Part shown: one piece after another, positions 1 through 64,000 of the stretch
How the letters are laid out: each line of letters opens with the position of its first letter
Position numbering within the stretch: the first letter of the stretch is position 1
From: Myxococcota bacterium
GTDB lineage: Bacteria > Myxococcota_A > Polyangia > Polyangiales > Houyiibacteriaceae
NCBI GenBank assembly: GCA_028284955.1
Contig: JANQQS010000005.1
Location: 65,946-129,945, forward strand
Reading direction: 5' to 3'
Length of the DNA stretch: 64,000 nt
Made by a program: the position numbers and the translations under genes
The notes under the pieces: generated by a model
Seen by the model: the letters and a program-made list of their open reading frames with translations, nothing else
Told to the model about the DNA's origin: nothing
Databases searched by the model: none

Positions 1-613
1 TGATCTGTGCGGCGAGCCCTAGCTCACCAAAGATAGAGGTTTGTTCGGTGTCGAAACGCTCGGTACGCATCGCCGTGTGACCTGCGAGCGGCTCAAAACG
101 CTGCGCGCGAAGCACCGTCCAATCACGACATTCCGGGTCTACAAACTCTGGTCGATCAAAAAACTGAACGCCGGCTGGATAGAAGAACTGGTTCTTGATG
201 AAGTTTTCGTATTGAGCAGCCTGAATACGACCTTCGAAAAGGTATCGACCACCGATAAACGCAGTCGTTTCTGAAGCCGAGAGAAACGGAATATGTTTTT
301 GCAACATGCCGGGGTCGTTCGGCAGCGTGAATTCGTTGATGTATCGCTGCAAGAAGATCCGATCACGCTCGATGAAGCCTCCCGCCGGCCCCGTGGTCTG
401 GGTGAAATCGAGCAAGAAATCGCACGAAAATGAACCGAACGCGCGAATCCGCGTTCCCCCCACGCCCGACAGCGACGCCCGGCTCGCCATGACTTGAATG
501 TCATCTTGAGCGCTTTCTAACGCCTTCTCATCGGTCGATTCTGGTGGGTTCGTAGAGCACGCCGCTACAAGCAACGCGAGCACGCACCACCGCTGACTCT
601 TACTTTGATTCAT
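1..613 (-). CDS. Lipoprotein of unknown function, partial (runs off left edge)
   Basis: The reading frame opens at an ATG preceded by a strong GAGGAGGTG ribosome site 5 bases upstream and stays open to the window edge, so only about 204 N-terminal residues are seen. The start MNQSKSQRWCVLALLVAACS is a lipoprotein signal with lipobox VAAC. The body is soluble and contains short aromatic-rich stretches such as FSCDFLLDF and NEFTLPNDPGML. I do not recognise a family. It is divergently transcribed from the lipoprotein at 817, and the 203 bases between them should hold both promoters. Being a secreted, lipid-anchored protein is well supported; any function is not. Confidence 0.8.
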   Translation of the reverse strand, partial: MNQSKSQRWCVLALLVAACSTNPPESTDEKALESAQDDIQVMASRASLSGVGGTRIRAFGSFSCDFLLDFTQTTGPAGGFIERDRIFLQRYINEFTLPNDPGMLQKHIPFLSASETTAFIGGRYLFEGRIQAAQYENFIKNQFFYPAGVQFFDRPEFVDPECRDWTVLRAQRFEPLAGHTAMRTERFDTEQTSIFGELGLAAQI

Positions 614-816
614 CGTTCACCTCCTCACGCAACAAACAATGTTTGCGCGAGGGCCGAACTTCGCCGACCACCAACTAAAGATCAACCTTGAGAATGACAA
701 GTTGCAAAAAAGATCAAAAGCCAGGAACGACTTTACAATCGCGTTCCGGTCGTGAGAGGGTGGCTCCCCGTTTTTGAAACAGTTCTATGGAACGATTCAG
801 ACTAGGAGATCGCAGC

Positions 817-1677
817 ATGAGCATTGATCGACGATTCAGCGCCTCACCTTCGAACCTTCGCGCGTATCAAGTAGGCACCTCGTGCCTCGCGCTGTTCACC
901 GCTTTGCTGCTCGCTTGCCAGGGCGGCCCGGTAGTGCCTGACGAGTCTATCGACTCGACGGAATCCATCGCTGGCGCGGAGGCCTCCCTTCGCGCCGGGC
1001 CGACGGTGCCAAGGCGATGTCGGACATTTTATCAAGCCTATTTCGACCGCGCCGGCGAACCCAAAACCTACCACTTTCGTGCGTTCGTTCCGTTTATCGG
1101 AGCAGCCTATCCGGTCGACGGAGAACCGATCGGAATCGTCGTGACGGTCAACGACCAAGCCACGCTTACCCCCCAAAGCTGGGATTGCGGCGAAGACTCG
1201 TTCACGGCCACCCTTCGCGCTCAAGGCACCGTAGTGAACCCAGCGACCGGCGCCATCACCGAAATCGACGCCATACAGTTCGATAGCTATAGCCTCGCGC
1301 CACCGCAGATCCTCAACATTTCCTATGGCATTGACGACGACACCGCAGTGCAGGGCTTTTCGTTCGCCTACGCCAACCAGCCGTTCGAACGAACCGCCAC
1401 CGCAACCACGTTCGCGCCCGCCCCGGGACAATGCGCCAACCCGAACAGTCAAATCTGCCAGCTGCACGTCGTCGAACGCACCCTACAGCGTCGCAACCGC
1501 GCGCCATCTTCGAGACGGTTTCCCAGAGTTGAGTTCGGCAGCTGCAACACAACCGCGCGCGTGGGCTACGATGCGTCGGGGCAAATCGTCGAGCGCGAGG
1601 CCATCACCGACAACGTGATGACCTTCTACACCTCGCCCACAGTGTTCGCCGATGAAATCGAAAATGGCTGCAACTGA
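817..1677 (+). CDS. Lipoprotein of unknown function
   Basis: This is a 286-residue protein starting at the ATG of MSIDRRFS. I preferred it to the in-frame ATG 30 bases upstream because AGGAG lies 7 bases before this one and nothing lies before the other. A hydrophobic segment (LALFTALLLAC) ends in a lipobox, so the mature protein begins CQGG and is expected to sit on the envelope. About ten Cys in the mature part suggest disulfides outside the cytoplasm. There is no recognised domain. The gene ends against a hairpin shared with the convergent beta-helix gene. Confidence 0.82.
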   Translation: MSIDRRFSASPSNLRAYQVGTSCLALFTALLLACQGGPVVPDESIDSTESIAGAEASLRAGPTVPRRCRTFYQAYFDRAGEPKTYHFRAFVPFIGAAYPVDGEPIGIVVTVNDQATLTPQSWDCGEDSFTATLRAQGTVVNPATGAITEIDAIQFDSYSLAPPQILNISYGIDDDTAVQGFSFAYANQPFERTATATTFAPAPGQCANPNSQICQLHVVERTLQRRNRAPSSRRFPRVEFGSCNTTARVGYDASGQIVEREAITDNVMTFYTSPTVFADEIENGCN

Positions 1678-1691
1678 GGTCTGACTAAGGT

Positions 1692-1726
1692 CGATCGTCG
1701 ACGATAGGGTCTATCGCCGACGATCG
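1692..1726. terminator. Bidirectional hairpin between convergent genes
   Basis: Two 16-base arms (CGATCGTCGACGATAG and CTATCGCCGACGATCG) pair around a GGT loop with a single A/C mismatch. The structure lies between the stops at 1677 and 1737. Its position and symmetry suggest a terminator serving both strands. No clear T-run follows on either side, so a purely intrinsic mechanism is uncertain. Confidence 0.65.
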
Positions 1727-1736
1727 GGATTCAGCG

Positions 1737-3875
1737 CTACCGATCCGCTGAGCATTCGGGCAGCGGGTCGGGCGCCGACTCGTAACCGCGATAGAGAAAT
1801 CCGAACGAAGACATCTGCGTCCGCTCTTCGCCGCTACGGGTTTCTTTGATCCAAGTTTCGATGCAGCTATTGAAACAGCGCTCCGTCACGCCCGCGAGGC
1901 TCACCGAGGATTCGGTATTCACAAACGCGGGATCGTTCTTGGGTGCGCCCGTACTAAAGAGGAACGCGCCTACGAGCTCGGTGTAACCGCCGCCGCGAGT
2001 GTCGATGATGGTGCCGGCTCGCTCGGTTTTCATGCCGAGGACCCAAAGCCGACCGCCGTCGTTGACCACTTTCGCCGCATCGTCGGTTTCTTGGGTGTCG
2101 GTCTCTTGGTTGAGCTGCCGGGCCCACACGTTTTGGTCCTTGAACACATAGGGGCCGCCCACCACGTCGTTGAGATAGAGGTCGCCAGTGCCGGTGTTGG
2201 AATATTTCCCGCCCGTCACATTCTTAATCGCCCACGCGCGCGACGACCCGTGCACGAACTTCAGGCCGCCCGCTGCAGTGTCTGTGAAGCGCTCCATCAC
2301 GACCACGGGATGCGTCCCATCTTTGAGCTCGATGGTGCCACCGCCTGCGACGCGCGCCTCGGTCCCGATCAGGCGGTAGACGTCGCCCCGAAGCTCGACC
2401 GTGCCCTCGACGGTCCAGGTGCCGTTGGGCAAGTAGACGGTGGTCGCGCCCGAATCGATGGCGGCTTGAATCGCTTCGGTGTCGTCCATGTCGTCATCAG
2501 CCACGCCGCCGAATGACGCCGGGTTGGCCCAGGTCTCCGGGTCGTCCCAAGGCACCGTGGGCACTTCTCGAATGGTGAGCCTTAGGCTTTCCTCAGGGCT
2601 TTCAAACAGCGTTCGCTGCGGCTCGCTGTTGTCGATCCATTCTGCGACATCGGGCCCATCCGCGCCTTCGATATTGCCGCGACCTTTGTTGTCATGGTCG
2701 ATCGCTTTCTGATAGCCCGGCGCGCTCAAGTCTCGCACATACAGAGAGCGCTGATTCCAGATCGCCGGCACCATCGAAGCATCACCCGTACCGCGCAGCT
2801 CGGCATCGATGAGCACAAACGTGCCTGGCGTGTCTTTCTCGTTGTAAATCGCGGTGACCGAGTTGTTGCTGATCAAGCCACGCACCATCGGCGACTGGCC
2901 CACGTTGTGAAAGCCGAACACGTTCTGGTCCGAAAGCTCGATGTGCTCGAGCGTGACGCTGGCGGTTTGAAACTGGGTGAAAATGCCTACGTCGTAGCCT
3001 CGCACCGACACATCTTGGATCAAGAGCGGGCCAATCTCGTCGGTGTAGCCCATGTCGAGCCCAATACGGCCCGCTCGATCTTCCGAAACGATGCTTACGC
3101 GCATCATCGCGCCCTGATTGTTGGCGATGAACCGAGCTCCGATCGCGCCCGGGTTGTTGCTTCCGGTGTTGATGGTGAGGTTTCGTATCGCGTTCCGAAA
3201 ACGCTGGGCCGGGCGAGTCCCGGTGAATATCACCGCGCGCGGGTTCGCGGCGTCCGAGAAGTTCGGGTGCCCATCGGGAACCCTGATGACCACGCCAGAG
3301 CGGCTCTGCCCCTGCAAGATGGTGCGCTTAAAATCTGTCGCCCCTGGCCTTCCCGCCGGCCAGCGCAGCGTATCGGTCACCTGATATTCGCCGTTGGGCA
3401 GGTAAATGATTCGATTTCCGTTCGGGAACTGATCGAGCGCCATCTGAATCGCGGCCGTCGAATCGTTCGCTCCCGTCGGGTCGGCGTTGTAAGGCGCTTG
3501 GGTGACATCGAGCACGCCGCTGTCGTCCGGAAAACGTACGTCATCAAACGTTTCTCCGGCGGAGTCGCACGCATCGGTCATCAAACCCGAGCCGGACATT
3601 CCTGAACCTCCATCGCTCGCGCTCCCGCCGTTGTCGCTCCCGTCTTGGTTGGCGCCCGCGGCGGCATCGCTATCGCCGCAGCCCATCAGCCCGCCGCTGC
3701 TTGCTATCCCGAGCAGCAACGCAGCCAGCCAGGCAATCGGTGGCAGAGCATACGGCGGTCCCCGTCGCCTCCCAACCGGCGGCATGGGAGAGTCCGACAA
3801 CACAGAGCTGAACAAATAACTTTCCGTGCCGCGGCCTGCATCAAGACCGCGGCGCGTTTCCGAGAATGGGGGCAT
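1737..3875 (-). CDS. Lipoprotein with two pectate-lyase-3-type parallel beta-helix domains
   Basis: The protein has about 712 residues. A proline-rich N-terminus is followed by a hydrophobic segment ending LMGC (lipobox), then a Gly/Ser/Asp linker, so it is predicted to be surface tethered. Two modules with the Pectate_lyase_3 signature follow. The first contains YNADPTGANDSTAAIQMAL and IIYLPNGEYQVTDTL; the second contains DDTEAIQAAI and TVYLPNGTWTVEG. This tandem arrangement resembles exo-beta-1,3-glucanase-like (GH55) and other polysaccharide-acting beta-helix proteins. Substrate and catalytic residues cannot be assigned by eye. Start choice is uncertain: the chosen ATG has GGAG 9 bases upstream, but alternatives lie at 3914 and 3785. 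A cell-surface polysaccharide-binding or degrading role is an inference. Confidence 0.75.
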   Translation of the reverse strand: MPPFSETRRGLDAGRGTESYLFSSVLSDSPMPPVGRRRGPPYALPPIAWLAALLLGIASSGGLMGCGDSDAAAGANQDGSDNGGSASDGGSGMSGSGLMTDACDSAGETFDDVRFPDDSGVLDVTQAPYNADPTGANDSTAAIQMALDQFPNGNRIIYLPNGEYQVTDTLRWPAGRPGATDFKRTILQGQSRSGVVIRVPDGHPNFSDAANPRAVIFTGTRPAQRFRNAIRNLTINTGSNNPGAIGARFIANNQGAMMRVSIVSEDRAGRIGLDMGYTDEIGPLLIQDVSVRGYDVGIFTQFQTASVTLEHIELSDQNVFGFHNVGQSPMVRGLISNNSVTAIYNEKDTPGTFVLIDAELRGTGDASMVPAIWNQRSLYVRDLSAPGYQKAIDHDNKGRGNIEGADGPDVAEWIDNSEPQRTLFESPEESLRLTIREVPTVPWDDPETWANPASFGGVADDDMDDTEAIQAAIDSGATTVYLPNGTWTVEGTVELRGDVYRLIGTEARVAGGGTIELKDGTHPVVVMERFTDTAAGGLKFVHGSSRAWAIKNVTGGKYSNTGTGDLYLNDVVGGPYVFKDQNVWARQLNQETDTQETDDAAKVVNDGGRLWVLGMKTERAGTIIDTRGGGYTELVGAFLFSTGAPKNDPAFVNTESSVSLAGVTERCFNSCIETWIKETRSGEERTQMSSFGFLYRGYESAPDPLPECSADR

Positions 3876-4031
3876 CACTTCACACTCCAGGCGCGCGTGC
3901 GACGAATCGCACATACACCCACGTCAGCCTCCATCAAAAGTGTGGCACGATTCGCCTTATCAGCAAGCGACCTGATTCGCCCACGTGCGCGACAACACAC
4001 TGTGAGCAAAACCACATCATCGAACGCAACA

Positions 4032-4919
4032 CTACTTACGCACGCGTTTCAGAAGGTCCGGCGTGGGACCTGGCGGCCACGTGTACATGAGCTGGTACCC
4101 AAACTGCTGGTAGCCCAACTGTGGATTGCTTGGTTCGACAATGGTGACGCTAGCGTGATGGTAGTACACCGCCACGGGTGGCTCCGCGCCCGAACAACGC
4201 GCAGGATCCAGCGCCGAACTCAACGTATGAGGCGAATCTAGGTTGATGGATTGCGTAATCGTCGTTGAAAATTTGCACTCGAATGTGCCCTCCCATTGCG
4301 TGTCCATGACTTGAATCACATCATCGCGAAGAATCTTGTTGAACGAGTTAAGCTCGACCGCGCGATGAACGGCCTTGAGCGCGCCGAAGATCGGGGTGTT
4401 CGAATGCTTCGAGACCAATTGAAGATACAGGTCGTACCAGCACGCGCTGAGCGCGAGAATAGCCGCCGCCATGTAGCCGGCCTCGTTGGGACTCAGCACG
4501 TACGCGGCGACTTTGTTCACTTCAATCACAGCCGGAGAACTCAGGGGTTTGTATGAACCAAACACCTGCACCATGCCGCACTCTCGGTTCCCGCGACGGT
4601 CCTTCGAGCGACGGAGATTTTCTTGCTGTAGCTTCTCTGCTGCTTCGTAGGTAGTTTTTCGAACAAGCTCGGATAGCTCGGCGTCGACGCTACTGGATTC
4701 AGACCCCGAACCAGAAAAAACGCCCGTTGCGATCGCCGTCAAAATGTTCCGAAACCAAGCCGCGATATCAACCTTGGTTTCCGTTTCGCTCGGCAGATCA
4801 ATAAGAAACTTCTGAGATTCTTCGCCTCGAGATGCGTCGCCGCCTGGAGAAACCTCCGCCGCACAGCCCCACAAGGCGACCGCGACAACCATCGCGCCTG
4901 CGCAACTCCGCCCAAACAT
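4032..4919 (-). CDS. Lipoprotein of unknown function with acidic tether
   Basis: The protein has 295 residues starting at MFGRSCAGAM. The lipobox is WGCAAEV and is followed by the acidic stretch SPGGDASRGEE. A short amphipathic region (AAWFRNILTAIATGVF) and a helical, charged segment follow, then a Cys-containing C-terminal half with no family I can name. The chosen start gives a short signal peptide; the track-level alternative 48 bases upstream has no ribosome site. It is upstream of, and in the same direction as, the beta-helix lipoprotein, with 156 bases between them. Confidence 0.75.
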   Translation of the reverse strand: MFGRSCAGAMVVAVALWGCAAEVSPGGDASRGEESQKFLIDLPSETETKVDIAAWFRNILTAIATGVFSGSGSESSSVDAELSELVRKTTYEAAEKLQQENLRRSKDRRGNRECGMVQVFGSYKPLSSPAVIEVNKVAAYVLSPNEAGYMAAAILALSACWYDLYLQLVSKHSNTPIFGALKAVHRAVELNSFNKILRDDVIQVMDTQWEGTFECKFSTTITQSINLDSPHTLSSALDPARCSGAEPPVAVYYHHASVTIVEPSNPQLGYQQFGYQLMYTWPPGPTPDLLKRVRK

Positions 4920-5040
4920 ATTCGCCAACCCCAGCTCCGATACAACTCTGACACAACAATGACACATCGCTATCGCGCCGTGTTTGACACCGTCCTCCCA
5001 AAGTCGTCAAGTGGAGGTCGCTTTCGAACCAAGCCTCGAC

Positions 5041-5850
5041 TCAAGAGCCACCGTTCCAACGAACGAAGTGAGTTTCGTATGGTTGGAGACTCCCATCCTT
5101 GAGCGGCAGGTCAAAAAACATCTGTACGAACCCAAAGGCCGGATTGCGAGACCAGCGTTGGCCACCCCAAATACCCACCAGGCGACCGGTTTCATCGTGA
5201 ACAACCGCCCCGCCGCGCATACTCAACAAGCGCTCTTTTCGCCACACGAACGCCGCTACGTTGGGCACCCATGTGAGCTCTCCGTCGCGCGTGCTCAGCA
5301 CGCAGCTTCCGTCACGACAGATGACCCCCGCGTTCTCCACTCGGCGCCCGTCAATCCAGCGTCCGTGATCGAGATACGGCGGCGACGCAGGCGGTAAAGT
5401 GCCCGAGGTATGCTTCGTTTGGAGAATCGCGAAGTCCTTCGTCTGCTCCCGCGAAATCGCGCGGCTCTTTTTGTAGAAGCCGTTGACCGCGACCACGACT
5501 CGCACACAGGCGCTGGTCGAGTCGCGCTCAGAAGCAAACGGCCAATGAATCGCCCGCACTTGCTGGCATGCGGGCTCGCTGTCGCGGGTCGCACGGGTCA
5601 CACTGCCCAAAACGCACGTCGCCGACGTCGCCACCAAACTTCCGCCATCTAAATCGGCGATGCGAATCGCAGAGCACGTATCATGTCGATTCGTCAAACT
5701 CACCCAGCCCAGCGAGGCGTACTCAAACGCACGGTGCCTCGACTTGGTTTCCAACGCTTCCGTTTGCGCCGATTCAACGCGCGCCGCGCAGGCTCCCGAT
5801 GCATTTACCACGACTAAAATGAACAAAACAAAGTAGAAAAACCGAAACAT
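5041..5850 (-). CDS. Trypsin-fold (S1-like) protein lacking the catalytic His and Ser, predicted pseudoprotease
   Basis: This is a 269-residue secreted protein with a hydrophobic N-terminus ending ASGACAA, which could be a signal peptide or a weak lipobox. The layout follows chymotrypsin-like peptidases. LVATSATCVLG (around residue 75) sits where active enzymes have TAAHC, KDFAIL (around 139) where they have HDIALM, and SMRGGAVV (around 211) where they have GDSGGPLV. The catalytic His is therefore Thr and the catalytic Ser is Arg, while the Asp and the flanking fold signature persist. Activity by the classical mechanism is not expected. It lies 12 bases downstream of the next lipoprotein gene, so the two are probably co-transcribed. 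Fold assignment is moderately sure. Confidence 0.72.
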   Translation of the reverse strand: MFRFFYFVLFILVVVNASGACAARVESAQTEALETKSRHRAFEYASLGWVSLTNRHDTCSAIRIADLDGGSLVATSATCVLGSVTRATRDSEPACQQVRAIHWPFASERDSTSACVRVVVAVNGFYKKSRAISREQTKDFAILQTKHTSGTLPPASPPYLDHGRWIDGRRVENAGVICRDGSCVLSTRDGELTWVPNVAAFVWRKERLLSMRGGAVVHDETGRLVGIWGGQRWSRNPAFGFVQMFFDLPLKDGSLQPYETHFVRWNGGS

Positions 5851-5862
5851 CACGGATTCTCG

Positions 5863-6351
5863 CTAATGACATATCCACTGCCAGCCCCAGTGACCTCCCG
5901 TGCATAGGCAGGTCATACCGCTGTTCTTCTCACATTTCTTCCCCGGCGCAGTGCAGGTCGTGCCCGTTGCCACCGTCGAATCACAATCACGCGTCCCCGT
6001 CGCCCTGGCCGCCGTAGCCACCACTGTAGAAATCAGGACTACCGAAACACCGGCGGCGTCCAATGTTGCTCGCTGCTCCGGCGACGGCTCGGGAATGCGA
6101 ATCGTTCGCCGACGAGAAAATGCCTGTCCGAGTTGATCGACACCCCATTGAAGCCCCGTATACATCGCCGCCACTGCCGACGCGCACTTCGCCGCGCCGA
6201 CTGGCGAGGAGCAGTACGCAACCACCATGGTCGCCGCCCCTTTTTCTTGAACGTCAGGCTCGGGCGGCACATCAGCCGCGCAACCCGCCAGCGCAAAGCA
6301 GGAGAAGCCGAGTAGTAACGAGGCGCTAACTGCAGACATCGAAACGATCAT
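5863..6351 (-). CDS. Small lipoprotein with Cys-rich C-terminus
   Basis: The protein has 162 residues from the ATG of MIVSMSAVSA, chosen because it directly gives a signal peptide ending LAGC and has AGGCGG just upstream; the frame extends a further 31 codons without a ribosome site. The mature N-terminus is CAADVPPEPD (acidic tether). The C-terminal 45 residues hold several Cys and end in a CLCTGGHWGWQWIC motif, which looks like a small disulfide-stabilised module. There is no named family. The gene is followed after 12 bases by the pseudoprotease gene, suggesting an operon. Confidence 0.78.
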   Translation of the reverse strand: MIVSMSAVSASLLLGFSCFALAGCAADVPPEPDVQEKGAATMVVAYCSSPVGAAKCASAVAAMYTGLQWGVDQLGQAFSRRRTIRIPEPSPEQRATLDAAGVSVVLISTVVATAARATGTRDCDSTVATGTTCTAPGKKCEKNSGMTCLCTGGHWGWQWICH

Positions 6352-6450
6352 ACCGCCTATCAATGCTCTCCCGCCTACTATTGATTGAAACCCTGCGGAG
6401 TCAAGGCGTACGGGCGCAGCGAAGGTCGCCTCCGAAACCGACATTATGGG

Positions 6451-7116
6451 CTAATGAACTCTGCAAATACCCCGAGCGAATTTGACCCACCACTCGTTGA
6501 GATGGGGAGAGAAGCTATTCGAGTAATGCGTCATGCAGTACACAACGTTGCGGTCTGAGCCAGCTGGATTCGGCAAAACGAGCGCCTCAAGCGCCATCAA
6601 GCCCGCTCGGTCGCGTCCTCTGTGCGCAATTCCTTCGAGGGAAGTTCGGAATGCTTGGTATCGACTTCCACCAGGCCCGAACGCTTGCTCGTCACGGCGA
6701 CTCGTCTGCGTTCCGCCACGAAGATCACTCAGCCGGCGATAGGGACAAACCGGTTCTTTTTCCGCGATCCCGACTCGAGGATACTGCGGCGCACGCTCAG
6801 TCGAATCGTACGATTGCGCCAACCCGTTCGAAAATTGGACGAGCGTCTCCTCTGGAAACCACTGGCTACCAAAACTCTTTTTTGTTTCGACCTTGACCTC
6901 TGTTTCTTTTGCCCACCCAATCAAAGCGCCATTTACGGAGATCGCGTGACGGATGATTTCGTATGTCCATTGGCCGTCGCCGGACTTCAACATACAAGTT
7001 GGCGAGCTCTTCTCCACGGCTTCTGCCGAATCCGCGAGTTCCGCGGCGCATCCGAGAGTCGAAGCGATTACGAAGGCCAGCGCGATGCGCGCGAGGTGTG
7101 CTGAATACTGCTGCAT
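6451..7116 (-). CDS. Lipoprotein of unknown function
   Basis: This 221-residue protein begins MQQYSAHLARIALAF with lipobox TLGC and mature start CAAELADSAEAVE, the acidic tether seen in several neighbours. The body is Trp- and Cys-bearing, with four Cys after the lipid-anchored one. It contains no motif I recognise. It is transcribed divergently from the TPR/PEGA gene, with about 100 bases between the likely starts. It precedes the small Cys-rich lipoprotein on the same strand by 100 bases. Confidence 0.78.
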   Translation of the reverse strand: MQQYSAHLARIALAFVIASTLGCAAELADSAEAVEKSSPTCMLKSGDGQWTYEIIRHAISVNGALIGWAKETEVKVETKKSFGSQWFPEETLVQFSNGLAQSYDSTERAPQYPRVGIAEKEPVCPYRRLSDLRGGTQTSRRDEQAFGPGGSRYQAFRTSLEGIAHRGRDRAGLMALEALVLPNPAGSDRNVVYCMTHYSNSFSPHLNEWWVKFARGICRVH

Positions 7117-7220
7117 GATGTCTGGGGCGCGGTCCTAGCGATACTCGGCTCTCGGTGCAACCCGAAACGACGCAGTCGGTTGGAGCAGATCGCTGCGCGT
7201 GGTACTGTTTATCTAGTCGC

Positions 7221-8144
7221 GTGGCGTATGTAGAGCGGAGGTTGGCGCGGTGGCCGCACTGCCCTGAAAGACAGGGAGCCGGGAGGCTGAAGCGCTTCTC
7301 GGGGCAGGCTTTGGCGACTGCGCTCTCTGCGGCATGCCTGGCGCTTGGCTTGGGCCTGCCCTCGACCGGGCACGCGCAGCGGCGAGGGACGCTTCGCGCG
7401 GATGCAAAGGCCAGCGAGACGGAAATGGCGACGGCGCGAACCCTCTTCGAATCGGGGCTCGACGCGGCGAAGAAAAAGGAGTGGGCTCAGGCGCGCGATT
7501 TATTCGCGCGGTCGTACGCGATCGCCGAAGTTCCCGCGACGCTCTTGAACCTCGCCAGCGCGCAGGTGCATACCGGGCAGCTCGTCGCCGGAGCAGAAAA
7601 CTATCAGCGCTTTCTTTCCCGCGCGCACACTGGGCCCGCCGCGCGTTATCGTGCAGAGGCAGAGTCCGCGCGCGCCAAAGTGCTGGCGCGGATTCCCCAT
7701 GTGCGCATCGAGCTGCAAGGCGGCGGCCCGGATGATCGCGTAGAAATCGACGACCGCGCCGTCGCCCGCGCCGTGGTCGGCACAAGGATTCCCCTCGATC
7801 CGGGGCCGCATACGGTGCGCGTGATGCGCGGCGCAAACGAGGTCGACCGAGCATCGTTTGCGCTCGAAGAACGAGACGAGCATTCGGTGCGCCTGGTCGC
7901 TCCTCCACCATCGATTCGCCAACCCGTTGACTCACCACACTCAGCCTCTGAATCTCCAGCGCGCGACGCATCGAGCGCCCGCGCTTCGCGCCGTCGATGG
8001 ATCGGTATCTCGATCGGCGTCGCGGTGGTTATCGGCGGCGTGCTCGCCGCGGTCTTGCTCACGCGCGATCGCGACGACGGCCACACCGGCAACTTGGGGC
8101 CGGGCCGAGTCAGCTACGGATTTGACCCGGGTCTATCATGGTAG
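7221..8144 (+). CDS. TPR and PEGA domain protein, single C-terminal TM
   Basis: The start is uncertain. No ATG is available, GTG codons occur at 7155 and 7221, and neither has a good ribosome site. The sequence ALATALSAACLALGLGLP forms a signal-like segment. TPR-like helices follow (TARTLFESGLDAAKKKEWAQ, then LFARSYAIAEVPATLLNLAS). A PEGA-type beta module comes next (VEIDDRAVARAV, PLDPGPHTVRVMRG), then a low-complexity linker and a TM helix (IGISIGVAVVIGGVLAAVLL) near the end. Such proteins usually work as envelope scaffolds in myxobacteria. The stop overlaps the start of the next gene by 7 bases, so the two are translationally coupled. Confidence 0.75.
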   Translation: MAYVERRLARWPHCPERQGAGRLKRFSGQALATALSAACLALGLGLPSTGHAQRRGTLRADAKASETEMATARTLFESGLDAAKKKEWAQARDLFARSYAIAEVPATLLNLASAQVHTGQLVAGAENYQRFLSRAHTGPAARYRAEAESARAKVLARIPHVRIELQGGGPDDRVEIDDRAVARAVVGTRIPLDPGPHTVRVMRGANEVDRASFALEERDEHSVRLVAPPPSIRQPVDSPHSASESPARDASSARASRRRWIGISIGVAVVIGGVLAAVLLTRDRDDGHTGNLGPGRVSYGFDPGLSW

Positions 8145-9391
8145 CGCGCGCGTCGATAGACTCCGCGAAGTGGTGGGTCTGTGTGGCCAGCTTGCTTTGC
8201 GCCTGCTCATCTTCGCCGACCGAGTTGGTGCTCGCGATTCAAAGCGACTTGACGGTCCCCGATGAGCTTGACGAAATCGAGGTCACGATTCAGGGGCCGA
8301 GCGCGATGCGCACCATCAACCAGTCGCTCTCCGAACCGGGTGCACCGAGCCTTCCCCTGACTTTGAGCCTTACTCCATCGGGAGAGCTCGGGGTGGTCGA
8401 TATCGTCGTGGTCGGCAAGAAAGGGGGCGCATCGATTGTCGGCCGACGGGTTCGAACCTCGGCGATCCGGGGGCAAAGCCGAGCCGTCTCGGTGTGGCTG
8501 CTTCGCTCGTGTGTCAATGTGATGTGCCCCGGCGAGCAAACCTGCGCCGAGCGAGGATGCATCCCGATCGATATCGATCCCGAAGAGTTGCCGCCCTGGA
8601 CAGGGCAGCCGCCGGCTCGCGAAGGTTCGACCGAACGAGACGGGGGCGTCACCGATGCAGGTGCGGGAGACGGCAGTACGGTCGTTGGTTCGGAATGCAC
8701 CGACGATCGCGAATGCAATGATGAAGTCGCATGCACCGAAGATTCCTGCAGGGACGATGGCCGATGTGTGTTCGCGCCTCGCGATGAGAACTGCACGGCT
8801 GGACCCGGAGGCGTATGCGACCCCGCGCTAGATTGCCAATACGACGAATGCACCGAAGTCACCTGCACCGCGGGTCCCTGCCAAGTCGCTGAATGCCAAG
8901 GGAACCGATGCGTGCGCACGTCGACATGCGCCGACAATCAAATGTGCTGCAACGACTCGTGCGTCCCTGCGGGATGCGAAGATGGCAACTTCTGCACGGA
9001 AAACCTCTGCGATCCAGACCAGGGATGCATTTCCGAACCGGTTGACTGCGACGACAACAACCCCTGCACCGACGACTCGTGCGAACCGACTTCAGGCTGC
9101 GAGCGAACCCCGCGAAGCGGGTCCTGCACGGACGCCGACCCGTGTACCACAGGCGAGCAATGCATGGCCGGTCAATGCGTGGGCACGGGAACCATCGATT
9201 GTACCGACACGAACCCTTGCACCAACGACCGCTGCGTGCCCTTTTTCGGATGCAGCAACTCGCCCGACATCAACGCAACGTGCGACGACGGGCTCGACTG
9301 CACAACCAACGACCGCTGCTTCGGAACTATGTGCACCGGAACCAGCACGTGTCCTTTGCTCATGACGTGCACAGCCAGCGGCTGTTCGTAA
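8138..9391 (+). CDS. Cys-rich repeat lipoprotein
   Basis: This is a 417-residue lipoprotein with lipobox LLCAC. The first part, about 130 residues, is a beta-rich domain (TELVLAIQSDL, DEIEVTIQG) ending SCVNVMCPGEQTCAERGC. A shared domain of the same layout opens the protein at 25260. After an acidic/Gly linker come repeated modules around CDDNNPCTDDSCEPTSGC, CTDTNPCTNDRC and CDDGLDCTTNDRC, with about 45 Cys in total. These are expected to be disulfide-bonded, extracellular, possibly metal-binding or adhesive units. The start overlaps the end of the TPR/PEGA gene, implying co-expression. The 3-prime end runs into a hexamer-repeat tract. Confidence 0.85.
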   Translation: MVARASIDSAKWWVCVASLLCACSSSPTELVLAIQSDLTVPDELDEIEVTIQGPSAMRTINQSLSEPGAPSLPLTLSLTPSGELGVVDIVVVGKKGGASIVGRRVRTSAIRGQSRAVSVWLLRSCVNVMCPGEQTCAERGCIPIDIDPEELPPWTGQPPAREGSTERDGGVTDAGAGDGSTVVGSECTDDRECNDEVACTEDSCRDDGRCVFAPRDENCTAGPGGVCDPALDCQYDECTEVTCTAGPCQVAECQGNRCVRTSTCADNQMCCNDSCVPAGCEDGNFCTENLCDPDQGCISEPVDCDDNNPCTDDSCEPTSGCERTPRSGSCTDADPCTTGEQCMAGQCVGTGTIDCTDTNPCTNDRCVPFFGCSNSPDINATCDDGLDCTTNDRCFGTMCTGTSTCPLLMTCTASGCS

Positions 9392-9401
9392 CGCCGAAGC
9401 C

Positions 9402-9636
9402 GAATCGGAATCCAGAGGCTGACGCCGAACCCGAGTCTGACGCCGAACCTGAACTCGGTGCTGAACCAGCAGCTGAGTCCGATCCAGATCCGGATCCTGC
9501 ATCGGGATCGGGTGCAGATGCGGGTTCGGCGTCGGGTTCAGGTTCAGGTTCAGGTTCGGCATCTGAATCGGGTTAAATCGGGTCCCGCTTCGGCGTCAGG
9601 TTCCGACTCTGCGTCTGGTTCCGCAACGGTTCTTGA
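9402..9636. repeat. Degenerate hexamer tract (unit near TCGGGT/TCAGGT)
   Basis: Immediately after the lipoprotein stop, and up to the stop of the convergent kinase, the sequence is built from imperfect 6-base units such as TCGGGA, TCGGGT, TCAGGT (three in a row) and TCGGCG. The tract is not open in the frame of the preceding gene. A closely similar tract sits in the same position relative to the kinase at 32668. Confidence 0.75.
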
Positions 9637-11220
9637 CTAGTAGATAAACTCGTCGGCAAGCGGCAGTTCGCTGGAGCCTGTCGAGTTTCCAGTCGCCGGC
9701 TTGGCGCGCTTCGAAGGCGTACGCTTTTTGACAGACTTTCTGATTCGGCGCGGCCGGGTAATCTTTCGCACAGCGCGCTTGCTCGATAGGCGCGGCTTTG
9801 CTTCCACGCCTGCGTCCGCCGACGCATCAAGGTCGCTCGCTCTAGTGAGGTCGCTCACTCGAGTGAGGTCGCTCGTTTTCGAAGTGAGAGTCTTCGGCTC
9901 CCGCGATGGTGCAGCGCTTTTTGATGGCGAACTCGGCGCCGGACTCAACTCTCGATCCAGAGACGGACCCGGAGTCGCGTCAGAAACGACCGTGGGCTCC
10001 TCTGAACGACGGGTAGCGCGCGCCTCGGGCTCGGGCCGGGCAAACGCAAACACGGCGAGGCTGCCCACCACCACTGCGCTCGCGACCACCCACGCCCAGC
10101 GGCTCGAGACCGAGTCGCGAACCGTTTTTCTGAGCCAACTCTCAGGCAAGCGCGGCGCCGAATCATCCGCCCCCGCCAGCAAAACCTCCGAGGTACTGAT
10201 CGTCATATTGCGCATCACGTCGTCGGGTGCGTGCTTTGATATCTCAGGAACCGCCTGCGCCTCTGGGGGAACAAGGGATTTCGCGCCGCGGATCTGCTCG
10301 GCCATCGCGGTTTGCAACAGCTCGGCGAGGTGAGACTCATCAAGCATCAGCCCATTCGGCATGACTTCGCCGAGATGGCGTCGAAACGCCTGCGCGGAGG
10401 GGTGGCGTTTTTCTGGGTCTGCCGATAACGCTTTCATCACGACTGCGTCGAGCGCTTTCGGAACTCCGGGCATGATGGCACTCGGCGGGTCGACTTTGGG
10501 GTTGATGACTTTTTTCACCAACGCCGCCACATTGTTTTCGGCGCGAAACAGGCGACGCATGGTGAGCATTTCCCAAAGCACGATGCCCAGCGCGTAAATA
10601 TCGGTTCGGCGATCGACTTCGCGGCCTTCGACTTGCTCTGGCGCCATGTAGCGGACTTTGCCTTTGAGCGAAGTGCTGGTGGTCTCTTGGAGGCGGCGAC
10701 TCGCTTTGGCGACCCCGAAGTCGATAAGCTTGACGAAGCCATCATAGGCGAGCAGCACGTTTTGCGGGCTTACGTCGCGATGGACGACCGAGAGCAAATT
10801 GCCTTCTTGATCCTTGAGCTCGTGGGCAGCGTGCAGCCCGTTGCAAATCCGCGACGCAATGTGCACTGCGAGCTCTGGCGTGAGGCGTCGTTTTCTACGC
10901 GCCAGCTCGTGAAGCAGCTGGGCGAGCGAGCAGCCGTGCACATACTCCATGACGAGCACGTTCTGCCCACCGATTTCCCGCAGCTCTTCGATATGAACCA
11001 CGTTGGGATGGTGGATACGCGCCGATAGATGGGCTTCGTCGACGAACATCCGCACGAAGTGTGGGTCCTGTGCGAGATGTGGATGCACTACCTTGAGCAC
11101 CACGTGCTTCGAAAACCCAGACGCACCTTTGCGCCGGCCTAGATACAACGTCGCCATCCCGCCCGACTTCAGCTGGGCGATGATCTCCAAATCGCCCAAC
11201 TGTTCTCCAACTTGGACCAT
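9637..11220 (-). CDS. Membrane-anchored Ser/Thr protein kinase (Hanks type)
   Basis: The protein has 527 residues. The kinase domain spans roughly residues 8-270, with a loose Gly loop (LKSGGMATLYLG), the ATP lysine in VVLKVV, catalytic loop VVHRDVSPQNVLL, metal-binding LIDFGVAK and activation segment end YMAPEQV. All catalytic residues are present, so it should be active. A TM helix (WAWVVASAVVVGSLAVFAFA) follows at about 372-392. The C-terminal part is then presumably periplasmic and is Ser/Thr/Lys-rich, with an 18-base in-frame repeat giving SDLTRV/SDLTRA units and a very basic end. It lies 126 bases downstream of the trypsin gene on the same strand. Substrates are unknown. Confidence 0.92.
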   Translation of the reverse strand: MVQVGEQLGDLEIIAQLKSGGMATLYLGRRKGASGFSKHVVLKVVHPHLAQDPHFVRMFVDEAHLSARIHHPNVVHIEELREIGGQNVLVMEYVHGCSLAQLLHELARRKRRLTPELAVHIASRICNGLHAAHELKDQEGNLLSVVHRDVSPQNVLLAYDGFVKLIDFGVAKASRRLQETTSTSLKGKVRYMAPEQVEGREVDRRTDIYALGIVLWEMLTMRRLFRAENNVAALVKKVINPKVDPPSAIMPGVPKALDAVVMKALSADPEKRHPSAQAFRRHLGEVMPNGLMLDESHLAELLQTAMAEQIRGAKSLVPPEAQAVPEISKHAPDDVMRNMTISTSEVLLAGADDSAPRLPESWLRKTVRDSVSSRWAWVVASAVVVGSLAVFAFARPEPEARATRRSEEPTVVSDATPGPSLDRELSPAPSSPSKSAAPSREPKTLTSKTSDLTRVSDLTRASDLDASADAGVEAKPRLSSKRAVRKITRPRRIRKSVKKRTPSKRAKPATGNSTGSSELPLADEFIY

Positions 11221-11346
11221 GAACGGCGAACCTTGAAATAGTCCCCAAAGCCGGACGTTGGCTCCAAAGACCCAAAGAACGCTCCAAATTTACCCCAAAC
11301 TGGTGCTGCCATCCACTGTGGTCGATCGAGCCGAAAATCCGAGGCC

Positions 11347-12231
11347 CTATCGGCAAAAGGGCGATCCGGAGAGGCAATCGTCGATCCATGGCCGGAATGC
11401 CGAAACCCGGGTGTACACATCAGGTATCGCGCCGTTGCAGGCTCCAGTGTTCGCATCGGTGGCGCCGAAACTCACTACGCCAACCTGAACGCCGCCAAAG
11501 TGCAGGGGGCCGCCGCTATCGCCGCGACACGATCCTTGGACCGAGGTGGCCGATGCGCAGAGTTGCGAGCCTTGAATCACCTGCAGGGGCCTCCATTTCT
11601 CGGCGCACTGCTGGTTGGAGACAATGGGATAGTCCAAGCGCTGAAGCACCGAGCTCACCGAGGCTTGGTTGGTCGCGCCCCATCCGCGGAGCTGCGCGTT
11701 ATCTCCCGCATCTGGGTCACGATCCTTGGTGGCAAGCGCCGTGGTGGGGGCAGTGGTCGGCGCAGAAAGCTTCATGAGCGCGATATCGTGCGCCGGGCTC
11801 GTTCCGCCTGCGTAGAGATAGTGGCGTTTGATTTCAGAGAAGCGAATCGTGTTCGCGCTCGTACACTGGTTCAAGTTCTGCACGCCCACGCAGCCACGCA
11901 ACGAAGTGAGCGGAATGCCGAAGAGGCCGCCAAATTCTTTGACGCAGTGCGCGGCGGTGAGCATCCATTCCTCATCGATCAGAGTGCCTGCGCAGTGGTG
12001 CCTCCAGGTGCCATCTTTAAAGAGCACTTGCATCGACACGAGCCACGGCTCAGCCGCCGCGTCGGTGCCTCCGCGGACCTCGTTCGATGAGCTCTCCACT
12101 TCGGTAATCACTTCATCCGAAAGCGGTTCGATATCACCCGTGCAGCCGATCAGCCCATGCGCTGCCAGCGCGATTGCGCTGATGGTGCTCGCTCGGCTCC
12201 AAGAAAAGATCTTCGTTTCGGGTTTCTTCAC
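11347..12231 (-). CDS. Trypsin-like serine protease, lipoprotein (S1A)
   Basis: The protein has 294 residues. Translation starts at GTG, fixed by GGAGG 6 bases upstream. The signal peptide ends LIGC, so the enzyme is a lipoprotein. The maturation site is near EVRGGTDA, in place of the usual IVGG. Catalytic residues are His95 in LTAAHC, Asp149 in AHDIALMKL and Ser239 in CRGDSGGP. Six residues before the serine lies Gly, not the Asp of trypsin, so Arg/Lys specificity is not expected. It follows the small tail-anchored gene by 26 bases in the sigma-factor operon, suggesting control by that ECF factor. Confidence 0.92.
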   Translation of the reverse strand: MKKPETKIFSWSRASTISAIALAAHGLIGCTGDIEPLSDEVITEVESSSNEVRGGTDAAAEPWLVSMQVLFKDGTWRHHCAGTLIDEEWMLTAAHCVKEFGGLFGIPLTSLRGCVGVQNLNQCTSANTIRFSEIKRHYLYAGGTSPAHDIALMKLSAPTTAPTTALATKDRDPDAGDNAQLRGWGATNQASVSSVLQRLDYPIVSNQQCAEKWRPLQVIQGSQLCASATSVQGSCRGDSGGPLHFGGVQVGVVSFGATDANTGACNGAIPDVYTRVSAFRPWIDDCLSGSPFCR

Positions 12232-12257
12232 TGCAAACCTCCTACTTCAACGAACTT

Positions 12258-12536
12258 TCACATCCCAAACGCGACCCACGCGACGATCGAAGCCACCGCC
12301 ACCGCCACCGCGCCAATCACGATCACGAACCGACGACGGCGGCGACGAGCTCGCTGTACAACGGATCGCGCAATCGAATACGACTGCTCTTCCGACAACC
12401 ATTCCGCAGGGCCCTGACCCTCTGTGAGCGGCTCCCACAACAGGCCCGCGCCCTCTTCGGTCTCATGCTCGCTAGCCGCCCGTTCTGCCGGAGCAGCTAA
12501 ATCCGTTTCGCGATCTGATTTCGATGCTGGACTCAC
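12258..12536 (-). CDS. Small tail-anchored protein coupled to an ECF sigma factor; anti-sigma candidate
   Basis: The protein has 92 residues. The GTG start overlaps the TGA of the sigma gene (GTGA) with GGGGAAGG 6 bases upstream, a clear translational coupling. The first 65 residues are acidic and soluble, then RARRRRRR precedes one hydrophobic helix (FVIVIGAVAVAVASIVAWVAF) that ends the protein. This topology puts the acidic domain in the cytoplasm. Position and topology suggest an anti-sigma factor, but no zinc-binding HxxxCxxC motif is present and I recognise no family. That role is an inference. Confidence 0.8.
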   Translation of the reverse strand: MSPASKSDRETDLAAPAERAASEHETEEGAGLLWEPLTEGQGPAEWLSEEQSYSIARSVVQRARRRRRRFVIVIGAVAVAVASIVAWVAFGM

Positions 12537-13150
12537 GGTGCACCTTCCCCCGCGCACGATCGCACCCGCAGATGGGAAACACCATGCCGAATCCGGCTGC
12601 GTACCGTCTCCGTCGGGATCGACAGCTCGGAAGCGATTTCCGCGATGCTCATGCCAAGCACGTGGTGCATGACGACCGCGATGCGTTGTTTTCCAGGTAG
12701 CTCGTCAAGGCGATCGACCAACCGACGGCGCGTGAGATAGCGCTCGCCGGGCGCCTCGCGGCTCGGCAGCTCCTCCGAAGGCACAAGTGAAGAACGCTGT
12801 CGTTCACGCGCTCGTTTGCGCTGGCTCGCGAGCGTTACGCGGAGCACGATGCCATCCACCCACGACGCAAAGCGCCCTTCGCCTCGAAAACTCGGAAGTC
12901 GTTCGATGACTTTCACCAGCGCGTCCTGAGCAATATCGTCCACCGATTGATCTCCCCGCACCAAATAGCGCACCAGATTGCGTACGCGAGGAAGCAGCTC
13001 GACCACCAGCGATTCGGTCGCCTTCGTGTCTCCCTTCGCGGCCGCGAGCACGCGCGGGTCGATGCCCCCCGGCGCATCCACCCGGCCGCGCGCGCGTTCC
13101 CGACCCGTCACGGTCAGTTGAAATCCCCTCGCATAAACATCAGCGTACAT
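12533..13150 (-). CDS. ECF-type RNA polymerase sigma factor
   Basis: The protein has 205 residues. Region 2 is visible as LVRYLVRGDQSVDDIAQDAL and SFRGEGRFASWVDGI (core binding and -10 contact), and region 4 as LDELPGKQRIAVVMHHVLG followed by the helix-turn-helix MSIAEIASELSIPTETVRSR. The length is typical for a group 4 sigma factor with a short N-terminal extension. It heads a run of genes on the minus strand: tail-anchored protein, trypsin, then kinase. It presumably directs transcription of its own operon in response to an envelope cue relayed by the coupled membrane protein. Confidence 0.92.
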   Translation of the reverse strand: MYADVYARGFQLTVTGRERARGRVDAPGGIDPRVLAAAKGDTKATESLVVELLPRVRNLVRYLVRGDQSVDDIAQDALVKVIERLPSFRGEGRFASWVDGIVLRVTLASQRKRARERQRSSLVPSEELPSREAPGERYLTRRRLVDRLDELPGKQRIAVVMHHVLGMSIAEIASELSIPTETVRSRIRHGVSHLRVRSCAGEGAP

Positions 13151-13225
13151 CGGTTTCCATCATTGCGGCCGCCCCATCGCTACGCGACGAGGCCCCGGCA
13201 GTTCGACGTATGGATTTCTGTTCAT

Positions 13226-13299
13226 GTGCATCCTGGCGGGGGAGTTTGGGTGAATCGGCGGGGTCGTACCCCGACGAGAGGGTCTGGGTGCCAGACCCT
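13226..13299 (+). repeat. Dispersed paired-hairpin element, copy A
   Basis: The element reads GGAGTTTGGGTGAATCG, then hairpin CGGGGT-CGT-ACCCCG, a short spacer, then hairpin GGGTCTGG-GTG-CCAGACCC. It lies 7 bases past the stop of the beta-helix lipoprotein gene (13306) and upstream of the sigma factor. Inverted and diverged copies lie at 27998-28385. The second hairpin could also act as a terminator for the gene at 13306. Confidence 0.8.
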
Positions 13300-13305
13300 A
13301 AAAAA

Positions 13306-14763
13306 CTAAAGCAATAGACTCTCGCATCTGCCCTCTACGCATACCAGCGGGTCGCAACAATCAGAATCCCCTTCGCACGCGCCACAAGCGCCATCCATGC
13401 AGGCTTGGCTGCTGTCGCACATGCCGCAGGTTTCACACGTGGTGGTGGTGGGAGGCGCTTCGCAGGTCTTGCCCGCTTCGAGAATCGCTCGGTCGTAGTG
13501 AATGGTGGCGCGGCCCGCGGCGGCGAAATCTTTCGCGAACACCGACCCGAACACTTCCAGCGCTCCGGCTCCGGTCACCACCGCTTGCGGCGCATAGAGA
13601 TTGCCTACGAACGCGCTCCTCCCCGCCAAAGCAATCGCTTGGTCTCCGGCAACGTATACGCGCGTCGCGGCAGGGCGCTCTTCGGAACCGAACGTGATCG
13701 TTCCTGCGGAAACCAAGTTTCCTTTGATGAACACATCGAGCTCGCCTTTCGTGCCGAGCTCAACTTCGAGCGACCCGGCCATGGCGACGTTCTTTTCGAC
13801 AAAGAGCGCGGTGCGACCGTTGACAACGAGTGTAAGCGCGCCGGCTCCCCCTACCGAATCGACATAGAACCGACCGCAGGGCAGCTCCACGCGCTCTTCG
13901 CCTGCCACGTTGGTTAGCGCATCAGCATCGAGATCTGCTTCGTCGTTGTCGTTGTTTTCAGCTGCCGCGGCTACGAGCGCTGAAACATCGAGCAAATCCT
14001 CGGCATCACAGGCGCAGGGAGCGTCTACCTGAACGTCTTCACGCACAACCTCGCCGGCTACCTCCAGCGAACCCGTGAAAGCCTGTAGCTCGCCCGGCGT
14101 TTGAATCAAATCGCGCCCGATAGACAGAGTCCCAGCTCCTACAAGAGTGCCATCGAGAGAAAAATCTCGTGAGATGTCCATCCCCCCCGCGGCGCCAAAC
14201 CTCCCCGACGCAGAAACATCGCCGAGCACTTCGTGGTCTCCGCCGGCGAGGAACAGCCCCTTCGATCCAGCGACCGTCAACGACCCGCCCACGCTTATTT
14301 TGCCGCCAACACTGAACACATCGTTGGTTCCCACCGCACCGCCGCCCATATCGTCGGCGGCAAACGAACTATCGCTCGAATCCCCCGCATCGGTCGTGAG
14401 CGCGCCGGCCACCGACACCGTTCGACACGCGCAGAGCGCAGAGCGAAACGTGCGCGCGGCGATTTCTCCGGCACACGTTTTGGTGATGCTCGTGCTGTCG
14501 CCGACCACCACGGGCGCTCCTGTCCCAGCGCAAAACGATTCGCGCGTGCCCCCGATCGTCGACGCGCTCGCTTCCGCCGATTCTTCGCTGGCGCTCACCC
14601 CATCTACGCCCCCGTCTACGTCAGCCTGGGGCGCGGTGTCGCCGCATCCGCCAAACCCCAAGAGCGCCCCGGCAAACGCCACCAGCACCAAAGCGTCGCT
14701 TCGACACTGATTCCCTCGCTGATGTCTGCCGTTTGTGGAGAAAAAACCCGCGAAATAGCCCAC
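13306..14763 (-). CDS. Bactofilin/DUF7305-like beta-helix lipoprotein with Cys-rich end
   Basis: The protein has 485 residues. GTG start chosen for its GGAG 6 bases upstream. Lipobox is FGGC. The body is a series of short beta repeats (KISVGGSLTVAGS, DVSASGRFGAAGG, TLVGAGTLSIGRD) like polymer-forming/bactofilin proteins. It is followed by a segment of the type seen in DUF7305 and pilus-assembly-associated proteins (GELDVFIKGNLVSAG, RVYVAGDQ, FVGNLYAPQAVVTGAG, VFGSVFAKDF). The last 50 residues are Cys-rich (CETCGMCDSSQACMDGAC). It is likely a rigid, surface-exposed fibre or adhesin. Its partner genes are unknown. Confidence 0.78.
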   Translation of the reverse strand: MGYFAGFFSTNGRHQRGNQCRSDALVLVAFAGALLGFGGCGDTAPQADVDGGVDGVSASEESAEASASTIGGTRESFCAGTGAPVVVGDSTSITKTCAGEIAARTFRSALCACRTVSVAGALTTDAGDSSDSSFAADDMGGGAVGTNDVFSVGGKISVGGSLTVAGSKGLFLAGGDHEVLGDVSASGRFGAAGGMDISRDFSLDGTLVGAGTLSIGRDLIQTPGELQAFTGSLEVAGEVVREDVQVDAPCACDAEDLLDVSALVAAAAENNDNDEADLDADALTNVAGEERVELPCGRFYVDSVGGAGALTLVVNGRTALFVEKNVAMAGSLEVELGTKGELDVFIKGNLVSAGTITFGSEERPAATRVYVAGDQAIALAGRSAFVGNLYAPQAVVTGAGALEVFGSVFAKDFAAAGRATIHYDRAILEAGKTCEAPPTTTTCETCGMCDSSQACMDGACGACEGDSDCCDPLVCVEGRCESLLL

Positions 14764-14882
14764 GCCAAGCTCCTCTGCCCGCACCGATCCCGCCGATCCA
14801 AACGGCGGCCTTCCGGGCTGTCGTACTGTGTAGGTGCGCGGACCCTCCCGAACGGGTCAAAGAAAGTTCAAACTTTTTCGAG

Positions 14883-16499
14883 CTACGCGTACGTCCACAC
14901 GAGCCAAGCTGAAAGCGCAAGCAATGCGCCAGCTTGCACGCGAAACTGAGAATACCGAAACTGAGAATACCGAAACTGAAAAAAACACGGTCGCGGCGCG
15001 GCGAGGCTCGGTTTCTCCTCAGGAATCGCTCGCGACGCTTCAGTCGACCGCGCGGGAGTCGCGAGCGCTCGCGCCGGTGGAGGCTCGGTCGCCAAGCTGA
15101 CCGCAGCAATCACCACACACGTCAATGCAAAGAAGATTCCGCCAAGAATCGTCTCGTGAATTTGGGGCCACCGCAAGAAGGTCCGCGAAACAAACGTCGC
15201 GACCGATATCGCCTGCCCGAACACCAACCCACAGAGTGCCCCGCGGGCGTTCGCGCGAGGCCAAAAGATACCCAGCACAAACAATGCGACGACAGGAGGA
15301 AACGCAAACGACAGCGCGGTTTGAAGATACGCAAAAATGTTCGCCGAGCGCGCCACCACGGGTACCCACACCACGCTGATCACCATGAACATCACGGTCA
15401 CCACACGCCCGATTCTCGTCAGCGCGGCGTCGCTGGTATAGGGACGAAGCTTCTTGACAAAATCCATGGTGACGAGGGTCGACGCAGAATTCAGCGTCGA
15501 GTCTATGCTGGACATGATCGCAGCCACCAGCGTCGCCAACACAAGCCCCCGAAGCCCGGTTGGCAAGATCTCAGTCACCAGGGTTGGAAACGCAAGGTCT
15601 GGGCGCGCCAAGTCGGGATAGAGATGGCGCGCAATGATGCCAGGAAAGATCATGGTAAAGAGCACCGACAGCTTGAGCAATCCATTGAGCAGCGCGCCCT
15701 TGCGCGCATGGTCCACATCCCGCGCGGCAAGCACGCGCTGCACCACAAACTGGTTGGTGGTCCAGAAGTACAAGTTGATGATGGGAATGCCCGTCAGCGC
15801 GCCGAGCCACGGCATGGTCGGATCGTCGCTCGGCTGAAAGAGCCGCAGCTTGGACGGCGGTGTGGCTTCGACCACCGCCTCCCACGAGCCCGCCGCCTCG
15901 AGAGCGAACAACGCAAGCACGCTCGTTCCAACAATCAAGACGACGGACTGAAACGTATCGGTATACACCACCGCCGAGAGCCCCCCTGCGGCGGTATAGA
16001 GCCCGGCAATCAATGCAAGCGTCGTGCTGGATAACCAAAGCGGAACGGATGGAAAAAAGAGCTGGATGACCAACGCACCCGCGTACAGCGTGGCCGCGGT
16101 ATCGATGAGAATGTTGCCGGCAATAGTCAGCGCCGAAAAATAGTAGCGACAGACGGGGGAAAAGCGCTGCTCGAGATATTCCGGAATGGTGTAGAGTCTG
16201 GATTCTAGGTAGCGCGGCACAAAAAACGCCGCGAACACCACCATCACTACGGCGACCATCCACTCGTAGTTGGCGACGGAAATACCCGAATCATAGGCCG
16301 CGCCAGCCAACCCGACGAGCGTAGTGCTCGACACGTTCGACGCGAAGAGCGAAAGCCCGACCACAGGCCAGCCCAGGCGCCGGCTCGCGAGAAAATATTC
16401 TTCGGGGTTGTTCTGGCGCCTGGCAAAGCGAACACCAATCACCAACACGACCGCGAGATACAGACCGACCAGCCCTAGGTCGATAGGATGCAGGTTCAA
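14883..16499 (-). CDS. Sodium:solute symporter (SSS family, SGLT-like)
   Basis: The protein has 538 residues with about 13-14 TM helices. SSS family marks are GLSLFASNVSSTTLVGLAG (Na/substrate site in TM1-2), RLYTIPEYLEQRFSP and AAIMSSIDSTLNSASTLVTM, whose serines form the Na2 site in SGLT-type transporters. The family imports sugars, inositol or other solutes with Na+. The tail carries a 15-base tandem repeat giving QFRYSQFRYSQFR. The likely start is TTG, since no ATG or GTG precedes the first TM helix. It lies just after a repetitive 31-codon leader frame. The sugar-like substrate is an inference. Confidence 0.92.
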   Translation of the reverse strand: MNLHPIDLGLVGLYLAVVLVIGVRFARRQNNPEEYFLASRRLGWPVVGLSLFASNVSSTTLVGLAGAAYDSGISVANYEWMVAVVMVVFAAFFVPRYLESRLYTIPEYLEQRFSPVCRYYFSALTIAGNILIDTAATLYAGALVIQLFFPSVPLWLSSTTLALIAGLYTAAGGLSAVVYTDTFQSVVLIVGTSVLALFALEAAGSWEAVVEATPPSKLRLFQPSDDPTMPWLGALTGIPIINLYFWTTNQFVVQRVLAARDVDHARKGALLNGLLKLSVLFTMIFPGIIARHLYPDLARPDLAFPTLVTEILPTGLRGLVLATLVAAIMSSIDSTLNSASTLVTMDFVKKLRPYTSDAALTRIGRVVTVMFMVISVVWVPVVARSANIFAYLQTALSFAFPPVVALFVLGIFWPRANARGALCGLVFGQAISVATFVSRTFLRWPQIHETILGGIFFALTCVVIAAVSLATEPPPARALATPARSTEASRAIPEEKPSLAAPRPCFFQFRYSQFRYSQFRVQAGALLALSAWLVWTYA

Positions 16500-16500
16500 G

Positions 16501-16596
16501 TCAACGTACCTTCGCGCTCAAGTTCCCTGCAGCCATATCCCTGGCAGCCATATCCCTGGCAGCCATGTCCCTGGCGACCATGTCCCACCGAGGCAT
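16501..16596 (-). repeat. Five 15-bp tandem units forming a 31-codon leader frame
   Basis: Units near ATCCCTGGCAGCCAT span 16522-16596. On the minus strand they encode an open frame beginning with ATG and repeating MAARD three times, which stops one base before the TTG start of the symporter gene. It could be translated and couple ribosomes into the weak TTG start, or it could be incidental. No ribosome site of its own is obvious. Confidence 0.6.
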
Positions 16597-16607
16597 ATCT
16601 CTTAGAA

Positions 16608-18029
16608 TCAGGCAGCACTTGATTCGCGCGTGTATCGCACCATCTTACCGGGTGCATGCAGCCTTTCGACACGACGAACATGAAGTTCGAGGTTGCCAAA
16701 CCGAGACCATATGTCGCGACGAATGCGCCGTTCGAATTCGTCGCGCGCATGGCCACCGTAATCGGGCGGCGGAACCCAATCGATGTGGATCGCGCCGCAT
16801 GGCTGGCCGCGCTGGCTTCCGTGGCTGTGCTGTATCATCGGACTGCACTGCCTCATCTGGTAGTGGAACGCGCCACCGCGCTCCATGATCGCCCCTAGTT
16901 CACGAGGATCGAACCGCTGGGTCTCGTCGCCGTCGGGGTGCTCAAAGAAATGATGCCCTACGCGACCCGCGATATCGGTGATGGTCTGGCCCTTTGTTCC
17001 ATCGGAACGTTCCGACCGCTCGAGCGTCCCCCAATCACCCGTCCGATAGCGGACGAGAGGCGTCAGCCAATTCAGCATACTGGTCACCACAAACTCCCCA
17101 GTGCCTTCATCCGATAGGGTGCCGTCTTCTCGCAACACTTCCACGTACATGCCGGGAAGCACACGGAGCCCCCCTTTTGGTTGTTCTTCCTCTGCCACCC
17201 CTCCGGTTTCTGTGAGCCCATACACGTCGAGCACCGGGCAACAAAAGTGCTCGGCGAGGAACGATCGGTAGTTGTCGTAGAGCGGCGAACTGCTGAGGCA
17301 CAAAACAGCAGGCTGAATCCGCTGATCTGCTGGCCCCATTTCTTGGTCGAGCTCGGCAAGCGCCACCGCATGCCACGTCGAGGTGCTGATGATGGCCGGA
17401 GCATGTTTTCGTAATACGGCGACGGTTTCCCGATCCTCTTCATCGGTGCTGATGCCTGCGGCTTCCTCTTGGTTGGTCGGCGTGCGATTTCGTGAGAACT
17501 TGAACGCCTGAATCAACGCGAGCTCGTTCGCGGGCATGACGATCGCAGGCTTCGATCCTGCTACTTGATCGTCGAAGTGAGAGACGCGATTGTAGAGCTT
17601 CGCGACGCCCAACTGGCGTGACCTCAAGCGTTTCGCGGCGTTTGGATGCCGCGCAAAAATGCGGTCCCAGAACCCGTAGACCCTCGCATACATCGCGACC
17701 GAGTCGTACGCGACGTGAATCGAGCACCCGGTAAACGCGCTCGTTTCGGAAATCATCGTGCTCGAAGTCTCAGCTCCTCGGGCGACAAAGCTATCCCCAT
17801 CGCGCTCCAAATCGGCGCGCGACACCAGTGGAAAATCCTGAACATGCAGTGCTGTCTCTCTGTGGGTGCGGGCAACATGCGCATAAAACGGCACGCGGTT
17901 GGCTACGTACTCAAGAAATCGGTTCGATCCTTCTTCGGTACTCAACAGGTGCATGCGATCCTGAAACTCCGAATACGCGTCGATCGAAGCCTTTAGATGA
18001 ACCACCCTTCGGACATTCTCGTTTTGCAC
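16608..18029 (-). CDS. Adenylate-forming enzyme, PaaK/CapK-like (phenylacetate-CoA ligase superfamily)
   Basis: The protein has 473 residues, close to PaaK length. The A5 motif is DVYGLTETGG (about residue 270) and A7 is PLVRYRTGDWG. The phosphate-loop region (SETSAFTGCSIHVAY) is degenerate compared with SSGTTGKP. The N-terminal RVPFYAHV is typical of PaaK/CapK proteins. The enzyme should activate a carboxylate with ATP; CoA or another nucleophile is the acceptor. The start is GTG with GGA 7 bases upstream. It lies downstream of a 50-residue double-glycine leader peptide gene on the same strand, separated by a 13-bp repeat array, so a link to peptide modification is possible but unproven. Confidence 0.85.
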   Translation of the reverse strand: MQNENVRRVVHLKASIDAYSEFQDRMHLLSTEEGSNRFLEYVANRVPFYAHVARTHRETALHVQDFPLVSRADLERDGDSFVARGAETSSTMISETSAFTGCSIHVAYDSVAMYARVYGFWDRIFARHPNAAKRLRSRQLGVAKLYNRVSHFDDQVAGSKPAIVMPANELALIQAFKFSRNRTPTNQEEAAGISTDEEDRETVAVLRKHAPAIISTSTWHAVALAELDQEMGPADQRIQPAVLCLSSSPLYDNYRSFLAEHFCCPVLDVYGLTETGGVAEEEQPKGGLRVLPGMYVEVLREDGTLSDEGTGEFVVTSMLNWLTPLVRYRTGDWGTLERSERSDGTKGQTITDIAGRVGHHFFEHPDGDETQRFDPRELGAIMERGGAFHYQMRQCSPMIQHSHGSQRGQPCGAIHIDWVPPPDYGGHARDEFERRIRRDIWSRFGNLELHVRRVERLHAPGKMVRYTRESSAA

Positions 18030-18053
18030 CGCAGCATCCTTCGACAGTGTTCG

Positions 18054-18157
18054 GCGACATCATTCAGCGACATCATTCAGCGACATCATTCAGCGACATC
18101 GTTCAGCGACATCGTTCAACGATGTGGTCTTGCGACATCGTCCTGCGACCGTTCGAA
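18054..18157. repeat. Tandem array, eight 13-bp units (GCGACATCATTCA)
   Basis: Five units are identical or differ at one base and three more are degenerate. The array fills most of the gap between the stop of the small peptide gene and the start of the adenylate-forming enzyme gene. A period of 13 rules out a coding repeat. Confidence 0.9.
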
Positions 18158-18199
18158 CTCGATGAAGGCTCGGTCGAACGATCACAGGACCTCCTGAAA

Positions 18200-18352
18200 C
18201 TAGGCATCGACGGCAAGCAGGTCGCATTTTTGCAGAGTACCTTCGCCTCCGACGACTTGGCGTTTCTCTGTTTCGGTCAGCGCTTCGCCCAGGGATTCGA
18301 GAAGCTCTTTGGCGCGCTCGACTGATTCCATTTGCTTTTTCTTTCGGTCCAT
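18200..18352 (-). CDS. Small peptide with double-glycine leader; RiPP/bacteriocin-like precursor candidate
   Basis: The peptide has 50 residues. The second of two consecutive ATGs is chosen because GGAG lies 5 bases upstream. The N-terminal 36 residues are a charged amphipathic helix ending LTETEKRQVVGG. Counting back from the GG this gives L at -12, E at -8 and V at -4, the pattern of leaders cut by C39 peptidases; only -7 (Lys) departs. The predicted core EGTLQKCDLLAVDA is 14 residues with one Cys. The PaaK-like enzyme gene is next downstream. No C39 transporter is in the window, so the maturation route is unknown. Confidence 0.6.
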   Translation of the reverse strand: MDRKKKQMESVERAKELLESLGEALTETEKRQVVGGEGTLQKCDLLAVDA

Positions 18353-18535
18353 CATGTCTCCTTGCAAACGATTCACGTGTGACCCGCGACTCGCTCCCCA
18401 GAGCGCCGCAAGCCCACGCAGCATGACTCTCTGAGCTTCGAGCGAGCGAAACAAGTCATCAATCCGAACGCAAAGGTCAGCTCTGATGACCTTTGCCGCT
18501 CGGCCAATCTGTCGGCGGCCGACCCGTTGATGGAC

Positions 18536-18699
18536 TAGCCCGGATATTTCACAAGATCCGCGAAGATCGCGCAGCGATTCGGAATCACAAACGGTTTTCG
18601 GATCGAAGGGAATACACTTTGTATTTTCGAGATTCGAAAACCGTTTGTGGTTTCGAAGGGCAAGCGAGGTTCATGGATTCTTGTGAAATATCCGGGCTA
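18536..18699. mobile_element. MITE-like element with 21-bp perfect terminal inverted repeats
   Basis: The ends TAGCCCGGATATTTCACAAG(A) at 18536-18556 and the exact reverse complement at 18679-18699 enclose 122 bases. A second inverted repeat is nested inside (CACAAACGGTTTTCG at 18586-18600 and its complement at 18635-18649). It has no coding capacity. Both ends are TA, compatible with a TA target. The right end supplies the TAG stop of the HAD-LysR gene. Its length (164 bp) and structure suggest a non-autonomous transposon or a structured repeat. Confidence 0.75.
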
Positions 18700-20787
18700 A
18701 TCGTCGACGGGGTGGTCGCTCGCTGCCGTCAACACGGCCCATACTGCTTCGGATCGAGCGTTCATGACGCTCCCCGATCGCCGCACAACAAAAATGCCCA
18801 TTTCAGGAGCTGTCGCAGATTCTGCAGAGTCGCCTGTTCGTTCCCCGTTTTGGTCATTGATGACGGTCAGACCAGCGCCGTATACGCGCACAAACGTCGC
18901 AGGAAAGACGGCCGCGGCCAGATGGTTGCGCACCAGCAGAAGCGCTACATCGGCGTTCTCAACCGGCCGTAACGTAGGTCCGGACGGTTCATCCGTGCGT
19001 CCCCACGCTGACCGCAGCCACGCCTGTTCGAGCTCGTCGTCTGTATGGTACGTCGCAAAGCAAAGCGCGCTCGGCACGCCCCCTGAGTCGCCGCATCGAG
19101 CAAGATATTCCCGCGTTGCAACGGCTACGAGCTTCTCTCGACGGATCAATATCGACTCAAAAAGATTCGAGCGCGCGTCGTCACACCAAATCGCAATGTC
19201 CACCGTTCCGTTCGCGAGGGCCGCGTGCGCTTCTCGGTCATTCATCGATGCACATTGAACGTCGATATCGGGGTGTGCTTTCGCGAGCTCGATTTGCTGC
19301 GCGCGCATCCACAGCGGCGCCACCGCGCCACACAGCGCCAGCGCCACCGGGCCCTCTTTATCTCGATGAACGGCCACGACCTCTCGAAGCGCATCGTCGA
19401 TGCGCCGAAACTCCCGAGTGATCGAGGCATGCAAAGCCCGTCCTGAACGCGTGGGTCGAGCTTGGCGGCCGACCCGCTCGAAAAGCGGAACGCCGAGTTG
19501 GCCTTCGAGCGTTTTGATCTGCTGACTCAATGCCGTGCGCGCAATGCCGCAGCGTGCCGCCGCGAGATCAAAGGTAGGCCCATGCGCCGCCTCCACGAAC
19601 GTACGAAGCAAATCGTAGTTCACGGGCACGGGCTCAGCTCGCCGCCTCCGTGGCATAAACACTTTGGATTTTCGCCCCTCGCCCTTCTCGAAGAGCATTC
19701 GCTGGTCGCAAAGATGATGATAGAGCGTCGGGTCTGGCCGAGTCAGCGCCGAAAAGTCTTGCGGATCCGCAAACCCAAACCGACACAGCGCAGCGAGTAC
19801 GCCCGCCGACGCGGGAAGCTCAGACCGGAAGAGGTGGTGAGGATAGCGGCGGTCGTCGCGTCGCACAGCCGGCGCGCTTGCCACGGAGTTACCATGCCGC
19901 AGCACGTCTTGCTCCACGTTGCGCGGAACCGCACGAATGTTGAATGCACTGGTCAAGGCGGAGAAATCCAAGCCGCTGTCCCCGAAGTAGAACTTCCGCG
20001 CAGTCGCTCTGTGATCTGCGGGCGAACCCGTTTTTTGATCCGACGAAGCTCGCGCGCGTAGCACCGCGCTGGCATACACAAATGCGTTTTCTTTGCCCCC
20101 ATGCATCGGCAAAAAATCGATATTGTGCTGCCCGGCAAATGGCTCCTCATGTTTGATGTCGGAGCAGGTCACCAGCACGTCGACCCCTTCGAGCGCCCGT
20201 ACTGCGCGCTGTAGAGAAGCCAGTAGCCTCTGCAGATGCGCCCGATCAAAACCGCGCGTGTCCGCGTAGAAGCTCTGCTTGAGCTCGTGACATCGATCGT
20301 CGCCGGCGCGGATATTTTCCGCGTATTCATCGTGGGGCACCGCGCGAATGCCCGCGTCGCGAAACGCGCGAAACGCCGCGTCTCGAATGGCCTTATAGTC
20401 GAACTGCTTCAGCAGTTCGCGGCGCCAAGCCTTGTCGAGCCGATAGCCCCCCTTGCCATCGGCAAAGCGCACCGAAGAGCCGATGTCGCAGATGACAAAA
20501 TCCATGGCCGGGATGCCAAAACGTTGCCAATCCCGTTTGAGCATCTTCCAGGAGCGCGCGGTCACGATCCCCACTCGTGCACCTCGCTCGCGTGCACGCT
20601 GTAGCGAAACGCATACTTCGGGCAAGCAAAGCTGTGACTGGTCGACGTCTTCAGACGAGAAGAAGTCGATATCTTCAGATGAGAGAAAATCGTCTCGCGG
20701 AGCCACCAAGGTCCAATCGAAACTCAATCCCAGCATGTCCTGCGCCGGTTCCACCGAATGGAACCGTAGCCGAAAAACTGCCGCCAT
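18697..20787 (-). CDS. HAD phosphatase-like / LysR regulator fusion protein
   Basis: A single 696-codon frame. Residues 18-300 look like a sucrose-phosphatase-type HAD domain: GLSFDWTLV (motif I, shortened from DxDGT), VGIVTARS (motif II), HGGKENAFVYA (motif III region) and YFGDSGLDFSAL (motif IV). After a linker, residues 390-450 form a LysR helix-turn-helix (LLRTFVEAAHG, ALSQQIKTLEGQLGVPLFER, PTRSGRAL), followed by a LysR effector domain to the end. The acidic loop DFLSSEDIDFFSSEDVDQ is a small internal repeat. The compact motif I casts doubt on phosphatase activity, so the HAD part may sense a sugar-phosphate. The stop codon is provided by the adjacent inverted-repeat element. The fusion is unusual; both domain calls are fairly secure. 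Confidence 0.82.
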   Translation of the reverse strand: MAAVFRLRFHSVEPAQDMLGLSFDWTLVAPRDDFLSSEDIDFFSSEDVDQSQLCLPEVCVSLQRARERGARVGIVTARSWKMLKRDWQRFGIPAMDFVICDIGSSVRFADGKGGYRLDKAWRRELLKQFDYKAIRDAAFRAFRDAGIRAVPHDEYAENIRAGDDRCHELKQSFYADTRGFDRAHLQRLLASLQRAVRALEGVDVLVTCSDIKHEEPFAGQHNIDFLPMHGGKENAFVYASAVLRARASSDQKTGSPADHRATARKFYFGDSGLDFSALTSAFNIRAVPRNVEQDVLRHGNSVASAPAVRRDDRRYPHHLFRSELPASAGVLAALCRFGFADPQDFSALTRPDPTLYHHLCDQRMLFEKGEGRKSKVFMPRRRRAEPVPVNYDLLRTFVEAAHGPTFDLAAARCGIARTALSQQIKTLEGQLGVPLFERVGRQARPTRSGRALHASITREFRRIDDALREVVAVHRDKEGPVALALCGAVAPLWMRAQQIELAKAHPDIDVQCASMNDREAHAALANGTVDIAIWCDDARSNLFESILIRREKLVAVATREYLARCGDSGGVPSALCFATYHTDDELEQAWLRSAWGRTDEPSGPTLRPVENADVALLLVRNHLAAAVFPATFVRVYGAGLTVINDQNGERTGDSAESATAPEMGIFVVRRSGSVMNARSEAVWAVLTAASDHPVDD

Positions 20788-20877
20788 GGCCGAGATTTTC
20801 GAATCGCCGAGCCGTCATATTCCCAGGGCCGATGAGCTCGTAGGCAAACGATCGGTCAGCCGAGCAACTCGCACGAT

Positions 20878-20937
20878 CACCCGTTGCATAACCGACGGTC
20901 GCATAACCGACAGTCGCATAACCGCCCGTTGCATAAC
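20878..20937. repeat. Tandem array, four 15-bp units (CGACAGTCGCATAAC)
   Basis: Four head-to-tail units, two differing only at one base, lie in the 160-base gap between the matrixin stop and the HAD-LysR start. In the transcribed direction (minus) they sit upstream of HAD-LysR and could hold operator repeats. Confidence 0.85.
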
Positions 20938-20947
20938 GACAGTCGCG

Positions 20948-22459
20948 CTATCGACGACGACGTCGCCGCAGCGCAAACCCTACCGCCACACAAGCCATCC
21001 CCCAGACTCCGAACGCCACGGAGTGTGACTTGCGTCCGCTCGACTGCAGACCAACTGCGCAGCCGCCTCCCGAATCGCCCGAACCATCGGCTGACCCCGC
21101 CCCGCTTCCTCCATCCACGCCAGACGAACCGTTTTCTCCCGACTCGCCAGGCGATCCAGGGTTGCGCGCACTGCAGTCGGCGCGACATCGCCCTGATTCA
21201 GAATCGGAGTTGAGCGAACCGTCGTCGCATGCTTCACCATCATCGGTGACCGCATCGCCGCAAGACGGATTGCGACAAGTGGAGCGACAGCGGTCAGGAT
21301 CGAAATCGCTGATGTCCGCGCCGCTATCGCATTCTTCGTCGCCTTCGACCTTGCCATCGCCGCAGCGAACGCAGCTGCCCTCTCCGGGCGCGCAAAACCG
21401 TGAGCCTACCCGTTCGGCGCAGAACTGACCCGTCGGACAGTCGCAATCGCCAGCGCATCGTGAAGTGCATGCCCCCATCAAGCACACATGACTTTCGCAA
21501 TCCTTGCCCGTAGAACAGGCTGCGCCGACCGCCCCCGGCCCGGGCGGCCAACAGACTCCCGCCGGCGCCGCACCCACCGGCAAACACGAAGTGCCCCCGC
21601 CGCATTGCGACGCCGCGCCGGTACGGTCACACGCGCGCGAACAATACTGCCGAGGCGCACCGGTGACGCCCTGACACACCAGCCCCGTAGCGCAACGCAT
21701 CATGGCATTGCATTCCGTACCGATGCCGCCCGGCGGAACAGGCATACAGCTCATGCCCGTGCACGCCGATCGGTAACATTGTGTATCTGCAGAACATAAC
21801 GCCGCGCCCACAGGATAGTTCGCCACCGCGCCCGCCTTGTCGGCATCGCTCAGCGAAGCTCGGTCGCCCACCTGAGCAAACATCATCGCATCGGCTCGTG
21901 CGCTATGGCCAAGCCCGAGCGCATGACCCAACTCATGCAGCAGCACGCCCTCCAGATTGGCGCCACTGCCCCATTGGTGGTCGACGCCGTTGATCACAAT
22001 GTCGGTTTCGATCAGCGTCGTATTGTCGTTGGGGTTGAGAAAGCGAATCGCCGCCCCCAGCGCCCCCGCCCCCGAATGCGCGCTCGCGCCCGGCGGATTC
22101 CATGCGCTTTGTTCCCACGACACCACGTTTCGACCATCGCGTACGCTGAGCGACGACGACGCTGCCGCCTCGCCTGCATACGACGCGCGAAACCCGCTCC
22201 CCGCCGCGTTCCACTGCTCGATCGCTCGCTGAAGCGCCGCCACCGCTCGATCGGCGCCCTCCTCCGCGTTCGTCAGGTCGATATAAAACGGCACCGGCGT
22301 GGCGCGCCATTTGCGGTTGTCGAGTTTGAAATCTTGAGCGGCCGACTGAAGCGGAAGGAGGCACCCCAACCACGCGACCGCGATCCAAATGAAGCGAGAA
22401 CGCTCGAACGCTCGCGCCAGGCGCTTGGCCCATCGATTCGCAACTTCTGATCGATCCAT
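20948..22459 (-). CDS. Matrixin-like zinc metalloprotease with MYXO-CTERM-type tail
   Basis: The protein has 503 residues. Signal peptide with cleavage near QSAAQ. The protease domain spans about residues 45-215 with zinc motif HELGHALGLGH at 175-185 and a downstream Met turn (DAMMFAQ), typical of M10 matrixins. A Cys-rich region follows (about residues 220-420) with CGDGKVEGDEECD and CGDAVTDDGEACDDG, the disulfide-rich repeats common in myxobacterial exoproteins. A Gly/Ser/Asp linker leads to GGGC, then a hydrophobic segment (VAFGVWGMACVAVGFAL) and RRRRRR, matching a MYXO-CTERM surface-sorting signal. GGGAG lies 5 bases before the ATG. It is a predicted surface-anchored or released protease. 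Confidence 0.93.
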   Translation of the reverse strand: MDRSEVANRWAKRLARAFERSRFIWIAVAWLGCLLPLQSAAQDFKLDNRKWRATPVPFYIDLTNAEEGADRAVAALQRAIEQWNAAGSGFRASYAGEAAASSSLSVRDGRNVVSWEQSAWNPPGASAHSGAGALGAAIRFLNPNDNTTLIETDIVINGVDHQWGSGANLEGVLLHELGHALGLGHSARADAMMFAQVGDRASLSDADKAGAVANYPVGAALCSADTQCYRSACTGMSCMPVPPGGIGTECNAMMRCATGLVCQGVTGAPRQYCSRACDRTGAASQCGGGTSCLPVGAAPAGVCWPPGPGAVGAACSTGKDCESHVCLMGACTSRCAGDCDCPTGQFCAERVGSRFCAPGEGSCVRCGDGKVEGDEECDSGADISDFDPDRCRSTCRNPSCGDAVTDDGEACDDGSLNSDSESGRCRADCSARNPGSPGESGENGSSGVDGGSGAGSADGSGDSGGGCAVGLQSSGRKSHSVAFGVWGMACVAVGFALRRRRRR

Positions 22460-22545
22460 GACAACTCCCGGCGCAAGGGAGTTAAGCTAGCACGTTTGCA
22501 CAAACGCGCCGGCAGACCCCTCACGCGAACCGCCGGGGAACCACA

Positions 22546-23415
22546 CTACAGGTCTTGTACGCCTTCCGGTTTTGTCGCAATTCGGACAGCGGGCGGTCTT
22601 GCGACATCGGGGTTGCATTCCTTGAACGTTACTGGCTTTCCGTCGCATGTATCGTTTGGATCGAGCATCGCTGTTGATAGCGTAACGTCTACCGACTGTG
22701 GCCGATAGTACTGCCCCGTCGTGCCCGCGCGCAGCGTGATATTTCCTCCGAGCGAAAACGTGATTCCAAACACCGAAACAGATGACGCTTTCTGCGCCTG
22801 ACTACTAGTCAACGCCCGTCCGACCACATTACGGTGCGCGGCGGGTACGAGGCTTGGTTCCGCGACCGACAATTTGATTCTGCGAATGTATGCGGCGTGT
22901 TGCGTTGGGTCCACGTCAACTTGCCAACCCTGAGAAAGCTCGTTTAACAGGCGGTTGCTCGACTCAATGCTGATGGAGAGCACGCCAAGCCACGTATTGG
23001 CCCTCGTGGCCTGCGGTTCTGTGCTGCTGAGCTGTTGGTTCGCTCGTGTCTGCATGTTGACGAGCGTCTGCTGCAGCGTGGCCAAGGAGTTATCAAACGG
23101 CTGGGTTGCCCCCGTCGTGCCTCGGAACGTATCGCTTTGCACTAAGTCGTCACATAACACCGCGTGTGTGGCGGTGAAAAATTCAAACGCCAATTTTTTG
23201 ACCGAGTCACTACACGCAGCTCTCTCGAATTGCCGGACGGTCAACGGAGACGTCGCCTGCTTCGCGACTTCACCTTCGCCCTCACCTGTCTGCGCGGCGC
23301 ATCCGACGCAAGCCATCGCCACCAACGCTCCGCACCATCCCGATGCGCGGACACGCGACATACGTTGCTGAATGAACGAACGTGGATGAATGAAAGAAGC
23401 TCGTTCGATGCGCAT
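22546..23415 (-). CDS. Lipoprotein of unknown function
   Basis: The protein has 289 residues. The ATG has GGGGAG 6 bases upstream. The lipobox CVGC gives mature CAAQTGEGEGEVAK, an acidic tether. The body is mostly helical (SLATLQQTLVNMQTRANQQL and SIESSNRLLNELSQGW) with a C-terminal beta part (VSVFGITFSLGGNITLRAG). Four Cys remain in the mature body. No family is recognised. It lies upstream of, and in the same direction as, the matrixin gene, 86 bases away. Confidence 0.8.
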   Translation of the reverse strand: MRIERASFIHPRSFIQQRMSRVRASGWCGALVAMACVGCAAQTGEGEGEVAKQATSPLTVRQFERAACSDSVKKLAFEFFTATHAVLCDDLVQSDTFRGTTGATQPFDNSLATLQQTLVNMQTRANQQLSSTEPQATRANTWLGVLSISIESSNRLLNELSQGWQVDVDPTQHAAYIRRIKLSVAEPSLVPAAHRNVVGRALTSSQAQKASSVSVFGITFSLGGNITLRAGTTGQYYRPQSVDVTLSTAMLDPNDTCDGKPVTFKECNPDVARPPAVRIATKPEGVQDL

Positions 23416-23675
23416 TGCGCTCTCCCCTGAAAAGTAAGCTGCCCGGCGCGCTAAACGTAGTCGCGCGATCGTTTGAGATCAAGCTCCCGGCGCTCGGGTA
23501 ACCATAGACTTTTGTGCGTTGTCTGACGCTTTGTCCCTGTCTTGAGACAAAACAAACCTCGCTACAGGACCACCACTGCGCAGCCCTTCCGCGCGACCTT
23601 TCCGCACAAGTGAGACGCGTTGTAGAAGTCTTCGCGCGAAAAACTTCAATGTCCAATTTCAGTCGTCGAAATTTG

Positions 23676-23709
23676 CCTTCGACAAATCGTCTTTTCGGTT
23701 TGTCGAAGG
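23676..23709. promoter_or_regulatory. Inverted repeat in a 431-base divergent intergenic region
   Basis: The region 23416-23846 between divergent lipoprotein genes holds no credible gene. It contains an 11-base perfect inverted repeat (CCTTCGACAAA and TTTGTCGAAGG, 12-base spacer) and a shorter one (TTTGCGC / GCGCAAA near 23781-23801). These may be operators or transcript hairpins. It is AT-richer than the flanking genes. Confidence 0.5.
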
Positions 23710-23846
23710 TTCTAAAAACTTTGCGGTTCAGTGAAACAAAGTGTGGATTACGCGCTTTCCGCACGGTAGGTTGATGGCCCTTTGCGCAAGCGACGCGCAA
23801 AGCGATCAGCGTTTGGACACATACCCGTTTGGACAGGAGGAGTTAG

Positions 23847-24308
23847 ATGCATTCCGTAGTAGATACCAAACCGATGAGCCAACACACCCACCGTGGACCG
23901 TTCGCAGGCCTTGTAGCGGCATGCGCCCTCGCCCTGAGCGTGGCCGGCTGCGCAGGTGAAGTCGTCGAGCCCACCGACGAATCGATCACCGGATCAGCCG
24001 AAGAACTTACCGCCAGGCAGTCTTCGGTAAGCCGCTCGTCGATTCTCGAGTCGCGAAGAAACTTCGTCAGCCGAAGCTCGACAAGCTCCTCGAGCTCGAG
24101 CAGCAGCAGCAGTGTTACCTCGACCAACGGTTCCAGCTCCAGCGCTCGCAGCTGCGCCAGCTCGACCGCCGATCTCCGCGTCACCTGCTTCACCGACGCG
24201 ACCGGCGCCTACAACTGCACCTGCATGTTCCCCCTTGAGCGGCGAACCACCACCTGCACGCAAGAGCCCGTGGCGGATGCGTGTACTTCCGGCTGCTGCT
24301 TCAACTAG
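23847..24308 (+). CDS. Ser-rich lipoprotein with Cys-rich C-terminus
   Basis: The protein has 153 residues. AGGAGG lies 6 bases before the ATG. Lipobox VAGC, mature CAGEVVEPTDE (acidic tether). The middle is an almost uninterrupted serine tract of about ten residues within an SR/ST-rich stretch, encoded by mixed TCG/AGC codons. The last 50 residues carry eight Cys (VTCFTDATGAYNCTC, ACTSGCC), probably a small disulfide module. The serine tract would be a flexible surface linker. No family is recognised. Confidence 0.82.
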   Translation: MHSVVDTKPMSQHTHRGPFAGLVAACALALSVAGCAGEVVEPTDESITGSAEELTARQSSVSRSSILESRRNFVSRSSTSSSSSSSSSSVTSTNGSSSSARSCASSTADLRVTCFTDATGAYNCTCMFPLERRTTTCTQEPVADACTSGCCFN

Positions 24309-24431
24309 CGCAGGGGGAACGGTATTGAACACGGCGCTCGCGCTCTGTGGTCGCCGTGTTTCGTGTTGCTCTCCGCACGATTAGAGCTAGTTTCGAGGCG
24401 AAGCAAAAACCCGAATCGACAAGGAAGTACG

Positions 24432-25007
24432 ATGATTCGATTTACCTTTGCCCTCGCGCTCGCGGGCTTCGCCTGGGGATGCACCTCTTCGGTGACCGAT
24501 TCCTCCGCCGATGAGAATAACGAAAAGCAAACTCTGACGTCCTTGAGTTGCACCGCGCTCTACTCCTCGCAAAGCAGCAGCTCCCAGTGCAGCATTCGGT
24601 TTGTCGAAGGCGAAAAGAGAGTCGCCGCGCAGCCAAGCACGGTCAGAGCCACGACCCTCGCCCTGCGAACCGGCGACCAGTTTTATTGTGAACACCAGGT
24701 CGTAGGAACAACCGCAGTGTCAGACTCCCTCAGTTTGTCTCAGCAGCGCCAGTTTGGGACAGTCAGCGTTCCATGCGGCGCGGCAATCCAAGTCTACGTC
24801 TTTGACAAGACCGGACACGGGGTACGCCTGGTGTCCTCGGACGGGACGATTCACCTTGAGGCCAGCGCCGAGTTGATAAGCCAATTGACCGTCGCCTCGA
24901 TGCGTCTCACCACTAGCGAACACGCGCGAATAGGTTTGGATATCTGCCCGATAGGCCACGCGAAAACCGACTGCTTCGACGAACAAGTGGCAGGCAATCC
25001 ACGCTAG
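24432..25007 (+). CDS. Lipoprotein of unknown function
   Basis: The protein has 191 residues from the ATG of MIRFTFALA, which has AAGGA 6 bases upstream; the frame opens 69 bases earlier without such a site. Lipobox WGC, mature CTSSVTDSSADENNE. The body is beta-rich, with three Cys in the first third and two near the end. It follows the Ser-rich lipoprotein by 123 bases on the same strand. The next 250 bases to 25259 hold nothing I can identify. Confidence 0.78.
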   Translation: MIRFTFALALAGFAWGCTSSVTDSSADENNEKQTLTSLSCTALYSSQSSSSQCSIRFVEGEKRVAAQPSTVRATTLALRTGDQFYCEHQVVGTTAVSDSLSLSQQRQFGTVSVPCGAAIQVYVFDKTGHGVRLVSSDGTIHLEASAELISQLTVASMRLTTSEHARIGLDICPIGHAKTDCFDEQVAGNPR

Positions 25008-25259
25008 CTTCACCAAGTAAGCGAGGGCACAAATCCACAATCTGACTGCGGATCGATGCCCGATCCGTACTACGGCCGCTCGCTGCGTGCGCAGCTTCAG
25101 CGTGCGACTCCGTTCGCCAACTGGCTCACTGGCTCTCCGCGGTCCGAACTTAATCCACGTCCGCGCGTTGTTTCTTGTCGAACCCGGCTTGCCTTAGTTG
25201 TGATGTAGAAATAAAATTGAAACATTGCTGCGTTTCAAGAGGATCGCAGGTAGGGGGGC

Positions 25260-27110
25260 ATGGTCTCGAAGCGAACGCGGAAGCGGACCCGCTATGGGTT
25301 CGGTAGCGCAGGATGTGTGCGCGCAGGTTTTTTCGGTTCTGAGTGTTTCCATTCTGGGTTTCTCAGTTCGGGATTTCTCACATGGTTTCTCTTCGCCGTC
25401 GCAAGCAGCGCATGTTCGCCGAGTTCGGGTCATGTGTTGGCGGTCGAGCTGCGTACCGATCTCGTGGCCGAAGAAGAGTTCGACCAGCTTCGACTGACTC
25501 TATTTCCCCTCGGTGACGACGGTCGCTCGACACGAGAAACGTTTTCGGCGCAACCAGGCGGCTACTTGCCGGCCGCGCGGGTCGGCGACCTCGAAGGCAT
25601 CACGCCCGGCAACTATCGACTCGAAATGAGCGTGTCGAACTCGTCGAACGGGCGCATCGTGACCGAACGACCGGTGCTCGTGCAGGTCGAGAGCAATCTC
25701 AGCGTGACGGTGCCGATCACCCGCTCGTGTGTCGAAGTGGCGTGCCCGCCGCGGGACGATCCCGAGAAAATCGCATGCCTGGGGGGACAATGCGTCGACC
25801 CCCGCTGTAGCGTGGAGGCGCCTCAGTTTTGCGGCGATGCGCTCTGCACGAACGACGCAGACTGCGCGATCGAATCTTCATGCGCGCAGGGCGAATGCGT
25901 GCTCGGAGTGTGCTGGGCCGTATCGACCGGCGAAACTTGCCCAGACCCCGCCGAATGGTGCCATCCCGAACGCGGCTGCTCGATGCGCACGGTGCTTGAG
26001 GACGGTGGCATGAGCATCGTGGACGGCGGAACCATGATGGATGCCAGCGTCGGTGACGGAGGCATGACGGTCGACGGGGGCATGGCCGAATGGACTCCCA
26101 CCAACTTTCCTGAACACCTTCTTCTTGCCGGGACCGGACCGCTAGAAATCGCCGGCGCGATGATGCTCGATACCGATACTGGCGAAGTGCTCAATGCGAG
26201 CATGACGCCGGTCGCCACGCCGGGGGTGGTGTTCTCCCCCATTCAACAAAGCGTCACCCCTGGCGTAAAAGAGCTGGGCGTGTTTTCGGCGCGGTCGTTT
26301 TCCATTTTGGGCGGCGGCTCGCTTCGCGTTCGAGGTTCTCGAGCGCTTGTCATCGCGACTTCAGGCGACATCATCGTCGATGGCGTCATCGACGCCAGCG
26401 GAGGCTTGCCGTCGCAGTGGTCGCCAGGGCCGGGCGGCTATCGTGGCGGACGCCCCGGCCAGCCCGCAGAAGGGCCCGGCGCGACTCCGGGCGCAGGCGC
26501 AGGCGCGGGCCACGTGCACGCCGGCGGCGCGTCGCCCGGCAGCCCGGGCGGACCGATCGCCGGATCCCCCGCGCTTAATCCGCTCGCGGGCGGGTCGGGC
26601 GGGTCGTTTGGATCGGCCAATGACGACAGCCTAAGCGGCGGTGGAGGTGGCGGCGCGGTGCAGCTTTCGGCCCTCGGTCGCGTGCGCGTAACGGCTATTG
26701 GAGGCATCAACGTCGGCGGCGCAGGCGGGGGCGGCTTGTCTGGCGTCATGGGTCGATGCTCAGGCGGAGGCGCAGGCGGCTCAGTGCTCATCGAAGGTAG
26801 CGACGTCGAAATCCTAGGCACCGTCGCCGCCAATGGGGGCGGCGGTGGAGGAAACGCGTTTTTCGAGCCCGCAGTCGGTCAAAGCGGTCAGCTGAGCGGA
26901 ACGCCCGCCGTAGGCGGCATGGGCCTTGTCGTCAATGGCGGCAACGGCGGCGCAGGCGCGACGGCGCCTACGGACGGCACCCGCGAGATCGATTCTATAG
27001 GCGGCGGAGGCGGCAGCGGCGGGCGCGTTCGCGTGCGCTCGGTCAATCCGCCTGCCCTCAGCGGCACGATCTCACCGACCGCCGGGCTGCAAGTCGACAC
27101 GATTCCCTAG
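25260..27110 (+). CDS. Lipoprotein with shared N-terminal domain and Gly-rich beta-helix-like body
   Basis: The protein has 616 residues. The N-terminus is hydrophobic with FAVASSAC as a probable lipobox after a long leader. Residues about 60-190 form the same type of domain as in the lipoprotein at 8138 (HVLAVELRTDL, then SCVEVACPP and GGQCVDPRC), with about ten Cys. After an Asp/Gly linker comes a large glycine-rich region (SLRVRGSRALVIATSGDIIVD, then long runs of Gly, Ala, Pro). It probably folds as a collagen- or PGRS-like parallel beta structure, as in other myxobacterial surface proteins. No catalytic motif is evident. Confidence 0.8.
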   Translation: MVSKRTRKRTRYGFGSAGCVRAGFFGSECFHSGFLSSGFLTWFLFAVASSACSPSSGHVLAVELRTDLVAEEEFDQLRLTLFPLGDDGRSTRETFSAQPGGYLPAARVGDLEGITPGNYRLEMSVSNSSNGRIVTERPVLVQVESNLSVTVPITRSCVEVACPPRDDPEKIACLGGQCVDPRCSVEAPQFCGDALCTNDADCAIESSCAQGECVLGVCWAVSTGETCPDPAEWCHPERGCSMRTVLEDGGMSIVDGGTMMDASVGDGGMTVDGGMAEWTPTNFPEHLLLAGTGPLEIAGAMMLDTDTGEVLNASMTPVATPGVVFSPIQQSVTPGVKELGVFSARSFSILGGGSLRVRGSRALVIATSGDIIVDGVIDASGGLPSQWSPGPGGYRGGRPGQPAEGPGATPGAGAGAGHVHAGGASPGSPGGPIAGSPALNPLAGGSGGSFGSANDDSLSGGGGGGAVQLSALGRVRVTAIGGINVGGAGGGGLSGVMGRCSGGGAGGSVLIEGSDVEILGTVAANGGGGGGNAFFEPAVGQSGQLSGTPAVGGMGLVVNGGNGGAGATAPTDGTREIDSIGGGGGSGGRVRVRSVNPPALSGTISPTAGLQVDTIP

Positions 27111-27165
27111 GCCGACGCGATATTGCCGAACGCGATTCGCATTGTGCTACCGAGAATCCACCGCG

Positions 27166-27897
27166 CTATGGAGTGAAGTACGCGCTGCATATCGAGTGAC
27201 TCGACACGGAGCCGCCGGTGAATATGTGATAGCCAGCCTTGCACATCTCGCGCACTTCGGCAGCGGTGAACGAGCATGTTCCTTCAGCGAGTGCCGCGTT
27301 GCTCCAATAATCTCGCCCGTTGGCCGACGCGATGAACGTGTCCGAAGCGCTGGCGCCGCGTAGCTGGTGAATCACAACGAACTTGTACTCCTCGGGCGAT
27401 ACCGGCGGATTGTGTTTCGTGGACCACCGCTTGCGCCCGATTTCGACGATGAACGGCAAGTCCATTCCCGTCGACTCCTGAATGACTGTCCAAGGCAGTT
27501 CCTGCCACCTTTTCTTAGAAACCGTCCAGTTTCCAGGGGACTGACCCGCAGCGTCTGGGAACGTCCGTGTTCCCCATCCTTGGGGCAGATGACCGTTGAA
27601 ATCTCCCGTCAACGCAAGCACTGGCACCTTGCCAGCGGATTCTCCCAGCTCACCAATCGGCTCCCGCATGCGAAGCGAATAGACGAACGGACTCCGGCTC
27701 GTCTCAGCCCGACATCGACCCTGGTCCTCGTATAGGTACTCGAGTGGAGACCCGTCGAACGCAAATTTATCGGTCGCGTCACCGGCCGCGTCCCCTTGCT
27801 CCGCAACGCAACCCGCCGACATCGCAACGAATACCGAGGCGACCAACGCCCCCCGAATCTGCGCATTCCAAACCAACTGATTGCCAACCAACATCAT
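27166..27897 (-). CDS. Lipoprotein of unknown function
   Basis: The protein has 243 residues. Two adjacent ATGs are preceded by AGGTAGGGA. Lipobox SAGC, mature CVAEQGDAAGDATD (acidic tether). The body contains FVVIHQLRGASASDTF and several Trp residues, and ends with four Cys. I recognise no domain. It converges on the Gly-rich lipoprotein gene with 55 bases between stops. Upstream lies the hairpin repeat cluster. Confidence 0.78.
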   Translation of the reverse strand: MMLVGNQLVWNAQIRGALVASVFVAMSAGCVAEQGDAAGDATDKFAFDGSPLEYLYEDQGRCRAETSRSPFVYSLRMREPIGELGESAGKVPVLALTGDFNGHLPQGWGTRTFPDAAGQSPGNWTVSKKRWQELPWTVIQESTGMDLPFIVEIGRKRWSTKHNPPVSPEEYKFVVIHQLRGASASDTFIASANGRDYWSNAALAEGTCSFTAAEVREMCKAGYHIFTGGSVSSHSICSAYFTP

Positions 27898-27997
27898 TCC
27901 CTACCTAACTCGTCTCCCGCCGATTTCGGCGCCCTCCCCGGCAGCCGCGCGGAGTATTCCACAAAGTCGCCAGGACGCTACCGAGCTAGTTTGTCTA

Positions 27998-28385
27998 GGG
28001 TCTGGCACCCAGACCCTCTCGTTCGGGATACGATCCCGAACGATTCACCCAAGCTCCCCCGCCAGGAACCACGTGACCTGGTTGCGTGAGGGTAATCTGC
28101 TGGGGCCCCGCCGCTCCGCGGTGGGGCGGACGCGAAGCGGCCGGAGTTGGGAGAGGGACCCGCGCGGGTCGTACCCGCGGGGGGGAGGGTTTGCCTCAAA
28201 CCCTCCGAACAACACAGTCACCCAAGCTCCCCCGCCAGGAGGCACGTGACATGGTTGCGTGGGGTCAAACTGCTGGGGCCCCGTCGCGGAGCGATGGGGC
28301 GGCCGCGAAGCGGCCGGAGTTGGGAGGGGGGCCCCGCGGAATCGTATTCCGCGGGGGGAGGGTTTGCTTCAAACCCTCCAGAAAT
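27998..28385. repeat. Cluster of paired-hairpin elements (copies B, C and D)
   Basis: Copy B (27998-28041, inverted relative to copy A) has hairpins GGGTCTGG-CAC-CCAGACCC and GTTCGGGAT-ACG-ATCCCGAAC. Copies C (about 28134-28204) and D (about 28314-28384) have GGAGTTGGGAG, a hairpin with a CGT loop (CGCGGGT/ACCCGCG in C, CCCCGCGGAAT/ATTCCGCGGGG in D) and GGAGGGTTTG/CAAACCCTCC. A 173-bp direct repeat with CACCCAAGCTCCCCCGCCAG starts at 28046 and 28219. The region of about 490 bases between genes has no credible coding frame. Confidence 0.88.
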
Positions 28386-28392
28386 ACTGCAG

Positions 28393-30063
28393 CTACAGCC
28401 GAATGACGGGGTCGTCAGCCTCGTTCGTGTCGCGGGAGCTCGAGCAGCCGCGGTCCGCTTCGTCGATGTTGCCGTCGCCGTCGTTGTCTACGCCGTCGCT
28501 GCAATGCGGGTTCGGCGACTCGAACGCGTCAAAGGAGTCAAAGCAACCCGGGTCGTCGGTGTCGACGTCGCCATCTCCATCGTTGTCGATGCCGTCGCTA
28601 CACTGCGGGGGATTGGGGAACTCGGTGTTGTCGAAGCGGCTGGTGCACCCCGGATCAGGATCGGTGCGGTCGCCCTCGGCAACGCCTCCCTCTTCACCAC
28701 CATCGTGGTCGATGAAGCCGTCGCCATCGTTGTCGATGCCGTCGCTGCACTGCGGCATGAACGACCCGCCTTCGGATGTGTCTCGCTCCTGCTCGCAATC
28801 AGGATCGTTCGGGAAGTCGGTCAGCCCGTCGCCGTCATTGTCGAGCCCGTCGAAGCACGCCGGCTCCGGGAACTCGAAATCGCTCGGGAAGTCGCACCCG
28901 GGGTCGTCCGGGAAGTCGATCAGCTCGTCGCCATCGTTGTCGATGCCGTCGTTGCACTGATTCTTGAACTCGGTCGGGTCGTCGGGGCTTTCGCAGCCGC
29001 GGTCGCCGGGGAAATCCATGTTGCCGTCGCCATCGTTGTCGATGCCGTCGCTGCACTGCGCGACCGCTGACCCAGCTTCTGAAGAATCGAACGGCGATTC
29101 GCAGTCCGGGTCTTCGCCGAAGTCCGTAAGCCCATCGCCATCGTTGTCCGCGCCGTCGCTGCACTCACGCGAACCTTCGCGATCGAACGGGCTGGTGCAT
29201 CCCGGGTCGTTCGGGAAGTCGGTGAGCCCGTCGCCGTCGTTGTCTTGGCCATCGGAACACTCGGGGCCGTCTTCGGAGCTATCGTTGCGACTGCTGCACC
29301 CGCGGTCCTCCGGGAAATCGACCAGGCCGTCGCCGTCATTGTCGACCCCGTCGGCGCACTGGCGCGGCGACTCGGAGCCATCGCTGGGGCTCGAGCAACC
29401 GAGGTCGTCGGGGAAATCGATCAAGCCGTTGCCGTCGTTGTCTGCGCCGTCGGAACACTGCGGGTCGTCTTCGCGCGAATCAGTGGGGCTTGAGCAGCCC
29501 GTATCTTCCGGGAAGTCAGTCTTGCCGTCGCCATCGTTGTCGATGCCGTCGATGCACTGCGGCGTATCTTCCTGGGTATCGGAACGGCTCGAACAGCCCG
29601 GGTCCTGCGGAAAATCAGTGCGGCCATCGCCATCGTTGTCTTGGCCATCCGAGCACGCCGGTTCAGGCGACTCGGCAAGGTCGGTGCGGCTCGCGCAGCC
29701 TGGGTCTTCAGGAAAGTCAGTCTTGCCGTCGCCATCGTTGTCCTGGCCGTCTGCACATTCAGGATCGGGCGCCTCGGTAGGATTGAATCGGTCGTTGAGG
29801 CAGCCCGGATCGCTGGTGTCGATCAGACCATCTCCATCGTTGTCTTCCCCGTCCGAACACTGGGGGTCGGGCTCTTCGGTAAGATTGAAGGGTTCGCCGC
29901 GACAGCCGGGATCTTCCAAATCCACCAAGCCATCTTCATCGTTGTCTTTGCCGTCGGCGCAAACCAAGTCGCCAACCTGCAGCGCGTCTACGCAGCCGCC
30001 CGCAAACACGAGCGCAAAGAGCCCCAGCCACACGAATCGCTTATGCAAAGAAGATCGTCGCAT
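28393..30063 (-). CDS. Lipoprotein with fifteen thrombospondin-type-3-like calcium-binding repeats
   Basis: The protein has 556 residues. An eight-G run lies just before the ATG. Lipobox AGGC. Nearly all of the mature protein is fifteen units of about 33 residues built on CSDGxDNDGDGxxDxxxDPGC, each with an acidic calcium loop and one disulfide pair; the thirteenth unit carries an insertion. The family is common on myxobacterial surfaces and usually forms a rigid, Ca-stabilised stalk. No other domain is present. The periodic opposite-strand frames here are artefacts of the repeats. The gene is divergent from the heme protein gene across 400 bases. Confidence 0.93.
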   Translation of the reverse strand: MRRSSLHKRFVWLGLFALVFAGGCVDALQVGDLVCADGKDNDEDGLVDLEDPGCRGEPFNLTEEPDPQCSDGEDNDGDGLIDTSDPGCLNDRFNPTEAPDPECADGQDNDGDGKTDFPEDPGCASRTDLAESPEPACSDGQDNDGDGRTDFPQDPGCSSRSDTQEDTPQCIDGIDNDGDGKTDFPEDTGCSSPTDSREDDPQCSDGADNDGNGLIDFPDDLGCSSPSDGSESPRQCADGVDNDGDGLVDFPEDRGCSSRNDSSEDGPECSDGQDNDGDGLTDFPNDPGCTSPFDREGSRECSDGADNDGDGLTDFGEDPDCESPFDSSEAGSAVAQCSDGIDNDGDGNMDFPGDRGCESPDDPTEFKNQCNDGIDNDGDELIDFPDDPGCDFPSDFEFPEPACFDGLDNDGDGLTDFPNDPDCEQERDTSEGGSFMPQCSDGIDNDGDGFIDHDGGEEGGVAEGDRTDPDPGCTSRFDNTEFPNPPQCSDGIDNDGDGDVDTDDPGCFDSFDAFESPNPHCSDGVDNDGDGNIDEADRGCSSSRDTNEADDPVIRL

Positions 30064-30266
30064 CGTCCCCCCCCAACGTTGGTACGAACCCGCAGGCCGG
30101 AGCAGATGTCTCGGCCCAATCTGCGAATACGGCCCGCGACGTAATCACGGGCGCGAGAGGAAATCAATAGAATCGCGACGCCGGGTTGAGATCAGCCGCG
30201 TTTTGCAAAATCACCCTCGAGGCTGTCCTCATTGACGATGATGTCACAAAAACCCAACAGATAAGA

Positions 30267-30306
30267 CAAAATCGTCACAAATTTGGATATATTTGTGACG
30301 ATTTTG
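30267..30306. promoter_or_regulatory. 16-bp perfect palindrome upstream of the heme protein gene
   Basis: CAAAATCGTCACAAAT and its exact complement flank an 8-base spacer. It lies in the 400-base divergent region 30064-30463, in a locally AT-rich patch, about 160 bases before the ATG at 30464. A further GTCACAAA half-site occurs at 30243. A regulator binding site is likely; a transcript hairpin is the alternative. Nothing else is recognised in this gap. Confidence 0.6.
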
Positions 30307-30463
30307 CCGAGGACTGCGCGAAGTCCCAAAGCTTCTTCGACGACCGGACGATCGAATTTGCCTTACGCGCTCCACCGGCCCGGTTTTGTCTTGTACCCGA
30401 ATCGTTGCGATTGATATGAGCATCATTCGGGAACCACATGATTCGGGGATCAAGGAGGGCGTG

Positions 30464-31021
30464 ATGCGACGAATAAACAAGAGGCTGAACGACAAGAAAC
30501 ATCTGCTGGTCGGGCTTATCGTGATTGGGGTGCTCGCCTTGGGCGCGGTCGCGGGCGCACAATACGGATGGAAGCCGGGCGGAATGCCGAGCAGCGAAGC
30601 GATCGCGTTTGCCGAGCGCACTAGCGATTTGATGACCAACACGGTCGTCGCGGCGCTGGTTCAGGAGATCAACGAGACCACGCCCGAGAACGTGCAGGAG
30701 GGAAACCTTTCGATCGGTTTGATCTTCGACGACCGCAACCCAAGCATGCGACTCGTCGGAACCCTCGGGCCGCTTCGCCAGAACGACCGCCCCCGGGACG
30801 GGTTCGAGCGCGACGCATTGGCCGCCGCGCTCGAAGGCGAGCCCTACACCGACGTCGACCGAATCCGCGGCCGCTGGTTCTATCGGCGCTCGATTCCGCT
30901 GAGCAACTTCGCGCCGCAATGCGCGCTATGCCACACCAACTTCGCCGGCCTTCCGTCGACCGAATACGTCGGCGCGCTCATGTTGCGCATCCCCATCAGA
31001 CCCAGGTACGGGCGCCCCTAG
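30464..31021 (+). CDS. Membrane-anchored c-type heme protein, Tll0287-like domain
   Basis: The protein has 185 residues. AAGGAGG lies 5 bases before the ATG. One N-terminal TM helix (HLLVGLIVIGVLALGAVAG) places the domain outside the inner membrane. The sequence pattern (RTSDLMTNTVVAALVQEIN, then GRWFYRRSIPLSNFAPQC) and the single CALCH heme motif at residues 153-157 fit the Tll0287-like (DUF3365) family. These proteins resemble PAS-like heme sensors or small cytochromes. The palindrome upstream is a candidate control site. The partner for electron transfer or signalling is unknown. Confidence 0.85.
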   Translation: MRRINKRLNDKKHLLVGLIVIGVLALGAVAGAQYGWKPGGMPSSEAIAFAERTSDLMTNTVVAALVQEINETTPENVQEGNLSIGLIFDDRNPSMRLVGTLGPLRQNDRPRDGFERDALAAALEGEPYTDVDRIRGRWFYRRSIPLSNFAPQCALCHTNFAGLPSTEYVGALMLRIPIRPRYGRP

Positions 31022-31205
31022 TAGACTGGTGTCAAACACTCTGACGACCTTTTGTGACACTTTTCTGACGATAAGTTTTCAGTATTCCTGAGGTCAATTC
31101 GACGGAAAACAGGCGCTTCGGCTGGCGCCAATGGACGAATTCGCCCATATCCCAGACGTCTGAGAGAGCTTGAATCGCTATGGCGAACAATCCAGGAAGA
31201 AGTAG

Positions 31206-31739
31206 ATGTTCCGTTCCACAGCCGCCCGACTCGCTTTTGTCTTAGTTTTCGCCGCGCCCGGTCTTATCGGTTGCTCCGCCGAGGTCGCAGAGACCGAAGA
31301 GACGATTGAGGAGAAGCACACTGGGCGTGCGCTACTCGCCAGCTGCCGAACAGCGAAGCTCTTCGTGGACCAGTATCACGACATCGTTGGCCAGATATAC
31401 GATCCCGGAACGGGGATCAATCACCCTGTTCGCCTGGTTCCGCGGAAAGCCAAAGGGGGCTGCTGGCATCGCGCGCCGGGCAGCGTGAACAACCAGTGGG
31501 CTCATTTCGACCAAACGAAGCACGAGTACAAGGCAGGTCCGTTCTACGACAACACAGTCACCACCACGATACAGCTGTGGAAAGACGTCGAAACCAACGG
31601 GCATGCGCTAGGAACGTGCAAACCGCCAGCCGACAACCGTGGCGAGTTGGCGATATACGGACCGGTTTCAGCGGTTACGTCATGTCACTTTCTCAACATG
31701 TCGCTCCTTACGCAGCTTCACTCCCACACATGGCGCTAG
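31206..31739 (+). CDS. Lipoprotein of unknown function
   Basis: The protein has 177 residues with AGGAAG upstream of the ATG. Lipobox LIGC, mature CSAEVAETEETIEE, a clear acidic tether. The body has four Cys (ASCRTAK, GGCWHRAP, LGTCKPP, VTSCHF) and is otherwise featureless. The 184 bases upstream hold a GGTGTCAAAC stretch and a TGACG-rich segment but no identified promoter. It is followed after 60 bases by another lipoprotein gene in the same direction. Confidence 0.8.
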   Translation: MFRSTAARLAFVLVFAAPGLIGCSAEVAETEETIEEKHTGRALLASCRTAKLFVDQYHDIVGQIYDPGTGINHPVRLVPRKAKGGCWHRAPGSVNNQWAHFDQTKHEYKAGPFYDNTVTTTIQLWKDVETNGHALGTCKPPADNRGELAIYGPVSAVTSCHFLNMSLLTQLHSHTWR

Positions 31740-31799
31740 TGGGCCGCGACGTAGTCCGCAGCCGCCGCGTTTGACCAAAGAGCATCGCGGATCGACACT

Positions 31800-32552
31800 G
31801 TGGTGGTGGCGCTTCGCAGTTGTCTCTTATCGATGGCCATGCTCAGCGTGTTTGGTTGTCGAACGGGCCTTGAACAGCTCGTGACCAACGATGCGGCGGT
31901 AATCGTCGTGGTCTCCGATGCTGGAAGCTCAAACCGCGACGCAGCGCTGAGCGACGCGCAGCCAAACGATGCCTCAATGGGAGGCGATTCTTCGATCGGG
32001 TCAGACGCGGGAGCACGCGACGGCGGGTCGGGAATGGATAGCGCGACGTGTCCCGGAACGAGGAGTGCGACGCCGAGTTTTGTGAGAAGCGTTGCATCCG
32101 GGGACCAATCCGTCTGGACGAACCTCGACACGCTCGATGCGTCCGACGACGACGCTGCGCAAACGAGCCTCACGTTTTTCGAACGCGAGAGCGAGCGCCT
32201 CGAAGCGACTTCATTCGGATTGGATATTCCCCCGCAGGCCACGGTCACCGGCATATCGGTCGCCGTGCGCCGACGGGCGTCGTTCATGGGCGTCATCGAT
32301 TCCCAAGTTCGTTTGATTCGAGACGGCGCACCGGTAGGTCAAAACCGAGCCTTGCTCGCCGAATGGCCCAACGCGTTCGCCGAACAAACCTACGGAAACC
32401 CCGGCGACACCTGGGGCCTCACCTGGACCCGAGAGCAAATCCGTGCTCCCGGATTCGGAGTCGGCATTCGCGCGGTGACAGACCTCGGCCTGGGCATCGA
32501 CATCGCGATCGACTTGGTTCGCGTCACCGTGCACTACACCTGCAACAACTAG
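31800..32552 (+). CDS. Lipoprotein with a C-terminal beta-sandwich carbohydrate-binding-like domain
   Basis: The protein has 250 residues with a GTG start and no strong ribosome site. Lipobox VFGC. An Asp/Ser-rich linker precedes a domain of about 170 residues with the signature FGLDIPPQATVTGISVAVRR, WGLTWTREQIRAPGFGVGIR and DLVRVTVHYT. Closely similar modules recur in phage tail and bacterial surface proteins, where they act as structural or ligand-binding sandwiches; I know no formal name. The gene ends in a hexamer-repeat tract facing the convergent kinase gene, the same arrangement as at 9391-9637. Confidence 0.75.
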   Translation: MVVALRSCLLSMAMLSVFGCRTGLEQLVTNDAAVIVVVSDAGSSNRDAALSDAQPNDASMGGDSSIGSDAGARDGGSGMDSATCPGTRSATPSFVRSVASGDQSVWTNLDTLDASDDDAAQTSLTFFERESERLEATSFGLDIPPQATVTGISVAVRRRASFMGVIDSQVRLIRDGAPVGQNRALLAEWPNAFAEQTYGNPGDTWGLTWTREQIRAPGFGVGIRAVTDLGLGIDIAIDLVRVTVHYTCNN

Positions 32553-32581
32553 ATTGCGGCGGTCGCAAGCGCTCCGCCCGC

Positions 32582-32662
32582 AGCGGGATCGGGACCAGGA
32601 GCGGGAGCCGGAACGGGATCAGGAACGGCGTCGGGATCGGGCGGCAGGTTTGGGTTCGGGAG
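32582..32662. repeat. Degenerate hexamer tract (unit near CGGGAT/CAGGAA)
   Basis: Between the convergent stops of the lipoprotein gene and the kinase gene lie about thirteen units such as CGGGAT, CGGGAC, CAGGAG, CGGGAG, CCGGAA and CGGGAT. The unit and the location match the tract at 9402-9636. Confidence 0.75.
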
Positions 32663-32667
32663 AGGCG

Positions 32668-34410
32668 CTAGCGCTCGGAAAGGTCGACAGCCATCGTCGT
32701 CGGATGACTGCTCGACGGTTTTTTAGGCCGAGCCGCGCTGATCTCTTTGCCACATCGCTGCCACCATGTATCCGCGTCTTGTTGGGTCCAGTGCGGTATG
32801 GGTACGCGCTCGAGGGCTTCGGCCAGGGCTCGTCCGGAAGGCGGACGGTCGCCAGGGCGCTTTTGAAGGCAGGCCATAATTACCGCCTCGAGCTCTGGGG
32901 GAATCGATTCGCCACCTCCTGATAACGGGCGTTCTGAACACAGAAGTTCTGAAAACGGACGCGGCGTCGACTGAAGATGGTGCGAGCAGACCTCCATGAT
33001 GGTGTCCCCATCAAAGACGTGACGGCCTGCTAAAAGATAGTAGCCCACCGCGCCGAGCGCGTAGAGATCGCTTCGGGGAGACACTTTGCCGGGAACTTGA
33101 ATCGCTTCGGGGCTCAGATAGTGGGGCGTTCCCATCACGAGATTTGGGTCGGTGCGATCTGTAGCGTCGGCGTCGATGCTTTTGACGAGACCGAAATCGA
33201 GGACTTTGGTCACATCGCGCTCGCCTCCCTGGTCGACGAGCATGATGTTGCTGGGTTTGATGTCTCGGTGGATCAAGCCGGCCGCATGCGCCTCGTCGAG
33301 CGCACCCGCGGCGTGCCGAAGGATGTGTACGACGCGGGCGGGAGGCTGCCGGCCGATAGCGTCGACGATCTCCTGCACCGTCGCACCGTGTAAGAGCTCC
33401 ATCGCGTAATAAAGGAGCCCATCGGGGGTCTTTCCATAGTCATAAATCCTGACGGTATGGGGATGGGTGAGTTTTGCAGTGAGCTGAACCTCGCGGCGAA
33501 ATCGTTCTTGTGCCGTGACGCTCACGCGTTCTTTTCGCAGCAGCTTGATCGCTGTGGGGCGTTTCAGCATCCCATGGGTAGCCTGAAACACGACCCCCAT
33601 TCCGCCTTCACCGAGCTTGTGCTCGAGGATGTACTGCCCGAGGCGTTTGATGTCGCGAACTTCTTCGCGAAGCCCGTGAATGACTCGAGAGGCCAGCGAG
33701 GCAAGGGCAATGACCAACGTCCACCACATCGTCGTGACGGAAGCCGAAGTGATCGCCACGACTTGATTCGACTCGGGAGGCTGCTCCCAGCCGAGCGCCC
33801 TCCAATCGATCTGCGTGTCCGAATGAAGATAGTGCAGGTACATCGCGATCACGAGCGGAACCCCCATCGCGACCCCGAGCAGGAGCGTATGCCGGGCGGA
33901 GCTCGGCACGAAGACCGCGCGAGCAAACAAAAGAAACGAAAGGACGAAGGCGGTGCTGGTGTCAGCTCCCGCCTCCGTGGGGATATGCACCCCCACCGCG
34001 ATGTACAGCCCTGTCGTCGCCAGTACTCCCGCGGTTTCAATAACGACGATGGTTTTGACCCCGTGCGCGCCTTCCCGGCAAACCAACCACATCTGAGCGC
34101 AGGGGAGAATCGCAAACAACTGAAACAAAAAATCGGGGCTCCCAAGTTCATCGACTAGCGTGCCGAAAGCGAGCGCAATCAAAAGCCGACACGCAATCGC
34201 AGTCACTCCGATCAGCGCGCCGACCTGTCCGAACGCTGCCACTCGCTTTTGCAGGAACGCCCGCGACTCTACTTGCTGCAGCTCTGCTTGCTGCAGCTCT
34301 GCTTGCTGCAGCTCTGCTTGCTGCAACTCTGCTTGCTGCGACTCTGCTTGCTCTCCATGCATCCCGATTCTCTGGTTCTCGGAAGAGGTCACGACTCGGG
34401 AATTCTCCAC
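32668..34410 (-). CDS. Ser/Thr protein kinase with six N-terminal TM helices
   Basis: The protein has 580 residues. The first 50 residues contain a 15-base tandem repeat giving four QQAEL units. Residues about 55-245 form six TM helices (for example VGALIGVTAIACRLLIALAF and TTMWWTLVIALASLA), a sensor-like membrane module. The kinase domain then has LGEGGMGVVFQA, lysine in TAIKLL, LIHRDIKPSNIML, KVLDFGLVK and GTPHYLSPEA; all catalytic residues are intact. The start is taken as GTG, 22 bases inside the preceding barrel gene, implying coupling; an ATG 48 bases later is an alternative. This TM-first order is the reverse of most bacterial receptor kinases. Confidence 0.9.
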   Translation of the reverse strand: MENSRVVTSSENQRIGMHGEQAESQQAELQQAELQQAELQQAELQQVESRAFLQKRVAAFGQVGALIGVTAIACRLLIALAFGTLVDELGSPDFLFQLFAILPCAQMWLVCREGAHGVKTIVVIETAGVLATTGLYIAVGVHIPTEAGADTSTAFVLSFLLFARAVFVPSSARHTLLLGVAMGVPLVIAMYLHYLHSDTQIDWRALGWEQPPESNQVVAITSASVTTMWWTLVIALASLASRVIHGLREEVRDIKRLGQYILEHKLGEGGMGVVFQATHGMLKRPTAIKLLRKERVSVTAQERFRREVQLTAKLTHPHTVRIYDYGKTPDGLLYYAMELLHGATVQEIVDAIGRQPPARVVHILRHAAGALDEAHAAGLIHRDIKPSNIMLVDQGGERDVTKVLDFGLVKSIDADATDRTDPNLVMGTPHYLSPEAIQVPGKVSPRSDLYALGAVGYYLLAGRHVFDGDTIMEVCSHHLQSTPRPFSELLCSERPLSGGGESIPPELEAVIMACLQKRPGDRPPSGRALAEALERVPIPHWTQQDADTWWQRCGKEISAARPKKPSSSHPTTMAVDLSER

Positions 34411-35360
34411 GCGATCCCGAAGCGGAAGAAGAACTCCCTCGGGAACGAGTCGATGTCAATCGAGTCGCCGGCTGCGTTCTTGGGTTCGAACCGGCGAAAG
34501 AATGCGTAGGCTCCGTAAGCCTCGAACCACAGCGACTCGTACACACGAACGCCCAAGGTAAGCCCGGCGCTGCCCACCGAGTAGGCAAGGTTGTCGAGGC
34601 AGCGGGCTGGATCGGCTGACGCGTCCGGGCCATCGACGCACGGCGGCTCGTCTCGAATGCCCGAGAAGCGAACGCCGTACTGGTTGCCGGCAAGCTCCGC
34701 CCGCCCGCCGATCTCGACGCGATGATGAGGAATGTACGTGGCGGAGAGGAACGCAGGAACAAACGTTTCTAGCCGAAACTGCGTGATAGGTTCCCACGCG
34801 AAGTAGAGCGCAGGAAGCGGAAAAAACGCGCCGAAGCTATATCCCGCAAGCCCGCCAAACCCGAAGACGAAGCGTTCTGAAAACGTTTTCGAAGCGAGAA
34901 TCATTCCGCTCAGGCGAAGAAGGTCGGCATCGACAGCATGAAAATCGCCGGCGAGCCCCGCCGCAAACCGAAGCGCGAGAGACCAATCGCTCGGAAGGAG
35001 CTGAACGTACATGACGGGAATCTCGATCGAATGAAAAGCGCGCGGCGCCGTGAAGTCATCCGGTTGATTCGAAAACGAAACCGAATCGACATGATAAGCG
35101 AGACCGGGAATCAAAAACGCCCGTTCGGTAAGGCGCACCGGAACATTCAGCGCGGCATCGTAGGACGCGACTTGGGAAGACAACGGCGCCTGCTCTGGAA
35201 TCTCGGTGCTCGGCATGTACTGCCCGCGAACCTCCACCAGATTCGGAAGCTGAGCCTGTGTGCTCGCAGAATCGACCACCCACAAAACACCAAGCGTAAG
35301 CACACCAAGCATGAATACTCGGTGCGCTCGCTTGAAACGGCTGCCTGAATCATCGTGCAT
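34389..35360 (-). CDS. Outer-membrane beta-barrel-like protein
   Basis: The protein has 323 residues. Signal peptide ending STQAQ. The remainder is beta-rich with alternating hydrophobic strands (FLIPGLAYHVDSVSF, WSLALRFAAGLAGDF, VFGFGGLAGYSFGAFF, VEIGGRAELAGNQYGVRF) and ends in strands FFFRFGIAWRI, as expected for an outer-membrane barrel. One disulfide pair may form in a loop (EPPCVDGPDASADPARC). Its end overlaps the start of the six-TM kinase gene, so the two are probably co-expressed. The family resembles small barrels of unknown function. Confidence 0.75.
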   Translation of the reverse strand: MHDDSGSRFKRAHRVFMLGVLTLGVLWVVDSASTQAQLPNLVEVRGQYMPSTEIPEQAPLSSQVASYDAALNVPVRLTERAFLIPGLAYHVDSVSFSNQPDDFTAPRAFHSIEIPVMYVQLLPSDWSLALRFAAGLAGDFHAVDADLLRLSGMILASKTFSERFVFGFGGLAGYSFGAFFPLPALYFAWEPITQFRLETFVPAFLSATYIPHHRVEIGGRAELAGNQYGVRFSGIRDEPPCVDGPDASADPARCLDNLAYSVGSAGLTLGVRVYESLWFEAYGAYAFFRRFEPKNAAGDSIDIDSFPREFFFRFGIAWRIPES

Positions 35361-35429
35361 CGATTGCGGTTTCGGAGTATATCGGCCTGCGACACGAGGT
35401 CCCCACGAAGTTTCTGAGGAGGTGTCCGA

Positions 35430-35993
35430 ATGACCGCTCGCCGTTCGCGCTTGTCTGGTTCCATCTTCGTTGGCTGGTTGCTGGTTGGAAGTCTCCTCGC
35501 CGCTTGCTCAGCCGAAGTTCCCGAAGCGGCGGAGGAAGAGGTCAAACGTCTTCCGACCAACCGGTCGGTCACTAAGTGGCGGTGCTCAGATAATCTCGGC
35601 ACCGCGTTTCTTTTGTCATTTGACTACGGCAGACCTACGCAATCACCGCCTGGCACCAGCGCGCGCACGTTCGTCTTCACAGAAAGCGGAGACTACGCCA
35701 CCGAGACCAACGCCGCGTTTCGCGAAACTGGCGCACTCCCACCAACAGGCAGACTCATTCTCGTCACCGTGACCGTTCACGTCGCCATCGACCCTTCAAG
35801 CATTGCACTCGAATACTTTTCGAAGCCGACCCTGCTCCCCCAGAAGTCTGTGGCGATACAAAAAAGCAAAATCGACCTCGAAAACGGTGTCAAGACCGTG
35901 ACGGCCTGGGAAGTTGTTTCCCGCGACAGCTTCGAGGTCCAAATCGGCGACACCGGAAATCCCTGGACATGCGTCAGGGCATTGACCGTGTGA
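35430..35993 (+). CDS. Lipoprotein of unknown function
   Basis: The protein has 187 residues. AGGAGG lies 7 bases before the ATG. Lipobox LAAC, mature CSAEVPEAAEEEVK (acidic tether). The body is beta-rich with two further Cys (WRCSDNLG and WTCVRAL) that could bridge the ends. It is divergent from the barrel gene with 69 bases between starts. No family is recognised. Confidence 0.82.
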   Translation: MTARRSRLSGSIFVGWLLVGSLLAACSAEVPEAAEEEVKRLPTNRSVTKWRCSDNLGTAFLLSFDYGRPTQSPPGTSARTFVFTESGDYATETNAAFRETGALPPTGRLILVTVTVHVAIDPSSIALEYFSKPTLLPQKSVAIQKSKIDLENGVKTVTAWEVVSRDSFEVQIGDTGNPWTCVRALTV

Positions 35994-36045
35994 CCGAAGC
36001 GATGACCCCTGGGACACTGCGAGCCGCTGCAAGTTCGACATAAAA

Positions 36046-37482
36046 CTACCGCAAGCGGTTCGGAACGAGCCGTTCGGGGCTCTCGACCAACCGAAGGTAC
36101 GCCGGCTCGCTGATAGAAGGCGAAGAGAGCGATTCGTCTTCCACAGTGACGAAGCGACCCCATTGCGTCTTGTCTGCTCCAGCGCGAGATGGCGTTCTCG
36201 AACGTATTCCATCGAAGAGCAAGGCGTCGCCCGAGCCCCAGTAGAGCGCGATGTGAAGACGATGTTGGCGATCGAGCACGGGTATCGGGCGCGTGCCCCA
36301 GATTTCTCCGCCGCACATCGGTTCGTAGTAGGGCTCTGCGCGCACGACGTGGGCCTCGAGTTGCGCGCCCGTGATGCGATCGTGAAACGAGACGCCGAGA
36401 CGCAACGCGGCTTGGTCCCAAACCCAGAGCATGAGTCGCGCGCCAGTATCTTCCACTCCGCTCTGCAGCTCATCACCGCTCAGATGCCAGTCGCGTTCGA
36501 AGTCGAAGGCATGCACGCGCGTCATCGTTTCTTGTTTCGCAATCGTTTTCTGTTTCGCGATCGTTTCTTGTGTCGCTATGTGCTTGAGCGAAAAGCGAAG
36601 CGTCTCTGGCTCGAAGTCAAACTCGCCATTCGATCGCGCAGGCCTGTCTGCGCGCATGAGGTGAATGCGCTCATGCAGCTCAACTGAACGCGTGGATGCA
36701 TGAAGGCCAGGTTCGCGAAACTCCACTCTCGCAGTCTCGCGCGATTTCTCATGGACCAAAGAAAACCCTCCTGGAGGTTCGAAGGGGTCGATGGCTGCGG
36801 ATACATCGTTTGGCGCGCCGAACAGCAAACACGTACGCAACGCCTGCGGGCAGGTTTTCATCCAGCGCAGCGCCGCGGTGTACCCGGCGGCCACGCCGGC
36901 TGACGAGGTCTGCCGAGATGCATTCGCCCACTCCAGCGGAAATCGCTCCACCAGGTTGGGATCGGCGGCCGGATGGGTATCGACGAGCCATGCGTGGCGA
37001 CCAAACGCCAGCGCGAACACCATGCCCGGATATTCGTGCACCGGAAGCAGGCGCACAGAGTAACCAGAAAACGAATGTGCGCCGCAGCGCGACGGGCCCG
37101 AGGGTTGCGCTACGCATAGCGAAACTTGCTCCCACTGGCCCTCGCTCCACGAAACCCACAGCGCTCGGCCATCGGGCGCAAACACATAGCGCTCGTTGCG
37201 CTCGTCGTCCGCGTACATGCTTGCACGCAAACGATGCGGCGGCGGCGCAGCCTCGATCGTCACGTACGCCGCCGATACCATCCGCTCAACCGCCGTAACC
37301 TCGTCGCCAGATGCATCCACGCGCCACATCGGTGCGCTCGGCAGCTCGCCCGACGCCGAATCAGTCGGCAGAGCGCAGCTGGCCATCCAAAGACTCAAGG
37401 CCCCACCGACTGACGTGCAGCGGCGACCAAGAAGACGGCGCAACGTGCAAAACCCAAAGGCCTTCGAGCTTGGTGTGGACAT
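36046..37482 (-). CDS. Lipoprotein of unknown function, beta-propeller-like body
   Basis: The protein has 478 residues. Signal with lipobox MASC. The body shows repeated strand patterns (YVFAPDGRALWVSWSEGQWE, PGMVFALAFGRHAWLVD) that suggest a propeller or similar beta fold, but no family is clear. In the middle an 18-base tandem repeat gives QETIAK/QKTIAK/QETMTR inside the coding frame. There is no strong ribosome site. It is divergent from the lipoprotein gene at 37665 and convergent with the one at 35430. Confidence 0.72.
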   Translation of the reverse strand: MSTPSSKAFGFCTLRRLLGRRCTSVGGALSLWMASCALPTDSASGELPSAPMWRVDASGDEVTAVERMVSAAYVTIEAAPPPHRLRASMYADDERNERYVFAPDGRALWVSWSEGQWEQVSLCVAQPSGPSRCGAHSFSGYSVRLLPVHEYPGMVFALAFGRHAWLVDTHPAADPNLVERFPLEWANASRQTSSAGVAAGYTAALRWMKTCPQALRTCLLFGAPNDVSAAIDPFEPPGGFSLVHEKSRETARVEFREPGLHASTRSVELHERIHLMRADRPARSNGEFDFEPETLRFSLKHIATQETIAKQKTIAKQETMTRVHAFDFERDWHLSGDELQSGVEDTGARLMLWVWDQAALRLGVSFHDRITGAQLEAHVVRAEPYYEPMCGGEIWGTRPIPVLDRQHRLHIALYWGSGDALLFDGIRSRTPSRAGADKTQWGRFVTVEDESLSSPSISEPAYLRLVESPERLVPNRLR

Positions 37483-37664
37483 GAGCGGCCCACTTCGCAG
37501 AAAGCAGGCCGACCAAATTCACGAATCATTTCAACAGCGCTTGGCGCGCGCTGTGTCTCTTCTCACGCGGCAGCGTGGCCAGGATCCCTCGATGCCCGGA
37601 AAACTCAAGGTCTTTCAAGAATTCCATTGGCGCGGATTGTGCTTTCAACCCCTGCGCAGTGACC

Positions 37665-38318
37665 ATGCTTCACGTCACGCGGTTTCTCGCGCCAATCATG
37701 CTGGGCATCAGCGCGTGCGCGGCTCAGGCCGACCCTCCCGCCGAAAGCGCGCCGCAAGAAAAAAACGCGGCCGCATTTTTCGCCACGATCCAGTGCGCCA
37801 CAGGGGGCCTCGACGAATGCTTGTCGCTGATGATTACGACGGCGTATATCGTCAGCCAATCCATCGAATCAGCTGCAACGGCTCACGACGAGAAGCCTAC
37901 CTTCCAAGTCACCGCCACCAAAGACCAGCTTTTCGATCTTGCGGCGGCAGGGTTTCGAGTTGTCGCGGCCGGAATCGCCATTGTGACGCTTCCCAAAGAC
38001 ACCACAGACGAGGAAAAAAAAGTCGCCGACGATGTTGCGGAAGGCATCGAACGCAGCGCGACAGTAAAAGCCGCCCAGGAGCTCGGCAAGATCAGCGAAG
38101 CCACCCTCGACCATATCTGCAAAATCATGCGAACGCTTGTTGAAACCATTGGGGCCGAGAACGAAGGTTCGATTTCCGTTGGACGCACCACGAGGGCGGC
38201 CAACCACTATCTGCAGCAGAGGTTGCACCATCTCAACCTCGACATGCGGCCGTGCCTGCCCTGGGAGCCGGGAGCTAGAGTTCCGCTAGATCCTCAAGAC
38301 GACGACCGTCGCCGCTAG
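37665..38318 (+). CDS. Lipoprotein of unknown function
   Basis: The protein has 217 residues from the ATG of MLHVTRFLAP, which gives a compact signal peptide with lipobox ISAC; the frame extends 30 codons upstream with no ribosome site. Mature start CAAQADPPAESAPQE (acidic tether). The body is helical and alternates hydrophobic and charged segments (LAAAGFRVVAAGIAIVTLP, TVKAAQELGKISEATLDHI). Three Cys lie in the mature body. No domain is recognised. Confidence 0.75.
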   Translation: MLHVTRFLAPIMLGISACAAQADPPAESAPQEKNAAAFFATIQCATGGLDECLSLMITTAYIVSQSIESAATAHDEKPTFQVTATKDQLFDLAAAGFRVVAAGIAIVTLPKDTTDEEKKVADDVAEGIERSATVKAAQELGKISEATLDHICKIMRTLVETIGAENEGSISVGRTTRAANHYLQQRLHHLNLDMRPCLPWEPGARVPLDPQDDDRRR

Positions 38319-38340
38319 ACAAGCCGCTACCGTAAAGCCG

Positions 38341-39867
38341 CTACTGTAAATCTGATTGGCCGCCGTCTGGGGGCACGAGGATGTAGGCGATGCGTTCGTC
38401 GACGGTGAACTGGTTGTCTCCCACGATCACGATGCGCGCTTTGAAAAACTGTGGCTCGTCGGCTGGTGGACGCACGTCGTTTTCAAACTCGACCGTGAAC
38501 TCGAGCTCGGTCCCCGCTTCGGGGCGGTCGTATCGCTCTGGGGTCAGCGATTTGATGAACTGGGTAGCGTCGAAGTCGTCCGGATTGCCGGCTACGTTTT
38601 CGAGGCGGGTGGTGATGTCGAAGGTGGTGTTGTCGACCAGTTCAGCAATCGCATCGACCACCGTTTGATCAATACCCGTTCCGTCTTCCCGCACGGTATA
38701 CACTAGCGGCTCGCCTGCATTGTTGACCGCGCCCGTATCGCGCGCGATGGCGTGGTAGTCTGGGCGCGCTCTGCCGCTGTTGTTGCTTTCGATGCTGATG
38801 ACCCGTGCGCCAATCTCTTTGAGTGACGCCAGTGCCTGGGCGTAGGTCGGTGCGCCAGGAAGCGCCCCATATCGGTCGCCCCCGGTCGGACCATTGTGGA
38901 ACGGGAATTCGGCGATCAGCACCACAATAGGAAGTACCCCTGGACGAAAGCACGCCACCCCAACCCGCGACCCGTCACACGAGGCCGCCTCGGTCGTTCC
39001 CCTCGGCCACATCAACGCCTGGCCACTCACCGTCGACCATAGCGCGGGAACGTGGCTTTCCGCGTCGTCTCTGCCGTTCTTGCAAGGCAGCCCCTGCACC
39101 GCGTCGACGATATCGGGAACGCCGTTGGCGCTGCCCGATATCGTCCCCACATCCGCTCCGTTCTCATCCACCGGAGGGCATTTCTCCGCCGTCGAAGCCA
39201 GCGACCACGCGCCCACGTCTTCATTGATGGGCGCGACCCTTCGAAGGAGGAAAAACGGCAGATCGGCGGCTGCTCCCGGCACCGCCTGGTCTGTGCCGTA
39301 GCCTTTATAGGGATAATCCGAAAACCCACCAAGCCCGACCTCGGCATCGCGGATGCGCTCTTTGATGCCGGGAATCACCGTGCTCACCATGCCTTTGATC
39401 AGCACCGTGCGCTCGAGGCGCATCGAATGCGACGTGTCCATGAGCAAGAAAACATCGGCGACGTTGGCCCGCGTTTTGACTTTGAACATGCGCGTTTCGC
39501 GGTCACCTTCGAACGGAAGCTCAAGGTAGAAGTCACCGTCCGGAAGAGCGCTATTCGGGTCGGTCGGGTTGCTTTGAAAGCCGCGTACTTCGGCGAAATC
39601 TGAGTAGCCATCGCCATCGCTATCCACCGCGTTGGGATCGGTGCCGAGCTGCGCTTCTTCTTCGTTCGAGAGATAGTCTCCGTCGGAATCGATGTCCGAG
39701 GGTACTCGCACCGGGCCGCTGGCGGTTCCGTTTCCGCTCGCCGCGCTGCCCGGCGAGCGATCGGATATCGACGTACCGCTCGCGCAGCCGGCCAAGAACG
39801 CCATGGTCATCAAGAATGCAGCCCGGGACCCGGGACAAGGCAAAGAGATCGAAAAGAATCCATTCAC
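38341..39867 (-). CDS. Von Willebrand factor A domain lipoprotein
   Basis: The protein has about 508 residues; start uncertain, GTG chosen for signal length, the frame opening 48 bases earlier. Lipobox LAGC. Two calcium-type loops (DIDSDGDYLSNEEEAQLG and AVDSDGDGYSDFAEVRG) precede a VWA domain beginning VADVFLLMDTSHSMR, which carries a MIDAS DxSxS. Further VWA strands include DAEVGLGGFSDYPY, VLPIVVLIAEFP and ARVISIESNN. The C-terminus is beta-rich. It is probably a metal-dependent adhesin or ligand binder on the surface. It is divergent from the FG-GAP lipoprotein gene, with about 330 non-coding bases between the likely starts. Confidence 0.85.
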   Translation of the reverse strand: MNGFFSISLPCPGSRAAFLMTMAFLAGCASGTSISDRSPGSAASGNGTASGPVRVPSDIDSDGDYLSNEEEAQLGTDPNAVDSDGDGYSDFAEVRGFQSNPTDPNSALPDGDFYLELPFEGDRETRMFKVKTRANVADVFLLMDTSHSMRLERTVLIKGMVSTVIPGIKERIRDAEVGLGGFSDYPYKGYGTDQAVPGAAADLPFFLLRRVAPINEDVGAWSLASTAEKCPPVDENGADVGTISGSANGVPDIVDAVQGLPCKNGRDDAESHVPALWSTVSGQALMWPRGTTEAASCDGSRVGVACFRPGVLPIVVLIAEFPFHNGPTGGDRYGALPGAPTYAQALASLKEIGARVISIESNNSGRARPDYHAIARDTGAVNNAGEPLVYTVREDGTGIDQTVVDAIAELVDNTTFDITTRLENVAGNPDDFDATQFIKSLTPERYDRPEAGTELEFTVEFENDVRPPADEPQFFKARIVIVGDNQFTVDERIAYILVPPDGGQSDLQ

Positions 39868-40199
39868 GGTTAGACAAGTTCTCCAGGGTTTTCTTGGTTG
39901 CTGGGCGGTACACACAATTCACGCAAGAAACGTTCCCTTTCTCAGCCGCACCCCTGGACTCGCCCCGACTTCGCCTATGCCCCCAGAATCCTGAAGTTTT
40001 TTGCATGCCCCATGCACCTCAGCCTCAGCAAACGTCGAAGTATGAGGACAACTCGCCTGAGTCCTCTGTCTCCAGCGCCGGGGCCATCGTTCCCCTCTCC
40101 TCCCGAAAAGCGCACCCAAAAAACAAAATAAATTCGGCGGTTTGCCGATTTCAGCGCGCAATGGAAGTCGGAGGCGCGGATATTGCTTCGAATGACCAC

Positions 40200-42269
40200 A
40201 TGGCTAGACGCGAACACAACCCCCGGACGCACGTTGGCGCTCATCGCCATGCACCGTTCCGCTTGAGCCTTCCTTTGCTCGCAGGCTCGCTGCTCGCCGG
40301 GCTCACGATGGTCTCGTGCTCAAGCTCGCCGGCCGCGGTCGAACGGGTGGCGATGCCGGAAGAGCCTTCCTGCACCAGCAACAAAGATTGCGACCCGGGC
40401 TTCTATTGCGAAACGTCGGTTGGCGAATGTCTCTCCGCGGTGCTCGAGCGGTGTGAATACCGACCGTTGACGGATGGCTTTCGCATTCGCGAGGAATGGG
40501 CCTGGTCTCAAGACGCAGAGGTATTGCCCGAGTACAACCAGATCATGATGACCCCGATGGTCGCGAATCTCACCGACGACAATGGCGACGGCGAAATCAA
40601 TGCCGATGACGTGCCCGACGTCGTGTTCCATACCTTCACCGGTTTCAACTACTTGACCGACGGCGTGATTCGAGCGGTTTCGGGAGATAGCGGAGCGCGG
40701 GTGTGGCCGGCGGCGGAGCCCGGCTTCCGGACGAACCCCGGCTCGCATATCGCCATCGCTGATGTCGACCCCGCCTCACCAGGCCCCGAAGTGATGGCGT
40801 GTGAAGTGTGGGCTCCGAATCCCGCGATGCCGGGAGCCACCCAGGGAGCGCTGGTGATTCTGAAGGCCGACGGGTCGGTGCTCCATCGCACGCGCGAAGT
40901 GACCGGCCAGAACTGCTTCGCTCCGTCGGTAGCCGATCTCGACGGCGACGGAAACCCAGAAATCGTCGATGGGCGAAAGATTTTCCGCGGCGACGGCACT
41001 GAGCTTCGCTCTCTTCCTGCCGGCGCCAGCACCAGCGCACTGGTCAACATTGACGACGACGAAGATCTTGAAATCATCTTCTCCGATCGCGCCTACAACC
41101 ACGATGGTTCGCTCGTCTGGGAACGAGCCGCTGGCGAACCGGGCCCCGTGCGCGGCATCGTTGCCATAGCCGACCTCGACGCCACCGGAGACGGCGCGGA
41201 GCCCGAGCTCATCGTCATGGATGGAAGCACCCATTCTCTCTGGGCATTCGACGCCGGCACCGGCGCGCATCGCTGGGGCCCCTCAGATATCAACCCCGCT
41301 GGAGTGTCGCACGAGAAAGGCATCCATGGCGGCGGGCCACCACTCATCGCCAACTTCGACGACGACCCCAACCCTGAAATCGGCGTCGCGGGCGGCTTCG
41401 CCTACACAGTATTCGGACACGATGGAGCGCGGCAGTGGCTGAAAAACACCAACGATCTTTCGTCGCGGGGTACCGGATCGAGCGTGTTTGATTTCGAGGG
41501 CGATGGCGTTGCCGAGGTGCTCTACAACGACGAACTCAACTTTCACGTGTACAAGGGCCTCGATGGTGCCGATTTGCTCAAACAGTGCAATACGAGCGGC
41601 ACGCTCAGCGAATTTCCCATCGTCGTCGACGTCGACAACGATGCACGCGCCGAGGTTGTGCTCATGGGCAACAACTACGGCAATCAATCGTGCGCCGATG
41701 GAAACCCGTCGGGCAACGGCATTCGGGTACTCGGTCATCCGGAGGGCGAATGGGTCGGCTCACGACGCATCTACAACCAGTTCTCGTACCATGTCACCAA
41801 CATCAACGAGGATGGCACCGTGCCTAAGCGAGAAGATCCCCACTATCGACTTCCGCTCACCAATAGCTTTCGCCAAAACATCGCGCTTTTTGATGTTCCC
41901 GATCTGATCGCGGAGGACATCGAAGTCGGTACAGGCATGTGCCCTGAGCACCTCGACGTCTCGGTCAATATCATCAATCGCGGCGCAGCCGTATCGGCGC
42001 CCAACGTGCCTGTCAGTTTCTTTATCGTCGGCGACGACAACACGAGAACGTTCGCCGGACAAGGCAAGACATCGAAGCGTCTGAAGCCAGGAGAATTCGA
42101 GCGTGTCTCATTCGCCTACCCAGTGCCGGAGGAGCAACTCGACGCCGAGCTCCGCTTCATCGCCGCAATCAACCATCCCGACCACGAGCCGCTGACTGAG
42201 TTTCGGGAATGCCACACCGACAACAACGACTCCGACACCGCCGCAAACGAATGCAAGGCACTCTTCTAG
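40200..42269 (+). CDS. FG-GAP/VCBS repeat lipoprotein with CARDB-like C-terminal domain
   Basis: The protein has 689 residues from MARREHNPRT, chosen because the signal and lipobox (TMVSC) follow directly; the frame is open 384 bases further upstream but would overlap the divergent gene. A short Cys pair region (CTSNKDCDPGFYC) is followed by a beta-propeller of FG-GAP-type units (VADLDGDGNPEIV, VNIDDDEDLEII, IANFDDDPNPEIG, FDFEGDGVAEVL, VDVDNDARAEVV) that bind calcium in related proteins. The C-terminal 110 residues (DLIAEDIEV, DVSVNIINRGAAVSAPNVPV) resemble CARDB. It is probably an adhesin. Confidence 0.85.
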   Translation: MARREHNPRTHVGAHRHAPFRLSLPLLAGSLLAGLTMVSCSSSPAAVERVAMPEEPSCTSNKDCDPGFYCETSVGECLSAVLERCEYRPLTDGFRIREEWAWSQDAEVLPEYNQIMMTPMVANLTDDNGDGEINADDVPDVVFHTFTGFNYLTDGVIRAVSGDSGARVWPAAEPGFRTNPGSHIAIADVDPASPGPEVMACEVWAPNPAMPGATQGALVILKADGSVLHRTREVTGQNCFAPSVADLDGDGNPEIVDGRKIFRGDGTELRSLPAGASTSALVNIDDDEDLEIIFSDRAYNHDGSLVWERAAGEPGPVRGIVAIADLDATGDGAEPELIVMDGSTHSLWAFDAGTGAHRWGPSDINPAGVSHEKGIHGGGPPLIANFDDDPNPEIGVAGGFAYTVFGHDGARQWLKNTNDLSSRGTGSSVFDFEGDGVAEVLYNDELNFHVYKGLDGADLLKQCNTSGTLSEFPIVVDVDNDARAEVVLMGNNYGNQSCADGNPSGNGIRVLGHPEGEWVGSRRIYNQFSYHVTNINEDGTVPKREDPHYRLPLTNSFRQNIALFDVPDLIAEDIEVGTGMCPEHLDVSVNIINRGAAVSAPNVPVSFFIVGDDNTRTFAGQGKTSKRLKPGEFERVSFAYPVPEEQLDAELRFIAAINHPDHEPLTEFRECHTDNNDSDTAANECKALF

Positions 42270-42285
42270 GCCCTGACGACCCGGC

Positions 42286-44016
42286 CTAGCGCTCTGACCG
42301 ATCGAGTCGAACCACGATCCGCGCCCGACCAACTTTCGAAATGTTGACGGTCTTTTTGATGGCCGGCTCTTTTCCGTATGGCAAGAGCGTGAGCACGTGG
42401 CGGCCATTGGTCAGCTGAAACGTGATCGGCGAGCGGCCGATATGGGTGCTACCTAGGAAAATTTCCGCCCACCCGGGGGGCGTGACCACGCTGACCGGAA
42501 CTGAAACCCGTCCAGCTTGGGACGATTTGGTCTGAGATTCTGTCGTAGCTTTGGTCGTACGAATCTTTCTGACACGACCCCTCTTCGCGCGTTTTCGTCG
42601 AACGGTTCGCTTCACGTCGACAGATTGCTCTGCGGCGAGGGGAGTCTTTAGAGTATCGCCGCGAGCCTTTGAGGACTGATGGCGTGTTCGATCGCCGGCC
42701 GTTCGCGCTGCGACATCGGTCGGCGCCCGATGCCCGTTTTCCTCCTCGGGCTGTCTAACTGCCGGCTCGTCTGCAGGCGTGTCGAAACGTGGCTCTTGCC
42801 TGAGTAAAAGGCTCAGCGCGCCGCCCAAAACCAAACCTCCAGCTCCCCATATCCACCAGCTTCTTGTCCGCTGATTCGTTACTTTTTTCAGCGCTTGCGT
42901 GGCGTCTCCTTCAGACCACGCCTCATCGCGAGGAAAGTGAAGAATACTTGGCGTGGGCTGGTGGCTCGGACGCACACGACGGAGAGCGCGCTCTAGCGTT
43001 TTGCGACGACTCGCGAGCCGTCGAGCAAACGCCTCCTGCATCCACTCCGCGAGCTCTGAGAGGTTCAGTCCGCCTTGGGCAGAAATATAACGATCAAGGT
43101 CTCTCGCGAAATCGCGGGCGGAACCGTAGCGCCGTCCGCGATAGGGTGACAGCGCGCGCATGACGATGGCGTCAAGCTCAGGAGGGAGCTCGGGCCGAAC
43201 TTCTGACGGAGGCTTGATAGGATGGCGCAACAAAAGATTGGTTACCTGCGCGCGCGTCCCCTGCGGGATCAAACGCCGAAGGGTGAGCATTTCGTAGAGG
43301 CATACGCCGAGCGACCAAATATCGGCTCGGCGATCAATCGGATGCCGTTGCAACAGCTCGGGGGCCATGTAGCCAATGTTCTCGCGAAATGATTCTGCGG
43401 TTGCAAATCGCTCATCTCCGGTCACGCGGGCGATGCCAAAATCCATGACCCGGACGCCGCCGTCATAGCTGACCATCAAGTTCCGAGGGGCGACGCTGCA
43501 ATGGACGAGTTCAGTGGTCGTTCCTTCCAACCCACGCAGCTCATGCCCGGCATGGAGACCCTCACAAGCTTCGGCCAAGAAACGACTCACGATGAGCGCA
43601 TGTGTTTGCGCACGGGCTTTGGTTCGTTGCTTGGCGAGCTTTCCTGCGATGGTCGTCAGCGTTTCGCCGAACACGTAGTCCATTACAAGATAATAGGTCC
43701 CGTTGTCGTGGCCGAAATCGTACACCGGACACACGTTGGGATGGGTCAAGCGTGCTGCGAAGCGCGCCTCGTCATGAAGCATCTGCACGAACGCTTCGTC
43801 GGCCGCCAGATGCGGGTGGAGCGCCTTGACAGCACAGAGTTTGTGGAACCCGCTTGAGCTCTCGGCACTCGCCAAATACACCACCGCCGACGGCCCCGAA
43901 GCGATTTCACTACACACGGTATAGCGGCCGAAGCGATGCGGAACGCCAGTCGAACCACGGCGCGACTTGGCTCGAAACGATGTCGTAGCTACATCGTCTG
44001 GGTCAACCCTCTTCAC
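42286..44016 (-). CDS. Predicted pseudokinase (Ser/Thr kinase fold) with TM and PEGA domain
   Basis: The protein has 576 residues. The kinase fold spans about residues 28-290, with the ATP lysine in CAVKAL, DFG in VMDFGIAR and YMAPELL. The catalytic loop reads ELVHCSVAPRNLM, so the HRD Asp is Ser and the Arg is Cys. The Gly loop is also unusual (IASGPSAVVYLA). Phosphotransfer by the normal mechanism is not expected, although ATP binding may persist. A TM helix (SWWIWGAGGLVLGGALSLLL) and a very basic linker follow. The protein ends in a PEGA domain (AEIFLGSTHIGRSPITFQL, NGRHVLTLLP). It could act as an allosteric or scaffold partner of the active kinases. GTG start with AAGG upstream. Confidence 0.88.
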   Translation of the reverse strand: MKRVDPDDVATTSFRAKSRRGSTGVPHRFGRYTVCSEIASGPSAVVYLASAESSSGFHKLCAVKALHPHLAADEAFVQMLHDEARFAARLTHPNVCPVYDFGHDNGTYYLVMDYVFGETLTTIAGKLAKQRTKARAQTHALIVSRFLAEACEGLHAGHELRGLEGTTTELVHCSVAPRNLMVSYDGGVRVMDFGIARVTGDERFATAESFRENIGYMAPELLQRHPIDRRADIWSLGVCLYEMLTLRRLIPQGTRAQVTNLLLRHPIKPPSEVRPELPPELDAIVMRALSPYRGRRYGSARDFARDLDRYISAQGGLNLSELAEWMQEAFARRLASRRKTLERALRRVRPSHQPTPSILHFPRDEAWSEGDATQALKKVTNQRTRSWWIWGAGGLVLGGALSLLLRQEPRFDTPADEPAVRQPEEENGHRAPTDVAARTAGDRTRHQSSKARGDTLKTPLAAEQSVDVKRTVRRKRAKRGRVRKIRTTKATTESQTKSSQAGRVSVPVSVVTPPGWAEIFLGSTHIGRSPITFQLTNGRHVLTLLPYGKEPAIKKTVNISKVGRARIVVRLDRSER

Positions 44017-44128
44017 AGCCTGCCGCCTTCAGCATCCACCGCCCTCAGCCCTGTGTGAGCGTGTCACATCGTGGGCCGCTTATAGTCTAGCGGACGTTGG
44101 AGGGCGAAGCTGGTCACGAGACGGGAAC

Positions 44129-46009
44129 CTAGCGGACGCTATAGCCAAGCTGCGCGCCTTCGAGGTACCCCGGGCTACCATTTGAAAGCTCCGCGCCGCT
44201 TCTGAGCGCGCCTTCTCGTACCCCGAAGAATACGTAGGCCTTGCCCTCTTCGACGATGGTTTGGCTGTTGTAGCTCCATCTGCCGACCACGATGTCGCGA
44301 AACCCATCGCCGTTGACGTCTCCAACCGCCGACACCGAAGCCGAACTCAGTCGAAGCGGCGAACGCGCGCCTACCTCGGGCGACTCGAGCGCGTTCGAAT
44401 CTTCCGGGGCAAGGCCTTCCACCGACCCGAAGAGCACGGCGATGGCGGCGTCGGTCTTGCTGCGAAGCGCAAACGAAGACGCGCGCGCAACCAAATCGCC
44501 GAACCCATCGCCATTGACGTCGCCGCCCGATAGGGCAAGCGAACTGCTCGGTCGCAGAAACTCGGAAAGGTCTTGCGCCGGCGACATCGACGCGCCCGAG
44601 CGCCCGCCATGAAAGACAAACGCTCCTGCAATGACATCGCCAAACCCATCGCCATTCACATCGCCAAGGCCCGAAACCTTTCCTGCATCCTCCGGCGCAA
44701 TCACGCTGGGGAGCGACAACTCCACATCAGGAGTGTTCGACAAAACATCTGGCGCCCCGTAGATCAGATACGCCGGAGGCGAAGAATCTGTCGATCTCTT
44801 GTGCCCGACGACGATGTCTGCGTACCCGTCGCCATTGACGTCGCCTGCGGACGATAGCGTTCCGCCAAACGTCGCCTCCACCTCTTCGAACGGACCTTGC
44901 GTCGAAAAGGATGGCTGTTCGCTCAGTCCGCTCGCGGCACCGAGATACACAAACACTTTTCCTTGTGCCTCAACGCGCTGGTGATGGCGCGGCTGACCCA
45001 CCACGACATCGGAAAACCCATCCCCGTTGACGTCGCCGGCTGAGGCCACCGCGTAACCAAACTCTCCAAACGCCTGACGGTCGGGATTTTCGAACACCAA
45101 CGACGGCGTCTCGGCAAGACCGCGTTCGCTTCCGAAATATACATAAGCGTAGCCTTGTTCTTCGACTCCGCGTGATTCGAGCGGGGAGCCCACGATAAGA
45201 TCGGCAAAGCCATCGCCGTTCACGTCGCCAGCTTCTGAAACCGAGGTTCCGAAGCGCGCCCCCCCCTCGTCGGCGGGGCTATCGAGAATCAAATCCTGAG
45301 TTCGAGAAAGCGCGCCGTTTCCCGTGCCGTAGTGAATATGCACTTGCCCTTCGTCGGCCTCGCTTGCCGAGGTTCCGCCGCCCGGCGACCCCAGCGCGAT
45401 ATCGCTGAACCCGTCACCATTGTAGTCGCTGGGCAATCGACCCACGTCTACATACCGAACCCGACTCCAGGTCGAACACGCCCGCTCGTCTCGGCACGCC
45501 CGCACACGCCAGAAATATCGCCGCCCGACCGGAGGTGTATCAGCGACCAGGAGCGCCTCTTCGGGAACGAACCCGATCACATCGTCGGGAGCGCCTCGAT
45601 CTCGAATTGCATCTGACGATTCGGTCACGCCCACGTCAAGCTCAGGACTCTCAAATGCGCATTCCCCGAAATCGCCAGCACACGAATCATCAAGCTGAAG
45701 CTGATAAAACTCCGCTTCGCCGACCGGCTCCCACAAAAACTTAGGGCGAAGCGGGTGATGAACCGGAGCTTCCCCATGCTCGCGAGCATCCCGCGCATGC
45801 ATCGCGCCCGTGGAAAACCCATTCCACGGAAATCGAACCGCGGGGGAAGAAAGCGAACCCGCTGTTGCACCATCCAAATCGACGCATCGCCCATCAACAT
45901 CGACCAAACCTTCGTCGCATACGCACACCTCACCATCAAACGCGCTGCCATCAGGACAGCGCGCAGTCGCGCACGCGCCCAACGTCAGGAGGGGAACGAT
46001 CGAACGCAT
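44129..46009 (-). CDS. Integrin-alpha-like FG-GAP repeat lipoprotein
   Basis: The protein has 626 residues from MRSIVPLLTLGAC (lipobox LGAC). After a Cys-rich N-terminal segment (CPDGSAFDGEVCVCDEG) comes a fibronectin-like domain (RPKFLWEPVGEAEFYQLQL, RRYFWRVRACRDERACSTW). A seven-blade-type propeller with repeated GDVNGDGFxDxxxG calcium loops then fills the rest, ending LGYSVR. It is closely related over its whole length to the divergent gene at 46431. It is probably a calcium-dependent surface adhesin. The upstream frame is open only because an 18-bp tandem array lies there. Confidence 0.9.
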   Translation of the reverse strand: MRSIVPLLTLGACATARCPDGSAFDGEVCVCDEGLVDVDGRCVDLDGATAGSLSSPAVRFPWNGFSTGAMHARDAREHGEAPVHHPLRPKFLWEPVGEAEFYQLQLDDSCAGDFGECAFESPELDVGVTESSDAIRDRGAPDDVIGFVPEEALLVADTPPVGRRYFWRVRACRDERACSTWSRVRYVDVGRLPSDYNGDGFSDIALGSPGGGTSASEADEGQVHIHYGTGNGALSRTQDLILDSPADEGGARFGTSVSEAGDVNGDGFADLIVGSPLESRGVEEQGYAYVYFGSERGLAETPSLVFENPDRQAFGEFGYAVASAGDVNGDGFSDVVVGQPRHHQRVEAQGKVFVYLGAASGLSEQPSFSTQGPFEEVEATFGGTLSSAGDVNGDGYADIVVGHKRSTDSSPPAYLIYGAPDVLSNTPDVELSLPSVIAPEDAGKVSGLGDVNGDGFGDVIAGAFVFHGGRSGASMSPAQDLSEFLRPSSSLALSGGDVNGDGFGDLVARASSFALRSKTDAAIAVLFGSVEGLAPEDSNALESPEVGARSPLRLSSASVSAVGDVNGDGFRDIVVGRWSYNSQTIVEEGKAYVFFGVREGALRSGAELSNGSPGYLEGAQLGYSVR

Positions 46010-46045
46010 GAACACCGCCCCAGCGCGTGAAACACGCTGTACCGT

Positions 46046-46099
46046 GCGCACTGTTCTTCCCGAGCGCACTGTTCTTCCCGAGCGCACTGTTCCCCCCGC
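46046..46099. repeat. Tandem array, three 18-bp units (GCGCACTGTTCTTCCCGA)
   Basis: Two perfect units and one diverged unit lie at the 5-prime side of the gene ending at 46009, in the 421-base region between divergent FG-GAP paralogs. The remainder of that region, to 46430, shows no other element I can identify. Confidence 0.85.
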
Positions 46100-46430
46100 T
46101 GGCAACGACTCCCCTCCGCGATCGATGCAGCCCGCACTACGTTGCTGCGGTCGGCAGTGTGTTTACTTTGGTCGATAAGGGCTGATCCGCGCAACCCGAC
46201 CGCGTTTGTATGGAATCGGCCATGAAGTGGGGCCTCACGACCCTTGCATGCGCTGCGCCACAACAAATGCACCACAGGCACCGCTATTTCGAATTGAATC
46301 GCGACCAGTCGTCAACCATCGCCGGTGACCACCCTTTGGCAAGAATGGCGACAAATCACCTTTCGAGGTACTAGTGGTTGGTTGGTACGCCTGTTGTCCG
46401 GTTGCTTCGCCTCGCTTGTGGAGGTCTGAC

Positions 46431-48425
46431 GTGAACGATGTATCGAAGGTTTTTCCAGAAGCCGCGCGGAGCCACAGCATTGCTTGTCGATCGTGGCGGC
46501 GGTTGGTCAATGACGGGAGCGCACTGCTCGCGCTAAACATGATTCTTGCAGGCTGCGGTGGGGCCCGTTGTCCAGATGGACGCATGTTTTTGGATGGTAG
46601 ATGCTCATGCGGCGAAGGACTGGTCGACGTAGACGACCAATGCCTCTCGGCCGATGGAGGTATGAATTCAGACGCGCAACCAATCGAACCGCCCGCTTCT
46701 GATGTGGTCGTGCGATTTCCTTGGAACGGGTACGCGACCGGCAGCATCCACGCGGCCGGTGAACGCACGGGTGATTCCGCGCCGATGACCAATCCTCTGC
46801 GCCCTAAGTTTCTCTGGGAGCAGGTGGATGATGCGGTGTTCTACCAGTTTCAGGCAGATGATTCATGCGATACCGCAGCGTTCGCGGAATGCGCATTTGA
46901 AAGCCCGGAGCTCGATACACAAGTTGCTGAGTCTTCCGAAGACGCTCCCTCAGGAGACATCCCGGAGTCGACCCTTGGTTTCATTCCGGATGAAGAGCTG
47001 CCTGTGGAGGAGAGAACCGAGGCACCGGTGGGCACGCGCTACTACTGGCGCGTGCGCGCGTGCACCGAAGAAGATGTGTGTTCGGCGTGGAGCCGTGTGC
47101 GCTATCTGAATGTGGGTCGATTGCCGAATGACTACGACGGCGACGGGTTCAGCGATGTGGTGGCTGGAGCGCCGGATGGACAGAGCACCACGAGAGCCGC
47201 GGAAAACGGTGAGGGCATCGTGCAAGTTCACTACGGGCTCAGCTCCGGCATGCTCTCTTCGACGCAGGACCTGCTGCTCGACAACCCCGTGGATCAGATG
47301 GACGGTGCGTTCGGAAGATCCGTGTCAGAAGCAGGTGACGTGAACGGCGACGGCTTTGCTGATCTCATTGTGGGGGCGCCCAGCCAATCCAACGGTGCAA
47401 ACGGAGAAGGTGTTGCATACGTATTTCTGGGCTCGGAATCTGGTCTTTCTGAAGAGCCTGATCTGATTTTGGACAACCCAGAAAACCAAGCAGGTGGCGG
47501 TTTTGGCAGCGCGGTCGCGACCGCCGGCGATATCAACGGGGACGGCTTTGCTGATGTCTTGGTCGGAGCGCCTTTTCAGGACGACGCTTTTTCGGCACAA
47601 GGGAAGGTATTCCTCTATTCAGGCTCAGCGAATGGGCTGATCACCGAACCGGCCCGTTCGCTGGTGAGCCCCACGGCGGCAGAGCGCGCGGAGTTCGGAG
47701 GGAGCCTGTCAAGTGCCGGCGATGTCGACGGGGACGGCTATCCGGATGTCGTGATAGGCCACTCCCGAGACGCCTCGGATGAGATTGATCCTCCCGTCTT
47801 CGTTTTTCATGGGAGCCCGAACGGTTTGTTGGATGAACCAAGCACCACGATGATGCTTCCTGAGCAAACACCTACTTCTCAGAACTTCGGAACGGTATCC
47901 CGCGCAGGAGACGTGAACGGCGATGGATACGGAGACATCACCGTCGGGCTTTTCGTCTATCACGGAGGCCCAACCGGTATTGGAACTGTCCCCGCTGCAG
48001 ACGCATCCGCAGAACTGCGAGAACGCTACGTCCAATTTGCGTCTACCAGCGGAGACTTCAACGGCGATGGGTTTCACGACGTACTGATGATCATCGGCCG
48101 CTTTCCTTCGTTTCGCGTTACCGCCTTCTTCGGTTCCACTGCTGGAATTGATCTGTCATCTTTTCAGGATATTCCCCCGCCCACCGATTCGCAGTATGTA
48201 TCTGCCGGCTCCGGCATTGGAGATATCAACGGCGATGGGTTCAATGACATTGTGTTGGGAGACCCTATTTACGGACCTCCTCCGGGCAGCTCCGCGATTA
48301 ACGTAGGTCGCGCTCACGTATTTCTAGGCTCTTCGACCAGCATCAACACCGTCGCGAGCAGCACACTCGAAAATCGAGGTGTTCGAATCCTAGATCGCGC
48401 GCTTCTCGGATTTAGCGTCCGCTAA
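46431..48425 (+). CDS. Integrin-alpha-like FG-GAP repeat lipoprotein, paralog of the 44129 gene
   Basis: The protein has 664 residues. GTG start fixed by GGAGG 6 bases upstream. Lipobox LAGC. It has the same order as its divergent neighbour: Cys-rich segment (CPDGRMFLDGRCSCGEG), fibronectin-like domain (RPKFLWEQVDDAVFYQFQA, RYYWRVRACTEEDVCSAW) and seven FG-GAP units around GDVNGDGFADLIVGAP, ending LGFSVR. The shared C-terminal LGxSVR and matching blades show a duplication followed by inversion. An adhesin-like role is expected; the ligand is unknown. Confidence 0.9.
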   Translation: MNDVSKVFPEAARSHSIACRSWRRLVNDGSALLALNMILAGCGGARCPDGRMFLDGRCSCGEGLVDVDDQCLSADGGMNSDAQPIEPPASDVVVRFPWNGYATGSIHAAGERTGDSAPMTNPLRPKFLWEQVDDAVFYQFQADDSCDTAAFAECAFESPELDTQVAESSEDAPSGDIPESTLGFIPDEELPVEERTEAPVGTRYYWRVRACTEEDVCSAWSRVRYLNVGRLPNDYDGDGFSDVVAGAPDGQSTTRAAENGEGIVQVHYGLSSGMLSSTQDLLLDNPVDQMDGAFGRSVSEAGDVNGDGFADLIVGAPSQSNGANGEGVAYVFLGSESGLSEEPDLILDNPENQAGGGFGSAVATAGDINGDGFADVLVGAPFQDDAFSAQGKVFLYSGSANGLITEPARSLVSPTAAERAEFGGSLSSAGDVDGDGYPDVVIGHSRDASDEIDPPVFVFHGSPNGLLDEPSTTMMLPEQTPTSQNFGTVSRAGDVNGDGYGDITVGLFVYHGGPTGIGTVPAADASAELRERYVQFASTSGDFNGDGFHDVLMIIGRFPSFRVTAFFGSTAGIDLSSFQDIPPPTDSQYVSAGSGIGDINGDGFNDIVLGDPIYGPPPGSSAINVGRAHVFLGSSTSINTVASSTLENRGVRILDRALLGFSVR

Positions 48426-48523
48426 GATCGGCCTCTTCATGAGTTTTTGTCAGCGTAACCCCAGAAAAGTTGCGCATCCCACGCATTCGGCAGCGCGCAA
48501 ACTCCAATGCGATGACTCGGAGC

Positions 48524-48655
48524 TTAGTCGCCGGCGGCAATCACAGCGCGTACTGAATCGGCGGTGACCGCTTCGCGGATCCATCGTTCAAGTACTTCGG
48601 AATCTCCGCACGACCCAATGCGCGCGCGATCTGCATCGGACAGCGCCAGCCCGCG
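48524..48655 (-). pseudogene. C-terminal scar of an Rpn-like nuclease gene
   Basis: The last 43 codons (RGLALSDADRARI, CGDSEVLERWIREAV) match the end of the Rpn-like gene at 50364. The rest is missing. The scar begins directly at the stop of the partner gene at 48658, so a deletion removed the first part of a gene that once followed the cassette here. Confidence 0.75.
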
Positions 48656-48657
48656 AG

Positions 48658-49275
48658 CTACGGTCGCTGTCTCCAATAGCGCTCCGCTTCTTCGTAGGAA
48701 ATCACTGAGTAGTCTTCTGGACGACGTTCTGGGGCACGCGAAAAATGTTTGTTGAGCCATTCATTGAGATATTCGATTTCCTTCGGAGCCCAGTTCTTAG
48801 TGAACACGCTCTTTCGTTTCCCGCCTGCGATCACTGTGGTGATAGCCCTCCAGCCATCCTCCAACAGCACATTGACGTACTCTTCGGAAAGCTCGGGAAA
48901 ACGTATCGCGACCAGCAGAGCTTTGAGCTCTTCGAGCTCTCGTGGCGCTAGCCGAAACGAACCCCTACGCCACTCCACTAAGATCCCCGTTGGAGTGATG
49001 GTCCTATCTGGAATCACGTGAATCACGTTCCCCTCGGCATCCACAGACGTCACCCAATAGCCACCCGCCTCCCAGTCATCGCTCGATTTGTAGAAAACAA
49101 AATCACGGGCGCTTCGAATGGGAAAATCCTCGGTTCGATATCTTTCCGAACCGAAGCGCTCGGACCTTCCGCGAACTGCGTTGCTCACCCAGCGCGGGTA
49201 ATTTCCGAGCACAGCTCCCGAAACTGCCAGCGCAACCGCAAATGCGATGGCCCATGCTCGACGCGGGTAGGTCAC
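48658..49275 (-). CDS. Membrane-anchored partner of the zinc metalloprotease, copy 1
   Basis: The protein has 205 residues. The GTG start overlaps the protease stop (GTGA), with AAGGGTGG three bases upstream, so the pair is translationally coupled. One N-terminal TM helix (AWAIAFAVALAVSGAVLG) anchors a soluble domain of about 170 residues with conserved stretches RYRTEDFPIRSARDF, EWRRGSFRLAPRELEEL, IAGGKRKSVFTKNWAPKEIE and RRPEDYSVISYEEAERYW. I know no family for it. The conserved two-gene arrangement, kept in copy 2, points to a functional link with the protease: inhibitor, chaperone or substrate. Confidence 0.82.
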   Translation of the reverse strand: MTYPRRAWAIAFAVALAVSGAVLGNYPRWVSNAVRGRSERFGSERYRTEDFPIRSARDFVFYKSSDDWEAGGYWVTSVDAEGNVIHVIPDRTITPTGILVEWRRGSFRLAPRELEELKALLVAIRFPELSEEYVNVLLEDGWRAITTVIAGGKRKSVFTKNWAPKEIEYLNEWLNKHFSRAPERRPEDYSVISYEEAERYWRQRP

Positions 49276-50180
49276 GTGCCACCCTTTGGCCAGGGAAAAT
49301 GAACGCCCCCATCGGGTGGATTTCCCCACGGAAGACGCCGAAAATAACCGCGCCGCCCTTGAACCGTCGCCTCGAACTGCGGAGGTGGCCGAAAACGGGA
49401 TCCGCGCCACTTTACCGAACGGACTGAAACTCGCCGGTCAGAAACTGCGCCAATCGGATCGTCGAGGAAGTGATGTTTTATGCGACGGATCCAGGGGTAC
49501 GCATGCCATGCGTCAAAGCGCATGCCCCGCCCCATGACATCAGACTTTTGATAGCCGCGACCATAACCGTCGTACTTGTCGGGATCGCGACGCGCAGCTT
49601 TCGCATTTACGTGGTCGAGCCCCAAGTAGTGCCCCATCTCATGCACCGCTGGGATTTGGCCTCGAGCCATGGGATCTTTGCGTGCATCTAAATCCAGATG
49701 GTCTAGGTAGCCGTCCTCGCTGTCAAAGATGCTCTGGAGACGGCCTCCGAACGTATCCATTCGCATTTCAGACCGGCTGAATGTCATGTCATCTCGCAGC
49801 CGAACCACCGTGCAATTCATGTGCGCGTGATCGGGTCGCGATACAAACCCGATCGTTAGCTGACATCGGATATTGGGATAGCGCGCTCCTCTCCAAACGA
49901 TACTCGGAGGCTCAATCGGCACGAGCCAAAGCTTGTTGTTCCAGCCGAATTCGACAACCTCTTTGAAGCGCCGTTTCCACCGCTCCCACTCTTGAGGCGA
50001 CCACCGTACCAAGACCACATCTCGCTCGTCTTGTTTCACGATTTCCTCGGCCTCGTCGAGCCGATAGGGGTTGAGGTAAGTCGCGACACGTATATCCAGA
50101 GTCGCATACCCATCCCCATCTCGTGGTGAAACGCTAAGCACCGAGTTAAACCAATGGCCATTCACGCGACGCAGGATCAT
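49272..50180 (-). CDS. Predicted zinc metalloprotease (HExGHxLGLDH), copy 1
   Basis: The protein has 302 residues from the ATG of MILRRVNGHW, chosen by alignment with copy 2; a TTG-started extension upstream is not shared. The active-site motif is VHEMGHYLGLDHV near residue 190, the metzincin-type HExxHxxGxxH with Asp before the third His. It is followed after about 30 residues by SDVMGRGMRF, which may supply the Met turn. No signal peptide is apparent. An Arg-rich C-terminus ends FPWPKGGT. The next gene is coupled to it by a 4-base overlap. The substrate is unknown. Confidence 0.85.
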   Translation of the reverse strand: MILRRVNGHWFNSVLSVSPRDGDGYATLDIRVATYLNPYRLDEAEEIVKQDERDVVLVRWSPQEWERWKRRFKEVVEFGWNNKLWLVPIEPPSIVWRGARYPNIRCQLTIGFVSRPDHAHMNCTVVRLRDDMTFSRSEMRMDTFGGRLQSIFDSEDGYLDHLDLDARKDPMARGQIPAVHEMGHYLGLDHVNAKAARRDPDKYDGYGRGYQKSDVMGRGMRFDAWHAYPWIRRIKHHFLDDPIGAVSDRRVSVRSVKWRGSRFRPPPQFEATVQGRRGYFRRLPWGNPPDGGVHFPWPKGGT

Positions 50181-50363
50181 CGAACGCAGCCGATCTTGGA
50201 CGACGCAACATTTCGAACCAAACAATACGGCTCGTCTACAATACGCGCGAAATTCACGGCAGTCGCCAGAGGCACGACTGATTATCGGCTGCGCCAACCC
50301 GAAAGTTGCGTCCGAATCCAAGAAATCACCTGGAGCGATGCCTTGCTCAACGGTATCGCGAAT

Positions 50364-51461
50364 TCAGTCGTCCGCAGCAAAGACATCGCGCGTAGAATTC
50401 GCGGTAGCGGCTACGCGGATCCATCGATCGAGTACATCTGAGTCTCCGCATGACTCGATGCGTGCGCGATCTGCATCGGACAGCGACAGCCCGCGAGCTT
50501 CGAAAATATTCCGCAAAGCAGCTCGTTGAGCCTCCACCTGCCCTGCTGCAACGCCTCGAACGTGCCCTTCTTGAACCCCGGCGGCATGCCCTTTCTCGAG
50601 CCCCCGGGCGTAGTGCCCCTTAGCCCATTCGCTTTGCAGTTCGTATCCTTCCGATTCCATGTACGCCTCCAAAGCTTCCTGGGCTGCCGCGTTGAGCTGC
50701 GAAAGCACCATGTCTGAGTATAGCCTACCTCGCTCTGCGTCGAGGAGCTCAAGTCCCCGTAGCGCGGTCAGCGCCAGCTGAGCAGAATCAACTGCGGAGC
50801 TATGACGGGCATGCGCAAGCACCGAGAGAACACCGAGCTCCGGTGCTTTTTGCGCAGCATCCGAGCCCACGACTCTAGGAGGCTGGTGTCAAACGCGGAC
50901 CGAGGATCGCGCAGCGCCGGTAGGCCAGTCGTCGCGTCCGCGAACCGAGGAAATGCTGAAGCATTTTCGAGCGTGAGGGGATGGCGGCGAATGGCCTGCC
51001 GCCGCAAGCGAGCCGACGGGAGCGTTTGACACCAGCCTCCTGGGGACGGCCTCCGGGCCAACCACCCACGGCTGCACGAAACTTCCACCTCCAAGCGAAA
51101 TTCGCTCGCGGCACCAAGCGGCTACGTGCTCAAACGGCGTCACGACCAGCAACAGGGCATCGCACTGCAAACGAGCGCGTAGATTCGTGACGTAGACTGG
51201 CCAGGTGTAGCGCTTTTGCGGATCACGACGAAGCTGAACTTCGACCACCAGCCCCATCACTGGCCCTCGATCATCAGCCAGCTGCACAACCAAATCTGCC
51301 CGATACTCAGTCGGTAGCGCCTCAGTAAAGTCAGTCGACTGCTCATGAATCACAGAATACTCGGGCAGCTTCACCCCGAGCGACTCTCGCATCAGCTGCG
51401 GAGCAAGTTCAGGGCAGTTTCGAAAGAGCAGCGGTAGTGCTTCGTGGGAAAGCGACGGCAA
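50364..51461 (-). pseudogene. Rpn-like PD-(D/E)XK nuclease gene disrupted by an inverted-repeat element
   Basis: The 5-prime part (TTG start, GAGG upstream) encodes PSLSHEALPLLFRNCPELAP, then YRADLVVQLADD and LVVEVQLRRDPQKRYTWPVY, the D...ExQ core of Rpn/transposase-like nucleases. After GPEAVP the frame runs into a 165-bp inverted-repeat element and meets a stop inside it. The 3-prime part resumes at RVVGSDAAQKAPELGVLSVL with the family's Gly/Ala coiled region (GLEKGHAAGVQEGHVRG) and C-terminus. Removing exactly 165 bases rejoins the frame. The family promotes RecA-independent recombination in other bacteria. Here it is probably inactive. Confidence 0.82.
50877..51041. mobile_element. MITE-like insertion with 20-bp perfect terminal inverted repeats
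   Basis: AGGAGGCTGGTGTCAAACGC at 50877-50896 and its exact reverse complement at 51022-51041 bound the element. The flanks allow a 2-bp CT/AG target duplication. It carries no gene. It interrupts the Rpn-like gene at a codon boundary, adds 55 codons and introduces a stop near its far end. Confidence 0.85.
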
Positions 51462-51541
51462 AGCAACAGCCTCGCCTCCGTTATCGGTAGCTGTAATCGG
51501 AAGTTGCTCTCAAAACGTCGCGTAACTCCCGACCGCAACCA

Positions 51542-51622
51542 CGGCCGCCGTCTCCAATAGCGCTCCGCTTCTTCGTAAGAGATCACTGCGTAGTCTTCTG
51601 GACGACGTTCTGGAGCGCGCTT
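51542..51622 (-). pseudogene. C-terminal fragment of a third partner-gene copy
   Basis: This 81-bp stretch encodes ERRPEDYAVISYEEAERYWR, nearly identical in DNA to the end of the partner gene at 48658. It lies 80 bases upstream of the Rpn-like gene on the same strand, so partner-then-Rpn was once a repeated order. The stop codon is lost. Confidence 0.8.
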
Positions 51623-51751
51623 TTCGTCTAAATTCCAAATCAGGCGCAACTGAGTGTTGCGATGACCGATAAGAACGCATGACTCGGACAATCAGATGAA
51701 CCTACCCGGGCGATCCAACATGGTACACTACCCCGTGTTCGGAGACGTTTG

Positions 51752-52651
51752 ATGTTCCGCCGTCGCGTAAACAGCCGATGGTTTAACTCACTGCTTCGCA
51801 CTTCGCCGCGAGACGGGGATGGATACGCAACCCTCGACATTCGAATCGCGACCTACCTCAATCCTTATCAGCCTGCTGATGCAGAAGAAACCGTGAATCA
51901 AGACAAACAAAAAGTCGTTCTGGTGCAGTGGTCTTCAGAGGAATGGGAGCGATGGAAATCACGGTTCAAGATGGTTGTCGAATCAAACTGGAACAACAAG
52001 CTCTGGCTTGTGCCCATCGAATCTCGCAGTGTCGTTTGGAACGGGGCACGCTATCCCAACATCCGATGTCAGCTGACGATCGAGTTGATGCCACAACCCG
52101 AGCATGCGCATATGAACTGCACGGTGGTTCGGCTACGAGACGACATGGAATTCAGCCGATCCAGCATGCGGCTCGGAGGTTACCGCGTAAACGTTGACAA
52201 GAAAGCGGACGGCTATTTAGACCACAAGGACCTCGATCCACGCGATGATTCTGCGGCACGAGGTCAAATCCCGGTCGTGCACGAAGTCGGGCACTACTTG
52301 GGGCTCGACCACGTGAACGCAGCAGCCGCACGACGCAACCCCGATCAATACGATGGCTATGGTAAGGGCTACCAAGGGTCTGACGTCATGGGCGGAGGCA
52401 TGCGTTTCGACCGTTGGCACGCTTCTCCTTGGATCCACCGCATAAAGCTTCATCTCGTTGATGACTCGAGTGGCTCTCTTTCGAGTGGGCGCGCGTCGAA
52501 CGGAACCGTGAAGTGGCGCGGATCCCGATTTCGACCACCTCCACAGTTTGAGGCGACAGTATTGGGCCAACGGGGATACTTTCGACGTTTTCCCTGGGGA
52601 GATCCCCCGGACGGCGGCGTTCCGTTTCCTTGGCCGAAAGGCGGCTCGTGA
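51752..52651 (+). CDS. Predicted zinc metalloprotease (HExGHxLGLDH), copy 2
   Basis: The protein has 299 residues. GGAG lies 8 bases before the ATG of MFRRRVNSRW. It is homologous to copy 1 over its whole length, with the active site VHEVGHYLGLDHV and SDVMGGGMRF. Conserved stretches such as WNNKLWLVPIE, GARYPNIRCQLTI and HAHMNCTVVRLRDDM suggest a compact fold of its own rather than a standard matrixin. No signal peptide is seen. It overlaps the partner gene by 4 bases. It is oriented opposite to copy 1. Confidence 0.85.
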   Translation: MFRRRVNSRWFNSLLRTSPRDGDGYATLDIRIATYLNPYQPADAEETVNQDKQKVVLVQWSSEEWERWKSRFKMVVESNWNNKLWLVPIESRSVVWNGARYPNIRCQLTIELMPQPEHAHMNCTVVRLRDDMEFSRSSMRLGGYRVNVDKKADGYLDHKDLDPRDDSAARGQIPVVHEVGHYLGLDHVNAAAARRNPDQYDGYGKGYQGSDVMGGGMRFDRWHASPWIHRIKLHLVDDSSGSLSSGRASNGTVKWRGSRFRPPPQFEATVLGQRGYFRRFPWGDPPDGGVPFPWPKGGS

Positions 52652-53316
52652 AGCTTCCGAGTCGGAGAGTGAAAATCATCGCAGTGGGAGTGACGCTCAT
52701 CGCCATCGCTGTGCTTATCGCACTGGCAGCGATCGGAAACCGTCCAAGCAAACCCAAAAACGCAACATCGGCGAACGCGAAGCGAGCGGATTCAGAAAGC
52801 CAGACGAAAGTCGAACGCACTGGCTCGAAACGGTATCGAACCGAGGACTTCCCGATTCGGAGCGCTCGTGACTTTCTGTTTTACAGCACGAGCTACAACT
52901 GGGAAGCCGCGGGCAGCTATGTCACCTCCATAGACGCCAAGGGAAACGTGATTCACGTAACTCCCGACAGAATCGACACCCCGACTGGCTTCCGAGTGGA
53001 ATGGCGCCGAGGCTCGTTTCGACTTACGCCACAAGAGCTCAAAGCGTTCAAAGACCTTCTGATTGAAATCCGCTTTCCCGAACTATCCGACGAATATATC
53101 GACACCGCGTGGGCCGACGGCTGGCAGTCTATCGATACGGTCATCGCGGGCGGAAAGCGCAAGAGTGTATTCACAAAAAACTGGGCCCCGAAGGAAATCG
53201 AACGACTTAATGATTGGCTGAGAGAACATATTTCGAGAGCTCCCGATCGCCAGCCTGAAGACTACACCGTGATCTCTTACGAAGAAGCGGAACGCTATTG
53301 GAAGGAGAAACCATAG
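52648..53316 (+). CDS. Membrane-anchored partner of the zinc metalloprotease, copy 2
   Basis: The protein has 222 residues. GTG start in a GTGA overlap with the protease stop and AAGGCGG three bases upstream. TM helix VKIIAVGVTLIAIAVLIALA, then a Lys/Asn/Ser linker longer than in copy 1, then the conserved domain (RYRTEDFPIRSARDF, EWRRGSFRLTPQELK, IAGGKRKSVFTKNWAPKEIE, EEAERYWKEKP). No named family. Both copies keep the overlap architecture, so selection for equal production is likely. Confidence 0.82.
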   Translation: MKLPSRRVKIIAVGVTLIAIAVLIALAAIGNRPSKPKNATSANAKRADSESQTKVERTGSKRYRTEDFPIRSARDFLFYSTSYNWEAAGSYVTSIDAKGNVIHVTPDRIDTPTGFRVEWRRGSFRLTPQELKAFKDLLIEIRFPELSDEYIDTAWADGWQSIDTVIAGGKRKSVFTKNWAPKEIERLNDWLREHISRAPDRQPEDYTVISYEEAERYWKEKP

Positions 53317-53331
53317 CGTCGCTCAAGGAGG

Positions 53332-53397
53332 CGAGGAGTTGCGTACAATCTAAGGCTTCTCAAGTCCGGCAAAATCGCTTTCCGGTCCCATTCTTTT
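53332..53397 (+). repeat. Module-flanking direct repeat, copy 1 (diverged)
   Basis: This segment resembles the sequence preceding both PAAR-like genes (GAGTTGCGT..., CTTCTCA.GTCCGG..AA). Together with copy 2 it brackets the PAAR-like gene at 53403-53933. Confidence 0.65.
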
Positions 53398-53402
53398 CTT
53401 CT

Positions 53403-53933
53403 CTATTCGATGATGAAGTAGACCACGGGAATGGCGAAGATGCCCAGAAGTAGCCCACAGAAAAGCGTCAAGAAGAAGTGTTTTACGGTAGTTCCTAGCG
53501 AGAGACGACCTTCGGAGCGGCGTAGCAAAAGCCACGCGCTCGCGGTGGCAACGGCCACACAAATACTCACCACGATGCCCGACGCTTGCACCCAGCAATC
53601 AGGGCAATGGGCAAACGCCGTGCGCGGAATGAGCCAGAGTGCCGCGACGTAGACACCAGCCACGGCGATCACGCCGCTGGTACCTTTGGAGGCGATATCA
53701 CCTTGGCTACCGAACGTCGTGCCTTCCAGCGCAACGGGCTGACCATTGATCTTGACGGCCTTGGAGTAGCCCTTGGGTGAAAGACCGCTGCGGCCAACGT
53801 TGGGCAGCGGAGTCGGCACAAAGGGCGCCGGAGGCCCCGGCATCTTGCACACATTCGGCGTCGTCGCCGCCGCTACGCCGTTCGAGCCTTTGGTAACTGG
53901 AGTCTTCGGGCCGTTGATGGTGACCTTGCCCAT
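53403..53933 (-). CDS. PAAR-like (DUF4150) protein with a hydrophobic C-terminal domain
   Basis: The protein has 176 residues. Residues 1-85 are almost identical to the head of the protein at 57053 (VTINGPKTPVTKGSNGVAAA, PFVPTPLPNVGRSGLSP, VKINGQPVALEGTTFGSQGD), the DUF4150/PAAR-like fold that caps type VI secretion spikes and loads effectors. The tail differs: three TM-like helices (VIAVAGVYVAALWLIP, GIVVSICVAVATASAWLLL, HFFLTLFCGLLLGIFAIPVVYF). It could be a membrane-acting effector or a leftover module; an immunity gene is not obvious next to it. No T6SS structural genes are in the window. Confidence 0.82.
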   Translation of the reverse strand: MGKVTINGPKTPVTKGSNGVAAATTPNVCKMPGPPAPFVPTPLPNVGRSGLSPKGYSKAVKINGQPVALEGTTFGSQGDIASKGTSGVIAVAGVYVAALWLIPRTAFAHCPDCWVQASGIVVSICVAVATASAWLLLRRSEGRLSLGTTVKHFFLTLFCGLLLGIFAIPVVYFIIE

Positions 53934-53960
53934 GATGCGGGGCTTATCGGTCGGAAGCGC

Positions 53961-54026
53961 GGAGAGTTGCGTGCGAAATCAGTCTTCTCAGGTCCGGGAA
54001 ATTTCTTTCCCCGTCCCCGTTCTTTC
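53961..54026 (+). repeat. Module-flanking direct repeat, copy 2
   Basis: Nearly identical to 58081-58137 (GAGAGTTGCGTGCGAAATCA, GTCTTCTCAGGTCCGGGAAA). Lies just upstream of the PAAR-like gene start. Confidence 0.85.
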
Positions 54027-54043
54027 CGTCCCCGTTCTTTCCC

Positions 54044-56152
54044 TCAACCGCGCTGAAACTTCGAGCCTTTGGCACGACGGGTTTTCTTGCGCTCGGCTCG
54101 GAACGCGCGCACGGCGCTGACAAGGAATCGAATTTGTTCGCGTCGATCGACTACACCAGCGTCATGAAGCTCAGTTAGCGACGACGCCAGGCAAAGCAGG
54201 TAGGATAGTGAACTCGTGTTCGCGTCGTAGCTGCAAGGGATTTCGGGGAACGTCACGCGCTCTCCGGCGCGAACGCCATAGAGACGATTGCGAACTCCGC
54301 CTGGCCAAAGCACTTCCACAACTCCTCTCTGGGCATGCCCCATGCCGAAAGACGCGATCAAACTATCCTGCGACGCGTAGCTCGATCCTCCGAGCACTGG
54401 CGCCATGACGGCCTGGCCTCCCTTGGGTTTGAACGCTACCACCGCACCGATGCCGTCTCTATTTGCTTTTCCGTGTCGTGTTAGCCCGGCGCCACCGACT
54501 AGTTCAACCTGCGCCCATTGATTGTGATTGTCCGCGCTGTTGATTTCGACCGAAAGCGTACCATCAGGAAAAACCAACCCATTCCAAGTAAACATGAACG
54601 TGCTTGGGTCGCCGAACACTACATCGCCGAGAGGAGTGAACGTCGGAACGATGCGAGCGTCGACGTCAAACTCGCCGCCAAATGTCGGTACCCCTACGAG
54701 CGGCAATGGCTCTGGGATATCGAAGTTTGAAACGGAGACGATGTCGACAAAACCATCATTGTTCAAATCACCAACCGCCATTCCATGCACGGTTCGCCGA
54801 TTGTGGTCGGTTGACCCAGCCAGCGCGTCTACATCGCGAACGAAGTTCGCGCTCCCGTCGTTGCTCCAAACAACCCCTGGCGATGTCTCGACGAACGGGC
54901 CTGCGTCCAAACCACCATGAAAGACGATATCGGTGTCGCCGTCGTTGTCGTAGTCGAATGACGACGTTCCCCAACCAAACGGGCTATATACTCGACCGTC
55001 ACTCTCGCTATCTGTGAAAAACCCATCGTCCTGTTGCAAGAACCATCGGGAGTCTAGGTTGTATACGCTCGACAACTCCGGCGGCACACCCTGCACCGCG
55101 CCCGCAAACGGGCCAAAGTTCGTGACGAACAGATCAAGCGTGCCGCTTCGGTCGTAATCACCAAACGCGAGCCCCATCCAGGTTCCAGCTTTCGCCATTC
55201 CCTTCTCCGAAGTCACGTTGGTGAAGTAGCCAGTCCCATCGTTTTCAAACAACTGAAGAAAGCCGCGGTCGATACCCCCCGCCACCGCTGGAGGAAACCC
55301 CGCCTGGTCGTCGGCTTGGACGATATCGACATCTCCATCCAAATCGTAGTCCACCAAGGAAACCGCCCACGTAATTGTGTTGCTCCCAGGAGGTGCACCC
55401 GGTGACCGGTATAGATCGAGAATGCCCGACGACTCAGACACATCTGCGAATCGGTTGCGTCCTACATTGAGCAACAGCTGATTGGGTTGAATCCCTTCAA
55501 ACGGCTCGACGAAGATCTGCGCTTGCTGGCTTTGGTCGAACACGTTTGCCACGAAAATATCGAGCAACCCATCTCCATTGACATCACCCATCGCGCACGA
55601 ACTTGAATGAGAAAAGCCGGCCGCCCCCGCCGGAGCGGTCACATCGACAAACATGCCACCTTGGTTCTCATAGAGACGATTGCTCCCGAACGTCGACAGC
55701 ACCATCAAATCAGGATCGCCATCGTTGTCCAAGTCGCCATAGCAAACGCCGGAAGAGTCCTGCTCGATGGCATCGACTCCAACATCGGCGGCGACGTCGA
55801 CAAACTGAACAACACCGGTCTGAACAAACTGATTGGCGTAAAGACTATTCGCAGCGCCCGGACCGTTTGTGACGTAGATGTCAAGGTCGCCATCGCTGTC
55901 GTAATCAAAAACAGCGACTCCCGGCGCACCGCGACTCTTCGTTGGCGACGCTACCAACGCGTCGAATGTGAACAATGGCAATTGCTTTTGTGCTTGCCAA
56001 ATAGCCTCACTAGCCGACGGCGCACGACGGTACGTCACACCGGCTTGATCGCCGACCACAATGTCGTCGAACACGACCCCCTGCGCATACGTGACCCACG
56101 GCGACACAAGAACAAGCGCAGCGGAGAAACCGCTTTTGACTCGTACATCCAT
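54044..56152 (-). CDS. CRTAC1-type protein: FG-GAP/VCBS propeller plus UnbV/ASPIC domain
   Basis: The protein has 702 residues. GGGGG lies shortly before the ATG. Signal peptide ending VTYAQ. Repeated calcium-type units (VFDYDSDGDLDIYVTNG, YGDLDNDGDPDLMVLS, MGDVNGDGLLDIFVAN, VDYDLDGDVDIVQAD, FGDYDRSGTLDLFVTN, FDYDNDGDTDIVFHGG) form a propeller, followed by a UnbV/ASPIC module (GIGAVVAFKPKGGQ, SFGMGHAQRGVVEVLWPGG). The order matches the CRTAC1 family, secreted proteins of largely unknown role. A short Cys-bearing, helical and basic extension (FRAERKKTRRAKGSKF) ends it. Confidence 0.9.
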   Translation of the reverse strand: MDVRVKSGFSAALVLVSPWVTYAQGVVFDDIVVGDQAGVTYRRAPSASEAIWQAQKQLPLFTFDALVASPTKSRGAPGVAVFDYDSDGDLDIYVTNGPGAANSLYANQFVQTGVVQFVDVAADVGVDAIEQDSSGVCYGDLDNDGDPDLMVLSTFGSNRLYENQGGMFVDVTAPAGAAGFSHSSSCAMGDVNGDGLLDIFVANVFDQSQQAQIFVEPFEGIQPNQLLLNVGRNRFADVSESSGILDLYRSPGAPPGSNTITWAVSLVDYDLDGDVDIVQADDQAGFPPAVAGGIDRGFLQLFENDGTGYFTNVTSEKGMAKAGTWMGLAFGDYDRSGTLDLFVTNFGPFAGAVQGVPPELSSVYNLDSRWFLQQDDGFFTDSESDGRVYSPFGWGTSSFDYDNDGDTDIVFHGGLDAGPFVETSPGVVWSNDGSANFVRDVDALAGSTDHNRRTVHGMAVGDLNNDGFVDIVSVSNFDIPEPLPLVGVPTFGGEFDVDARIVPTFTPLGDVVFGDPSTFMFTWNGLVFPDGTLSVEINSADNHNQWAQVELVGGAGLTRHGKANRDGIGAVVAFKPKGGQAVMAPVLGGSSYASQDSLIASFGMGHAQRGVVEVLWPGGVRNRLYGVRAGERVTFPEIPCSYDANTSSLSYLLCLASSLTELHDAGVVDRREQIRFLVSAVRAFRAERKKTRRAKGSKFQRG

Positions 56153-56285
56153 AATACCCCCTATTTTTGGACCCCGAACCGCCTATGGATATGTCGCCTC
56201 TTAACACACCTCCCACATTCGTTGTTGATAAAAACAAACGCCTTGGAGACCCCCGATCACACCCCGAACGTCTTCTCCAGTTGAT

Positions 56286-56397
56286 CTACAGATTGTGGGC
56301 ACTCGAACGCATGACCCAGCGTTCCTCGACGACCCCGATTCGGTATCCAAGATTTGGGACGACGGTTTACTGTTTGGATCGGTGGCTTCTTGTCGAA
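56286..56397 (-). pseudogene. Decayed fragment of a second immunity gene
   Basis: Minus-strand translation gives TVVPNLGYRIGVVEERWVM, matching TVVPDLGHRIGVIRGDWVM at the end of the adjacent immunity candidate. It is preceded by an in-frame stop and lacks the N-terminal part. It begins immediately after the stop of the intact gene. The remaining bases to 56153 hold nothing recognisable. Confidence 0.75.
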
Positions 56398-57039
56398 TCA
56401 GTCGTGGATGCTTGAAATCATCACCCAGTCTCCACGGATGACACCGATTCGATGTCCAAGATCCGGCACCACAGTCCACAGTTCTGGATCAACGGTCTCG
56501 TGTCGAAACAACGCGAGAAGCGGAAACCCAAGATCAGTTTTCCCAAGCGCGCGGTCGTGAACGATATCGACCAACGATTCGCCATTCTTTCGCCTCTGCT
56601 CCGTATCGTATTCTTCCTGATCGATCGAAAGGAGCGCGGAACACTCCAAGTCGAGCGCCACAACGAGGTCTCCCATGATTCGGGTGAGCCATCTTGGACC
56701 CGGTTGCTGGACGGCGTTGCCAGAAAACTGAAGTCCGTACCGCACAGGAGCGAACGTTCGACGAACAGACAGCACGAACTCGTGCGCTTCGATCCAAAAT
56801 GGAAACTCGGCAACGTTGTACAAGCTCTCATCTTCGACCACGCTCGGAAACTCGTCTCGCGACAAGCCAGATACATCCGCGATGGTTTTCGTATCTTCCG
56901 CGTCACCGAGCCAATGCAAGGCGTACTCTCCTCCGCCCTTCGCACCTCGAGCACGCAGGCATGACCAAAATCGCTCCAGCACCTCCAGGTTGGACAGTGA
57001 TGGTCGTGAAAACGCAATCGAATGAGCTTCTCGTGGCAT
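56398..57039 (-). CDS. Probable immunity protein for the PAAR-nuclease effector
   Basis: The protein has 213 residues, soluble and acidic, with no signal peptide. It begins 13 bases after the effector stop on the same strand, with GAGA just upstream of its ATG. Motifs such as EYALHWLGDAEDTKTIADVS, IEAHEFVLSVRRTF and VVPDLGHRIGVIRGDWVM match no family I can name. The position directly behind a toxin, the acidity and the decayed extra copy downstream are typical of immunity genes. It presumably binds and blocks the nuclease tail in the cytoplasm. Confidence 0.72.
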   Translation of the reverse strand: MPREAHSIAFSRPSLSNLEVLERFWSCLRARGAKGGGEYALHWLGDAEDTKTIADVSGLSRDEFPSVVEDESLYNVAEFPFWIEAHEFVLSVRRTFAPVRYGLQFSGNAVQQPGPRWLTRIMGDLVVALDLECSALLSIDQEEYDTEQRRKNGESLVDIVHDRALGKTDLGFPLLALFRHETVDPELWTVVPDLGHRIGVIRGDWVMISSIHD

Positions 57040-57052
57040 CGTGTTCTCAACA

Positions 57053-58045
57053 CTAAATTTGAATTACTTGGAGCTTACCAGGAGGCATACCCAACCCTCC
57101 GGCAAGTTTCCTGATTTGCTGCTCTGCTTTGTCATGACCACCTGGAATCTTGTAGATCACACCCATGTCAGCATTTCGAGCGAGCATCACATTGCGCTTC
57201 ATCTGTCTTCTATTGCGGCCGGTCTCATCCTCGCTCTTTGCTGGATAGAAATCCGCTCCGCTCTTGGCTTCAACCGCATGCATGGTGCCGCTTCGATCCT
57301 GACCGACATGATCGATTTCGGCTCCCATAGGCGCTCCGCAGTGTTTGCAAGAATGCGTCACCTTGTGGTCATTCCCAGTCGACAAACAACTGCGCGACTC
57401 GCCGTGGGCGCGTTTCATCTCGCCTTCGGCCCGCAAGATCTCCGGCTCATTATGTTTCGCCGCCGCGTGCTCGTGGCGACCGCCAGGGCTCCGGTCACGA
57501 GCAAGCTGGTTTCTCCGATCTTTGAACTCTTCATCCGTCGGCGGACAATACGGCTCCCCTCCCTCTTCATGCCCAGGACGTGGATCCGCCTGGGACGCAG
57601 TCCCGTATCCGGGCTCCTGCACGATGCCCATCATCGTCGCCGCGTTCGGCGGGCTACCTCCGGGCCCGCAGTTGTTGAGCATCGGGTCGCCTAGCAAGTG
57701 CACCCGCTTGCCTTCGATTTTGACGTTCATCGAACCGGGACCGATGAACTTCGTGATGCCATGCGCCGCGGAAGACACGATCCCGCCGCCAGTACCTTTA
57801 GAGGCGACATCACCTTGGCTACCGAATGTCGCGCCTTCTAGCGCAACGGGCTGACCATTGATCTTGACGGTCTTGGAGTAGCCCTCGGGTGAAAGACCGC
57901 TGCGGCCAACATTGGGCAGCGGAGTCGGCACAAAAGGCGCGGGAGGCCCCGGCATCTTGCACACGTTCGGCGTCGTCGCCGCCGCTACACCATTCGAGCC
58001 TCTAGTAACCGGAGTTTTCGGGCCGTTGATGGTGACCTTGCCCAT
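57053..58045 (-). CDS. PAAR-like (DUF4150) effector with C-terminal PD-(D/E)XK nuclease domain
   Basis: The protein has 330 residues. The DUF4150/PAAR-like head covers about residues 1-130 (VTINGPKTPVTRGSNGVAAA to VKIEGKRVHLLGDPML, CGPGGSPPN). A charged linker follows. The C-terminal toxin domain (about 225-330) has a small Cys/His patch (HSCKHCGAPMGAEIDHVG), then MHAVEAKSGADFYP, which gives a D...ExK core, and RNRRQMKRNVMLARNADMGVIY, as in restriction-endonuclease-fold toxins. It is probably delivered by a type VI system encoded elsewhere and degrades nucleic acid in competitors. The immunity candidate follows after 13 bases. Confidence 0.85.
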   Translation of the reverse strand: MGKVTINGPKTPVTRGSNGVAAATTPNVCKMPGPPAPFVPTPLPNVGRSGLSPEGYSKTVKINGQPVALEGATFGSQGDVASKGTGGGIVSSAAHGITKFIGPGSMNVKIEGKRVHLLGDPMLNNCGPGGSPPNAATMMGIVQEPGYGTASQADPRPGHEEGGEPYCPPTDEEFKDRRNQLARDRSPGGRHEHAAAKHNEPEILRAEGEMKRAHGESRSCLSTGNDHKVTHSCKHCGAPMGAEIDHVGQDRSGTMHAVEAKSGADFYPAKSEDETGRNRRQMKRNVMLARNADMGVIYKIPGGHDKAEQQIRKLAGGLGMPPGKLQVIQI

Positions 58046-58080
58046 GACGCGGGGCTTATCGGTTGGAGGTGCGGAGAGTT

Positions 58081-58137
58081 GAGAGTTGCGTGCGAAATCA
58101 GTCTTCTCAGGTCCGGGAAATTTCTTTCCCCGCCCCT
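58081..58137 (+). repeat. Module-flanking direct repeat, copy 3
   Basis: Almost identical to 53961-54026. With the shared heads it extends the duplicated block to about 57791-58137, matching 53679-54026. Confidence 0.85.
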
Positions 58138-58405
58138 CTCGTCCCCGCTCACACGATGAGTAGAACGGTAACGAAGAGCTTCGGGCTCCGAATAGCGATT
58201 AGGCCTATCGCGTGCCGAACAACGACCGTGCGCTAAGCGGAGCAACGAATGGGATCGTCAACCACTCCTCCGACGCATGAAACCCCTTGTCACTATGTGT
58301 CGCGCCGAGTCCACTGTGGTCACGCCCAGACCCGCAACGAGTCGGGACCGTGATCGCATCCAACTCACCGAAATCACAAGGGGTTCGTCACATCCGCTTG
58401 GTGCG

Positions 58406-58450
58406 CTCACAACCCGAAGGTCGTCGGTTCAAATCCGGCCCCCGCAACCA
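58406..58450 (+). other. tRNA-fMet 3-prime fragment (attachment-site-like)
   Basis: From the anticodon loop (CTCACAACC, where initiator tRNA has CTCATAACC) through CCGAAGG, the T arm GGTTCAAATCC and CCCCGCAACCA, this matches the 3-prime half of initiator tRNA. No 5-prime half is present within 80 bases, so it is not a gene. The rest of 58138-58720 holds no credible coding frame; an inverted pair (AACCCCTTGT near 58279, ACAAGGGGTT near 58375) is its only other feature. Confidence 0.8.
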
Positions 58451-58555
58451 TGGTCAAGGGCGGACCTATTCGGGCCCACCCTTTTTCCTTTTGGCCGGAT
58501 TTCGTTGTTTATTGTGCGTTCGCTGACGCGAACGCGCGGCCCCCGCTGGTGTTGT

Positions 58556-58583
58556 TGGTTGCGGGGGCCGGATTTGAACCGAC
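58556..58583 (-). other. Inverted copy of the tRNA-fMet 3-prime end
   Basis: The minus strand reads a perfect 28-base copy of 58423-58450 (GTCGGTTCAAATCCGGCCCC, then CGCAACCA). No anticodon or D arm accompanies it. Together with 58406-58450 it marks the left side of the islet carrying the AAA/TOPRIM gene. Confidence 0.85.
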
Positions 58584-58720
58584 TTGTTTTGGTGCGCATC
58601 GGATTTGGGTGAGGACAGTCCGCACCTATCGAACTTATTGTTCTCAAGGTCCACGCCCAGTCGCTCTGGTAGAGTTCGACTTCTGGGCCGGGTGCCGGCC
58701 CGCCTTCGGGGGAGCGTCGA

Positions 58721-60394
58721 ATGTTGGAGCAAGAGGTGGTCAGGCGGTGGCCGATTCCCCTGACCGAGGGCGGCAACAAAAATATTGAGATCAAAAACAG
58801 CGACCGGCTATTCATCGTCGGGGCAAATGGCACGGGGAAGTCGGCCCTGATTCAACACGGGCTGGAGAGACTCGGAAAACCGATCCGCCGGATGTCGGCT
58901 CATCGTCAGAACTGGATGGTGTCCAGCCACATTGAGCTTAACTCTCGTTCTCGGCGCGAGATGGAGACCCGCCTCCACCAGAGAGATGTTCAGCACGAGG
59001 GTCGCTGGAAGGATGACCAAGCTGGCCAGCGGCTCGCAGCAATTCTGTTCGACCTGGTCGCAGCAGAGAATGAACGGTCTCGTCGCGTCACCGAGCTCAT
59101 CGACGCCAAGAAAGCCGATGCGGCAGTAAAGCAAGCCGCCGATACCCCGTCGCCATTCTTGAAAATCAACGACCTGCTGGCAGCGGGGAACTTTAGTGTC
59201 AGGCTCCGGGCAAAGAGGGGGGAAGAGATACTGGCTGAACATCGGGACGGGCAGCTTTTCGGCATGGCAAAGCTCTCGGATGGGGAAAGGAACGCCGCGA
59301 TCCTGGGTGCAACGGTGCTCACCGTGGATCCCGGCACACTTCTTCTGATTGACGAGCCTGAGCGCCACCTGCACCGCTCCATCATCGAGCCATTTCTCAC
59401 AGCGCTCTTTGACTGTCGCCCCGACTGTCCGTTCATCGTTTCCACACATGAGTTGTCGCTTCCTGTGGCGGCGAAGGACGCAAGGGTTCTGCTTCCCCGA
59501 GGCTGCGAGTGGTCGGGTGAGAGTGTGCATTCTTGGACGTTGGATGTGTTAACGGCAGGGGCCGAACTACCGGACGACCTTCGGCACTCAATCCTCGGCT
59601 CTAGGCGCAAGATCCTCTTCGTGGAAGGCGAGCACAGCAGCCTGGACTTGCCCGTCTACGAAGCCCTCTTTAACGACGTGTCCGTGGTTCCGAAGGGTGG
59701 TTGTTCCGAGGTGATCCGAGCGGTGAAAGGGCTGCGGTCCGCTGAGAGCCTGCACTGGGTCGAAGCCACGGGCCTGATTGATCGGGATGACCGAGAAGAG
59801 AAGGAACTGTCCTCTCTGCGTGATGGTGGCATCCACGGGCTCAACGTGCATTCGGTTGAGTCCCTCTACTTCTCCAAGCCAATGAGGGTTGCCGTAGCGA
59901 AGCGGCAGGCTGAAACTTACGATGTCGATCCTGACGATATGCTGAAGCAGGCCGAGGAAGCGGCGATGAAGGAGCTAGGCCAGCTCGAGACAAAGAAGCA
60001 CCTCAGCGCCCGCAGGATCGAGCGCAAAGTGAGAGATGCCGTGATGTCACAGATCCCTGGCTGCAAGGAGATCAAGGGTGGCACAGGCGCTCCGATCACG
60101 ATCCAGGTTGACTCGGGGCTGCCGGAAGAAATCGACCGCTACGAGGCGCTGCTTCAGGCCAAGGATTTCGACGGCCTCATTGCCCGCTACCCGGTAAGGG
60201 AGACGAACGCGCTGACCAACCTCGCGGCCAAGCTGAAGTTCAGGCCCAAAGAGAATTACGAGCAGGCAGCGCGGGCGCAGCTTGCCAAAGATGATGAGCT
60301 AGTAGCTGAGTTGCGGAAGCTGCTCGGCACTCTCACCGAGGCGCTGACGGGACAGTCGAAAGCCGAGGTCGATTCTTCTCCGTCCCCTCCGTAG
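58721..60394 (+). CDS. OLD-like AAA ATPase with DUF4435/TOPRIM-type domain, possible defence protein
   Basis: The protein has 557 residues. GGAG lies 6 bases before the ATG. The ATPase half has Walker A GANGTGKSALIQHGL (about residue 35), signature-like KLSDGERNAAILGA and Walker B TLLLIDEPERHLH, with an SMC/ABC-like insertion between them. The C-terminal half begins KILFVEGEHSSLDLPVYEAL and contains ATGLIDRDDREEKE, which fits the Glu and DxD of TOPRIM-type DUF4435 domains. AAA-TOPRIM proteins of the OLD group often act in phage defence as nucleases. Frequent GAG and CTG codons differ from neighbouring genes, which favour GAA and CTC; with the flanking tRNA fragments this suggests acquisition. 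Confidence 0.87.
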   Translation: MLEQEVVRRWPIPLTEGGNKNIEIKNSDRLFIVGANGTGKSALIQHGLERLGKPIRRMSAHRQNWMVSSHIELNSRSRREMETRLHQRDVQHEGRWKDDQAGQRLAAILFDLVAAENERSRRVTELIDAKKADAAVKQAADTPSPFLKINDLLAAGNFSVRLRAKRGEEILAEHRDGQLFGMAKLSDGERNAAILGATVLTVDPGTLLLIDEPERHLHRSIIEPFLTALFDCRPDCPFIVSTHELSLPVAAKDARVLLPRGCEWSGESVHSWTLDVLTAGAELPDDLRHSILGSRRKILFVEGEHSSLDLPVYEALFNDVSVVPKGGCSEVIRAVKGLRSAESLHWVEATGLIDRDDREEKELSSLRDGGIHGLNVHSVESLYFSKPMRVAVAKRQAETYDVDPDDMLKQAEEAAMKELGQLETKKHLSARRIERKVRDAVMSQIPGCKEIKGGTGAPITIQVDSGLPEEIDRYEALLQAKDFDGLIARYPVRETNALTNLAAKLKFRPKENYEQAARAQLAKDDELVAELRKLLGTLTEALTGQSKAEVDSSPSPP

Positions 60395-60479
60395 TACCCC
60401 GATGGCCTACGCATACGAGCCAATCTCCGTCTGAAAATCCTTCCTCAAGAACACCGAATCCCAGACTCCACCCCGGCCA

Positions 60480-60694
60480 TCACCTTGGCTCTGAGCACCA
60501 GGGCCGAAGCAGTTTTGGAAGATGGTCGGACGTCCCCCCTGGCTCAACTTTGCCGATGTGGAGACGAGCGGATACGGCTCCTCCTTCGCTCACCACCAGG
60601 CCCGAAGGGCAAGAAGCCGATCCGCATGCTGCAATGAAGACGGAGGTCATACTCAATGCAAGCGATGTGGTTGGTCGCTGGTCGTTGCGTTCCA
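60480..60694 (-). pseudogene. Truncated third copy of the Cys-rich lipoprotein gene
   Basis: The frame begins MERNDQRPTTSLALSMTSV and has AACGSASCPSGLVVSEGG, closely matching the signal and start of the protein at 60700. It then leaves homology at about 60575 and ends 30 codons later. The break coincides with the right side of the AAA-gene islet, which may have truncated it. The 85 bases before it, back to 60395, show nothing else. Confidence 0.72.
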
Positions 60695-60699
60695 TTCTA

Positions 60700-61629
60700 T
60701 CAAAACGGATTGCAGGTTTCCGGGTCGCCATCACAAGCTGCCCCGTTTCGGCAATCATTTGATCCAGCACATTCATACGTGCAGGCAAAGGTCGATCCCA
60801 TTTGCCGACACACTCCATCATCGAGCCCGGGGACACCACAGTCATCGGTGGCCGTATCCTCGGCGCATGCGTCGCGAAAACTGAGAATCGCTTCGCACGT
60901 TGTGTCTGCCTCAGCGATCACACAATAGAGCGCCTCAACTCCACCCAAACTCGTGCGCATGCGTTGAGCAAACTGCCGCGGGGGACAATTGGCGCTAGGA
61001 TCGTCAGTGGCTGTTTGATGGCTTGCAAGGTCGAGCATGCAGTAGTTACCTCGGCTTGCTCCGTTGAATTCGAGTGGCACACAGCGCCGAACCCCCACTT
61101 CATCGGTGGTTATGCACTCTTCGTCGGACACGCATGGCTGACAAAAACCGAGCGTTCCCTGGCACTCAAACGTGCTCAGATTGCACATCCGGTTTCCGAT
61201 AGGCCGACCGACTTCGATGGGAGGACAAGAGGTCTCTTGAGTCGCTTCGGTACATTCGACACAAACCCCCGTCCCGGTCTCACATACCGGCGTATCCGAA
61301 AACCGAGCGCACTGGTCGTCATCCATACACGGTGAGCACGTGTTGCTCTCCGTATTGCATCTCGGTGCCGCAGGGTCCGTACATTGCGTGTCTTGCACGC
61401 ATCCCACGCAGCGGTTGCTCGTCTCATCGCACACCGGCGTATCCCCGCTGCAGCCTCCGCACGGGCCCGCGTCCGCTTCCCCATCAGGTCGTGCATCAGC
61501 GCCTGCATCGAGCGCGAGGCACCACCCGCCTTCGCTCGCCACGAAGCCTGAAGGACACGAGGCAGATCCGCATGCGGCGGCGAAGAGGAAGATCATACTC
61601 AGAGCGAGCAACGTGATCGATTGAGGCAT
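60700..61629 (-). CDS. Cys-rich lipoprotein, tandem copy 2
   Basis: The protein has 309 residues. Lipobox AAAC. After CPSGFVASEGG and an Asp/Ala/Gly linker, Cys-rich units follow (CGGCSGDTPVCDETSNRC, CTDPAAPRCNTESNTC, CMDDDQCARFSDTPVC), then a segment with CQPCVSDEEC, FAQRMRTSLGGVEALYCVI and a Cys-rich C-terminus ending CDGDPETCNPF. About 36 Cys imply an extracellular disulfide-rich protein. The start lies 9 bases after the stop of its upstream paralog, so they are co-transcribed. No enzymatic motif. Confidence 0.88.
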   Translation of the reverse strand: MPQSITLLALSMIFLFAAACGSASCPSGFVASEGGWCLALDAGADARPDGEADAGPCGGCSGDTPVCDETSNRCVGCVQDTQCTDPAAPRCNTESNTCSPCMDDDQCARFSDTPVCETGTGVCVECTEATQETSCPPIEVGRPIGNRMCNLSTFECQGTLGFCQPCVSDEECITTDEVGVRRCVPLEFNGASRGNYCMLDLASHQTATDDPSANCPPRQFAQRMRTSLGGVEALYCVIAEADTTCEAILSFRDACAEDTATDDCGVPGLDDGVCRQMGSTFACTYECAGSNDCRNGAACDGDPETCNPF

Positions 61630-61638
61630 CCTAATTCG

Positions 61639-62565
61639 TCAAAACGGATTGCAGGTTCTCGGTGCATTGTCGCAAGCTACCCCATCCGGGCAATCACTTG
61701 GTCCAGCGCATTCATAAGTACAGGCAAATCCACGCCCCATTTGCCGACACACCCCATCATCAAGCCCGGAGGCGCCACAGTCCTCGGCGACGGTATCCTC
61801 GGCGCATACCGATCCAAAACTGAGAACTGCTTCACAAGTTGTATTCGCTTCTCGAACCACGCAATAGAGCGCCTCGACTCCACCCAAACTCGTGCGCATG
61901 CGTTGAGCAAACTGTTGCGGAGGACAATTGGCGCTGGGATCGTCCAGGGCTGCTCGATGGCTTTCAAGATCGAGCATGCAGTAGTTGTCTCGTGGCATTC
62001 CGTCGAACTCGAGAGGAATACAACGAAACGTGCCAACTTGGTCGTTGCTCAGGCACTCCTCATCCGATACGCACCGCTGGCAGAAGCCGAGCGTACCCTC
62101 GCACTCAAACGTCTCCACATTGCACACCCGGTTTACGGCAGGCCTGTCGTTTTCGATGGGGGGACATGCCGCTTCTTGAGTCGCTTCGGTACATTCGACG
62201 CACACTCCGGTGCCCGTCTCGCACACCGGCGTATCCGAAAACCGAGCGCACTGGTCGTCATCCATGCAAGGGGAGCAAGTGTTGCTCTCGGTGTTGCACC
62301 TTGGCGCCGCAGGGTCCGTACATTGCGTATCTTGCAAACACCCGACGCATCGGTTGGTTGCTTCGTCGCAAACGGGCGTATCCCCGCTGCATCCTCCGCA
62401 AGGGCCTGCGTCCGCTTGCCCATCAGTCTGCGCATCAGCGCCAGCATCGAGCGCGAGGCACGCTGGGTCGTTAGGTTTGGATTCGCAGAAAGGGACGCTT
62501 TCGGTGGGGCAAGCGGAGAGGAGGACAACGGGAACGAGAAAGGCGAAGGCGGGTTTAATGGTCAT
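61639..62565 (-). CDS. Cys-rich lipoprotein, tandem copy 1
   Basis: The protein has 308 residues. Lipobox LSAC. The signal and first 30 residues differ from its downstream paralog, but from LALDAGAD onward the two are about 80 percent identical, including CDEATNRCVGCLQDTQC and FAQRMRTSLGGVEALYCVV. AGAG lies upstream of the ATG. It is the first gene of the pair. The 248 bases upstream to 62813 hold no gene I can support. Confidence 0.88.
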   Translation of the reverse strand: MTIKPAFAFLVPVVLLSACPTESVPFCESKPNDPACLALDAGADAQTDGQADAGPCGGCSGDTPVCDEATNRCVGCLQDTQCTDPAAPRCNTESNTCSPCMDDDQCARFSDTPVCETGTGVCVECTEATQEAACPPIENDRPAVNRVCNVETFECEGTLGFCQRCVSDEECLSNDQVGTFRCIPLEFDGMPRDNYCMLDLESHRAALDDPSANCPPQQFAQRMRTSLGGVEALYCVVREANTTCEAVLSFGSVCAEDTVAEDCGASGLDDGVCRQMGRGFACTYECAGPSDCPDGVACDNAPRTCNPF

Positions 62566-62813
62566 GATAAGTGGCTCTCTTACTGCGGGCTTCAGGGGCT
62601 GTTACGTTGGGTAGTCGAAGGTCGTTGATTCACCAATGCGCTCTGGGGGTGATCAACCGGACCTACTTTACTTTTCTGGCCTCGGTGGCCTTATCGGGTC
62701 AAGGCGACGCCAGTTGCGTTCTATTTTGCATTTCGCGCATCGATGGCTCTATTAGCGCCCAAACCCCTGATATGTCAATGGAAAGCCGTGCGCCGGCGAA
62801 GGCTTCGATGGGT

Positions 62814-63257
62814 TTATTCCACCCAGAGTGCTTCCTTCGGAACGGCACGCACGATGTCGTTCCATGCGCCTTCGACGTCAATCGGGTGAGTCGAGACTTC
62901 GCTGAGCCATTTCAGAGCTTTTTTAGGCGCGGAGAATACTTCTTCGCGAAAGGGTTTGTCCGTGAACCAGTTGAGCGCGGTAATGACGCCTCGCATTGGG
63001 ATGGAATCGGTCACGAACGCGTGCGCAACGAGCCCCGGCAAGCCACGCTCAGATTTGAACACGTCGTTGAGCGCGCGGCGTTGCACGGCAGACGGCGGCT
63101 GTGCCTGATACGTAATCGTGAGCGCGACCTCCCCTTGTTTGGGGTTGGTTCCGATCGCCCGGATATGCTCAACGAGCTCAGCCCATTCCGAATCGCTCGC
63201 CGTTCGATACTGATATACCCACGACAACCGGGTATCTCGATTCAACCACATCGCCAT
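62814..63257 (-). CDS. Short conserved protein, SpoIIAA/STAS-like family candidate, paralog 1
   Basis: The protein has 147 residues, cytoplasmic. GGAG lies 8 bases before the ATG. The N-terminal part (RLSWVYQYRTASDSEWAELV) and the central core (EVALTITYQAQPPSAVQRRA, AHAFVTDSIPMRGVITALNW) resemble a family of myxobacterial proteins with a STAS/SpoIIAA-like alternating pattern. The end is IVRAVPKEALWVE. A remnant and a second paralog follow upstream in a tandem array. A regulatory, protein-binding role is a guess from family resemblance. Confidence 0.75.
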   Translation of the reverse strand: MAMWLNRDTRLSWVYQYRTASDSEWAELVEHIRAIGTNPKQGEVALTITYQAQPPSAVQRRALNDVFKSERGLPGLVAHAFVTDSIPMRGVITALNWFTDKPFREEVFSAPKKALKWLSEVSTHPIDVEGAWNDIVRAVPKEALWVE

Positions 63258-63309
63258 ATAAAAACTCCACTACTCCGCTTCGCCCAAACACACCTGCGTA
63301 CTACGCGCT

Positions 63310-63374
63310 TACTCCACCCAGAGCGCCTCTTCTGGCACCGTGCGCACGATTTCATTCCACACGCGTTCGGTGCA
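63310..63374 (-). pseudogene. C-terminal remnant of a third paralog
   Basis: The minus strand gives RVWNEIVRTVPEEALWVE and a stop, matching the ends of both intact paralogs. The rest of the gene is absent. It lies just upstream of the gene at 62814 and shows loss by recombination within the tandem array. Confidence 0.8.
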
Positions 63375-63462
63375 TCACGCCGATGCGTCATCCTAGAAGA
63401 TTCGCCCCATTATCGATCCCCATCAGGGAAAGTTGCGACCCGCGCATCGATTTTATTGAGAA

Positions 63463-63912
63463 TCACGCCTCCTGAGGTGATTCCCACAGCAAGTCTTCGT
63501 CCACGGCACGGACCACAGCGTTCCATACCCGCCGTACGTCCAATCCGGACTTCTTCTCAGCTAGCCAAACCAGCCCACCTATCGGATCGTCGAAGACTTT
63601 TTCTTCGAACTTCTTCGCGGAAAACCAACCGAGCGCGGTCAACACTCCGCGCGTCACCCGAGAGTTTGAAACGAAGGCATGGGCCGCTAGACGTCGCGCG
63701 CCCGATCGTTCGAGCAACTCTGCAAGCCTTTTTCTCTGAATGGCGGAGGGCGCGTCAGCCTTGTAGGTGACCGTATAGACCACCTTTCCCGTACGATTCT
63801 CAGAAAGAAACGCGCTAAGCCCTTCAATGAACGCATCCCAATCCGAGGACGCGACCCCACCGCAATGGTATGACCAAAAACAGCCGTCTACTTCTCCACT
63901 CCAAATCGACAT
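63463..63912 (-). CDS. Short conserved protein, SpoIIAA/STAS-like family candidate, paralog 2
   Basis: The protein has 149 residues. GAGAGG lies 6 bases before the ATG. Same layout as the 62814 gene: FWSYHCGGVASSDWDAFIEG, KVVYTVTYKADAPSAIQRKR, AHAFVSNSRVTRGVLTALGW, VVRAVDEDLLWE. Just upstream, an ATGGCGATAC start at 63952 and its flank (GTGTGTTTGGGCGAAGC) copy the start region of paralog 1, so this gene's promoter region is itself a recombinant of array units. Confidence 0.75.
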   Translation of the reverse strand: MSIWSGEVDGCFWSYHCGGVASSDWDAFIEGLSAFLSENRTGKVVYTVTYKADAPSAIQRKRLAELLERSGARRLAAHAFVSNSRVTRGVLTALGWFSAKKFEEKVFDDPIGGLVWLAEKKSGLDVRRVWNAVVRAVDEDLLWESPQEA

Positions 63913-64000
63913 TGCAGACCTCTCGCGCCTTCCGATTCAGACGTATCGCCATACCGAAAACCCCGCTGCTTCGCTTCGCCCAAACACACAGGGACCAGAC

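Follow-up and report, generated by a model that had tools for sequence, protein, structure and literature searches.

REPs close to stop codons affect translation, and MITEs are defined by terminal inverted repeats, a target duplication and a related transposon. The BOX elements of pneumococcus consist of end boxes that enclose tandem middle units, which vary in number. The closest described systems are the REP and BIME elements, for which the excerpted text of Di Nocera et al. (2013; PMC3733652) distinguishes families tagged with GTAG and with CGTC. According to the same excerpts (PMC3733652), REPs are intergenic sequences of high copy number with heterogeneous stems and mosaic arrays, they occur mainly in convergent or codirectional gaps, near the 3' ends of genes, and their ends often supply a TAG stop codon; those excerpts make no mention of myxobacteria. 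REPINs are described, in the excerpted text of PMC3116915, as paired inverted REPs. Our search of the literature on REPs near stop codons returned nothing on point, and a repeat of the type reported below did not come up for myxobacteria in our searches, which covered open-licence papers.

The window analysed here, the whole stretch of 64 kb, corresponds to contig positions 65946-129945 in a 6.07-Mb draft genome of 223 contigs (the host genome). The strand on which the repeat is read in the order head, hairpin 2, hairpin 1 and A-rich tail is referred to as F, and its complement as R. A covariance model (R1) with 32 training modules, the window copy 13235-13310 among them, recovered four modules in the window, every one with E ≤ 7e-5 (Table 1), in agreement with a direct reading of the sequence. 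The four copies with a shared two-hairpin order that the preliminary description had reported are thus present; it had left unstated that the copy at 27986-28063 is on the minus strand. Hairpin 1 reads GGGTYTGGGTGCCARACCC in the T modules and GGAGGGTTTGnnnCAAACCCTCC in the I modules, and the latter are located within a 173-nt unit, in an orientation inverted to T. The 173-bp direct repeat noted earlier was recovered at 28045-28206 and 28218-28379 (83% identical, spacing 173), and the initial bases of unit 1 are shared with the head of the reversed T module. Fold prediction also agreed with the two paired stems assigned to each copy, since both hairpins were predicted on F in all four window modules, and on R in the two T modules. 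The folding z-scores of these modules did not single out the F strand, and were stronger on R for the two T modules.

Table 1. Modules, repeat units and palindromes of the element in the 64-kb window.
Feature	Coordinates	Strand	Parts	Evidence
Single T module	13235..13310	+	head GGCGGGGGAGTTTGGGTGAAT; hairpin 2 13256-13276; hairpin 1 13280-13298; A-rich tail	R1 97.2 bits, sequence, predicted fold
T module, reversed; left end of the composite	27986..28063	-	hairpin 1 27998-28016; hairpin 2 28020-28042; head up to 28063	R1 83.0 bits, predicted fold
First 173-nt unit of the tandem pair	28045..28217	+		repeat search
Extra palindrome in unit 1	28105..28127	+	GCCCCGCCGC..GCGGTGGGGC	sequence, repeat search
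I module 1, inverted relative to the T module	28140..28216	+	head GGAGTTGGG; hairpin 2 CGCGGGT/ACCCGCG; hairpin 1 GGAGGGTTTG/CAAACCCTCC; tail AACAACACA	R1 24.7 bits, E 6.9e-5, predicted fold
Second copy of the 173-nt unit	28218..28379	+	162 nt matched, 83% identical	repeat search
Matching palindrome in unit 2	28278..28300	+	GCCCCGTCGC..GCGATGGGGC	sequence, repeat search
I module 2	28313..28389	+	hairpin 2 CCCCGCGGAAT/ATTCCGCGGGG	R1 28.8 bits, E 5.8e-6, predicted fold

Pfam searches with the genes near the element identified an ECF sigma factor (12533-13150) and DUF7305 (13306-14784), and returned no family for three other genes near the element in the window. One gene beside the composite (28393-30063, minus strand) encodes a secreted-looking protein of ~33-residue repeats of the type CSDGxDNDGDGxxD, corresponding to 99-nt repeats in the DNA, with no Pfam family at E ≤ 0.001. 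Elsewhere, the window contains a direct repeat of 300 nt (53666-53965 and 57778-58077, 92% identical, 4112 nt apart) and a perfect 28-nt inverted repeat (58423-58450 and 58556-58583, 105 nt between the arms), the arms of which resemble a tRNA 3' end (GGTTCAAATCC..CCA); ARAGORN identified no tRNA in the window. Two short tandem arrays, at 34267-34352 and 18050-18122, consist of 15-nt and 13-nt units, respectively, with 95% matching.

The hairpin-1 pattern GGGTNTGGGTGCCANACCC had 227 exact matches in the host genome (106 and 121 on the two strands) and its backward-read control had none, so a chance origin of the repeats was ruled out. The 173-nt unit yielded 99 host-genome matches of any length (E ≤ 10), with tandem runs at a spacing of ~173 nt. 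The proposed scan of the genome with a covariance model gave at least 151 matches for R1, a floor value because 146 first-look candidates were scored per genome. A reading of 0.916 Mb from the host genome gave 82 T modules, among which hairpin 2 had 30 alleles, and in the 815 kb suited to gene calling, 42 T and 20 I modules formed 31 clusters, 13 of which were single-module; both tandem and mosaic arrays of the element occur in the host. Four of the five stretches among the matches listed in a pattern scan of contigs were judged by eye to look like chance, since they lack the hairpins.

Among the 183 genomes of the order, just three had the exact hairpin-1 pattern, namely the host (227 matches) and two genomes of genus g11 (5 matches each), one of which, G031, is Myxococcales bacterium UBA1660; the controls had 0 matches. 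R1 recognised modules in 6 of the 33 genomes of the family (host, at least 151; G007, 19; G008, 6; G010, 5; G031, 17; G032, 20). With a second covariance model (R2), derived from the modules of g11 and g8, the scan of relatives extended the distribution at E ≤ 0.001 to 17 of the 183 genomes and 9 of the 83 genera of the order, namely g1, g6, g8 and g11 (family f1), g19 (f4), g40 and g71 (f10), and g78 and g82 (f12), the weakest matches being those of g19 (7.9e-4) and g78 (best 2.0e-4). The other 166 genomes gave no R2 match at this threshold under the stricter filters applied. Confinement of the copies to the window, set beforehand as a refuting outcome, thus did not occur, the copies being found throughout the genome and in relatives. 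All six g71 genomes were positive with R2 (7-26 matches among the 26 candidates scored per genome), and our sample from this genus comprises the 42 better-scoring loci among 127 matches, from which 41 modules were obtained by pattern. The g71 core lies inside a larger unit with extra palindromes, many of them bounded by CTAG. Four loci of genus g6 (L139, L144, L150 and L156) have a head-hairpin-hairpin order in different sequences, inside palindromes CCGTTGAAGAAC..GTTCTTCAACGG.

Covariation of the stems, claimed on the basis of the window copies, was upheld in three alignments, for which the cells reported are counts of sequences rather than independent events. The A2 alignment is an ordinary MAFFT alignment of 32 modules that was not structure-fitted, with rows picked for distinct hairpin-2 alleles; it includes 32 of the 44 modules of A1, the omitted ones being ten whose hairpin 2 measures 23 nt, one that carries a 1-nt deletion and one near-duplicate. 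In A2, both partners had changed in 10 of 19 pairs, giving 52 cells vs 14.2 for shuffled data, and none of 500 shuffles was as high; when the partners were slid by 1-3 columns, pairing fell from 92% to 26-48%. The A3 (39 matches from g11 and g8, 37 of them distinct) and A4 (91 modules from 9 genera, taken from 60 hand-chosen sources) alignments were structure-fitted, and are therefore biased toward structure. In A3, 14 of 19 pairs changed on both sides (82 cells vs 31.2 shuffled) and hairpin 2 was the weaker helix, with 64% of cells paired. In A4, the corresponding values were 18 of 19 pairs and 408 cells vs 124.3, with a covariation score of 0.572 vs 0.176 for shuffled data; further pair types in A4 did not exceed the shuffles (450 of 500 as high). 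Loss of pairing, the other outcome that had been set as refuting, did not occur in the genome or in the relatives. The variants of hairpin 1 include GGGTCTGG/CCAGACCC, GGGTTTGG/CCAAACCC, GGGGCTGG/CCAGCCCC, GGGGTYTT/AARACCCC and GGGGGACGC/GCGTCCCCC. The invariant part of the core, read on F, is the unpaired frame GGGTGAA(T/G)CG ... CGAGAGGG. The 3-base loop, by contrast with the earlier view that it is constant, is CGT in host copies, TGT in other host copies, and TTC, TTT, CTA or others in other genera.

The paired changes might also arise without selection, if template switching during replication corrected the palindromes of an otherwise ordinary repeat and so kept the stems paired. Short perfect palindromes are the expected substrates of such correction, and some host alleles are perfect palindromes. 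However, the commonest hairpin allele of the host retains a mismatch at one pair of the first stem (18 of 82 modules, plus 8 with a near-identical allele). Furthermore, under correction neither strand should be favoured by wobble pairs, and we counted 13 G-U events on F vs 2 A-C events on F (equivalent to G-U on R), events being distinct by genus and pair (one-sided sign test 0.0037, an optimistic p-value, because the trend had been seen before the test). We consider this explanation improbable, and a structure maintained by mutation alone was rejected on the basis of the persistent mismatch and the wobble asymmetry. The covariation across nine genera and the wobble counts support the earlier suggestion that the fold is selected as RNA or as a single strand.

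With 592 host genes predicted by a self-trained gene caller, none of the 31 host clusters was located inside a called gene. Twelve clusters were found in convergent, 12 in codirectional and 2 in divergent gaps, the other 5 being at contig edges, vs 36 convergent, 154 codirectional and 100 divergent gaps in the background of host gaps of at least 100 nt; convergent gaps were enriched (Fisher p 8e-5) and divergent gaps depleted (p 0.004). A same-sense stop codon was present -1 to 31 nt before hairpin 1 in 22 of 29 leading host T modules (29 of 41 T modules, the 12 within arrays having been omitted by hand sorting), vs 6.7% of random intergenic host positions within 40 nt of such a stop. CTAG or CTGA made up the last four bases at 13 of the 22 adjacent host stops, compared with 163 of the 570 other genes (p 0.004 in a post hoc comparison), and the frequency of CTAG within host genes is 3.6-fold lower than outside them. 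For g11 and g8, a stop was found within 40 nt on the R side in 20 of 33 cases and on the F side in 4 of 33, compared with 11.9% of random positions (ORFs with a minimum length of 100 aa; the 39 matches were reduced to 33 by omitting two duplicate views and four weaker array neighbours). In g71, stops lay within 70 nt on R in 32 of 41 and on F in 31 of 41 modules (random 21.5%), so the element sits between gene ends on both sides in this genus and the one-sided rule does not hold in every genus.

Within the window, the minus-strand gene 13306-14784 ends in a TAG stop, and the module at 13235..13310 begins 7 nt behind this stop. The composite (27986-28389) is an exception to the rule for T modules, because its T end is turned toward the start of gene 27166-27897; at its other end, I module 2 has its outer end directed at the stop codon of gene 28393-30063 (minus strand), at a distance of ~15 nt. 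In the host and in g11, F runs antisense to the gene that the module follows. No replication-strand bias was apparent on one complete chromosome (7 to 5 among 12 hand-sorted modules), on which the turning point of the GC skew lies between 7.3 and 7.9 Mb, one of 13 modules, near the turn, having been omitted. A second short repeat, TAGAGCAGTGGTCAGTTTG, is often found between the stop codon and hairpin 1 (L013, L023, L025 and the 21-nt class); it opens with a TAG stop itself, and similar palindromes started by CTAG flank the g71 core.

A location behind stop codons and between convergent genes would also be expected of repeated intrinsic transcription terminators, and a specialised terminator had been among the first proposals. 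However, just 8 of 58 modules on the R strand had at least four T among the 8 nt that follow hairpin 1, and none of 58 on the F strand passed the T criterion applied there. One sister copy (L125) is placed behind a separate hairpin to which a T stretch is adjoined downstream. In the sense of an intrinsic terminator, the proposal was rejected, given the absence of a U-tract after the hairpin, and we regard it as very improbable.

The same position, sense-consistent and right behind stop codons, together with the covariation of the stems, would suit a class of structured RNA working in transcripts, with the spread of copies as a secondary matter. Such an RNA could be a 3'-UTR element of the preceding gene, in which the hairpins would be a predicted exonuclease barrier and the C-rich tail of the R strand a possible Rho site, or an RNA from the F strand. 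The tail is C-rich and G-poor on R (C 0.41, G 0.20), and two gene ends are occupied by a module in both of the sister species G031 and G032, hairpin 1 differing at one of them by two paired changes. However, the wobble pairs favour F, the antisense strand in the host and g11, which favours recognition of single-stranded DNA, or an F-strand RNA, as the reason for the fold, over a role in the 3' UTR. Furthermore, the 166 genomes without a match and an empty site (see below) are not suggestive of an indispensable RNA. An RNA class, such as the undescribed small RNA class among the first proposals, thus appears possible but rather unlikely; the inserted element may have a later effect in the 3' UTR.

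At present, the family is best explained as a mobile palindromic element of REP/BIME-like character that is non-coding and non-autonomous, an explanation that we consider probable. In G031, a TGA stop is followed immediately by 147 nt that hold two modules, and the flanks join without them in G032; no clear target duplication was observed at this empty site, and the difference may be either a gain in G031 or a loss in G032. The two gene ends occupied in both sisters, set against this mobile reading, also fit a long functional retention. Further points that weigh against it are the lack of a module near any TnpA_REP-like gene (see below), the 7-to-5 split of orientations on the one chromosome and the two-sided stops of g71. 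Some g71 units have CTAG or CTGA at both ends, as judged by eye.

The statement that no REP-associated transposase is present in the window could be refined, because the host has five TnpA_REP-like genes (L033/L069-L073) elsewhere and none of them has a module nearby. A further 24 were found in five relatives, and all 29 were below the NF047646 cut-off (best host score of 75 bits vs a cut-off of 80). None of these 29 loci from six genomes had a module beside it within ~1.5 kb per side, where the contig allowed (wider flanks for three host loci), and movement by an adjacent RAYT was rejected on these grounds. An isolated GGAGTTGGG 9-mer at one TnpA_REP-like locus (L118) is not a module.

Of the three initial proposals, 'REP-like element' fits best. 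The family resembles REP/BIME in its high intergenic copy number, heterogeneous stems, mosaic arrays and location at gene 3' ends and in convergent gaps. However, REPs are single palindromes of 20-40 bp, whereas this element has two covarying hairpins in a fixed frame and a core of ~65-80 nt. The alignments revealed no conserved unpaired GTAG or CGTC motif at a palindrome end, the letters CGTC beside hairpin 2 being part of a stem and missing from some alleles, and, unlike the GTAG families, the element has no dedicated flanking RAYT (TnpA_REP) gene. We therefore retain REP/BIME-like as a working designation, on the basis of copy number, mosaic arrays, 3'-end placement and the empty site, but do not file the family as REP, because its tag, size and enzyme features, when tested, were not those of REPs. 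T and I modules often form an inverted pair, as in REPINs, but 13 of the 31 host clusters are single-module and there is no RAYT link. As in MITEs, the elements are short, non-coding and of high copy number, with one clean empty site (G031 vs G032) and, in g71, many units bounded by CTAG palindromes; no clear target duplication was observed at that site, and, unlike for MITEs, no related transposase gene was found. The modular build recalls BOX, a likeness by description only; the sequence and host of BOX are unrelated. Covarying conserved secondary structure is shared with the structured RNAs of Rfam, but no Rfam family matched the 64-kb window, the element at E ≤ 1 or the loci of ten relatives.

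We infer that a single-stranded F would fold and that an enzyme acting in trans may recognise this fold. This enzyme would join DNA at, or next to, Y-T-R-R sites, for example CTAG and CTGA, the target being a post hoc reading. Genes would tolerate such sites chiefly at their stop codons, and copies would accumulate there as a result. Selection for recognition may preserve the fold even as its sequence diverges from genus to genus. After insertion, transcription probably makes the element the opening part of a 3' UTR, where it may shield the end of the mRNA, as has been proposed for REPs.

A more specific proposal, of an order-wide double hairpin recognised as a single strand, with a fixed frame, paired rewriting of the stems, a mover other than a classical RAYT and landing on stop codons, is put forward as tentative and is more doubtful than the general one. 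If it holds, many 3' UTRs would have a mobile element as their first structure. The family would combine order-wide structural covariation, a link to stop codons and the absence of both the REP tag and a neighbouring enzyme. The strand-specific wobble pairs and the placement at stops make it possible to ask, as testable questions, which enzyme acts on the folded strand and whether insertions of this kind are reused by bacteria as message 3' ends.

Follow-up and report, generated by a model that had tools for sequence, protein, structure and literature searches.

The locus described here spans positions 48,524 to 53,316 of a 64,000-nucleotide stretch of DNA from a member of the Myxococcota, the whole of which we refer to as the window. 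It contains two gene pairs, each consisting of a gene for a metzincin-like protease and an overlapping gene for a partner that we predict to be its immunity protein. Copy 1 is located on the minus strand, with the protease (302 aa; HEMGHYLGLDH, DVMG) encoded at 49272..50180 and the partner (205 aa), which has a hydrophobic N-terminal segment, at 48658..49275. Copy 2 is located on the plus strand, with the protease (299 aa; HEVGHYLGLDH, DVMG) at 51752..52651 and the partner (222 aa), composed of an N-terminal transmembrane helix and a distant DUF6438-like domain, at 52648..53316. At both junctions, the stop codon of the protease gene overlaps the GTG start codon of the partner gene in the sequence GTGA, and these coordinates and junctions agree with the original prediction of two protease-partner units in opposite orientation. 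Between the copies, the proteases share 73% and the partners 65% identity, while the dN/dS ratios (Nei-Gojobori) amount to 0.121 for the protease and 0.11 for the partner, with dS near saturation. Both pairs are thus under strong purifying selection and represent maintained genes rather than chance open reading frames, with all four genes retained; given the near-saturation of dS, their duplication must be old. The genome as a whole contains the protease twice and the partner twice, plus a single 27-residue partner tail. An Rfam scan of the window and a PADLOC scan returned no match.

The region between the two pairs is occupied by an Rpn-type nuclease gene (50364..51461, minus strand). The gene had been predicted at this place and is indeed present, but it is not intact, because it is split at about 50875..51043 by a MITE-like inverted-repeat element of ~167 bp with the terminal sequence CTAGGAGGCTGGTGTCAAACGC, which exists in about 40 copies in the genome and harbors many of the contig ends of this assembly. 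Since the Pfam Rpn family (PF04754) matched neither the two halves of the window gene nor an intact paralogue, the label 'Rpn-type' denotes a resemblance. Intact paralogues share with the Rpn nucleases a PD-(D/E)xK-like N-terminal part and the four-residue repeats that have been described in the C-terminal part of these proteins (PMC5350276, PMC10327210), whereas the window copy differs from them in being interrupted, in standing outside the protease-partner pair and in having no Pfam match. On the minus strand, the order of elements is partner tail, Rpn-type gene, protease 1, partner 1 and Rpn tail. The Rpn tail (48524..48662, minus strand) begins immediately at the TAG stop codon of partner 1 and, across 137 nt, shares 80% identity with the final portion of the local Rpn-type gene (50366-50502). 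The partner tail (51541..51620, minus strand), in turn, lies just upstream of the Rpn-type gene and matches partner 1 across 80 nt with 91% identity. Both remnants had been anticipated as C-terminal scars at precisely these places, and their existence is consistent with an earlier tandem array from which segments were deleted. The protease-partner-Rpn ancestor envisaged in the original prediction therefore gives a fair account of the tails, but as a piece of local history rather than as a conserved cassette. As the best explanation of the present arrangement, we propose a duplication of the locus, accompanied by rearrangement, within an effector island, in the course of which the tails of neighboring genes were left behind.

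The Tox-PAAR-like gene nearest to the pairs (53403..53933, minus strand; 29.4 bits vs 31) is convergent with copy 2; it is truncated and fused to a hydrophobic tail. Another gene in the window (57053..58045, minus strand) encodes an intact Tox-PAAR-like protein, a T6SS-type spike effector with a nuclease-like C-terminal domain that carries an ExK-like motif. It is accompanied by a presumed immunity gene (56407..57039, minus strand), and a similar gene is found beside similar effectors on contig C169, which thus contains effector-immunity pairs resembling the one in the window. Apart from the truncated gene, Tox-PAAR-like genes are present at five places in the genome, here and on three other contigs, and one of them belongs to a spike-type operon, where it follows a DUF2169 gene. 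The genome also has two TssC loci; eCIS_core remained unmatched in it, in a search whose control was likewise silent everywhere. Paralogues of the Rpn-type gene occur at several other loci, three of which adjoin PAAR-like effector and immunity genes (contigs C169 and C61). This closeness looks lineage-specific, because among the matches listed for five genomes of the order (G339, G414 and G478-G480) Rpn-type and PAAR-like genes are nowhere closer to each other than 40 kb.

Both protease copies retain the zinc motif HE[MV]GHYLGLDH and, ~25 residues past it, the sequence DVMG, which is assigned to the Met-turn by its position alone. They thereby combine the HExxHxxGxxH signature with a putative Met-turn, as in M10-like metzincins. 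Their matches to the Pfam family Peptidase_M10 (Matrixin) were sub-threshold, with 18.5 and 17 bits against a cut-off of 24, and the best profile match in the PDB was MMP-12, with an E-value of about 0.025. Structure predictions from two-sequence alignments yielded no usable model (mean pLDDT 28.8 and 42.0). Judged by its motifs (HExxHxxGLDH and the Met-turn-like DVMG), the window protease has a metzincin-like domain. An obvious signal peptide is absent.

When 379 genomes of the phylum were searched with a single sequence, only one distant relative of the protease emerged; it makes up the C-terminus of an eCIS_core protein, and a lipoprotein gene overlaps its end. The first scan of genome contigs revealed no relative, the second, led by the distant homolog, a single Solirubrobacter locus, and searches of plasmid and viral contigs none. 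The family was opened up only by a four-row profile that included these two relatives and detected the domain in 22 of the 379 genomes. Some weak profile matches were excluded because the zinc motif is probably all they share with the family, for example L079, L082 and L083, which are secreted metzincin-like proteins of an ordinary kind. Among the relatives, L094 is a VgrG protein with the protease at its C-terminus, preceded by the domains Phage_GPD, Gp5_trimer_C and Phage_base_V. At two loci, both in genome G343, the protease gene starts 4-5 bp after a VgrG gene, and in five proteins (L040, L096, L099, L108 and L110) the domain is fused to eCIS_core (PF13699). Toxin domains fused or adjacent to a spike module are thus found among the relatives, but not in the window, where the proteases are neither fused to a spike protein nor next to a VgrG gene. 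In a phylogenetic tree, the two G343 proteins encoded next to VgrG fall into one group with the window copies (support 100/100), and only these four share a histidine as the third zinc ligand, which is an aspartate in the remaining relatives. Given the long branches, however, this grouping is suggestive rather than firm. Several relatives have a peptidoglycan-binding OmpA domain inserted before the zinc motif, a feature that points to action in the periplasm.

The partner likewise recurs. A gene of the same family adjoins the protease in 16 of 22 distant loci (downstream in 15 and upstream in one) as well as in both window copies, mostly at a spacing of -14 to +2 nt and usually with an overlap between the genes, and many of the distant partners have a lipobox, with lipoboxes and hydrophobic N-termini called by pattern. 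The VgrG fusion L094 has a GTGA-overlapping neighbor of a different kind, and L041 represents the reverse case of a partner-like lipoprotein without a protease. The idea of an obligate pair, put forward in the original prediction together with the guess that the protease might act with a membrane inhibitor, is strengthened by the recurrence of both the overlap and a homologous partner across distant genomes, with inhibition being the predicted role. Widespread proteases without the partner had been named as an observation that would speak against it; such loci, in which no partner is recognizable, do exist (both G343 loci, L096, L105 and L106), yet with 5 of 22 they are a minority. As profile-profile comparison of the partners gave a weak result (probability 9%, E=0.0035), we instead relied on ranked profile searches and leave-one-out analysis. 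When leave-one-out profiles were searched against about 1,440 open reading frames, 11 of 15 partners were recovered at rank 1 and all but one of the 15 at rank 3 or better, with the L107 partner failing and a contig-edge fragment (L040) unscored. A profile of 14 distant partners, none of them from the window, detected window partner 2 with an E-value of 8.7e-5, as the best new sequence bar one that was itself a partner, whereas its match to window partner 1 was weak (E=0.035). Membership in one divergent family is therefore mostly well supported for the distant partners and moderately so for those in the window, as judged from sequence similarity. Among known families, the window partners can be related to DUF6438 (PF20033), and here, too, the match is weak, with 23.1 bits for partner 2 and 18.6 bits for partner 1 against a cut-off of 30; for partner 2, the alignment covers the C-terminal two thirds of DUF6438. 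The literature searched records no function for this family, so that the possibility of a known, unrelated identity of the partner, also raised at the outset, comes down to a faint likeness to a domain of unknown function.

Although it had initially seemed that no nameable system matched these genes, the finding that relatives are fused to VgrG, adjacent to VgrG or fused to eCIS_core makes a role as an effector-immunity pair far more likely. We consider it probable that the protease is a T6SS-carried antibacterial metzincin effector acting in the periplasm and that the overlapping gene encodes its immunity protein. This reading draws on the recurrent pairing, the conservation of both genes, the intact active-site motifs, the association of relatives with VgrG and with eCIS modules and the presence of T6SS genes in the genome, all of them features visible in the sequences. 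From these, we infer that the protease is toxic and that the partner inhibits it. As a cargo that is not fused to the machinery, the protease would be loaded on the type VI secretion system and injected into a competitor, in whose periplasm it would cut envelope proteins. The partner would be anchored in the membrane, with its folded part facing the periplasm, where it could block protease molecules injected by sister cells. What speaks against this reading is that the window proteases lie apart from VgrG and carry no spike fusion, that the closest PAAR-like gene is truncated and convergent, that the G343 relatives have no partner that can be recognized, that five of the 22 distant loci lack a partner while L041 has one without a protease, and that the homology of partner 1 is weak.

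A comparison with known systems places the pair, by predicted role, close to Tpe1-Tpi1 and VgrG2b(C-ter)-PA0261, in which a zinc metallopeptidase toxin is likewise encoded next to its immunity gene and which include VgrG-fused members. Their immunity proteins reside in the periplasm, where a transmembrane helix or a lipid may anchor them to the envelope (PMC6899460). The window partners may be likened to PA0261 and Tpi1 by analogy, based on the descriptions of these proteins. However, Tpe1 and VgrG2b have a DUF4157-like HExxH motif, whereas the window family shows the metzincin-like HExxHxxGxxH. A similar relationship may exist to the Tox-MPTase1-5 and PVC/eCIS toxins, whose zincin-like domains are joined to Rhs, PVC/eCIS and T6SS modules. 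In the parts of their description considered here, these toxins have HExxH-type motifs and are listed without an immunity protein, in contrast to the recurrent partner of the window family (PMC3482391). The pair thus apparently represents a new family of an already known kind, the metallopeptidase effector-immunity pairs.

The same observations can be read differently. The effector could have a eukaryotic or other non-bacterial target, or use another delivery route, with the partner shielding the producer's own envelope proteins. The VgrG-adjacent copies in G343, which stand without a partner, would suit such a role, as would the many relatives with eCIS_core, given that certain eCIS toxins are active against yeast (PMC8213781). 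Yet a partner predicted to lie in the envelope, which would be needless for an anti-eukaryotic effector, has been retained at most loci, those of both window copies among them, and the OmpA insertions indicate the bacterial periplasm, so that we regard this possibility as unlikely. Even less probable is a role of the partner as a substrate or sensor, in which a secreted metzincin would cleave the partner to release a piece that signals or alters the cell wall, a mechanism that has been proposed for Mtz-Tim of Listeria. This notion takes its appeal from an analogy to Listeria, where a secreted metzincin adjoins a TIMP-like lipoprotein and cleaves it (PMC8235301): in Mtz-Tim, as in the window, a metzincin gene is directly followed by that of a membrane-anchored, presumed regulator. 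However, the Gram-positive, phage-derived Mtz-Tim system has no link to contractile injection and Mtz is simply secreted, whereas the relatives of the window protease are found on VgrG and eCIS modules, and the window protease itself is without an obvious signal peptide. Finally, a protease-partner-Rpn defense or mobility cassette, as originally suggested, is largely refuted and highly improbable: even though the tails show that Rpn-type and partner genes were adjacent more than once in the past, and Rpn proteins elsewhere act as toxin-antitoxin anti-phage factors (PMC10327210), the gene is split by the MITE-like element, none of the 24 distant loci searched has an Rpn-type open reading frame near the protease relative, the Rpn-type family is dispersed over 95 of the 184 genomes of the order, and PADLOC found no match. 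The Rpn-type gene was consequently rejected as a component of the system and is viewed as a bystander.

With an antibacterial effector-immunity pair as the favored reading, the recurrence of the pairing in distant bacteria looks like that of an unnamed family of bacterial weapons. It is plausible, and on balance slightly favored, that this family constitutes a superfamily of metzincin-like effectors whose members switch between carriers of the T6SS and eCIS types and are matched by a single envelope-anchored, DUF6438-related family of immunity proteins. If so, a group of eCIS_core-linked toxins would gain the immunity genes that surveys have called mostly missing. Geller et al. (2021) reported that antibacterial eCIS toxins mostly have no identifiable immunity gene (PMC8213781), whereas eCIS_core-linked toxins of the metzincin-like class would usually have an immunity candidate as a neighbor. 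In addition, unannotated lipoproteins and transmembrane proteins near DUF6438 would gain a function, namely immunity to a metalloprotease toxin, and a metzincin-type class would join the metallopeptidase effectors. The duplicated pair in a single genome offers a natural test for cross-protection by the two immunity proteins, and the partner family would merit a name if its predicted immunity function holds at the bench.

The island around the duplicated protease-partner pairs is bordered on both sides by large FG-GAP repeat proteins (window 44129-48425 and 54044-56152). The Rpn-type gene between the pairs is interrupted by a MITE-like inverted-repeat element of ~167 bp (window 50875-51043), which is found at about 40 sites in the same genome, with complete copies sharing 92-98% pairwise identity and many assembly contigs ending inside copies.

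A minus-strand gene (window 53403-53933) encodes a truncated PAAR-like domain fused to a hydrophobic tail (about 90 residues); it may be a gene remnant, or its product may be a small effector that acts on membranes. At window 56407-58045 (-), the gene for another PAAR-like protein, which carries a nuclease-like C-terminal domain (motif EIDHVGQ...VEAKSG), is followed by a presumed immunity gene (~213 aa), an arrangement that recurs on two contigs (L042:3918-5564 and L057:487-2204).

Among distant relatives of the metzincin-like protease, the protease domain is interrupted N-terminal to the zinc motif by OmpA-type peptidoglycan-binding domains at loci L098, L099, L110 and L111. The VgrG-protease fusion at L094, in genome G368, shares a GTGA overlap with a 341-aa gene of another family (L094:7895-8917, +), whose product is a different candidate immunity protein.

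Follow-up and report, generated by a model that had tools for sequence, protein, structure and literature searches.

A probable single-gene PARIS-type system beside a relic tRNA-fMet attachment region in a Myxococcota genome

The window, i.e., the whole 64,000-nt stretch of DNA that was analysed, probably holds an acquired single-gene PARIS defence system (58721–60394) side by side with a relic tRNA-fMet attachment region (58405–58583). The fMet half in this region is an integration scar; its link with the AriAB gene is one of adjacency only, and whether an fMet-targeting element delivered AriAB is undecided. The features of the locus are listed in Table 1.

Table 1. Features of the AriAB locus and the neighbouring attachment region (window positions)
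Feature	Position	Strand	Basis or likeness
Relic attachment core: 3' half of tRNA-fMet, from the anticodon loop to CCA	58406..58450	+	98% to fMet nt 32-77
Terminator-like flank 3' of the fMet half	58451..58501	+	hairpin in centroid fold
Short inverted T-arm copy GGCCGGATTT	58493..58502	-	sequence
Hairpin with 10-bp stem, between both fMet copies	58514..58537	.	fold
fMet 3' end from the T arm to CCA (28 nt), repeated without mismatch in inverted orientation	58556..58583	-	
AriAB, predicted PARIS-type fusion protein: N-terminal ABC/AAA ATPase joined to a C-terminal DUF4435 Toprim nuclease	58721..60394	+	PADLOC, Pfam
Left copy of tandem duplication, Cys-rich lipoprotein genes	60580..61522	-	79% to adjacent 61526-62461

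The AriAB open reading frame is intact and encodes 557 amino acids. The protein matches AAA_21 with 52.4 bits and, on the same chain (residues 298–408), DUF4435 with 42.6 bits, the Pfam cut-off being 27 in both cases. Its best PADLOC model is AriAB (PDLC02982, E 1.1e-56, residues 9–438), and the AriB model is matched as well (E 3e-8). AriAB was aligned with eight relatives, seven from plasmids and one from a different genome in the phylum; the residues of what we take to be the Walker A, signature, Walker B and H-loop motifs are invariant in all nine sequences, and so are the Toprim residues E302, D309, D354, D356 and E380, the first of which would be the equivalent of AriB E26. Because these ATPase and Toprim residues are kept, the gene looks intact. 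The AriA structures 8ux9 and 8v45 were matched at E 1e-6, among many ABC ATPases, and a profile of the Toprim part gave no match to the solved AriB chains; a single-sequence structure prediction was unusable (mean pLDDT 38.8). The original prediction had described an OLD-like AAA/TOPRIM gene: an intact reading frame with AAA and Toprim-type parts is indeed present, but membership of the OLD family was rejected, as no OLD-type Toprim Pfam model was matched at E 0.001 or better, the Toprim part is of the DUF4435/AriB type and the AriAB model (E 1e-56) fits better. The further proposal of a single-gene defence candidate is borne out by the AriAB model and by both Pfam domains exceeding their cut-off. 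Judged from its sequence, the gene is probably a single-gene PARIS system in one chain, which by analogy would be active in defence.

AriAB is rare among relatives. It was found in one of the 57 near genomes, namely its own, and in two of 377 genomes of the phylum, its own counted; horizontal acquisition is the simplest reading of this patchy distribution and probably the correct one, in agreement with the earlier expectation that the gene is not inherited vertically in the family. The nearest relative found is encoded on an Acidiphilium plasmid (35% identity), and relatives occur in 51 of 72,556 plasmid records. In a Kocuria plasmid the relative adjoins genes for a TIR-domain protein and for an N-6 DNA methylase, a typical defence neighbourhood. 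Viral contigs yielded no relative of the protein, and phage records gave two weak matches only, one of them an Oenococcus phage. Codon use had also been offered as a sign of foreign origin, and this argument was rejected: AriAB ranks an unremarkable 17th of the 50 window ORFs in its departure from window usage, and its GC3 of 0.71, against 0.58–0.64 in the immediate neighbours, is within the span of values seen elsewhere in the window. Its G+C content is 0.593 (neighbours, 0.56–0.59), and its codons fit bulk genes slightly better than local ones, by 7 nats over 542 codons. The most notable oddity of composition is an over-use of AGG for arginine (10 codons).

As had been described, the fMet half breaks in the anticodon loop, namely at the loop's 5' edge. 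It extends from there to CCA and spans 45 nt with one mismatch, or 46 nt if position 58405 is counted. The inverted copy reported 105 bases downstream proved exact, with 28 nt at 58423–58450 fully complementary to 58556–58583 across a 105-nt gap and zero matches expected from 100 shuffles. Folding of 58406–58583 gives a single long hairpin (-99.2 kcal/mol, z -8.0); since this hairpin arises from the inverted pair, it is not evidence of function. A consensus terminator scan made no terminator call in the terminator-like flank. Over 54 nt this flank is 78% identical to L227, where it resembles the sequence flanking a 29-nt fMet fragment of relative G016. ARAGORN detected no tRNA in the window, and an Rfam search of 58000–60900 returned a single chance-level match under the gathering score. 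Immediately left of the fMet half lies an imperfect inverted repeat, AACCCCTTGT / ACAAGGGGTT, at 58276–58386 and about 90 nt apart.

Integration at tRNA-fMet is frequent in this lineage, as indicated by the recurrent start of its partial copies, the adjoining integrases or integrase stubs and a shared arm. An fMet gene query matched in 52 of the 57 near genomes. After removal of 8 copies starting at nt 22 or before, 56 of 64 partial rows were tallied, and some weak rows among them (starts at 45–50, or E ~1e-5) may represent tRNA genes other than fMet; 36 of these 56 start at nt 32–34, and 41 start at nt 28–34, over 22 genomes including our own. Beside the full fMet genes of G017 and G040, a convergent tyrosine integrase ends about 30 bp from the tRNA. 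Partial or diverged copies of such integrases stand beside fMet in further relatives, six fMet fragments adjoin C-terminal integrase stubs comprising only the last 50–68 residues, and in G001 a serine recombinase adjoins fMet. A right arm of about 65 bp is common to many fragments of relatives, with divergent sequence beyond it. The claim that the window half is an integration footprint is supported by the common start and by the tyrosine integrase or serine recombinase adjoining fMet in relatives. Its core boundary is that of the relatives' fragments and its arms are not; the arms beside the core bear no likeness to any element arms seen in relatives. Viral contigs gave no match to two attachment-site patterns. 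A comparison of contig C211 with the ORFs from 14 loci of relatives, mainly fMet loci, gave one weak match, and the window is therefore not recognisably the fMet neighbourhood of the relatives.

In relatives of genus g2 (loci L197–L223), orphan modules consist of a left arm of about 30 nt, the 45-nt fMet core and a right arm of about 65 bp; they are scattered through the genomes, with DNA diverging beyond the arms (for example, L199 at 96–140 and 16379–16424), and six of them retain the integrase C-terminal stub only. These modules are possibly integrase-less cassettes mobilised in trans. At L230:3639–11955 (G001), fMet is adjoined by the serine recombinase instead of a tyrosine integrase, an fMet half lies 8.2 kb off, and two recombinase classes may share fMet as one target. 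At L208:3661–5158 (G021), a Fic-domain gene matching the SoFic defence model (E 2.7e-26) lies directly upstream of the fMet half.

Inverted T-arm copies are found downstream of fMet 3' ends elsewhere as well. Among 59 distinct fMet sites with enough sequence, an inverted match of at least 10 nt within 200 nt downstream was present at 5, the window counted (28, 18, 12, 10 and 10 nt), and at none in shuffled sequence or in the upstream control, where sites with less than 150 nt upstream were scored as none. Matches in direct orientation are commoner (9/59), and inverted copies longer than 12 nt are few (2/59). The GGCCGGATTT-type motif recurs at L182, L227, L208 and L203; the G021 half at L208 is followed 41 nt downstream by an inverted 18-nt copy, and in G019 and G021 the two copies, one of them inverted, flank a palindrome resembling a bidirectional terminator. 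Across 183 genomes of the order, the short-gap inverted pattern occurs in two and its control in none, and the long-gap pattern in one, our own; the long-gap control likewise hit one of the 183. None of the relatives with inverted T-arm copies carries AriAB, and because the copies recur in such relatives, we attribute the inverted copy to the DNA that follows fMet 3' ends. A limited literature search, not specific to inverted fMet copies, found no paper on them.

The borders proposed for the islet were not supported. Both tRNA fragments lie left of AriAB and thus do not bound it; no second fMet core lies to the right of the gene, and the contig carries no integrase. Fragments of fMet occur in 21 other genomes without AriAB, and tRNA fragments present without the gene had been named beforehand as a result that would refute the islet. 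On the right, the truncation of a lipoprotein gene at 60580 is real, yet as an islet edge it was rejected: in the alignment, both the break (60580) and the end (62461) correspond to one gene position, about codon 35, and 60580 is therefore the joint of a tandem duplication (60580–61522 / 61526–62461, 79% identity), silent on insertion. The duplication made a chimeric Cys-rich lipoprotein gene at 60580–62565, with its signal-peptide part from one gene and its Cys-rich part from the other. To the left, two PAAR-like toxin-associated genes (53403–53933 and 57053–58045) share a 90% identical 370-bp stretch covering their N-terminal and upstream parts (53666–54037 and 57778–58150) and differ in their 3' parts. 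As the likeness of the left flank to the upstream PAAR-gene copy ends at 58150 and the right side is a duplication joint, neither border is fixed. A DNA search of the 57 genomes with the left (58046–58405) and right (60380–60700) flanks matched our own genome and no other, so there is no empty site to compare.

The assembly comprises 223 contigs, is 96.55% complete and gives 43 tRNA-model matches. The intact initiator tRNA-fMet gene suggested as a landmark was found neither among these 43 matches nor on the contig, although a draft assembly may miss one; two Met-anticodon tRNA genes are present and both differ from fMet. With no intact fMet gene found, attL is not locatable. A search for the tyrosine integrase was unsuccessful on the window's contig, which holds no phage-type integrase; the only two PF00589 matches of the genome fall on other contigs, and PF07508 had no match in the genome. 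Since an intact fMet gene and a nearby integrase are both missing, the element that left the scar is gone or incomplete in this genome.

These observations can be set against other explanations of the locus. That a small integrative islet (58406–60580) entered the fMet site with AriAB as its sole cargo, its integrase lost or acting in trans, seems rather unlikely to us. AriAB, the only gene in that place, starts 271 bp past the core, its patchy distribution suits a mobile cargo, integrase-less attachment modules exist in relatives, and the Fic-domain defence candidate of G021 adjoins an fMet fragment; but the second core to the right is absent and the right edge is a duplication joint. Moreover, the element of a tRNA island lies 5' of the displaced 3' half, so that the element would be expected left of the fMet half, opposite AriAB, and eight of ten proteins near fMet sites of relatives had no PADLOC match. 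A further reading, which we regard as improbable, holds that fMet feeds a cassette system in this family. Small integrase-less modules, each a conserved attachment site of arm, 45-nt fMet core and arm of about 65 bp, would be moved in trans, and the palindromic unit of fMet, terminator and inverted T arm in the window would be a functional site variant, serving as a foldable end or inversion site, by which single defence genes like AriAB would be captured and inverted.

Two further accounts do without an islet. Decay of a duplicated tRNA gene might account for the fMet half, and decay of another copy for the inverted 28-mer, without any integrase; tandem fMet genes in G004, G034 and G043 and copies of 28–29 nt covering just the T arm to CCA in G016 and G025 would fit, but the sharp common start of the partial copies and the adjoining integrases or stubs are unexpected from random decay, and ARAGORN called no tRNA in the window, which makes this highly improbable. 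It is hardly credible that the contig is a chimera of an fMet-linked repeat and some unrelated part of the draft genome: the fragmented assembly, the missing fMet gene and the contigs of several relatives that end at fMet halves would allow it, but the site lies within a contig of 135.7 kb, with 11.3 kb between it and the contig end, and G+C is equal on both sides (0.58–0.60).

Under the preferred reading, an acquired AriAB beside a relic attachment region, the N-terminal ABC ATPase would, as in the PARIS family, assemble and sense a phage trigger, which in the studied PARIS case is an anti-restriction protein such as Ocr. Sensing would free the C-terminal Toprim nuclease to cleave the anticodon stem-loop of a host tRNA, and growth would stop. 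At 58405–58583, the integrase of fMet-targeting elements would have exchanged strands within the anticodon loop, leaving the displaced 3' half behind, and the inverted 28-nt copy would belong to the DNA downstream of the attachment site, not to another islet border.

According to the available text of PMC9122126, the PARIS authors detected the system with AAA_15 or AAA_21 together with DUF4435, at scores of 27 and 27, and described single-gene fusions of both domains; the available text of PMC12409363 presents AriA as a hexameric ABC ATPase holding AriB, a two-metal Toprim tRNase that cuts tRNA-Lys. The window protein resembles the AriAB fusions in joining AAA_21 and the DUF4435 Toprim domain on one chain, over the authors' scores as given there (PMC9122126). 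Its family shares with PARIS a mobile, patchy distribution, whereas its gene stands at an fMet scar and not at a P4 or P2 hotspot. As in OLD-family nucleases, an ABC ATPase is followed by a Toprim domain, but here the latter matches DUF4435/AriB. AriAB thus belongs to a family already known, to which it is a diverged addition from a poorly sampled lineage; it is only 35% identical to its nearest relative found. A fused protein this diverged is useful for asking how the nuclease is released and which tRNA is cut.

The locus also reveals heavy use of tRNA-fMet as an integration hotspot in the lineage, with repeated attachment modules whose mobilisation is testable in genomes retaining the integrase. 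Tycheposons and other integrase-poor tRNA elements are reportedly small cassettes that sit at tRNA genes and are accompanied by partial copies of the tRNA; the modules of genus g2 resemble them, while the window site is without the conserved arms of such modules. The site differs from Islander-type islands in having no regenerated tRNA or integrase and in carrying an inverted partial copy; with such tRNA-targeted genomic islands it shares a displaced tRNA 3' fragment that starts in the anticodon loop.
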